IMG/VR virus record: IMGVR_UViG_3300047319_000712 | Coordinates: 1-28,435 of that record | Direction: 5' to 3' (one strand) | DNA: 28,435 bases | Source of the DNA: a virus | Shown here: in pieces, positions 1 to 28,435 of the stretch | Layout of the letters: each line of letters opens with the position of its first letter | Position numbering within the stretch: position 1 is the first letter of the stretch | Notes under the pieces: model-generated | Databases searched by the model: none | What the model was told of the DNA's origin: nothing | The model's input: only the letters and a program-made list of their open reading frames with translations | Program-made: the position numbers and the translations under genes

Positions 1-1
1 C

Positions 2-766
2 GTTGCTCACTTGGACACCGTACAAAGCGACACGTACAGCAGCATAATTAACGTCAAGGGGGAGCAAGTCTTACTCTCCCCGCGTTTAGATGACAGACTT
101 GGCGTGTACATCATAACCCGCTTGCTCCCAGCAATGGGAATTACTTGCGATTGGTTGCTTACAACGGGGGAGGAGGTTGGACAATCGTCGGCGGAGATAT
201 TCACACCGGAGAAAAGCTATAACTGGGCTTTTAGCTTTGACCGGATGGGGACGGATGTCGTGTTGTACCATTACGAAAGTAAACCGCTCAAAAAGGTCTT
301 GCGAAAATCAGGCTTCAGAATCGGGCAAGGTTCGTTTTCGGATCTTTCGTTTCTGGATGCTGGATGCGCGGGAATCAATTTTGGTTGCGGTTATCAAGAT
401 TGCCACTCGCTACACGCTTACACGTTTCTAAATGATACGTTTTCGATGGTTCAAGCCTTCGCGCGTTTCTATCGGTTGCACGCGGGGGAGCGGTTGCCGT
501 ACAACGGCAAGCGTCCCCATTACGGCAACCGCTACACTAGCAACGCGCTCCCCGCTTACTATCGGGGACTGGGGACTATTGACGACCCGTGGAGCGATTA
601 CCACGAAGCCGAAACCGCACGGAGCGTTTACGGGAGCGGTTATGGCGTTGTAACCGGAAGCGCAACGGAGGAGGGGACAAACCTTGACGACTTGAACAGC
701 GAAGACTGGCAACGCGTCAACGATCAAATCCTTGACGACCTCCGCAAAGAGGGGAGGGGAGCGTAA
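2..766 (+). CDS. Di-metal (M20/M28/M42-like) aminopeptidase, 5'-truncated by window edge
   Basis: The open frame runs in from the left edge, so the true start lies outside the window; a TTG at 11 is in frame but sits inside the conserved AHLDTV motif and cannot be the real start. The visible residues match the metal-ligand order of co-catalytic zinc peptidases. They are HxD in AHLDTV near the edge, DDRLG about 33 residues on, TGEEVG with the catalytic-base Glu pair, FDRMG as the bridging Asp candidate, and a His in CHSLHAY. This order is known from M20, M28 and M42 families, which remove N-terminal residues or cleave small peptides; which family applies cannot be decided here. The last 80 or so residues are rich in Tyr, Gly and Pro and look like a separate tail. 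The gene is followed directly (TAA then ATG) by a small gene. A peptidase of this type is unexpected in a phage, and its substrate is unknown. Confidence 0.75.
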   Translation, partial: VAHLDTVQSDTYSSIINVKGEQVLLSPRLDDRLGVYIITRLLPAMGITCDWLLTTGEEVGQSSAEIFTPEKSYNWAFSFDRMGTDVVLYHYESKPLKKVLRKSGFRIGQGSFSDLSFLDAGCAGINFGCGYQDCHSLHAYTFLNDTFSMVQAFARFYRLHAGERLPYNGKRPHYGNRYTSNALPAYYRGLGTIDDPWSDYHEAETARSVYGSGYGVVTGSATEEGTNLDDLNSEDWQRVNDQILDDLRKEGRGA

Positions 767-922
767 ATGGCGCAAATCGTTAGCAAATGGGATGACAGAC
801 GGTTGCGCGTCGGCTGGACGATTCGCCTCCGCAACGGCAAGCTCGCCGTGATAACGTGGATGTCTCCGCGCGGGGACGGTTGGGCTTGCTACACTGCGAA
901 GCCTATCAGCGGGGAAGGGTAA
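767..922 (+). CDS. Small hypothetical protein, 51 aa
   Basis: The ATG follows the peptidase stop codon with no gap, and a purine-rich Shine-Dalgarno (GGGGAG, 5 bases of spacing) lies within the end of the peptidase gene. The 51-residue product is basic in its first half (WDDRRLRVGW) and reads as a compact beta-rich fold with several Trp residues. No family is recognised. Co-translation with the peptidase is likely from the spacing. A strong hairpin about 20 bases after the stop suggests that the two genes end one transcript. The coding call rests on the start signal and position rather than on homology. Confidence 0.55.
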   Translation: MAQIVSKWDDRRLRVGWTIRLRNGKLAVITWMSPRGDGWACYTAKPISGEG

Positions 923-943
923 CCGGAAAGCGATAGACACCGG

Positions 944-974
944 AAGCGGGGAGGCCACAAAGCCTCCCCGCTTT
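944..974 (+). terminator. Rho-independent-type terminator
   Basis: Two perfect 12-base arms (944-955 and 962-973) form a GC-rich stem with a 6-base loop, followed by a short T run. The run is only three T, so termination may be incomplete. It stands 21 bases after the stop of the 51-aa gene and would end the peptidase transcript. Confidence 0.65.
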
Positions 975-1117
975 GCGTACTGGGGAAAGCCTCGCCTGTC
1001 CCAACCGCTCCCGTTTGTCCACTCCGCTCCCCCTTATCCAGAAAAATAGAGACAGACAGACAGCGGGGGAGGGGAGGGGGAGGCTACAAAGGCCAATCGG
1101 GAGAGCAGTGGAGCCGT

Positions 1118-1183
1118 ACAGTGCAACGGAAGCCCTGAAACAGTGCAACCGGAGCGGGGAAACAGTGCAATAGCGTAGCGGGG
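1118..1183. repeat. Three 22-bp iteron-like direct repeats
   Basis: ACAGTGCAA begins at exactly 1118, 1140 and 1162. The first two 22-base units also agree over much of their remaining length (both end in GAA), while the third shares mainly the 9-base core. A spacing of about two helical turns would put bound proteins on one face of the DNA, as in iterons. Two more ACAGTG motifs at 1240 and 1262 are again 22 bases apart. Confidence 0.55.
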
Positions 1184-1326
1184 AGCCTAGCTACAGCGCA
1201 ATAGTGACAGAAACAAGCGCAACGGACGCACAAAGCGTCACAGTGAGACAGCAACCGTGCCACAGTGACGCTTTTGGCACAGTGGCACAGTTCCCCAGCG
1301 TGCGTCAGCGTGCCACACTGGGACGG

Positions 1327-1347
1327 TATGACGCGGGGGGCGTCATA
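1327..1347. other. Perfect 8-bp hairpin with G5 loop
   Basis: TATGACGC (1327-1334) and GCGTCATA (1340-1347) are exact inverse complements around five G. There is no T run, so it does not look like a terminator. It may be a protein-binding palindrome or an RNA structure within the non-coding region. Confidence 0.45.
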
Positions 1348-1581
1348 GGTGCAACGTCCACCCCTGCAACTGGATGCAGTTTTTGGCATGAGCGGTCAGG
1401 GTCACGGGGAGGCACAGACGCCCTGCTGTGCCGATCCTGGGGGATCGTAGAACGGTTGTGGTGTTCCATATGCGAAATGGAAAATGAGCCTGGAGGTTTT
1501 TGGCCTCAAGACAGGCTTCAGGAAGCGGCAGCGGCGTGCGCTGGTGGGCCGCGTGGCTGCGCGTGGGGAGTGGGCTGGGGC

Positions 1582-1740
1582 TTAGTGGCCGAGGATGGGG
1601 AAATGAGTGCCGAGGAGGAAGGAGAGGGTTCCGGTCCAGAAGAGGATTCTACCGATCTCGACGGTTTTGGGGTTAGTGGTGGGGTTGGAGAGGACGTAGA
1701 TGAGGAGTCCGACGATGGCGACTACGAGTTGGAGTATCAT
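1582..1740 (-). CDS. Small membrane protein, 52 aa
   Basis: The frame starts at ATG 1740-1738 and stops with TAA at 1584-1582. The product has a hydrophobic segment at residues 2-17 (LVVAIVGLLIYVL), a polar turn with TNPKTVEIGR, and a second hydrophobic segment at about 31-45. This two-segment layout with a central NPK..EIGR turn resembles small inner-membrane proteins seen in many phages, from memory and without a search. An AAGGA motif lies 12 bases before the ATG, which is long spacing. The gene runs opposite to its neighbours on both sides and shares the short divergent gap at 1741-1791 with the next + gene. A holin or membrane-stress role is possible but not shown. Confidence 0.6.
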   Translation of the reverse strand: MILQLVVAIVGLLIYVLSNPTTNPKTVEIGRILFWTGTLSFLLGTHFPILGH

Positions 1741-1776
1741 TGTCTTTTATTGTCCTTGACAAGTTTAATTGTCTTT
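1739..1776. promoter_or_regulatory. Operator-like repeats in divergent gap
   Basis: The 51-base gap between the divergent genes carries three copies of ATTGTCYTT at 1739-1747, 1749-1757 and 1768-1776, with starts 10 and 19 bases apart (about one and two helical turns). A TTGTC-CTT-GACAA inverted repeat spans 1750-1762, and a TTGACA hexamer lies at 1756-1761 with no clear -10 partner. This is the most AT-rich stretch in the neighbourhood. It fits a control site for one or both divergent genes; no promoter can be assigned with certainty. Confidence 0.45.
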
Positions 1777-1791
1777 GACTGATTAGTGGTT

Positions 1792-1977
1792 ATGGCTGCG
1801 GTGGATAAAGAGGCATTGGAGGTGGCGAAGGCGAGGGCGGCGTGTGCGCGGCGGTATGCGGAGGCGTTTCCAGGGTTCGTCCACGGGAGCGACGTTAGGT
1901 TCCAGGATGTTAAATGGCAATATGAAAATGAGGGGGTAAAAGCGGTGAGGCCGCTGGAGAGCAAGGTGGACAGGTGA
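1792..1977 (+). CDS. Small helical hypothetical protein, 61 aa
   Basis: The product is charged and alanine-rich, with a predicted amphipathic helix over residues 4-25 (KEALEVAKARAACARR) and a less regular second half. The ATG at 1792 is preferred; a GTG at 1786 would add two residues. Neither start has a clear Shine-Dalgarno. The gene lies just after the repeat-bearing divergent gap and overlaps the next gene by GTGA, so it probably opens the + strand transcript that continues to about 5369. No family is recognised. Confidence 0.5.
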   Translation: MAAVDKEALEVAKARAACARRYAEAFPGFVHGSDVRFQDVKWQYENEGVKAVRPLESKVDR

Positions 1978-2141
1978 ATGTGAGCCGCCAGTTTGTTCGC
2001 AGTTTCGCTCTGTGGTGGATTGGGTGTTGGGGGATGATCGGGTTGCTGGCGTGGGCGCAGTTTGGGAGTTTGGGGAAAGCAGCGGTGGCGGTGTGGGTTC
2101 CGGTGGTGCTGGGCATCTACTGGTGGAATCTGGCGCGATAA
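1974..2141 (+). CDS. Small two-segment membrane protein, 55 aa (holin-like candidate)
   Basis: The GTG at 1974 overlaps the preceding stop (GTGA); a second in-frame GTG at 1980 is an alternative. After a short N-terminus there are two hydrophobic, Trp-rich stretches, about residues 11-29 (FALWWIGCWGMIGLLAWA) and 35-52 (GKAAVAVWVPVVLGIYWW). Between them is a short GSLGK turn, and the end is NLAR. The size and hairpin topology resemble class II holins, but no endolysin is adjacent: the amidase is 3.7 kb away on the other strand. It could equally be a membrane-interaction protein of the early genes. Confidence 0.55.
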   Translation: MNVSRQFVRSFALWWIGCWGMIGLLAWAQFGSLGKAAVAVWVPVVLGIYWWNLAR

Positions 2142-2157
2142 AAAAGGAGGTGTTTCG

Positions 2158-2352
2158 ATGAGTGCATATCGTTACGAGAAATGTCCTACGTGCGGGTTTG
2201 CGACGATCTACGTGCCGCTCAAGGCGAAGGTGGCGCAGAAACCTGCTACTGCGGAGTTCCTGGCGCAACAGAGGGCGGCTGCGGAGGCCGAGGCGCGGCG
2301 GGTGGCGTTGATGTGCGCGGATCAGGCGTTACTGGATCTTGACATTCACTAG
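2158..2352 (+). CDS. Small zinc-knuckle protein, 64 aa
   Basis: A near-ideal Shine-Dalgarno (AAGGAGG, 7 bases before the ATG) fixes the start at 2158, even though the same frame is open further upstream. The N-terminus carries KCPTCGF, one half of a zinc ribbon, with a single further Cys near the end. Residues 30-58 form an alanine-, glutamine- and glutamate-rich helix (FLAQQRAAAEAEARR). The helix composition resembles the coiled coils of the five genes that follow, so it may belong to the same functional group. The function is unknown. Confidence 0.65.
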   Translation: MSAYRYEKCPTCGFATIYVPLKAKVAQKPATAEFLAQQRAAAEAEARRVALMCADQALLDLDIH

Positions 2353-2371
2353 CCAGCCGTTAGATTGTGTG

Positions 2372-3328
2372 ATGCACGCACACTACACGGGGAAGCGAGA
2401 TCCCATCAACTGTCCCGCGAACCAGCCAGATCCGAAGATGCACCAGAGCGAGCATAGCCTTCATCCTGTCGAGTTATGCAAGACCCTGGGACACGACCAA
2501 CCCAAACCGCGTAAACAAGACGCGGCTATGCCCACGACAGGAAAACAACTCAGTGGACGAATCTGGCCCTTGGGTCACAAAAAGCCCAAACCCGCGACAG
2601 GCTGCACCTGCATGGCCGATGCTTATTGCAAGGTTCACGGGAACACTCCCGAAGCGGATCGTCCCAAACCCGCGATAGGCGAATGGACGGCAGTCAAGCT
2701 ACGGGACATCTACATCAAGGGTGGAGAGTCCATGCAACCTATAGCCTCCGCAATCAACGCCGCACTCGATGAAGCAGTGGACGCAGCGGAGCAGGAGATT
2801 CTGGTACTACAGCAGCAACTCGCCGCCGAGCGTAGGGAACATGAGCAATGGTTAGCAATCCAGAAAGATCAGTTCAGTGAAATCGAAAGGTTACAAAAGC
2901 AACTCGCCGCCGAGCGGGAGAAAACTCATAAAACAGAACGAGCACTAATTCAGGCCGAGCGAGAAGTCCAGCAACTCCGAGAGCAACTGACAGGAATGGA
3001 ACTTGAATTGCAACGTAGCAACGCCAAATGTGCAGAGAAAGCATCCCAACTGGCGGCAGCACAGGCGGCGATAATCGAGGCTACCGGAATTAGACTGCAT
3101 GACCGCAAGGCACTCGACGCAGCCATAGCCGCAGCTACGTCAGAAATCTTAAAACAAGCGCACGAATGGCGCGAAATGTGGGAAGCATCAGAAGCAGCAC
3201 AGAAACCGCTGGTTGATGGAATTAACGAAGCCTTGCAACGCTTGTCCGCGATGGAGGACTTCATGCCTAGTCGATTGGTCGCAGTTGGGTTACGGCACGC
3301 GCTATCAAATATGAAGGAGGGGAAATGA
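2372..3328 (+). CDS. Mosaic coiled-coil protein, first of five tandem relatives
   Basis: The start is uncertain: ATG 2372 gives 318 aa, and a TTG at 2339, overlapping the previous gene, gives 329 aa; neither has a good Shine-Dalgarno. The N-terminal 100 or so residues hold Cys/His clusters, including CTCMADAYCKVHG, and PKPATG-type linkers. Then comes GEWT and an AINAALDEA helix, followed by a long coiled coil of about 120 residues with repeated QLAAERE units. After it come an LAAAQAA segment and AAQKPLVDGINEAL, and the protein ends in MKEGK. The same modules recur in the next four genes. The final codons contain GGAGGGGAA and the stop overlaps the next start (ATGA). No known family is recognised. 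The layout suggests an elongated or self-assembling protein. Confidence 0.65.
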   Translation: MHAHYTGKRDPINCPANQPDPKMHQSEHSLHPVELCKTLGHDQPKPRKQDAAMPTTGKQLSGRIWPLGHKKPKPATGCTCMADAYCKVHGNTPEADRPKPAIGEWTAVKLRDIYIKGGESMQPIASAINAALDEAVDAAEQEILVLQQQLAAERREHEQWLAIQKDQFSEIERLQKQLAAEREKTHKTERALIQAEREVQQLREQLTGMELELQRSNAKCAEKASQLAAAQAAIIEATGIRLHDRKALDAAIAAATSEILKQAHEWREMWEASEAAQKPLVDGINEALQRLSAMEDFMPSRLVAVGLRHALSNMKEGK

Positions 3329-3645
3329 GTTTCGCATTACATCACGGTCAGCAATGTGTCTTATGTAGCGGCTGCGAGAATGACGAGGAATTTGATTACT
3401 GCCGCGCCTGTGGATTTACGAAACTTCCCCTGTTCTTTCCTGTAATGAAAATAGCCAAAAAGAATGAACAACTCCGAGAGCAACTGGCGGCCATAGCCGC
3501 AGCACAGCAACCGCTGGTGGATGCGCTGCACCAGATTGGACTGCTCGCTGGCAGCGGTGAATGTGGCGACCCGCCACAGATGAAACTGGACGCCATTGCG
3601 AAGCGTTGCCAAAAGGAACTCGCAAAGGTGAAGGATGGGAAATGA
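3325..3645 (+). CDS. Mosaic zinc-knuckle/coiled-coil protein, 106 aa (second relative)
   Basis: The start overlaps the previous stop by ATGA and is served by GGAGGGG inside the previous gene. Residues 11-30 contain four paired cysteines (CVLCSGC then YCRACG), a likely zinc ribbon. A short coiled coil (EQLREQLAAIAAA) leads into the family module QQPLVDALHQI, and the protein ends in LAKVKDGK, the variant form of the shared C-terminus. It is a short version of the family, essentially zinc knuckle plus C-terminal module without the long coil. Confidence 0.65.
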   Translation: MSFALHHGQQCVLCSGCENDEEFDYCRACGFTKLPLFFPVMKIAKKNEQLREQLAAIAAAQQPLVDALHQIGLLAGSGECGDPPQMKLDAIAKRCQKELAKVKDGK

Positions 3646-3929
3646 GCAACTACATAATTGAAGATGGAGTCGTAGATATTCTGACTCACATTAGTCGTGG
3701 TGGGGTATCGCCGGAAGCTGTGAGGGAAATCCTTCGTAGCGTAGCAACTAAATCCATAGCCGAAGCACAGCAACCACTATTGGATGCGCTGAGGGAATTA
3801 ACGGGCAACTTGGCCGACCATGTAGCGAGCGAGTGTGATTTTCACGCCATCGACGCAAGCAAATGGTGGAAGGCAGTCAAGCGAGCAAGAAAGCTAGACG
3901 CGCTCGCAAAGGTGAAGGAGGGGAAATGA
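3642..3929 (+). CDS. Mosaic coiled-coil protein, 95 aa (third relative)
   Basis: The start at 3642 is set by the ATGA overlap, although the frame is open upstream. The N-terminus (SNYIIEDGVVDILTHISRGG) is unlike its relatives and has no cysteines. From about residue 35 the family module AEAQQPLLDALRELTGNLADH appears, then a helix with KWWKAVKRARK, and the shared ending LAKVKEGK. It looks like a unit in which the central coiled coil has been lost and a different N-terminal domain attached. Confidence 0.6.
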   Translation: MSNYIIEDGVVDILTHISRGGVSPEAVREILRSVATKSIAEAQQPLLDALRELTGNLADHVASECDFHAIDASKWWKAVKRARKLDALAKVKEGK

Positions 3930-4546
3930 GCGATCAACCCAAACCCACAGGCGAATGGACATCACATGATGCTAGGGAATACGGACATCAAGGTGGATGG
4001 GAACTAATAGCCGACGCCCACAACGCCGCACTCGCCGCCAAGCAACAGGAGTTAGAGGCCACGGCAGAAGTCAACGCCTTGCTTCAAAACGGAATCGAGA
4101 ATCGGGATAACCAACTCGCCGCCGAGCGGGGAGCTTTGGCAGACATGGCGAGAACCAACGAGAAGTTAAGCGCAATAATCGCCGCCGAGCAGTCAGAACG
4201 CTGCGAAGTCTGCAACACTGAACTGAGCCAGTGCGGTCCGCAAGGAGTGGACGGTGAACCGTCGCTGGATTGCTTGGTTTGCAAGCTCCGCGAGCAACTC
4301 GCCGCCGAGATAGAGAAGTCCACTCGCTTTGAGGAATCGTGGAAAGATTCGTGTAGAAGGCATGAGATTACGGTCAAGCAACTCGCCGCAGCACAGCAAC
4401 CTCTGGTGGATGCGCTAGTGAAACTCCGCGATGGAACATGGCATCCCAAAGACGACAAGCACCACTCACAGGAGAGATTCATAAACAAGGCACTCAGGCT
4501 CGCAAAAGTGCAGCCGCGTTCTACGTGGGTGAAGGAGGGGAAGTGA
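3926..4546 (+). CDS. Mosaic coiled-coil protein, 206 aa (fourth relative)
   Basis: The ATGA overlap sets the start. The modules in order are QPKPTGEWT at residues 4-12, an AHNAALAAKQQELEA helix, and a coiled coil with NQLAAERG. Then come a cysteine cluster (CEVCNTELSQC and later CLVCK), a second REQLAAE coil, QLAAAQQPLVDALVKL, and the shared ending WVKEGK. All module types of the family are present in one protein. The DNA of the LAAE modules repeats that of the neighbours almost exactly, which points to recent duplication or exchange rather than convergence. The last codons carry the ribosome site for the next gene. Confidence 0.65.
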   Translation: MSDQPKPTGEWTSHDAREYGHQGGWELIADAHNAALAAKQQELEATAEVNALLQNGIENRDNQLAAERGALADMARTNEKLSAIIAAEQSERCEVCNTELSQCGPQGVDGEPSLDCLVCKLREQLAAEIEKSTRFEESWKDSCRRHEITVKQLAAAQQPLVDALVKLRDGTWHPKDDKHHSQERFINKALRLAKVQPRSTWVKEGK

Positions 4547-5310
4547 GCGACCACCAACCCAACCCCGCTATCCCGCCTACGGAAGATTTGAGTCAGGACT
4601 TCCATGACGACCAACCCAAACCCACGACAGGTGACTTCCCTGAGTGTTGCTGGTGTGGTCAGGAAATGAGCAAGCACGACATGAGCCACGACGCCAAAGC
4701 AATGCCACCACAACCACTACCGCCCACGACAGGCGAATGGACGGAAGAAGAGGTCAGGAATTTATTATTGACCCGAATCGGTGGTGGTTATGGACAGCTT
4801 GTTACAGCAATCAACGCCGCACTCGCCGCTGAGCGGAAACGAGCAATCTCTGACACGCTTACGGCTTGCGAAGGTCAGGTTAGGCAACTGGAGCAGCAAC
4901 TCGCCGCCGAGCGGGAGGAAGTTAAACGGCTGATTGCTGACAAAGTAATGCTCCACGAAGCGAACCAGCAACTCCGCGAGCAACTGGCGATTGCTAATTC
5001 AACCACAGAATCCACCAAAAGAGTATTAACAAACACTTGTGAGAAACTGGCGGCAGCACAGGCGGCGTTCGTAAAGCTAAAATCAGCAATCCGTGATGTT
5101 CACTGGCACGGTAAGCCACTTTCGGAAACGCTGAACATAGACATTACCGACACCACCGCACTCAACGCAGCCATAGCCACAGCACGGCAACCGCTGGTGG
5201 ATGGTTTGTGCGGCATACGTAAGATGACCATTGGGATACACTCTGTTCCCGCAGAGGAACTACGAAACGAAATTGACGCACTGTTCGCAAAGGTGAAGGA
5301 GGGGAAATGA
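4543..5310 (+). CDS. Mosaic coiled-coil protein, 255 aa (fifth relative)
   Basis: The start is GTG in a GTGA overlap, preceded by GGAGGGGAA. The N-terminus has two QPNP/QPKP linkers, a cysteine/histidine cluster (CCWCGQEMSKHDMSH) and PTTGEWTEEEV, then TAINAALAAERKR. The central coiled coil contains QQLAAEREE and NQQLREQLA. An LAAAQAAFVKL segment follows, then an ALNAAIATARQPLVDGL module and the shared AKVKEGK ending. It is closest in architecture to the first relative (2372-3328): both have GEWT, AINAAL, long coil, LAAAQAA and DAAIAxA/LNAAIATA segments in the same order. Confidence 0.65.
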   Translation: MSDHQPNPAIPPTEDLSQDFHDDQPKPTTGDFPECCWCGQEMSKHDMSHDAKAMPPQPLPPTTGEWTEEEVRNLLLTRIGGGYGQLVTAINAALAAERKRAISDTLTACEGQVRQLEQQLAAEREEVKRLIADKVMLHEANQQLREQLAIANSTTESTKRVLTNTCEKLAAAQAAFVKLKSAIRDVHWHGKPLSETLNIDITDTTALNAAIATARQPLVDGLCGIRKMTIGIHSVPAEELRNEIDALFAKVKEGK

Positions 5311-5369
5311 GCTTGCAAAGCTCAAAACTCCTGCGTAAGATCCGCTTCAAGGTTGAAGTTAAACGATAA
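5307..5369 (+). CDS. 20-aa basic mini-ORF at end of the tandem array
   Basis: The ATG overlaps the stop of the last large relative (ATGA) and is preceded by the same GGAGGGGAA site as the full-length genes, so ribosomes should reach it. It encodes 20 residues, seven of them Lys or Arg, and stops just before the terminator. It may be a remnant of a sixth unit, or the host sequence into which the array expanded, rather than a functional peptide. Confidence 0.35.
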   Translation: MSLQSSKLLRKIRFKVEVKR

Positions 5370-5378
5370 AGCGATTCG

Positions 5379-5415
5379 CCGCCGCGTCAGCTAGGCATCT
5401 GGCGCGGCGGTTTTT
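5379..5415 (+). terminator. Rho-independent terminator of the + strand array
   Basis: A 12-pair stem (5379-5390 with 5399-5410, one T-G wobble) with an 8-base loop is followed directly by five T. It lies 10 bases after the mini-ORF stop and just short of the end of the convergent - strand operon at 5419. The opposite strand has no T run after the stem, so it serves mainly the + strand. Confidence 0.85.
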
Positions 5416-5418
5416 CGT

Positions 5419-5568
5419 TTACTTCTTGGCCTTACGCGCCGGAAGGCTTTTGGGGTTTTTGGTCGCCCCCGCGTACTCCTTTCCCACTTTCACTGGGATT
5501 TTGAGCGTACTCTTTCCGTGCGCCGCTGCTTGCATGGCTTTGAACTGCGCCTTGGATTTTGCTGGCAT
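5419..5568 (-). CDS. Small basic phage protein, 49 aa (MPAKSKAQ type)
   Basis: The product is lysine-rich and begins MPAKSKAQFKAMQAAAHGKS, recalling short phage proteins whose N-terminus reads MPAKSKAQ (DUF3008-like, from memory). AAAGGA lies 9 bases before the ATG at 5568, which favours this start. An in-frame ATG at 5658, overlapping the end of the upstream gene, would give 79 aa (MDLNAFDRAMRAIG start) and cannot be excluded. It is the last gene of the late operon. The function is unknown; the basic character would suit nucleic acid or virion-DNA binding. Confidence 0.6.
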   Translation of the reverse strand: MPAKSKAQFKAMQAAAHGKSTLKIPVKVGKEYAGATKNPKSLPARKAKK

Positions 5569-5647
5569 GGGTAGTTCCTTTCTAATTTCGACACTTACCG
5601 AGTAAGTCGGGATGATCCCGATTGCTCTCATTGCTCTATCGAAAGCG

Positions 5648-5830
5648 TTAAGATCCATTTTGATTCTGTCTGCGCCCGTACAGCACCCCGTCGATCTCCT
5701 GGTAGGCCACATCTTCCTCAGTCGGCCCGATGCACGCGCAATCCGCGTAGTGCGCCTTGTGCCGCTCACACCACGGTTCACCGCAATCGGGACACTCCTC
5801 ACAGTCGGCGGCGAACACCACCTTCTCCAT
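5648..5830 (-). CDS. Small zinc-binding protein, 60 aa
   Basis: The ATG at 5830 directly follows the amidase stop; an earlier ATG at 5857 inside the amidase gene would add nine residues. The central part reads CEECPDCGEPWCERHKAHYADCAC, seven cysteines and two histidines within 24 positions, a clear zinc-binding pattern. The C-terminal half is acidic and ends in EIDGVLYGRR. Small proteins of this kind are common at phage operon ends, but none has an assigned role known to me. Confidence 0.6.
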   Translation of the reverse strand: MEKVVFAADCEECPDCGEPWCERHKAHYADCACIGPTEEDVAYQEIDGVLYGRRQNQNGS

Positions 5831-5831
5831 T

Positions 5832-6809
5832 TTATCCAAGGGTGACTTCGACTTCATCGTCAGTCTCTATCCCAAGGTCTTCCATGAGTCCAGGGGATAA
5901 GTCGGCCACTCGATCCGTCGATTCGTGCGGCCCCCAGTCCGCAGGGAACGCCTTGAAGCTGCGTCCGGTCTTAATCGCCTTCACCGTCGCCACTTCGTTC
6001 ATCAGGATCGTTTTGGGCGTGACATCGTAGTCCCACCGACAGGCGACGTAGTGGACATACGGGTTCAATCTCCGCGCCAACCCCGTTGTTCCCTGTGGCT
6101 GAATCGCCAGGAACAGGTGCGGGGCTTGAGAAGGCGTACTGAAAAAAGCCAACCCTTCGTCTTCAGCCACACCATCGTCATCCGGTCCACCGAAGTAACT
6201 CGCTTTTCCTTTGGCGTGAAAGAGGAAGCTTTCTTCTGTGGTAGGAGGAGTGGTGACTGGCGGCGCACCTGGGATCTCGTCAAAACCGATCTGCACGTTG
6301 CCCACCATTTCCGCGATCCCAATGCAGATCGCCGTGAACCCCTCGTTGTAAAGACCAGCGTCGGCAGTCGAGTCCACGAAACACACTTCAATGAGGATCG
6401 CTGGCTCGTTGGTGTTGTTGAGGAAGAACAGATCGGTGCGCTTTTTCGGGCCACGGTTTTTGAGGCCGCTCACCTTGGAGATCTCGTCGGCCACTTTCTT
6501 CGCCAGCGCGTCCTGAGTCACATATAGGCACTCCGTCCCCATCGGTGCGCCCGTAGTCTCGTAGGCGTTAAAATGAACGCTCACATCCAGGTCGTGTGCG
6601 CCTTGAGCGTTGTGGAAGTCCACGATCCGGTTCAGGTTCTCGTTCTGCGAAGTCGATTTGTCGTCGTGGAACTTCTCGACACTCACGCCTTCGCCCAACA
6701 ACAAATCCGCCACCGCGTTGACCACCTTCCGCGCCTCGTCCACTTCGTCCAGGTATCCGCTCGCCCCGCGAACCAGTTTCCCGTGACCACTGCTAATCGC
6801 TATTTTCAT
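5832..6809 (-). CDS. Endolysin: N-acetylmuramoyl-L-alanine amidase with RlpA-like C-terminal domain
   Basis: Residues 1-175 match Amidase_3 zinc amidases, which cut between MurNAc and L-Ala of peptidoglycan. The ligands His9 (SSGHG), Glu25 (VDEAR) and His79 (SVHFNA) and the catalytic Glu141 (ILIEVCF) are all in place. After a Pro/Thr linker (about 183-193), residues 195-325 form a second domain. Its final part (DWGPHESTDRVADLSPGL, then LGIETDDEVEV) resembles the double-psi beta-barrel of RlpA proteins and expansins, where a conserved DLS motif follows the D-R-G-P strand. This may bind or cut glycan strands. There is no signal peptide, so release would need a holin; the membrane protein just upstream overlaps it by 17 bases. 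The first domain is a sure call, the second is likely. Confidence 0.85.
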   Translation of the reverse strand: MKIAISSGHGKLVRGASGYLDEVDEARKVVNAVADLLLGEGVSVEKFHDDKSTSQNENLNRIVDFHNAQGAHDLDVSVHFNAYETTGAPMGTECLYVTQDALAKKVADEISKVSGLKNRGPKKRTDLFFLNNTNEPAILIEVCFVDSTADAGLYNEGFTAICIGIAEMVGNVQIGFDEIPGAPPVTTPPTTEESFLFHAKGKASYFGGPDDDGVAEDEGLAFFSTPSQAPHLFLAIQPQGTTGLARRLNPYVHYVACRWDYDVTPKTILMNEVATVKAIKTGRSFKAFPADWGPHESTDRVADLSPGLMEDLGIETDDEVEVTLG

Positions 6810-7152
6810 TTAGTTTTTTCCTTATTGTTATCTCTCGCAGGTCTTCCAACCGTGCCTTCAGCACTTCGATTTGTTTGATTTCTTTTTCCAGATCCTTAAT
6901 CCGCTCGTACTGCTGCGCTTGTTCCTTGTCATACTGGATGTGGAATAGTTCAAAGGAAATCGTCCCCTTAGAGTCCATCCGTTCGATTCGCGGAGCAGTC
7001 TCTTTCTTCCAATCCACGACTTCACTGATTTTGCCCGTGCGCTGACCCACCGCGTAAATGAACCCAAGCACCGCCATGATCGCCGCGACAATCGGAAGCG
7101 CGATTGTGATCCACTTTGTTCTTCCGTTTCCGTTCGTCCCTTGTTCGGCCAT
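6793..7152 (-). CDS. Membrane-anchored coiled-coil protein, 119 aa (lysis accessory candidate)
   Basis: Residues 15-36 (ITIALPIVAAIMAVLGFIYAV) form one transmembrane segment. The rest is soluble, with a coiled coil over about 70-112 (EQAQQYERIKDLEKEIKQIE). One membrane anchor followed by a long coil fits an i-spanin-like protein or a holin with a long tail. The gene lies between the tail tip and the endolysin and overlaps the endolysin by 17 bases, the usual place for lysis helpers. No outer-membrane lipoprotein partner (lipobox) was seen nearby, which weakens the spanin reading. Confidence 0.6.
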   Translation of the reverse strand: MAEQGTNGNGRTKWITIALPIVAAIMAVLGFIYAVGQRTGKISEVVDWKKETAPRIERMDSKGTISFELFHIQYDKEQAQQYERIKDLEKEIKQIEVLKARLEDLREITIRKKLNENSD

Positions 7153-7156
7153 AGGA

Positions 7157-9814
7157 TCATACCGGATTGCGTGGAGGCCAGTGACCCCCTCCCCCGCCAG
7201 TGTTCTCGCGCGAGTTGTCCACCTGGTAATGCGGTGAAGGATCTAGCCCTGCCTTTTCCGCCCAGAACTCGATGTAGTCGCGCTCCGTGCCACACGCCAG
7301 GGCGACAGGGGCGGTGTAGGTGAGCGTCCCACCGTCGTTCTTACTGTATTTGATGGTCGAGCCAACGGTAGTGGGAATCAGGGTAATGTTCCCAGGCTGA
7401 TGATGCAGGGCGGCATCGAAACTCCAGGAAGGCGTGCCGCATTGCCCCTGCGGGATCGTGCCAACCACCTTTGTCCAAGTCCCCTGAAACTCGCCGCTCA
7501 CCCGCCCGTTGTCAGAGTAGTAGCGTATTCGCAGTGTGGTAGTAGCCGTAAGATTCAGAGTACTGTAAGGCACAGGCGCACCAGGCCACTCCTGCGAAGT
7601 TCCAGTGACAGGAGTCCCGTTGCGTGTGAAGCGTGCCTTAAATCCCGCTGGAGGCGCGGCTACCGTGATGTTGACCGAATTATTGAACGTCCCAGGCGCG
7701 GGTGAACAGGTAGGCGTGGCTATTTCAGCCCAGCCAATCACGTTGTAGGTGATGGGCGTAACAGCAGTCAGGTCGTAGTCCAGATCCGAAGTGAATGGTT
7801 GCAACTTGAACAACACCGTGGCCCCAGGACTGAACCCAGCGTTGTCCAGCAGCTTCAGATCGCTGCGGTAAATAAAGAAAATGTTGGCGTTAAGCGGGTG
7901 TGCGGTGTGTGTAGTAGCGAAGCGGCCACGCAAAATGTCCATGAGCCGTACCCCGTTGGCATAGGTGTTGATGTGACCGATGCTCAATACTTCTCCCTCA
8001 ATGAAAGCCAGCAGGTTGTCATCCTGCCATTGCGCGGGAGTCTGCGACACGATCTCGTCGTGGCCCACTCCAAACAAAGTGACCCACATGGCAGTCCCAT
8101 TCAGCGGGATCGCCTGACCCACCCTGCCAAAGTAAGAGAAGGAACTGTTGCTGCCGCTGGTAGGGATGCACTGGTAGGTGGAACCGCCATCCAGACTTAC
8201 CCAGACACGGTAACCCATCACTTCCACGTTGCCCTTGACCGCGTGCGCCACGATCTGCGTGTCAAACCGCTGGTCGAGTAACAGGTACGGCACTTCGGTT
8301 ATGCTGCTGCGCCAGATCGCCCGTGGCCCCAACACAAATCCTCCTGGACCTTGTAACCCTGGCGGCACATACAGGCTCGGCCACTTGCTCCGCTCCCACT
8401 CCACGGTCATCACCGCGCTCGCCGAAGCGTCCGCAGCGTGTTCCACTTCCAGGAGGCGCATCAGGAAGGACAGTCCGTAGAAACCGCTGTCGAACCAGAA
8501 GATCATCCCAGGAAGGAGAGCGTTGGTTTCGATCCATTCGCGCTTGACCGTGAGATCGCCTTTGGTAAAAGGCATCGCCATCGCTGCTCCCGCTGTCCGC
8601 GCATACTGTTTCGCCAGATCCGCGTCGGTGATCCACGGACGGTTCAAGGTAGTAGGACGAGGACCGCCAGTGATGCGGAAGTTGTTCGGATCGCGGAAAA
8701 CCTGCGTGTAATCGTTGAAGTGATGCTCGCGGTCTTTGTAGGTGACAGTGACTTCGTTAATCGTCGGTCCCCAGCCCTGCGGTTCCAGTGCCGGATCGCC
8801 CAAAAGCTCCTTGTCAGTCAGGTGGATAGTCGAGTCGATGTTCCCCGTCTTCCACGCGCCCACTTCAATCAAAGTTCCGTTGCGCCTGATCCATCCGTCG
8901 TAGTACTCCAGGAGTTCGGCTACGATCTGCCGGAAATCGCTTTGCTGCGAGATCATGGGACTGATCCGCGCCCCTTGCGCTTCCAGTTGGTTGTAAGCGG
9001 CAGTGAACGTGGCCGTGTTGAGTTGGCTTTCAGGTATCGCCATCCCGAAGCGGGTGTCAGTCAGCCAGTCGAACAGCACCGCAATCGGGTTCACTCCCCT
9101 GTCGTCTGCTATCTTGAACGTGTTGGCGATCCACGGGCAACCCCGCACAAGCTCAAACTGGATGTTGGGAATGGCTGTGCGATCTCGTCCCAGCTTCCAG
9201 TTGATGAAGACCGCGTAACACTGTCCGCGATAGGCCGGATGCCTGTCGTAGTGGCCGCTGTAGGGATTACTGTCTCCAGCATCCAACCCTCCAAACTGGT
9301 CAACTCCTGCCTTGTGGTTCGCCGCCCACGTAGTCGAATCCTGTTTATTTCCACCACCAATCGGCGCAGGTCGAACCGATAAGAGCTTGTCGTCAATGGG
9401 CTGGGTTTCGGTTCCCCAGTAAAGATGGATCGTCCCCAGGTCTTGCACCTGGATCGTGGTCTTGTCCTGACCAGCTACTCGATTAACCGTACCCGTCCAC
9501 CGGATGTCGGAGTCCACGATCACGGTGCGAATCCCGTCCACAGGCCGACGACCACCCGTGCAAAAGACTAGAGCGAAATCCGCGAAATACTTGTAGCCAG
9601 TGGTAGTCGATTGGCCTTTGCCCGATTGCGTCTTTACAGGGATCGCCTTGGGGTTGTAGGCAGGGCTGATGTAATCTCCAGCAAGGTAATTGCGTCCAGC
9701 CAGATATTTGATGGGTTGCGCTTGCTGATTGGAATTGATCTGGTCATTGGAAATGTTGGCAAACTTCTTCTGATCGGGCTGCGCGTTTGCTGTGTTACCC
9801 CAGAGAAAGCTCAT
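7157..9814 (-). CDS. J-like tail tip / central tail protein, 885 aa
   Basis: This is the largest protein at the distal end of the tail cluster, directly after the NlpC-type gene (ATGA overlap), which is the lambda J position. Features seen in the J/GTA tip family include the LAGDYISPAYNPKAIPVKT opening, YFADFALVFCTG, and HPAYRGQCYAVFINWKLG followed by IPNIQFELVRG. Such proteins cap the tail and contact the host receptor. From about residue 700 there are two repeats resembling chitobiase C-terminal-like (CHB_HEX_C) domains: PTCSPAPGTFNNSVNIT with TLRIRYYS, then GNITLIPTTVGSTIKYS with DYIEFWAEKAG. The very end is glycine- and proline-rich. The repeats may display the receptor-binding surface. 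Confidence 0.8.
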   Translation of the reverse strand: MSFLWGNTANAQPDQKKFANISNDQINSNQQAQPIKYLAGRNYLAGDYISPAYNPKAIPVKTQSGKGQSTTTGYKYFADFALVFCTGGRRPVDGIRTVIVDSDIRWTGTVNRVAGQDKTTIQVQDLGTIHLYWGTETQPIDDKLLSVRPAPIGGGNKQDSTTWAANHKAGVDQFGGLDAGDSNPYSGHYDRHPAYRGQCYAVFINWKLGRDRTAIPNIQFELVRGCPWIANTFKIADDRGVNPIAVLFDWLTDTRFGMAIPESQLNTATFTAAYNQLEAQGARISPMISQQSDFRQIVAELLEYYDGWIRRNGTLIEVGAWKTGNIDSTIHLTDKELLGDPALEPQGWGPTINEVTVTYKDREHHFNDYTQVFRDPNNFRITGGPRPTTLNRPWITDADLAKQYARTAGAAMAMPFTKGDLTVKREWIETNALLPGMIFWFDSGFYGLSFLMRLLEVEHAADASASAVMTVEWERSKWPSLYVPPGLQGPGGFVLGPRAIWRSSITEVPYLLLDQRFDTQIVAHAVKGNVEVMGYRVWVSLDGGSTYQCIPTSGSNSSFSYFGRVGQAIPLNGTAMWVTLFGVGHDEIVSQTPAQWQDDNLLAFIEGEVLSIGHINTYANGVRLMDILRGRFATTHTAHPLNANIFFIYRSDLKLLDNAGFSPGATVLFKLQPFTSDLDYDLTAVTPITYNVIGWAEIATPTCSPAPGTFNNSVNITVAAPPAGFKARFTRNGTPVTGTSQEWPGAPVPYSTLNLTATTTLRIRYYSDNGRVSGEFQGTWTKVVGTIPQGQCGTPSWSFDAALHHQPGNITLIPTTVGSTIKYSKNDGGTLTYTAPVALACGTERDYIEFWAEKAGLDPSPHYQVDNSRENTGGGGGHWPPRNPV

Positions 9815-10383
9815 TTTGGTTTTAGCCTGAAGGCGGCTACAAGGTGTTTACTGAAAGTGGAGTCCTGTATCGTCCCTTCGATCACTCCCATGCGCGGGAT
9901 CGCGTTCACGAAGTTCAGCCCGTCATCGTAGATGATCGGCATGTGAAAGAGGCCTCCGTGACGCAACACCAGGATGTCCCCAGGCTTGAAGAAATCCAGG
10001 GGCGTAACCGAGTGGACTTCGCTCACCGCATCAGGGATCTCCAGTTCGCAGAGGATCTCCGCGAGGCGTTTACTCTGCGGATCGTCCACTTTCCCGCGCA
10101 GCCAGTCCAGGATCTTGTCTCCGGTCTGGTGCGATTGGTAGTCGCCACTTTCTCGACGGAAAGAGAATTTCTCTGCCGCGCCTGTCCTGAACATGATCTC
10201 CTGGACCAGACCAATGCAGTCGATCCCCGCGCCCTTAACGTCGCGGGTCACACCCTTGGGCGGTATCTGGCGATCCATGTCCTGTTGGAAATACTCGGTG
10301 AAGGGAGTGCCTAGCCAACTCAAGGCCTCCTTCTTCAGCCTCATGGCGGCGCGCGAATCGTCGAAGTAAGATGGCTCGTTCAT
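9811..10383 (-). CDS. NlpC/P60-type tail assembly protein (gpK-like), 190 aa
   Basis: The catalytic layout of NlpC/P60 cysteine peptidases is visible: GIDCIGLVQ with Cys56, and GDILVLRHGGLFHMPIIYDD with His147 as the likely general base (His142 is close). These enzymes cut peptide cross-links in peptidoglycan. In the lambda-like order a NlpC protein stands just before the J-like protein, as here, and works in tail-tip assembly or wall penetration. Both ends overlap the neighbours by ATGA. Length is normal for the phage family. Confidence 0.85.
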   Translation of the reverse strand: MNEPSYFDDSRAAMRLKKEALSWLGTPFTEYFQQDMDRQIPPKGVTRDVKGAGIDCIGLVQEIMFRTGAAEKFSFRRESGDYQSHQTGDKILDWLRGKVDDPQSKRLAEILCELEIPDAVSEVHSVTPLDFFKPGDILVLRHGGLFHMPIIYDDGLNFVNAIPRMGVIEGTIQDSTFSKHLVAAFRLKPK

Positions 10384-12527
10384 CCTTTCTTTCCTCCCTG
10401 TGTTTCCTTGGGCTTAATCGCTTTCACCCCAGGATTAACATTCGGAATGAACGGGTGTCCACCGAAGTTGATGCGGTTATTGAATTTACTTTCGCACTGG
10501 TCAATCGAACCGTCGTAGCCTGGGTACATGGTCAGTGCCTGATTGGTTCCGGCCTTGAGCAGTGGGCGGTCAATGGTCAGAGTCACATCAACTGTGCCTG
10601 TGGGAGCGGAGTGAAGGATGCCGCGCTTTTCCTTACTCACACCCGCGCCCGTTTCCAGCCAGCCGCCAGCGAAGTAGTCTGCGGCCTTGGAGTGACCAGC
10701 GGTGCTGTTGACCACCAACGTCTGTGACAGGTGATTGACCGTGCCGTGAACCGTTCCTGAAACCTGGAACGCGCTGGGACTGAGCATGGTGGGCGGACTA
10801 AACTGCGTGTAGTTGTCCGACACACTTAAGAGGAAGCGGGGAAACTTCCGGTCAAACAAGTTACCGAAAGGAATGATGGTCGCCTTGTATTCGGAGTCCA
10901 CGCTCCAGACATCACCGAAGAAACGAGACACTGGGCGGCTGGGCGGCAAATCGGGGCGCGTAGGGTTCAGCCAGACTTCAACAATTTCCAGAGTGAGAAT
11001 AGCGTCCAGCGCAAACGGCCACATCTTGTTGAGCGGGTTGCCATCGAACTTGAAGCTTTTGAGATCGAGCTTCTCCTGGTCGAGTTTCAGTCCGGTCTTC
11101 TCCGTGTCGAAGCTGAAGGGGGCAGGTTGATAACTGCCCTGGTAGATTCCGCTGTTAATCGTGACCGTGTTCTCGTAGGAAGTGAACCTGTCGGTGCGGA
11201 TGCCAGCCTCGGTGAAGATGAACAGGTAGGCCGATTCCGGCAGGGGCGGGGGCGGCACTGGGACGATGTTGTTGGGATACTCCTGCGGCACTTCCTGGAA
11301 TTTGATCCGCGTTGTTCCCATGTAGGGCGTGGTGTAGGTCCATTCCAGCTTCGGATCGGCAAAGCGCGCCAGGAGAAGGTGGCTGACGATGGTGGTCGTG
11401 GCGACAAAGGTAGTGACAGCGGTACTGGCTACCAGTCGAGTCTTGTTCCCACCTACGTCGTCGAATACCTGCACCTTGTAAGGCGTTACCACATCGTTCT
11501 TGTTAATCAGGGCGATGTAGGGATCGCCCAGTTGCGGATCTCTGCCAGGATTGGAGAAGAAATTGCGCTCGCACTCGATCCAGGTTGGATGCCCTGGTAC
11601 GGGAGTGTTGGTTAGCATCCGCAGATCCCCGCGATAAGTGGGGATCATGAACCGCAGCGTGGTGGCGCGGGTCAGTCGCCAGAAGTATTCGATCCTGGCA
11701 ATCGACCCCCGCTCGTTCTGGTAAAATTCCAGTTCCTGCCCCCTGGCCGTGTTGTGATCGTAAACACGCTGCTTTTCTTCGCGCAGGAACCCGACCTGCT
11801 CGTAAATGATGTCCGGCATTTCCGTCCAGTCCATAGGCCGCGAATGATTCGGGGTCACGGTCCATTTGAGCGCGGTTGCAAATTCAGGAATGTTCGTGCC
11901 AACAATTTGCATCGCCGAAGTGACCGGAGTGATCCGCGCCGCGAAGTTGGAGCTTTCCTTGATCTTGAAAGACAGTTCCATCGTTTCGTCGGTGATCGCT
12001 TCAGCCTGGGGACGGTCCTCTAAACGCCCCAAGATGATTGGATACAGCCGAGTGCCAGCGGGATAGGCGCGCGACAGGCCGACGCTCAACACCATGACCT
12101 TTGTGGTCAGGTCCAGTGAGGCTCGCTGCACGATCTCCCACTGCGTAAAATTCTCGTCTGTTACGATCCAGAACACCCCTTCACGCGCTGGCAGGTCAGC
12201 CAGTGTGAGATGCGTGGCGTGGATCGGGGCGTTACTCTGCAACTCGCACACATCCGGCCACAGCGGGGCGATGATCGGCACTTCGCGGACACGGTTCAGG
12301 AACAAGCGCAGTTCGGTGGAGTCCGCCGAGTTACTGATGTAGCTCGTCCACTCCATCCGGTAACGCGCGCTCTGGGCGAAGTTGCGGCGGCTTTCACTGA
12401 AGGTGATCGGTTCCTTGGAAACGTCGGTAGGCAGTTCCAGGCTTACCTTGATTTCCGTTTCCCAGTTGGGTTGCGCCGCCAGTAGCCCAAGCTGCGCGTT
12501 AGCGTAGGTGATGATCCTGGCAATCAT
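10380..12527 (-). CDS. Large minor tail protein, 715 aa
   Basis: The gene lies between the tape measure (TAATG overlap) and the NlpC-type gene, where lambda-like phages have distal tail or tip-ring proteins (M, L or Dit-like). The sequence is rich in beta-strand, Thr and Pro, with no signal peptide or membrane segment. Notable stretches are FLNRVREVPIIAPLWPDVCEL and a Pro-rich VPVPPPPLPESAYLFIF region near residue 420. No specific family is recognised. At 715 residues it is much longer than lambda M or L, so it may combine several tip-ring domains. The tail-tip role is inferred from position only. Confidence 0.6.
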   Translation of the reverse strand: MIARIITYANAQLGLLAAQPNWETEIKVSLELPTDVSKEPITFSESRRNFAQSARYRMEWTSYISNSADSTELRLFLNRVREVPIIAPLWPDVCELQSNAPIHATHLTLADLPAREGVFWIVTDENFTQWEIVQRASLDLTTKVMVLSVGLSRAYPAGTRLYPIILGRLEDRPQAEAITDETMELSFKIKESSNFAARITPVTSAMQIVGTNIPEFATALKWTVTPNHSRPMDWTEMPDIIYEQVGFLREEKQRVYDHNTARGQELEFYQNERGSIARIEYFWRLTRATTLRFMIPTYRGDLRMLTNTPVPGHPTWIECERNFFSNPGRDPQLGDPYIALINKNDVVTPYKVQVFDDVGGNKTRLVASTAVTTFVATTTIVSHLLLARFADPKLEWTYTTPYMGTTRIKFQEVPQEYPNNIVPVPPPPLPESAYLFIFTEAGIRTDRFTSYENTVTINSGIYQGSYQPAPFSFDTEKTGLKLDQEKLDLKSFKFDGNPLNKMWPFALDAILTLEIVEVWLNPTRPDLPPSRPVSRFFGDVWSVDSEYKATIIPFGNLFDRKFPRFLLSVSDNYTQFSPPTMLSPSAFQVSGTVHGTVNHLSQTLVVNSTAGHSKAADYFAGGWLETGAGVSKEKRGILHSAPTGTVDVTLTIDRPLLKAGTNQALTMYPGYDGSIDQCESKFNNRINFGGHPFIPNVNPGVKAIKPKETQGGKKG

Positions 12528-15235
12528 TACGAGATTCCAAGGTCAATCCTTCTGCCTTTCACAGTGTCGAAGATGATCTTCTGACCTTCCTTGCTTGCCA
12601 TGTGTTTCGTCAGTTGCCGCAGATCCGTGAAAGCGTAGATGTGGATTCCTCCACCACTACCCGCCACGGAGCCGCCACCGTGCATCCGGCTGATTACCCC
12701 GCCACGATGCGAAGTCTGTTTCGGCGGGGTGTGAATGTGGGTTCCGGTAAGCGGGATGTCTGATGTTGGCCCCAAAGACACTGCCATCGGGAACCCGCTG
12801 GAACCCATCGTCGTCGGAATCATCGTCGGCCCTTGCATCGACCACGGGCTACCAGCAGGACCAGTGTAACCAAACCCGCTCCACATGGATTGCAGGAACA
12901 TGGCTTCGCGCTGCCCGAAGGTTTCGCGCAAGCCCCCTGGATCAGTAGCCCAGTGTGAAGGAAGGATGTTACCGCCAGGGAAGTGAATGACTTCGCGCTC
13001 GCCCCCGCCACCATCGTGATACCTGCCGCCAAAGACAAAGCCGCCCTGATGAAATGATCCCGCGTTAAGACCCAGGAGGAAGTCGGCCATGCCAGGTTGC
13101 TGCGCCACGCTGCGCTGAATCATGATCTCGCCTTCCTGCGCGATGATCGGCACTTCGTCGTGCGCCAGACCCCCACCATGAAAGTAACGACGCATCAGTC
13201 CACCCGCATGAGCCGATAGAATTCCCAGGATTCCTGCTTCAGCAGCGGCGACCTGGAATGGTGCTGCTATTGCCGCGCCCCCGTCACTCGCTATGGTTTG
13301 CGCGGTCACAGCGGGTGCGAGCGCAGCGGCGATCACTGGCCCTGCTACTTCCGCTTCGGCAATGGCGGCGTTGTGATTGATTATTCTCATGACCTGCTGA
13401 ATCGCCAACTGCTCAATGAGTTGCAAACCCAGCAGGATGATCTGTTGCAGGAGTGCCTGGGCGTTAAACTTACCAGTAACAAGAAACTGGTTCAGGCTTT
13501 GCAGGGAGGCATTGATTGTTCCCTGGATGGTTGAAGCGATCTGGTGCGCGGTAGATCCGAAACTGTTTGCCCACTTCTGCATTTCGGCATTGATGGGCTG
13601 CGTCATGCCGACCAGAGACTGTCCCAGCTTCCTGAACTCGTTCTCCGCTGTGGCAATCTTCACTTTTAACTGCGCCATCTGAGGATCGTTCAGCGGAAGA
13701 ACGTCTTGCAGTGCCTTCAACTTGACGAGTTCGGCCTGAAGGTTCTCCAGTTGCTTCTCTGTGTTAGTAATGAGAGCAACCTGTTTTTCGTCCATTCCCA
13801 GGAATGGCGAAGCGGAAATGAGCGTGTTTTCCGCCCTGATGTTATTCATCACCAGTTCCAACTCATGCAAGGCTGCGGAAAGCTCCTTGGCTGTGTCGGC
13901 GCGGTGGGTTTCCTCTGGCTGCTCTGGCATCACAGGCATGGGAGGAGGATGCGCTAAAAATTCCATCCAGAATTTGTCAGCCTCGTCCGTGACCCAATCG
14001 CCTGTTGGAATTAGCCCCTTCAGCACTTCTCGGAACTTCGCTGCGGCTTTGTCCCGCGCAGAGGTATCAGGAGTTTCCATCGCTTTGAGGAAATCCTTCA
14101 TGTACTGGTTGGCTTGCCTTCCCGATACGTCAGCAGGGATGTCGGGTATCAGCATCTTGACTATCGCGCCGCTGATGTCTGGGAAGTGGACGCTCAGGAA
14201 TTTTGCAAAGCCGAGGCCGAGCGTTTCGGCCATATGCTCTCCCACTTTCTGCATACCTGGAATCAGGATCTTGTCAGCGATGAGTAACAACTCCTCCATC
14301 ACCACCGTCCAGGCAGCTTTCAGCGCGTCACTCCAACCCTCGCTTTTAGCTACCTCAATAAGTCGCTGCTCAAAGACCGTGATCCGGTTGATGATCGGAG
14401 TGAGGAAATCAATAATCGGTTTGCCGATTTCCACCTGGAAGCCCTGCCACGCAGTCTGCATGGCTTCTATGGCCCCATTGAACGTCGCTTTCTTCTGCTC
14501 AAACACATCGCCAAAGCGACCACCTTCGGCAGCAGCCTCGGCCAACGACTTGTTAAGATCGTCGATGCTGATTTTGCCACCCTGGAACATGGCGACAATC
14601 TGGCCTTCACTGAGTCTGGCTTGCCCAGCCAGTCTCCCGAAGTGATCCTCTAGTGCCTGGAAGATGGCGAGGGTGGATAATCCAAACGCGCCTACTCCGC
14701 GCACAGCAGGGGCGGTTTCCTTTTCAATCGCTTGCCTGACCCTCTGGTAAGCCCCTGCCACCTGGTCCACTGCTTCGCCTGTGCCTACAGCGATTTTCGA
14801 CAAATCCTGCAAGCGACTAATCAGGTTGTCCGCAGGGACGTTCATCAGGAGCAAGCTGCGAGCCGCCCTGGAAAGGGACTCACTACTGATTACGCCTACC
14901 TGCTGCCACAAGCTGCTTATGCCTTCCAGCACTTCCTTGGCTACGACACCGTTGTCACGCAGGATCTGAGTGAGAGGAAATTCTTCCTCCTGGATCTTGG
15001 CCGCTCGCTCGACGAAGCCTTCCAGGAAATTAACCAGGATTTCGGATGTCTTCTTTGCCGCGTCACCCAGTTGACCGAACGCTTCGGTAAAGAACCCAAT
15101 CGAAGCGGCACTGGCTCCTGCCGAGGCCTTTGTTGCTGCCGTTATCTTTCCCAGACCGTTGATTACCTTGTCGATGTCTGCTACATCGGCCTGGACCTTG
15201 ACCAGTAGGGCGTGGGCGGCAGCACTCTCAGGCAT
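12527..15235 (-). CDS. Tape measure protein, 902 aa
   Basis: GGGGAGGAAACCCG before the ATG gives a strong ribosome site. The N-terminal half is helical and Ala-rich (ADIDKVINGLGKITAATKASAGASAA), typical of tape measure proteins that set tail length. Around residues 600-680 there are long hydrophobic helices (ILLGLQLIEQLAIQQ and AGPVIAAALAPAV), which in this family help the protein enter the host envelope. The C-terminal part has glycine/histidine-rich FHGGGLAHDEVPIIAQEGEIMIQ, matching the end of lambda H-like proteins. The position right after the G/GT overlap is diagnostic. At roughly 0.15 nm per residue, a general rule for the family, the tail would be about 130-140 nm long. Confidence 0.9.
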   Translation of the reverse strand: MPESAAAHALLVKVQADVADIDKVINGLGKITAATKASAGASAASIGFFTEAFGQLGDAAKKTSEILVNFLEGFVERAAKIQEEEFPLTQILRDNGVVAKEVLEGISSLWQQVGVISSESLSRAARSLLLMNVPADNLISRLQDLSKIAVGTGEAVDQVAGAYQRVRQAIEKETAPAVRGVGAFGLSTLAIFQALEDHFGRLAGQARLSEGQIVAMFQGGKISIDDLNKSLAEAAAEGGRFGDVFEQKKATFNGAIEAMQTAWQGFQVEIGKPIIDFLTPIINRITVFEQRLIEVAKSEGWSDALKAAWTVVMEELLLIADKILIPGMQKVGEHMAETLGLGFAKFLSVHFPDISGAIVKMLIPDIPADVSGRQANQYMKDFLKAMETPDTSARDKAAAKFREVLKGLIPTGDWVTDEADKFWMEFLAHPPPMPVMPEQPEETHRADTAKELSAALHELELVMNNIRAENTLISASPFLGMDEKQVALITNTEKQLENLQAELVKLKALQDVLPLNDPQMAQLKVKIATAENEFRKLGQSLVGMTQPINAEMQKWANSFGSTAHQIASTIQGTINASLQSLNQFLVTGKFNAQALLQQIILLGLQLIEQLAIQQVMRIINHNAAIAEAEVAGPVIAAALAPAVTAQTIASDGGAAIAAPFQVAAAEAGILGILSAHAGGLMRRYFHGGGLAHDEVPIIAQEGEIMIQRSVAQQPGMADFLLGLNAGSFHQGGFVFGGRYHDGGGGEREVIHFPGGNILPSHWATDPGGLRETFGQREAMFLQSMWSGFGYTGPAGSPWSMQGPTMIPTTMGSSGFPMAVSLGPTSDIPLTGTHIHTPPKQTSHRGGVISRMHGGGSVAGSGGGIHIYAFTDLRQLTKHMASKEGQKIIFDTVKGRRIDLGIS

Positions 15236-15554
15236 CGGGTTTCCTCCCCATGCGTTCCAAAAAGAAGCGCATGTCGGCTATAGCGCGGTCTGGGTCTTCG
15301 GTGTGCGGGATAAGAGACACTTCCAGGTCCAGGCTTTTATCCTGGCCTAGTTCCTGAAGTGCGCTCTCATGCCACATGACAAGTTGCTGTCCTGAAAATT
15401 CGGCTACTTCTTTTGGGGTGAGTCTGTAGTGGTAGGCGACTGTTGTGCAGAGGCGACTGAGTGTAATATTTCGGTCAGTGCTGCCATTTTCTTTTGTAGT
15501 TCTGCGATTACGCCGACGTTTGTCATCTCCGTCCACTTCGCCCGTCGCCGACAC
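15228..15554 (-). CDS. Tail assembly chaperone, T part (probably made as G-T frameshift fusion)
   Basis: This frame overlaps the 3' third of the G-like gene and lies in its -1 frame, ending just inside the tape measure gene. This is the arrangement of lambda G and G-T, where a share of ribosomes shift frame and make a fusion that coats the tape measure protein before tube assembly. The only free-standing start is a GTG at 15554 with a GGAAG only 4 bases before it, so separate translation seems less likely. The non-overlapping part (LTPKEVAEFSGQQLVMWHESAL) is helical and looks coding. The coordinates give the full open part of this frame; the true fusion begins at 15853. Confidence 0.65.
   Translation of the reverse strand: MSATGEVDGDDKRRRNRRTTKENGSTDRNITLSRLCTTVAYHYRLTPKEVAEFSGQQLVMWHESALQELGQDKSLDLEVSLIPHTEDPDRAIADMRFFLERMGRKPDA
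15404..15420 (-). other. Candidate programmed -1 frameshift site
   Basis: On the coding strand the end of the G-like gene reads TCA CCC CAA AAG AAG TAG. A -1 shift here would enter the T frame as CCA AAA GAA. CCCCAAAAG resembles a slippery site, but in the zero frame the P-site shift (CAA to CCA) is mismatched, so it is not canonical. A second CAA AAG AAA run about 95 bases upstream (near 15490) is an alternative. Confidence 0.4.
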
Positions 15555-15853
15555 CAGGCTTCCAAGAAAGGGGAGTTGATCTCATGCCCCTTGTCACAAA
15601 TGGCGGTGATGCTGTCGTGAGTCAGGGTGTCGGCCCACTCAGAAGGTTTGTCGCAATAGATCCGCAGCGACGTTGCTTCATCCGCCAGATGGGTCATGAA
15701 CTCCTCCAGCTTAGTTGCGGGGATCTGCCGCACTTTCACTGTTTCCTTTTTCCCGTCGATGTGGGTCACTTCCAATTCCACACCACCTGCAATAGTGACC
15801 ATCGCTTCGCGCTCCCTGACCACTTCCAGTTCTATCGTTTTTGCTGGTTCCAT
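15404..15853 (-). CDS. Tail assembly chaperone, G-like, 149 aa
   Basis: The gene lies immediately after the tail-tube candidates and before the tape measure, and its 3' end overlaps a second frame in the -1 phase. The product begins with a beta-rich N-terminal domain (IELEVVREREAMVTIAGG, then GKKETVKVRQIPATKLEEFM) and ends with a helical region and a Ser/Thr-rich tail. This matches the general build of siphovirus tail chaperones, which are poorly conserved in sequence, so the call rests on position and overlap more than on motifs. The Shine-Dalgarno is weak. Confidence 0.7.
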   Translation of the reverse strand: MEPAKTIELEVVREREAMVTIAGGVELEVTHIDGKKETVKVRQIPATKLEEFMTHLADEATSLRIYCDKPSEWADTLTHDSITAICDKGHEINSPFLEAWCRRRAKWTEMTNVGVIAELQKKMAALTEILHSVASAQQSPTTTDSPQKK

Positions 15854-15857
15854 AGTT

Positions 15858-16628
15858 TTAACTGTATCTCTTTCTGATGACCCAGCTTGCGGGGTCTGTT
15901 ATCGTGGCGATCATCTTGAAACTCTTGTAATCGTCCACCTTTGTTTGTCCACCAGTATCCGTGCTGAGTGACACCGGAAAATCATGGACGGTCTTTGGGG
16001 AACCAACCGCAGAGGGAGACACCGCTGCGGAATCATCTTCCTCGATCAACTGCATCGTTCCGCTCCGGTTCAAGTTGGACATAGGCGGCAGAATCCTGTC
16101 GAACACAATGGTAGGCCAACTCACCGTGAGTGCGCGAGCCGCGCCCTCGGCGATGTTACCTGCTCCGGTGTTCACTTCAGGAATGTAGAGTTTCCCAGGC
16201 CCAGGATCGACGATGTAATCCACGCCACTGACCGCCCCGCTGCCGACACTCCAGTTGTAGAGGCAGAACTTCCCTACGTCCAGCACCCCGCCCTTGTGTC
16301 CGTTGAAGTTAATCACCTGACCCGTAGCTGCGGATTGCGTGAGATTGCCACCATCAGTGCCAAGGAAGATCAGGAACAGGATCGCGCTCGCGTACTCATC
16401 GCCCGTGATCTCCCAGCGCGGGGTGGCTGAATACGCATCGAAGCGGTCTGCAATCAGGATGCCGCGCCGCGCCTTGAAATGTTCCTTGCGCTTGATCCCG
16501 TAATCCAGATTCATCAACTGGATGTTGCCGAGATCAAGCCAAGGCATAGAGGCGACGGGGGCATCCGATGGAGCAAAGTAGGCGCGGCCTGTGAGCCGTT
16601 CCTTGGATGCCACGACATCGTATTCCAT
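15858..16628 (-). CDS. Tail tube protein candidate, copy 2 (256 aa)
   Basis: AAAGGAG stands 8 bases before the ATG. The protein is a clear paralogue of the gene just upstream (16647-17414). Shared blocks are MEY..... KERL.GR.YF, DLGNI, GIKRKEHF.ARRG, DRFDA, LD.GK..LY, DY..D.G.GK.Y.P, L...EDDS and KVDDY near the C-terminus, giving an estimated half or so of N-terminal residues in common. Length, beta-rich composition, strong ribosome site and position directly before the G/GT chaperones fit a major tail (tube) protein. With two paralogues, one may build the tube and the other a specialised ring or decoration; the sequence does not say which. Confidence 0.65.
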   Translation of the reverse strand: MEYDVVASKERLTGRAYFAPSDAPVASMPWLDLGNIQLMNLDYGIKRKEHFKARRGILIADRFDAYSATPRWEITGDEYASAILFLIFLGTDGGNLTQSAATGQVINFNGHKGGVLDVGKFCLYNWSVGSGAVSGVDYIVDPGPGKLYIPEVNTGAGNIAEGAARALTVSWPTIVFDRILPPMSNLNRSGTMQLIEEDDSAAVSPSAVGSPKTVHDFPVSLSTDTGGQTKVDDYKSFKMIATITDPASWVIRKRYS

Positions 16629-16646
16629 TGCTGTTTCTCCTTTCGC

Positions 16647-17414
16647 TTATAGCAGACGTTTGACGGTCATCGCGCTGGTTGCTGTCACCTTGATCGTGAC
16701 CTTGCGGTAGTCATCGACCTTGAACTCCCCGCTCTCGTCCGCGCTCAGGATGCACGTTGGCAGACTGAACAGGTAGCGCGAGGGCGGCACTGCGTCCACA
16801 GCCGATGGATCTTTGCCCTGCCCTGAATCGTCTTCACCGTGGATCTCCAGGAGTCCGTTCCGGTTGAGGATGTTGAGCGCAGTGATCGAATCGTAGGTGA
16901 TCGCTGGCGCGCTGTAGGTGACAACGCACGGGATCGCCGTGAGCGTCGTAGTGGCTGGGAAGTAGATTTTCCCCGCGCCGCGATCAATCACGTAGTCAGC
17001 GGTGTAGCCTTCAATCTTCGATCCTGGCGTGGTGAGACTCGCGCTGTACAGACCGTACTTCCCGATGTCCAGCGTTGCGCCGATCATCGTCAGGGCGAAC
17101 GTGAAGTTGAACGTCGCTGCTGGTGCTGCGGTCTGGACGAAGTTGGCGTTCTTCGTTCCAGCCCAGGCAAAGGCGAGGAGGGGACTAACGAACTCGTCGC
17201 ACGTTAGAGTCCACACTGCCTGACTGCCAAACGCATCGAACCTGTCGAGCGTCTGCACTCCTCGTCGGGCCGAGAAGTGTTCTTTGCGTTTGATGCCGAA
17301 ATCAATCTTGAACATTTCAATGTTGCCAAGATCGGTTCCCTGCGTTGCTCCTGCGGGAGTGAAGTAGCCTCGCCCTGAGAGGCGTTCCTTCCCATATGCT
17401 GCATTGTATTCCAT
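16647..17414 (-). CDS. Tail tube protein candidate, copy 1 (255 aa)
   Basis: AAGGAG lies 10 bases before the ATG. The product is the same length as its downstream paralogue and shares with it the N-terminal MEY...KERL, the GIKRKEHF-ARRG block and the C-terminal KVDDY block. The centre (about residues 90-200) is the more divergent part, with strands rich in Thr and Ala. The two genes are separated by only 18 bases. The duplication looks old, since the nucleotide sequences differ widely while domain order and length are kept. The tail-tube assignment comes from position, length and beta-rich nature, not from a recognised family motif. Confidence 0.65.
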   Translation of the reverse strand: MEYNAAYGKERLSGRGYFTPAGATQGTDLGNIEMFKIDFGIKRKEHFSARRGVQTLDRFDAFGSQAVWTLTCDEFVSPLLAFAWAGTKNANFVQTAAPAATFNFTFALTMIGATLDIGKYGLYSASLTTPGSKIEGYTADYVIDRGAGKIYFPATTTLTAIPCVVTYSAPAITYDSITALNILNRNGLLEIHGEDDSGQGKDPSAVDAVPPSRYLFSLPTCILSADESGEFKVDDYRKVTIKVTATSAMTVKRLL

Positions 17415-17420
17415 TTTGGA

Positions 17421-17663
17421 TTACTCCTTCTTGTGTTGGTTATGCGCCTCTGGTTTCTTGTGTTCCTCTTTGGGCGAGGCTTGCTCAAAGTGGAAAGTGT
17501 TCGCTTCTTTTTCTTCTGAAAGTTTTGCGATAGCTACCCCGCCATCGAACTCGATCTGAGCCGAGTCGGTCCCATAGACCGTAGTGATTTTGCCCTTGTG
17601 GGTTTTCTTGTCGTGACCGACAAATGTGACTTCCTGGCCGATTGCTAAGTGTTGTTGGTTCAT
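17421..17663 (-). CDS. Small SH3/KOW-like beta-barrel protein, 80 aa
   Basis: Residues 1-58 alternate short strands and turns (LAIGQEVTFVG, HKGKITTVYG, AQIEFDGGVAIAKLS), a pattern like KOW or SH3-type barrels. The last 25 residues are a charged Lys/Glu/His-rich tail. The start overlaps the previous stop by ATGA. A small protein here, between neck and tube genes, could be a structural adaptor, but no phage family is recognised. Confidence 0.55.
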   Translation of the reverse strand: MNQQHLAIGQEVTFVGHDKKTHKGKITTVYGTDSAQIEFDGGVAIAKLSEEKEANTFHFEQASPKEEHKKPEAHNQHKKE

Positions 17664-18436
17664 ACTGCTTTCTTGGATAGATCGAACGTTCCCCCGCTGG
17701 TCAGTCCGATGGTTGATGTGTCGAGTTTGAATAGTACGGGCTGAAAGGTGACAGGGCTACCGACGCTTAAGAGTACCATGCTCGCTGGCGCGCCCAGGGA
17801 ATCACAGGTGAGCAGATATTTGAGAGTTGTGGCGGCTGGCGCACCGCTGATGTAATCGGTGCGAACCAGGTCCACGAACAGGTCGTCGTTCACGTTCTGC
17901 AACTGCCCTGCTACCAGAAGCAGGTTGACCACGCGCTCGGCGATAATCAATCCTGTCTCGGTGTTTTTCATTGGCGTTGCGCTCAGATCGTAAATCAATG
18001 TGGGGTCAACGTTATCGACTGCCACCAGCGTAAGAGTCATCGGCACACCGTTGACGGTGAGCGAGCTAACGTCGATCCAAGTTCCGTAGCAGCGGCAGAT
18101 CGAAAGGACAGAAGGCGAAGCTGGGACGATGGTGGAAGGCGCACCGCTGGGAGTGTAAGGCTGGGTCAGGAGGATCTGCTGCGCGGAAGCCAGGGCTGCT
18201 GTCCCTTGAATGTAACCAGCTACATTCCAGTTATCACTGTTGGTGCTGTCGTAAACAATCAATTCCTCCGCTCCGGTTGGCAGCGTAGCTCCAGTGTCAA
18301 CCCGAAAGACAGCAAAGGCCGGATTGGGCTGGCTGAGTCCTGACGATGAAGGCGTAAGGGCTATGCCATTAGCAATCCACGAATAAACGACGTTTGCTAG
18401 TGTTGTTCCTGGCTGTAGTGCTACGGAAAAAATCAT
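17660..18436 (-). CDS. Hypothetical structural protein, 258 aa
   Basis: The frame is open further upstream, but ATG 18436 is the better start: it follows the previous stop by one base and has GTGGAAG 6 bases before it. The product begins MIFSVALQPGTTLANVVYSW and is rich in Thr, Ser, Val and small residues throughout, suggesting beta-sheet structure. It has no membrane segment or catalytic motif. It lies between the fibre-like gene with its small neighbour and the SH3-like protein. A virion decoration, neck or fibre-associated role is plausible from position only. Confidence 0.55.
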   Translation of the reverse strand: MIFSVALQPGTTLANVVYSWIANGIALTPSSSGLSQPNPAFAVFRVDTGATLPTGAEELIVYDSTNSDNWNVAGYIQGTAALASAQQILLTQPYTPSGAPSTIVPASPSVLSICRCYGTWIDVSSLTVNGVPMTLTLVAVDNVDPTLIYDLSATPMKNTETGLIIAERVVNLLLVAGQLQNVNDDLFVDLVRTDYISGAPAATTLKYLLTCDSLGAPASMVLLSVGSPVTFQPVLFKLDTSTIGLTSGGTFDLSKKAV

Positions 18437-18437
18437 A

Positions 18438-18800
18438 TCAATCTTCCACAAGTAGGTAGTAAAGCTTGGGCGTTCCAGCGGAGGCTTTGGCGTGGACAGC
18501 AGCAGTGTTCCATCTCCCCTTGGCGTCTTCTCCAGGTTTGAGCGAGAGCGCGTACACAACACCATCGTCACTGATTAAGATGGTGTTGGTGGGGTCCAGG
18601 TTCTTGAAGTAAAATCGCCCGATGGTTACAATGTTGCCCTTGGACAGCGTGGCATCGGTAGTGCTGAGAGTCACTTCATCCAGTACATGATGCAGCCCAG
18701 TAACAGGCACGGTGAGCGTCCCAGGAGAGGACAGCGTGAAGGCGATCTGATCCAGTTGAACCGCAATGGTAGGAATGGTTTCGATTACTGTGTTTGGCAT
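18438..18800 (-). CDS. Small beta-rich hypothetical protein, 120 aa
   Basis: The product alternates Thr/Val-rich strands (AVQLDQIAFTLSSPGTLTVPVTG and NIVTIGRFYFKNLDPTNTILI) and ends in LYYLLVED. The composition and length resemble small virion proteins such as decoration or neck proteins, but no family is recognised. It starts 13 bases after the fibre-like gene and is followed without gap by the 258-aa gene. No good Shine-Dalgarno is visible. Confidence 0.5.
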   Translation of the reverse strand: MPNTVIETIPTIAVQLDQIAFTLSSPGTLTVPVTGLHHVLDEVTLSTTDATLSKGNIVTIGRFYFKNLDPTNTILISDDGVVYALSLKPGEDAKGRWNTAAVHAKASAGTPKLYYLLVED

Positions 18801-18813
18801 AGGTGTTAGTCTT

Positions 18814-20130
18814 TCATGGTTCGACGATCTCGATTACGCCACCAAAGGTGCGTACGTGTGGTGTGCCAGAGGGGGAGGAGATTGTCCAGGTAAGCGCGAT
18901 GTCTTTATTGATAGTGGTATCAATGTTGAGTGCGGTTGCGCCGGAAGTCGCCATGTCTGATAAAAACGTCCCAAGAGAGTTTTGGGTATGATTACCAACG
19001 TGCAGCATTGCCGTGGCCCTTCCCGTTAAGGCGTTACCAAGTGCAGTAATCGTGACGCGAGCATTAAGTTCCCAATCCTTATTGTTCTGGGCAGTGCTGG
19101 TGCTGACGATTGTGGGGGTAGCTATGAGTTGAACCCCAGCAGTTCCGCCCCATCGGATTCGTGGCGTGAAGGTGGGCGCAGCAGTGGGATTGTCGATGTT
19201 GCCCCAGGCGAAGATCCGAAAGGTCGTGCCAACCTTCACCGTGTTTGCTGGAACGGTATAAACAATGTGGATGGTTTCGCTTGCACTTGTTTGATCGACG
19301 GTGGATGCGAGGGTGGCAACCCCGCCAATCTTGTTGTCGTTGACGTAGAAGCCACCACTGACGTTGATCGAGCCAGCCCCTTTATCGACTACCGTCCCCA
19401 ACATCAGCCCCAGGCCGAGTCGCATCCGCTCAGTGGCTAGTGCAGTTCCGTCATTGGAAAAGATGATGTAATTCTTGCCTGAGATCAGGAGGCGACCAAT
19501 GGAAGACGTTAAGGAAGCGTCCGTGTTCTGGATCAATCCTGTCGTGGGGTAAGACCCTTCGTAATACCGGAGTGTCGCTCCTGGATCTCCGGTAAAGCCC
19601 GACAGCATAACGCTGGCAGTCGCGCCGCTGGATAAGGCGGGGTTCTGAACCTTCAACGCCGTGTCGCCAGCGACGATGCCTTTGGCCACGGTAACTGTGC
19701 TGTCAGCGTTGCGAGCAATCAGCAGGGTGGAGGGGACAGCGTTGCCACTATTGTCGCCTACCAGGACATCGAGTGTAACAGGGATGCTACCCACTGGTGG
19801 TGCAGCCCAGGTGTTATCCCCGCGCCAGTAATGCGAGGCATCTGCTCCCGCGCCATTCGCCATCTGCGCGATGGCGATGTTACCAATGATGTCGCTGAAG
19901 TTGAGCGGACCGTAGTTGATCCAGCTTCCACCGCTGAACATGAGCAACTGCCCATCCAGAGGAGTCCCGATTAGAACGTCACTCAGGGTAGCCAGTTCGC
20001 CCCCTGGGACTGCCAAGTTCTGCCATTTCACCAGACCACCGTTGAAGATGAGTGCCTGTCCGTCCGCAGGGGAACTAAGCTGAACGTCGTTCAAGCGTGA
20101 AAGGAATGTGACTGGTGGGCGCGCACTCAT
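18814..20130 (-). CDS. Fibre-like virion protein, 438 aa
   Basis: The N-terminal 75 residues hold two copies of a repeat (LNDVQLSSPADGQALIFNGG and LSDVLIGTPLDGQLLMFSGG, each followed by an aromatic residue) that is typical of phage fibre shafts. It is followed by HYWRGDNTWAAPP, also common in fibres. The centre and C-terminus are Gly/Thr/Ala-rich with beta-strand character (TFRIFAWGNIDNPTAAPTFTPRI) and may form a trimeric head domain. Fibre genes usually sit after the tail tip gene; this one overlaps (ATGA) the tail-terminator candidate, so a head or neck fibre must be considered as well as a tail fibre. Confidence 0.65.
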   Translation of the reverse strand: MSARPPVTFLSRLNDVQLSSPADGQALIFNGGLVKWQNLAVPGGELATLSDVLIGTPLDGQLLMFSGGSWINYGPLNFSDIIGNIAIAQMANGAGADASHYWRGDNTWAAPPVGSIPVTLDVLVGDNSGNAVPSTLLIARNADSTVTVAKGIVAGDTALKVQNPALSSGATASVMLSGFTGDPGATLRYYEGSYPTTGLIQNTDASLTSSIGRLLISGKNYIIFSNDGTALATERMRLGLGLMLGTVVDKGAGSINVSGGFYVNDNKIGGVATLASTVDQTSASETIHIVYTVPANTVKVGTTFRIFAWGNIDNPTAAPTFTPRIRWGGTAGVQLIATPTIVSTSTAQNNKDWELNARVTITALGNALTGRATAMLHVGNHTQNSLGTFLSDMATSGATALNIDTTINKDIALTWTISSPSGTPHVRTFGGVIEIVEP

Positions 20131-20594
20131 TGGATGGTAAGCTTGGCTACAAACCTGACGTTATAGGTCAGGATGGGCGTTTCGGACACCAGCAGGTAAG
20201 GGACTTCATCCAACTCGATCCGATTGATGCGCTGGTCACTGGGCGACCACAGGTGCAAGCGGCGCATGACAAATTGCAGGAGATCCAGTGACGACACCTT
20301 CGTTCCGGCGTTGCCACGGTTGACCGTCACGTTTTCCTGGATCTGCACTTCAATAGGACAGCGGAAGGAGATCGGGTAACAACCCATGCTAAACAGTTTG
20401 CCCCCGCCAGGAGTCACAACAATCCCGATGATCCCCACGCTCCCAACGGTGCGGCCAATGATGTTGGCGAAGTCGCCGATGTCTTCCGTGATCCATTTGA
20501 TCTCTCCCTCTGCCGGAACCAGCGAAGGCACTGCCGTATCGGTGGCGGTCAGACGCCCGATCACATCTTGCTGGAGTTTGGAAAGCGCGTTCAC
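20127..20594 (-). CDS. Tail terminator / head-tail joining candidate, 155 aa
   Basis: Start is GTG in a GTGA overlap with the gp10-like gene. Residues 1-30 form a helix with MNALSKLQQDVIGRL, followed by alternating strands (IEVQIQENVTVN, then YLLVSETPILTYNVRFVAKLTI at the C-terminus). This helix-then-sheet build and the position after a gp10/gpS-like neck protein are those of tail terminator proteins (lambda U-like), which close the tube and join it to the neck. Sequence conservation in that group is low, so this is a positional call. Confidence 0.5.
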   Translation of the reverse strand: MNALSKLQQDVIGRLTATDTAVPSLVPAEGEIKWITEDIGDFANIIGRTVGSVGIIGIVVTPGGGKLFSMGCYPISFRCPIEVQIQENVTVNRGNAGTKVSSLDLLQFVMRRLHLWSPSDQRINRIELDEVPYLLVSETPILTYNVRFVAKLTIQ

Positions 20595-21091
20595 TTGTTG
20601 CCTAGTAGCGTGTCCACCGTTTCACTCACTTCATCTGTGACTGCATCGGAAAGAAACTTGGAGTATTTTGTTATCCCGTAGCGAACGGGAGAGCGTTCAG
20701 GGATCGTCACCTTTTTCGCCCTGATCCATTTGCCTTCGACCTGGAATGATAAAAACTTTTTGTTCCTGGGATAAATCGTCGCTCCGTACTCATGGACTCC
20801 AGCGTAGAGGACTGGGTTCTCTATCTCCACGGTGACTTCGCTCCCATGAACGACAGCAGGATTGGCGCGAAGCGCGCCACGTAGCTGTCCAGTGCGCTCC
20901 CCCAGACGGTGTTCGGAGGGTGGAAAGGGACCGTGGCCGCTCAACTGATTGAGTTGGATGTTTCCAACGAGTAACTGCATCCCGAAGTCCAGGCCGCGCT
21001 TGATCGCCCTGGGAACCTCTGGCGACATACGAGCCAAGTCCCGCATGACGGTATCGCCTGGGGCTGGGAAGGTCATCTGTAGCTGGATCAT
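20591..21091 (-). CDS. HK97 gp10 / virion morphogenesis (gpS)-like neck protein, 166 aa
   Basis: The second half carries the pattern of phage virion morphogenesis and HK97 gp10-like proteins: RTGQLRGALRA, then NPVLYAGVHEYGATI and, near the end, IPERSPVRYGI. These proteins work at the head-tail joint or in tail completion. The first half is helical (VPRAIKRGLDFGMQLLVGNIQLNQL). Both ends overlap the neighbours by four bases. Length is normal for the family. Confidence 0.75.
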   Translation of the reverse strand: MIQLQMTFPAPGDTVMRDLARMSPEVPRAIKRGLDFGMQLLVGNIQLNQLSGHGPFPPSEHRLGERTGQLRGALRANPAVVHGSEVTVEIENPVLYAGVHEYGATIYPRNKKFLSFQVEGKWIRAKKVTIPERSPVRYGITKYSKFLSDAVTDEVSETVDTLLGNK

Positions 21092-21891
21092 TGGACGCTG
21101 AATTGCTCCTCGGTTGCGGCGATAGAAATGCAGGTGCAGTTGATAACGTCTTCGGGTGAACCGTTCTCGTCGTGGGGGTACATGAGCGGCGGATCTCCGA
21201 CAGGGAATGGATCGTCAATCGGCACAACCAGCCCGTCGATGGCAAGGTGGTCTGGGCGCGGGACTCTGGGCTGACCGTGAATCCAACGCTTGTAGGAGAT
21301 GCCAGCGGCGCGGGAAGCCTTGTCGTTGGCGAAGCTGTAAGCGGCAGCAGTCTCGCTGTCGGCAATGAGCGTGGCTTGTTCCTGCTCGATGTCGTCAAAT
21401 GTAGCCGTGATCCGCGCAGAGATCTCCGCGATGGATTCCCCCGCCAGCAGTCCTTCTGAAATTTGTTCGCGCACCTTCTGTGCAATGTTGTCCGCGATCC
21501 CAGAGAGCGCGTCCTGCCTACGGGCGAGGAAATCCAGAACGTCCTGTGACACCATCTGGAAATCAGGCAGCGTGTCGTGCGCCGCCGCGTTGAGAATGGG
21601 AGGGATTTCCACTGAGAGCATCGCCTGTAGATCGCGCAGCAACTCCGCTGAATCGAACACGATCTTGTTGGCATCGGGATGATCTTGCGGTTCGTCCTGC
21701 CCCATCAGTGCGCGGTGCGAGATCATGTAGCGATGGAGCTTCCGCAGCGTTTCGTGCTTGGCGAATTTGAGAACCCTGACCAACTCGCGCTTGAAGCGTT
21801 TGGACAGTTTGCGCCGCGTGCGCTCGTAGGGTGGCAGCGCGGCAATGCGCGCAGCCATGCAGAGAATGACGCGACCCTGGGCAATGTTCAT
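21088..21891 (-). CDS. MuF/SPP1 gp7-type minor head protein, 267 aa
   Basis: ATG 21891 in an ATGA overlap is preferred to an upstream in-frame ATG at 21942. The C-terminal 70 residues show the MuF signature: KRWIHGQPRVPRPDHLAIDG, then GDPPLMYPHDENGSPEDVINCTC, with the conserved H, D, C residues of the family. Such proteins sit inside the head near the portal and help packaging or DNA ejection. The N-terminal part is helical. The order portal, protease, capsid and MuF is unusual, since MuF normally follows the portal directly; here it lies about 4.7 kb downstream of it. Confidence 0.8.
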   Translation of the reverse strand: MNIAQGRVILCMAARIAALPPYERTRRKLSKRFKRELVRVLKFAKHETLRKLHRYMISHRALMGQDEPQDHPDANKIVFDSAELLRDLQAMLSVEIPPILNAAAHDTLPDFQMVSQDVLDFLARRQDALSGIADNIAQKVREQISEGLLAGESIAEISARITATFDDIEQEQATLIADSETAAAYSFANDKASRAAGISYKRWIHGQPRVPRPDHLAIDGLVVPIDDPFPVGDPPLMYPHDENGSPEDVINCTCISIAATEEQFSVQ

Positions 21892-22313
21892 ATCGAAGGG
21901 GTGTCCTCCGTTCGCATTGGAATCCGGTTCGCGCTTCCCCACGCGCCGAACTGATCCGATGTGGGCGGCACTTCGGCCTGGGTAATGGTGGAAATGTCCT
22001 TGGCGATGTCGCGTAGATGCGCGAGTGCGTTGTCGCGTTCTTCGCGCCGGATCTCAGTGAGCAAAGTTCCGGTAGGCTCCTGAGCCAGATACGTTGCGCG
22101 AGCAATCGCAATCGCGTCATCTACGACTTCCGGTGGAATCGAGGGAGCGACTTCCAACGGGTTGCCGCCAGCCGCGACGTAACCACGGCAGTAGTTACAG
22201 GCCGACAGCACACAGCTATCCAAGTCCTGCAAAGGCGCAACGCCTTCCATAATCGACTTCTCGGTATCGAGCAGCCTGATGTCGTCCCCTGAGATCGTTT
22301 TCCAGTTAGCCAT
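21888..22313 (-). CDS. Head-tail connector, DUF1320 (Mu gp36)-like, 141 aa
   Basis: The centre (VVDDAIAIARATYLAQEPTGTLL then RREERDNALAHLRDIAKD) matches in build the gp36-type connector proteins of Mu-like phages: an adaptor domain helix bundle with an acidic/basic helix pair. The N-terminal part contains CVLSACNYCRGYVAAGGNPLE. The C-terminal 25 residues look disordered. It overlaps the methyltransferase gene by 8 bases and the MuF gene by ATGA. The family call is from memory of the pattern and position. Confidence 0.6.
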   Translation of the reverse strand: MANWKTISGDDIRLLDTEKSIMEGVAPLQDLDSCVLSACNYCRGYVAAGGNPLEVAPSIPPEVVDDAIAIARATYLAQEPTGTLLTEIRREERDNALAHLRDIAKDISTITQAEVPPTSDQFGAWGSANRIPMRTEDTPSI

Positions 22314-22953
22314 TTTTCTTGAACACTCCCATATCCCAGCCGCCTTCGGCTTTGTTTGCGCTCAGGATCTCGCCCAGCCCCCAGTCTTTGCGCTTTCCGC
22401 TTAAAAGGCCGAGATCGTAGCAAGCACCCCAGACATCAATGCCATCCTTGCAATGCGGCTGCGCGTGGCCGCGCTGCTCTGGGCTGATGTCATGAAACAT
22501 CATGATGCTCTGGTCAACCATCCACGCTTCCAGCGCGAGGAAATCCAGCGTGGCGCAGGGCTTACCGTGGCAACCGTCGATCAGTGCAAAGTGAATCGGT
22601 TCCTGCCAGTGTTCGGTAAGGAAGGACTGCGAATCCTGAAAGTAAATCGTGACTTCGTTCCACGGTGGATGAACGATGGAGCAGTTGGGCGTGATGAAAT
22701 TCAGTTTCAGTTCTCGACGAAGTGCGATGGCTTCGGTACGCTCTCGGCTGAATGAGTAACCGTTGGGTAATTCGATACCGATTGCTCGCCATCGCTTTGC
22801 GGCAGATTGAAATACTTCTGCTATTGCGGTTAAGGTCGTTCCTTCTCCGACTCCTATCTCGACATACGTGACTTCATCGAAACGCGTGGCAATGTCCCTT
22901 GCGTAAGAGAGAACCCGATCTTCCAAACCGTTCATGGCGATTCCCAGTGTCAT
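22306..22953 (-). CDS. SAM-dependent class I methyltransferase, 215 aa
   Basis: Motif I of Rossmann-type methyltransferases is clear at residues 31-39 (VEIGVGEGT). An acidic strand-end follows at 58-62 (GIELP), and later come FALIDGCHGKPCATLDF (123-139) and IMMFHDI (150-156). The IDG-H and FHD motifs resemble the Methyltransf_24 group often found with glycosyltransferases in surface-sugar clusters, where they methylate sugars. It starts in an ATGA overlap with the glycosyltransferase, so the two are probably made and used together. The substrate is not shown; virion glycan, host surface sugar or a nucleotide sugar are all possible. Confidence 0.75.
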   Translation of the reverse strand: MTLGIAMNGLEDRVLSYARDIATRFDEVTYVEIGVGEGTTLTAIAEVFQSAAKRWRAIGIELPNGYSFSRERTEAIALRRELKLNFITPNCSIVHPPWNEVTIYFQDSQSFLTEHWQEPIHFALIDGCHGKPCATLDFLALEAWMVDQSIMMFHDISPEQRGHAQPHCKDGIDVWGACYDLGLLSGKRKDWGLGEILSANKAEGGWDMGVFKKNG

Positions 22954-23777
22954 GCTGCTGCGTACTGCGCTTGAGGGTTAAGGATCGAGAGCGCGTAGGT
23001 GGCTACGTCTTCGGGGAAAGTGCGATACAGTTCCAGGCAACCCGTTTCACATGAAGCGCGGAAACCGTTCTCTGGCAGACAATGGCAACCCGCGCATGGC
23101 AATGCTTTTTTTCGGTAGGTGGTCACTTCGGGAACGTGAGCGTAGATCCGTTCCGTGGCCGATCCGCAAAGTGCAATCGTCGGTGTCCCGATTGTGCCAG
23201 CCAGATGCGCCGGACCACTGTCGTTGCCTATGACCAGCCGCGCTGATTGGATGGCAGCACTGATCCAGTCCCAACTCTTGCCCACGATGCAGTGGAAGGG
23301 CATGAAGAAAGCGTTGTCACGTTGCTCCGTGCAGACCTTCACGCTGTAGCCAGCGTTGCGAAGCAGCAGCCCAAGCTCGACGAAATAAGAAGAAGGCCAG
23401 GTGCGAACACGCGAGAAACATTGCGGGAAGATGATGACATCCGCGCTGTCCCTGTGACCCATCTCCCGATCCATCGGTTTCATTTCCAGCCGTGGCCGCT
23501 TTGGTGTCGCGCTGATGCCCAGCTTGTGAGTGATCCACTGGACGTAGGAGTAGGGCAGTTTCAATCTGACCGCTGTCTCGTAACCCTCCTGCGTAAGCAC
23601 CGCACCTGTGGGGTCATCGGTTACAGGCATCTGGAACATCTTGAGCATGTCCGCTCGCCAGCCCGTAGCGTACAACTCCACTGCTTCGCCAGCCTGGATC
23701 ATTCCTTCACCAACCCATGCAAAGCACACGATGTCACCGACACCGTTGAACCATCCGTTGAAGGTATCAATTTTCAT
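22950..23777 (-). CDS. Glycosyltransferase family 9 (heptosyltransferase-like), 275 aa
   Basis: The GT9 hallmark is present at residues 180-205 (ARLVIGNDSGPAHLAGTIGTPTIALCGSA), which binds the nucleotide-sugar donor. An N-terminal GVGDIVCFAW matches the GD start motif of the family. The C-terminal part has seven cysteines, in CAGCHC and SCETGC. GT9 enzymes add heptose or related sugars to lipopolysaccharide cores. At 275 residues it is shorter than the usual 320-350, so part of the N-terminal Rossmann fold may be reduced. It follows the capsid gene after a 78-base gap with an inverted repeat and overlaps the methyltransferase. An enzyme inside a head gene cluster suggests sugar modification of the virion or of the host envelope. 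Confidence 0.8.
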   Translation of the reverse strand: MKIDTFNGWFNGVGDIVCFAWVGEGMIQAGEAVELYATGWRADMLKMFQMPVTDDPTGAVLTQEGYETAVRLKLPYSYVQWITHKLGISATPKRPRLEMKPMDREMGHRDSADVIIFPQCFSRVRTWPSSYFVELGLLLRNAGYSVKVCTEQRDNAFFMPFHCIVGKSWDWISAAIQSARLVIGNDSGPAHLAGTIGTPTIALCGSATERIYAHVPEVTTYRKKALPCAGCHCLPENGFRASCETGCLELYRTFPEDVATYALSILNPQAQYAAA

Positions 23778-23787
23778 TCGCTCGCTA

Positions 23788-23834
23788 CACGCGCTTCCCC
23801 TTTTAGATATGGCAAGAGGATGGAGAAGCGCGTG
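23788..23834. other. Inverted repeat between capsid and glycosyltransferase genes
   Basis: Ten-base arms (23788-23797 and 23825-23834) pair perfectly across a 27-base loop; two further pairs follow one mismatch. On the transcribed - strand there is no T run after the stem, so it is not a classic terminator. It may be an attenuator or an RNA-stability element that separates the abundant capsid message from the two enzyme genes. Confidence 0.5.
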
Positions 23835-23855
23835 AGAGTGAACAAACTTCGGTTT

Positions 23856-26039
23856 TTACCTTGCGGAACCTGTTCCCGCTGCGGCTTTAATCAGTTGTCC
23901 TGCGGCAGTCTGCCCAGGTGCGCTGCCCCACATGAGCGCGATCCGGCTTGTGGCCGTGCCGAGCGTGTGGTTGACGTACTGGACCTGCATGACCGTGATC
24001 CCGATGTCGGGGTCAGTGACCATCTGGACGTTGCCAAATGAAGCACCTGGCAAAACAGATGTGTAGTCATTCGGTGTCCGAGTGGCAAGGCACAGGGCGG
24101 ATTTGCTGCCAGCGAACCCAACGAGGTTCGCGTTGTTACTCGGCAGGTTGGGGGCCGAGTAAAGCTGGAACGAATCCACTGTGATTCCCAGCGTGGTGTC
24201 TTCCTGAGTGCCTTCGGTGATGATGGAAGGTTGCGGAACATTCGTCCCGAACTGGACCATCGTGGCGTCTTTCTTCACGCTGCCAAACGCGTTCGGCCAC
24301 AGGAGCATCGTGCGCCTCCCAAGACCCAACGGAACGCCGCGCAATTCCAGCGCAGTGCCGATGTCCACTACAGCATTGCGGGTGAACGCAGCCGAAGTCG
24401 AGATCGTGTTATTGGTGTAGTTGGCATCGGTCAGGTTCGCGTAAAGCGAATCGACCATTGCCTTTGCCAGCGCGTAGGCACTTGCCTCGGCGAACTCCTC
24501 AAAGAGTTTCCGCATCGTTGTGGCGAGCAGGTTCTCGTTGAAGGTGATCGGCACGCCCTTGTGGTTGTTGATGACCACAGGCACATCGGTTGTCGCAGCC
24601 ACTACATCTGCCCAGCCCGTCGCTGTCGAATATGTAACGACGCTTGGAATCGTCACAATCCTTGTCATGATCGTCTGGTTGTAGGTTGCGGGTTGATCCG
24701 AGAAGTCCGTCGTGAAACGGACTAGGGCTGGGAACTTAAACTTGAGCAGTTCCAGTGTTCGGAGCGTGACCAACGTGCCAGCGATTGTGCCAAGGTTGGC
24801 GTCGGTAACATCCGCTGCCATGATCGCATCCTGGAACATTTCCAGGCGACTGTTTACCAGGCGAGTGCGAACGTCCTTGTTCTTGTCGGTTTCGCTGAAC
24901 GCACTGGCGTAAACCGCGCCGACATCCAGGCCGATCTTGGCTTTCTCCTCGCGGGTTGTGGCTCGCGCTCCGTTCTGTAGCAACGTCGCCATCTTTGCGA
25001 AGACCGCGCCTGGATCTTCGCTGGTGATGCTGACGGAACTTCCGCCGCCACCAGGAGTGTTTGCTGGGACGAAACGCTCCCTCAACGACGCACCTGGGCC
25101 TCCGAAGGCGTCGATGATGTTGATGAAGGACGGATCGACTGTCGCCTTGGCAACCAACTCAGCGCGAAGCTGAAGGTTCTTCGGCGCGATTGCCTGACGT
25201 TTCACAGCGCGATCCACTGCTGACTCAGCGTTGGACTTGTTGCGCCGCTCGATTTCCTTGGCCTGAATAGCGGACTGCGCTTTCAGTTTTTCGTTTTCGA
25301 TCTCAAGATCAGTAGCGCGAGCTTGTGCGCGGTACTTCTCAAGCTGTTCCTTGGCACTGTCGTCGTCAGTGTTCTTGGCGACTATCGCCTCCAACTCTGC
25401 GATCTTTGCTTTTTGCTCCTCATTTTTCGCCTGGAGCGCAGCGATTTCTTCCGGTGTCATTTTTGACTTCTCCTTTGTTGTTGTTTCGCTGGATGCTCCA
25501 GCGGCGACGGGTGATCCGTCATTTTTTGCCCACATGGGCAAATTGTTAAAAGCTGGGTCATTGACGAGGCCTCCCATGTTGACCCGCGCCCCGTCATAGC
25601 AGACGACCTTCGCTGGATCTTTGCGCTTGTCGTCCACATGGAACACTGGTGAGAACGCGCGGTAGTCTTTTCCTTCCACCGCTTTCTTCCCGCTCGCGCT
25701 CCACTCGCCTTTGGCGACTACACCTTCTGTTGGTCGCCAGATGAAACTGTCGGGCCAAAAGGATGCCGCCCCGTCCTCATGGTTAAAATCAAAGTAAACT
25801 TTCTTTCCGGTGCGAGCGGTGATGGCGGCGCGCTGCTGCTCAATCGCACCAGCAGTGTTGGCGTCGATGAACACTTTGATCGGGCGACCAATGCCACCGG
25901 AAACGGGCGTGATCTCATGAACGCCAGCCGGAAGAAAGACGATCTCGTTCTTGTCCATCGCAGCGATGGCAACTGCGGCACGACATTCCACTGCTCCATT
26001 ATCGTCATCGCCATCCTTGCATGTAAGTGGTGTTTTCAT
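23856..26039 (-). CDS. Fusion of capsid maturation protease, scaffold and major capsid protein, 727 aa
   Basis: One uninterrupted frame joins three parts. Residues 30-175 match Mu I-type head proteases: IVFLPAGVHEITP, VYFDFNHEDGA (His at 87), VAKGEWSASGKKAVEGKDYRAFSPVF in pieces, and GLVNDPAFNNLP. Residues 195-275 form a charged coiled coil (EEIAALQAKNEEQKAKIAEL) typical of scaffolds. From about 330 to the end is an HK97-fold-like major capsid protein, with VPVVINNHKGVPITFNENLL and ASAYALAKAMVDSLYA. The first ATG has no Shine-Dalgarno, while Met194 at 25460 has AAGGAG with 9 bases of spacing, so a 534-aa scaffold-capsid product may be made in larger amount. Fused scaffold-capsid genes are known; adding the protease in the same frame is rare. 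Confidence 0.8.
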   Translation of the reverse strand: MKTPLTCKDGDDDNGAVECRAAVAIAAMDKNEIVFLPAGVHEITPVSGGIGRPIKVFIDANTAGAIEQQRAAITARTGKKVYFDFNHEDGAASFWPDSFIWRPTEGVVAKGEWSASGKKAVEGKDYRAFSPVFHVDDKRKDPAKVVCYDGARVNMGGLVNDPAFNNLPMWAKNDGSPVAAGASSETTTKEKSKMTPEEIAALQAKNEEQKAKIAELEAIVAKNTDDDSAKEQLEKYRAQARATDLEIENEKLKAQSAIQAKEIERRNKSNAESAVDRAVKRQAIAPKNLQLRAELVAKATVDPSFINIIDAFGGPGASLRERFVPANTPGGGGSSVSITSEDPGAVFAKMATLLQNGARATTREEKAKIGLDVGAVYASAFSETDKNKDVRTRLVNSRLEMFQDAIMAADVTDANLGTIAGTLVTLRTLELLKFKFPALVRFTTDFSDQPATYNQTIMTRIVTIPSVVTYSTATGWADVVAATTDVPVVINNHKGVPITFNENLLATTMRKLFEEFAEASAYALAKAMVDSLYANLTDANYTNNTISTSAAFTRNAVVDIGTALELRGVPLGLGRRTMLLWPNAFGSVKKDATMVQFGTNVPQPSIITEGTQEDTTLGITVDSFQLYSAPNLPSNNANLVGFAGSKSALCLATRTPNDYTSVLPGASFGNVQMVTDPDIGITVMQVQYVNHTLGTATSRIALMWGSAPGQTAAGQLIKAAAGTGSAR
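25470..25475 (-). promoter_or_regulatory. Internal Shine-Dalgarno for scaffold-capsid product
   Basis: AAGGAG on the - strand lies 9 bases before ATG 25460, in frame within the fusion gene, exactly at the border between protease and coiled-coil scaffold (KEKSKM). It is a better ribosome site than the one at the gene's own start. The lambda C/Nu3 pair uses the same principle of a nested start. Confidence 0.65.
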
Positions 26040-26046
26040 GGTGGTG

Positions 26047-26274
26047 TTAAACGCAGACTTTCAGCCTGTGGTATTCCAGGCGGGTTAGCTCGGCAGTTTC
26101 CGTGCTGTTCATTTGGAAGGTGTACAGGTTGGGATCTTCCAGGCGTTCTGCGGCCTGATCGTGTTGCCCAAAACTCGGAGAGGACTCACCCTCTGTTGGC
26201 ATCTTGCTCTGAGGGGTGTTTTCAAACTTCGCCTGGTCCTCGTTGCCGCTCGATTTGGTGATGTGTTTAGTCAT
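26047..26274 (-). CDS. Small hypothetical protein, 75 aa
   Basis: The first two thirds are polar and probably disordered (SSGNEDQAKFENTPQSK). The C-terminus reads LYTFQMNSTETAEL, then EYHRLKVCV, and shares a motif with the end of the neighbouring 97-aa protein: aromatic-x-aromatic-x-M-x-S-T ... L-x-x-x-E-Y-x-R-L-K. It ends seven bases before the capsid fusion start and may be co-translated with it. A scaffold or portal-associated role is possible from position; no family is recognised. Confidence 0.5.
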   Translation of the reverse strand: MTKHITKSSGNEDQAKFENTPQSKMPTEGESSPSFGQHDQAAERLEDPNLYTFQMNSTETAELTRLEYHRLKVCV

Positions 26275-26278
26275 GGGG

Positions 26279-26572
26279 TTAGGAGTGGAGTTTCAGCCGT
26301 TCGTACTCCTCTGGACTGAGCGGCACATCGCCCACGGTGCTGCTCATGGTGTAGTTGTAGGTGGACTTGCCTTCCTTTTCTTCGGGCGGTGTTGGAGTGT
26401 CTTCGCTTTTCGCCTGTTCGTTTTCAGGTGGCGGATGCAGTAACAGGTCGGAAGCTTCCAGTGCGGCGATGATCTCGGCCTTGCGAGCGTCATATAGGAT
26501 TTCGATGCCGCGTTTTTCTGCCAGGTCTTTCAACTCAGGCACAGTTAGTTCTTCGTAGTTAGTTGGGGTCAT
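26279..26572 (-). CDS. Small protein with SAP/Rho-N-like N-terminus, 97 aa
   Basis: Residues 6-43 (YEELTVPELKDLAEKRGIEI, then ARKAEIIAALEA) match the helix-extended-helix build of SAP, HeH or Rho N-terminal domains, which bind nucleic acid. A Pro/Glu-rich linker follows. The C-terminal 27 residues (TYNYTMSST, LSPEEYERLKLHS) share the motif seen in the neighbouring 75-aa protein. The ATG overlaps the portal stop (ATGA). A link between packaged DNA and head interior is conceivable but not shown. Confidence 0.55.
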   Translation of the reverse strand: MTPTNYEELTVPELKDLAEKRGIEILYDARKAEIIAALEASDLLLHPPPENEQAKSEDTPTPPEEKEGKSTYNYTMSSTVGDVPLSPEEYERLKLHS

Positions 26573-28185
26573 GATGGTTCCTTTGTTGTTGCAATGATCT
26601 CACTGGCGAGAGCGAGGACTGCTTTGGTAAATGTGGCTTCGTCTTCGATCTGCGAAATTTCTTCCAGCTTGCTCTCCACTGGAGTCTGACCTGGCTTTTT
26701 CTTCGGAGCGTTGGGGTCAGGCTTTTTGTCAATCGGGCTAGTGCCTTTCGGTCCTGCTGGGGCTGGCTTGCCATCGGGTCCAACCGAAGTGGGCGGCAGT
26801 TGCTTCTCGGTCACTTCCTCGTCCCCAGTGGGTTCGGGGATCGCGTACTTCTGCCGCATGTGACTGAAGGGAATCGGGATTCCCATGTTGGCGAGAACCT
26901 GATCGCGCTGCGCGTCCTGGTAAGTGCCAATCGTTTCCTGGAGGAATCGGCAGGAAGGAGCTTCCTTCTTGTCGCCATAGTTGAACATCAGGATCGCGGG
27001 GATGAATTGTCGGTTGATGATGTTGGCGATGTAATCACAGGCGGCATCCAGCCGATCCTGTTTCAGTTGCGCTTCCACCGTTCCAAAGGCCTGACCGCCG
27101 CGCCCACTGGCGATTGTCTGACCCGTCATGGTCTGTCCCAGGAGGAGTGTTCGCGCATAGGAGTCTGCGCGGTCCAGGAGATCGCCCTGTGGAGTGTGGC
27201 CACTGTGCGCCATCGTGGACTCCTTCAGTTCCATCGTGGTCCCTTCAGGGAACGCCGCCCAACCCGCGCTACCCATGTTGGCGAGCATCTGTCCAATGAT
27301 CGACACGGTTTCGTCCGGCGTGGCCGCTGCATACGACGCCCACCGGAAAGGCAGTCCAAAGACTTGTGCCAGGTTCAGCAGCCAGTCGCTGGAAAAGTTG
27401 GCCGCGCACCACCACCACGCCAGCGGACGCAGGAGTGGACCGCCCAGGGGATTGCCTGACTGGATCTTGTTTATCCCGATCAAAAATTTGTTCTCTGGGA
27501 AACGAGTGAGCGTGGCCTGACGCGGATTAGAGTTGGTGATCCCGTATCCCTGCGGCGCGTTGGGATCAGTCAGTCCGAGAACCCCTTCCGAACTCCATGC
27601 GTAGGAAACAGGGTTGACCCAGTAGGTTGACTTGGGACACCAGATCGTTCCCTGGTTCTCGGTGTCGCAGGTGTCCCACAGGATCTCCAGGACGCTCACT
27701 CCCTTGAACCAACCATCCATGAGATCTTTGATCGTTCCTTCCAGATCGTTCTCGTCCATCGTGGGATCTGGGTTCATGTTATCAAAGGCGCAGGTGACGA
27801 GCTTCTCACGATCAATCGCGCTGGGAGTCGCCATCTTGTCCTCCTCGGAGTAGGGGTCAAACACGATGTCGCGCCGTGTTACCCCGTACTCCAGTTCGGT
27901 CTTGCAGGATGCCAGGACAGGCCAGGAATCCAACATGAGTGTGAGAAGTTCCCATTGCTGGATGTGATTCCCAGCCAGTGCGCCGCGCAGCGTTGTCTCG
28001 ATGTAGTTAGGCGTGATGGCACGGAGGGAAGGCAAGATCCAGCGGAACGACGCCTGGTTTCTCAGGATGCGGTTCAGTGCGCTGGTGGGATGTGTCCCGT
28101 TGCCGTTGGAGGAGTAACCGTTCTTAGGAGGCTTCGGCTTGCGCGGAGGCTTCGACGCTGCTGCTTTGACTGCCCTGGACTTCAT
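26569..28185 (-). CDS. Portal protein, DUF935 (Mu gp29)-like, 538 aa
   Basis: The body shows the DUF935 pattern: LDSWPVLASCKTELEYGVTRR, LMDGWFKGVSVLEILWD, ENKFLIGINKIQSGNPLGGPLLRP in pieces, and LDRADSYARTLLLGQTMTGQ. The family forms the dodecameric portal through which DNA enters and leaves the head. The first 30 residues are Lys/Pro-rich and basic, and the last 100 are Pro/Lys/Glu-rich and probably disordered, so only about residues 40-430 are the portal core. It overlaps the terminase gene (ATGA), as usual for terminase-portal pairs. Confidence 0.85.
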   Translation of the reverse strand: MKSRAVKAAASKPPRKPKPPKNGYSSNGNGTHPTSALNRILRNQASFRWILPSLRAITPNYIETTLRGALAGNHIQQWELLTLMLDSWPVLASCKTELEYGVTRRDIVFDPYSEEDKMATPSAIDREKLVTCAFDNMNPDPTMDENDLEGTIKDLMDGWFKGVSVLEILWDTCDTENQGTIWCPKSTYWVNPVSYAWSSEGVLGLTDPNAPQGYGITNSNPRQATLTRFPENKFLIGINKIQSGNPLGGPLLRPLAWWWCAANFSSDWLLNLAQVFGLPFRWASYAAATPDETVSIIGQMLANMGSAGWAAFPEGTTMELKESTMAHSGHTPQGDLLDRADSYARTLLLGQTMTGQTIASGRGGQAFGTVEAQLKQDRLDAACDYIANIINRQFIPAILMFNYGDKKEAPSCRFLQETIGTYQDAQRDQVLANMGIPIPFSHMRQKYAIPEPTGDEEVTEKQLPPTSVGPDGKPAPAGPKGTSPIDKKPDPNAPKKKPGQTPVESKLEEISQIEDEATFTKAVLALASEIIATTKEPS

Positions 28186-28433
28186 TGGATGACGAGCCTT
28201 CTGGGTTCAAACGCTGGCATCGCTGTCATGGCAGGTCGCCCGAAGTGGATGCGGGAAGGATCGGTGATCGCGCCAGCCATGCTTTCACCCGCCGCGCGAA
28301 TGGCGAGGGCGAGCGCGGTGCAACGGTCACTGTGGCCTTCGCGGGTTTTCGGTGCCCAGTAGGAATACTCCCCAGCCTTCACCACTTGCTGCATGGCGTG
28401 AAGATCTTCACGCACGGAGCGGGAGATCGGGAT
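28182..28433 (-). CDS. Terminase large subunit, C-terminal end (truncated by window edge)
   Basis: Only the last 83 residues are inside the window; the frame is open to the right edge. The segment YSYWAPKTREGHSDRCTALALAIRAAG has the GHSDR-x-x-ALALA signature found at the end of the nuclease domain of Mu gp28-like terminases, which cut and package phage DNA using ATP. The position directly before a DUF935 portal, with an ATGA overlap, supports this. The GTG at 28415 lies in frame but is not the real start, since sequence before it continues in frame. Confidence 0.75.
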   Translation of the reverse strand: MPISRSVREDLHAMQQVVKAGEYSYWAPKTREGHSDRCTALALAIRAAGESMAGAITDPSRIHFGRPAMTAMPAFEPRRLVIQ

Positions 28434-28435
28434 GC

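Follow-up and report, generated by a model that had tools for sequence, protein, structure and literature searches.

A Mu-type viral capsid gene combining protease, scaffold and major capsid protein in one reading frame, with a very likely nested start at the protease/scaffold border

To build its head, a tailed phage uses capsid protein subunits by the hundred; of the protease it requires only some, and this enzyme has to be locked inside the shell. In phage lambda, the protease gene C carries a nested start for the scaffold protein Nu3; the protease is of the S49 type and the capsid gene E is separate, with D in between. HK97 gp5 joins a scaffold, the delta domain, to the capsid protein in one chain, but the HK97 protease, gp4, is separate. 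The herpesvirus UL26/UL26.5 pair supplies two chains with a common end, one of protease and scaffold and a shorter one of scaffold only; here the shorter chain comes from a separate promoter rather than a nested translation start, and the capsid protein is again separate. In phage Mu, the start of Z is nested in the protease gene I, Z being scaffold alone, and the capsid protein is the product of a separate gene, T.

All three functions have also been found in one gene. The Salmonella phage Gifsy-2 reportedly has a protease-scaffold-capsid gene, said to be the subject of Effantin et al. 2010 (Virology 402:355), a paper whose title is cited in PMC8538268 and PMC3121763. A gene of this kind is an ‘apparent common feature’ of small-genome actinophages (PMC7302621; also PMC5513430, which likewise states that HK97 gp5 is a scaffold-capsid fusion). 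The actinophages concerned belong to Microbacterium cluster EE, Arthrobacter clusters AN/AX/FE and Gordonia clusters CW/DM, and include Rhodococcus phage RRH1 (PMC7302621, PMC5513430). With three functions in one chain, the stoichiometry appears to be fixed at one to one, a constraint that a nested start would easily relieve.

The DNA analysed here, a stretch of 28,435 nucleotides from an environmental phage, referred to below as the window, contains a tripartite capsid gene of a Mu type (Table 1). Its frame runs through 727 residues with zero internal stops. The initial annotation had proposed that protease, scaffold and capsid protein share this frame, and the proposal is confirmed by the open reading frame itself, by matches to PF10123, PHROG 328 and PHROG 283, by the helices of the structural model and by the existence of fused homologues. 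Homology, structure and the comparison of related sequences all speak clearly for the three-part anatomy. The idea that a fusion of all three parts is without precedent cannot be kept, since such fusions have been published for Gifsy-2 and for the small-genome actinophages (PMC7302621).

Table 1. Features of the capsid gene and its surroundings in the window, and border codons of other fusion genes
Feature	Position	Strand	Basis
Tripartite capsid gene, protease-scaffold-major capsid protein, 727 aa	23856..26039	(-)	ORF; 38 distinct fused homologues
Mu protein I-type prohead protease domain, residues ~28-172	25524..25958	(-)	PF10123, PHROG 328, H87/S130, Foldseek BFVD
Shine-Dalgarno AAGGAG of internal start, 9-nt spacer	25470..25475	(-)	Sequence; duplex -8.7 kcal/mol
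Internal start codon ATG, residue 194, counterpart of Mu Z start	25458..25460	(-)	ATG in 20/20 close relatives; A-richness peak; Mu Z at L145:1591
Scaffold domain, residues 194 to ~405	24825..25460	(-)	Model helices; separate protease-scaffold protein of split relatives ends here
Major capsid protein domain, residues ~408-727, HK97 fold	23859..24818	(-)	PHROG 283, Foldseek, starts of separate homologues
Small upstream ORF, stop 7 nt before first ATG	26047..26274	(-)	ORF list; coupling putative
Mu-type portal protein, upstream context	26569..28185	(-)	PF06074, E 4.6e-64
Border top codons of other fusions	Gifsy-2 M221, CF28b M220, p16 M270, RRH1 M274, GMA5 M265, GRU3 M262, McGonagall M276, Coeur M307, Moloch M160, Kels M176, Root M178, Atraxa M165, Piku M196, Whytu M196, BlueFeather M204, Corgi M210, BrokMonster M164		

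The protease had been placed at about residues 30-175, which agrees well with the domain limits found. The window protein matches the Pfam family Mu-like_Pro (PF10123) at E 1.7e-14 and 54.5 bits (gathering score 25.2), and residues 29-294 match PHROG 328, ‘head maturation protease’, at E 7.5e-20. Two putative catalytic residues, H87 (codon 25779-25781) and S130 (codon 25650-25652), are invariant in nine diverse members, including the I protein of phage Mu, and are present in all 31 rows of alignment A1. When an AlphaFold model of residues 15-300 (mean pLDDT 77) was compared by Foldseek with BFVD, it matched a predicted Mu-like I protein (E 1.6e-12) and a COG3740 head maturation protease (E 1.3e-4). 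The same search of the PDB gave no significant match, with herpesvirus proteases recurring at E ~0.5-3.

Long helices begin at residue ~195 of the model. The scaffold, originally placed at 195-275, reaches to ~405: the coiled coil spans ~195-285, and residues 335-390 look like a C-terminal scaffold part. The capsid part belongs to the Mu T kind of major capsid protein and has the HK97 fold. Residues 442-582 match PHROG 283, ‘major head protein’ (E 2.5e-13), and a Foldseek search with the AlphaFold model of residues 285-727 finds HK97-fold capsids (E 4.4e-13, prob 1.00). The HK97-like assignment made earlier is therefore retained, but its border at about 330 has to be moved, because the separate capsid proteins of two split relatives (L137 and L142), when aligned to the fused proteins, start at the equivalent of residue ~408, placing the scaffold/capsid border near 405.

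IMG/VR was scanned with the window protein and with alignments A1 and A2, and the matches were sorted by two profile HMMs. The yield was 38 distinct fused genes, about as many genes for the protease-scaffold part alone and three truncated genes. The uninterrupted frame thus recurs in 38 distinct contigs, with identities down to ~30-40%, and there are two near-identical copies of the gene (L002 and L003), each from another metagenome. A sequencing error hiding a stop or a frameshift had been a concern; it is excluded because the same open frame is found in 38 distinct contigs, including L002 and L003. For a fusion produced by faulty assembly or sequencing, or by decay of a prophage gene, no supporting sign was found, and its chance is vanishingly small in the face of so many uninterrupted frames from independent contigs and of the near-identical copies in other metagenomes, and the error explanation was rejected as refuted by these comparative data.

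In a protease tree of 75 rows, the fused genes form one side of a branch with an SH-aLRT value of 99, so that a single fusion event is the simplest reading. Four contigs (L137, L138, L139 and L142) have, directly behind the protease-scaffold gene, a separate gene for a homologous capsid protein (E 1e-16 to 2e-18). In L031-L033 and L038 the match is to the protease part only; the layouts of L031, L032 and L038 read as protease-scaffold gene, a small gene of ~126 codons and a separate gene of ~310 codons, and the ~310-codon gene of L031 matches the capsid family PF03864. Assembled-genome labels are Verrucomicrobia for L035, L036 and L038 and Acidiferrales for L037, and the capsid domain occurs in 16 of 289 genomes of the phylum of L036 (Verrucomicrobia), where fused and split forms are both present. 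No fused gene was found among 50,697 records of isolated phages; the only match in these records is Akkermansia phage Chantilly, in which protease and capsid protein are encoded by two genes with 3 nt between them. Two contigs have the protease and scaffold parts in two overlapping frames (L128:5857-6980 and L129:2194-3287), reflecting either sequencing errors or a frameshift arrangement.

A ribosome binding site at the protease/scaffold border (ATG 25460) had been thought to be better than that of the first ATG. In the window this is upheld by its Shine-Dalgarno duplex of -8.7 kcal/mol, compared with +1.2 at the first ATG (26039). The ATG at the position of residue 194 is kept in all 20 close relatives, amid a variable linker, and the duplex is -5 or lower in 17 of them (85%) compared with 10% of 234 other in-frame ATGs; the Shine-Dalgarno sequence is weak in L006, L008 and L015. 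When the seven codons upstream of the internal ATG were replaced synonymously, the recoded duplexes reached the observed mean in 59 of 2000 simulations (simulated mean -5.4, observed -6.4). The Shine-Dalgarno sequence by itself is therefore modest evidence and was set aside as a sole proof of the internal start, local openness and A-richness giving a much better separation. The surroundings of the internal ATG are the most open and A-rich part of the gene. Across 35 fused genes, folding of the mRNA is far weaker there than elsewhere in the genes (MFE -2.0 versus -11.9 kcal/mol), and the 24-nt leader is 56% A compared with 22% in the gene, a content above synonymous expectation (0.56 versus 0.47; Wilcoxon p 1.7e-10, a value that ignores relatedness). 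In the alignment average, the A content of the whole gene peaks on exactly the M194 column (0.57, against a mean of 0.24 and sd of 0.07). M194 also ranks first, with a score of 14.7, among the 26 in-frame ATG/GTG codons of the window gene in the start scan described below.

Not every part of this initiation signature is present in every fused gene, but it has been kept in evolution. Deeper fused branches (e.g. L023, L036, L037, L091 and L095) have no Shine-Dalgarno sequence at the internal start, with the A-rich open leader mostly kept, and the basal L034/35, L068, L100 and L113 are without the A-richness. The same open, Shine-Dalgarno-bearing leader is found at the Mu Z start inside gene I, whereas the annotated lambda Nu3 start does not have the open-leader part of the signature. 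An equivalent start has been described in the Mu-like phage PaMx73 (PMC4378225). To judge from the sequence, internal initiation at ATG 194 is very likely, and we conclude that this codon is the Z start of Mu, retained by descent; since the fusion it would initiate a scaffold-capsid chain. A third start, for the capsid part alone, was sought in alignment A2 and in the start scan, and no conserved Met accompanied by initiation signals was seen near residue 400.

The best explanation of the locus, to which we assign a probability of roughly 0.8, is an in-frame fusion, within a head module of the Mu type, of the protease/scaffold gene (I, containing the nested Z) with the capsid gene (T), the joint gene being read from two starts. 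The homologous protease with its H87 and S130, the capsid family and the nested scaffold start at the same border are all shared with Mu. Initiation at the first ATG would give a 727-residue protease-scaffold-capsid chain and initiation at ATG 194 a 534-residue scaffold-capsid chain. As the scaffold and capsid parts are common to both chains, these would probably build the procapsid together, so that the full-length chain would carry the protease inside. The short chains would bring most or some of the shell and the long chains the protease, which is likely to cut at the protease/scaffold border (~175-195) and near ~405. In this way the protease would remove itself, the scaffold would be digested or released, and a mature capsid protein of ~320 residues would be left.

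A single product could also be envisaged: a 727-residue polyprotein cut in cis or trans, in which M194 does no more than begin the scaffold helix and the A-richness comes from a flexible linker rich in Lys, Asn, Thr and Glu. The linker is indeed rich in these residues, their choice predicts much of the Shine-Dalgarno strength in the recoding simulations, and some fused relatives have no Shine-Dalgarno sequence. This alternative is nevertheless unlikely, as it does not account for A-richness beyond synonymous expectation, for a Met retained throughout the close relatives inside an otherwise variable linker, for the annotated internal start of Mu Z at the homologous position or for the same arrangement in unrelated fusions. 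A quantitative variant of the two-start explanation, which we regard as rather unlikely, is that productive initiation occurs mainly or only at the internal start, the first ATG being barely used and the protease arising from rare coupled reinitiation off the small upstream ORF. The first ATG does lack a Shine-Dalgarno sequence and lies just past the stop of that ORF, from which coupled translation is possible. However, in 13 of 18 comparable close relatives it is the first start that has the stronger Shine-Dalgarno sequence. A low protease dose is therefore an unconserved property, and the initial annotation's picture of few protease-bearing and many scaffold-capsid chains, drawn from the weak first ATG of one phage, is not supported.

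The stronger Shine-Dalgarno sequence of the first start is often AGGAGG-like and lies ahead of an extra N-terminal DUF6582 domain. In about half of the close relatives DUF6582 (PF20223) stands in frame before the protease as a fourth domain (L016, E 1.4e-18; L005, L009, L010, L012, L019 and others), mostly with a strong Shine-Dalgarno sequence at its own ATG.

The Gifsy-2 gene resembles the window gene in having protease, scaffold-like and capsid parts in one gene and, where protease and scaffold meet (residue 221), an in-frame ATG with GAGGAG. However, its protease is of the ClpP type (PF00574, E 4.3e-38) and its capsid family is PF25209, so that the two fusions are independent; PF00574 is not matched by the window protein, whose match is to PF10123, and the Gifsy-2 gene was ruled out as a homologue by its protease family. 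The actinophage fusions likewise place three functions in one gene, most with a top-scoring internal start at the border, but they have an HK97-type protease (Peptidase_S78, where Pfam detects one) and belong to phages of ~14-18 kb. Since the Gifsy-2 protease is of the ClpP type and the actinophage ones are Peptidase_S78, protease type identifies the Mu-type fusion as a separate lineage, independent of both.

In the start scan, every in-frame ATG/GTG of 21 annotated fusion genes (three ClpP-type and 18 actinophage) was ranked by a score combining Shine-Dalgarno strength, local openness and codon; the score was composed by us with the border sites of Gifsy-2, RRH1 and Moloch already known and is uncalibrated on known starts. 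In 17 of these 21 fusions with unrelated proteases, the highest-ranked codon is the one at the protease/scaffold border. The exceptions are Idaho, PensacolaC28, where the border codon (GTG216 with AGGAGG) is second, and Emperor and SallySpecial, where the top start (M121 and M134, respectively) apparently comes before the protease. In the eight genes whose protease is delimited by Pfam, the top codon is in the border in all eight, the border holding 9-20% of candidate codons; for the other nine of the 17 the border was judged by eye. The fusions have higher top scores than 20 control genes taken from the same phages (median 12.9 versus 8.3; Mann-Whitney p 1.4e-5), the Gifsy-2 capsid gene, for example, being scanned with terminase, portal and tape measure genes as controls. 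Single control genes score as high, with 13.5 for the Gifsy-2 portal gene and 14.0 for an internal ATG (residue 118) of the window portal gene. As the latter is so close to the value for M194, the score alone proves no initiation; the portal ATG may be an internal start, or else a false positive that illustrates how far the score can be trusted.

Many of the scanned fusion genes are mutually related, and the independent evidence perhaps amounts to three or four lineages. A nested border start seems, from these sequence signals, to be shared by most known tripartite fusions, and may be a general and apparently unreported property of tripartite capsid genes; the literature searched yielded no report of nested starts in such genes, though Effantin et al. 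2010 may discuss one. We lean towards the view that the nested border start is both general and convergently kept, such that ClpP, HK97 and Mu I-type fusions would all make two co-terminal capsid polyproteins, with and without protease, and set the dose and placement of the protease by translation. If true across unrelated fusions, this would be a design rule of capsid assembly, testable by one start-codon mutation, and annotations as ‘protease-capsid fusion’ would miss a second, possibly major, product.

Some RRH1/Gordonia fusions (L151:4439-6424, L174:751-2610 and L179:853-2760) have ~100 extra N-terminal residues, which are membrane-like in RRH1. A membrane-protein gene may have been fused or overlapped too, because the top starts of Emperor and SallySpecial lie between the extra N-terminal part and the protease. 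In the Gifsy-2 stretch, neighbouring genes are annotated as virulence determinants.

Within the head cluster of the window, two genes lie directly behind the capsid gene, one methyltransferase-like (PF13578) and one GT9 heptosyltransferase-like (PF01075), at 22306-22953 and 22950-23777 (-), respectively; these are possible virion modification genes. On the upstream side, the consecutive small ORFs 26279-26572 and 26047-26274 (-) have a common C-terminal motif (YNYTMSST...EYERLK and YTFQMNST...EYHRLK), which suggests a duplication, and the first of the two has a Rho_N/SAP-like N-terminus.
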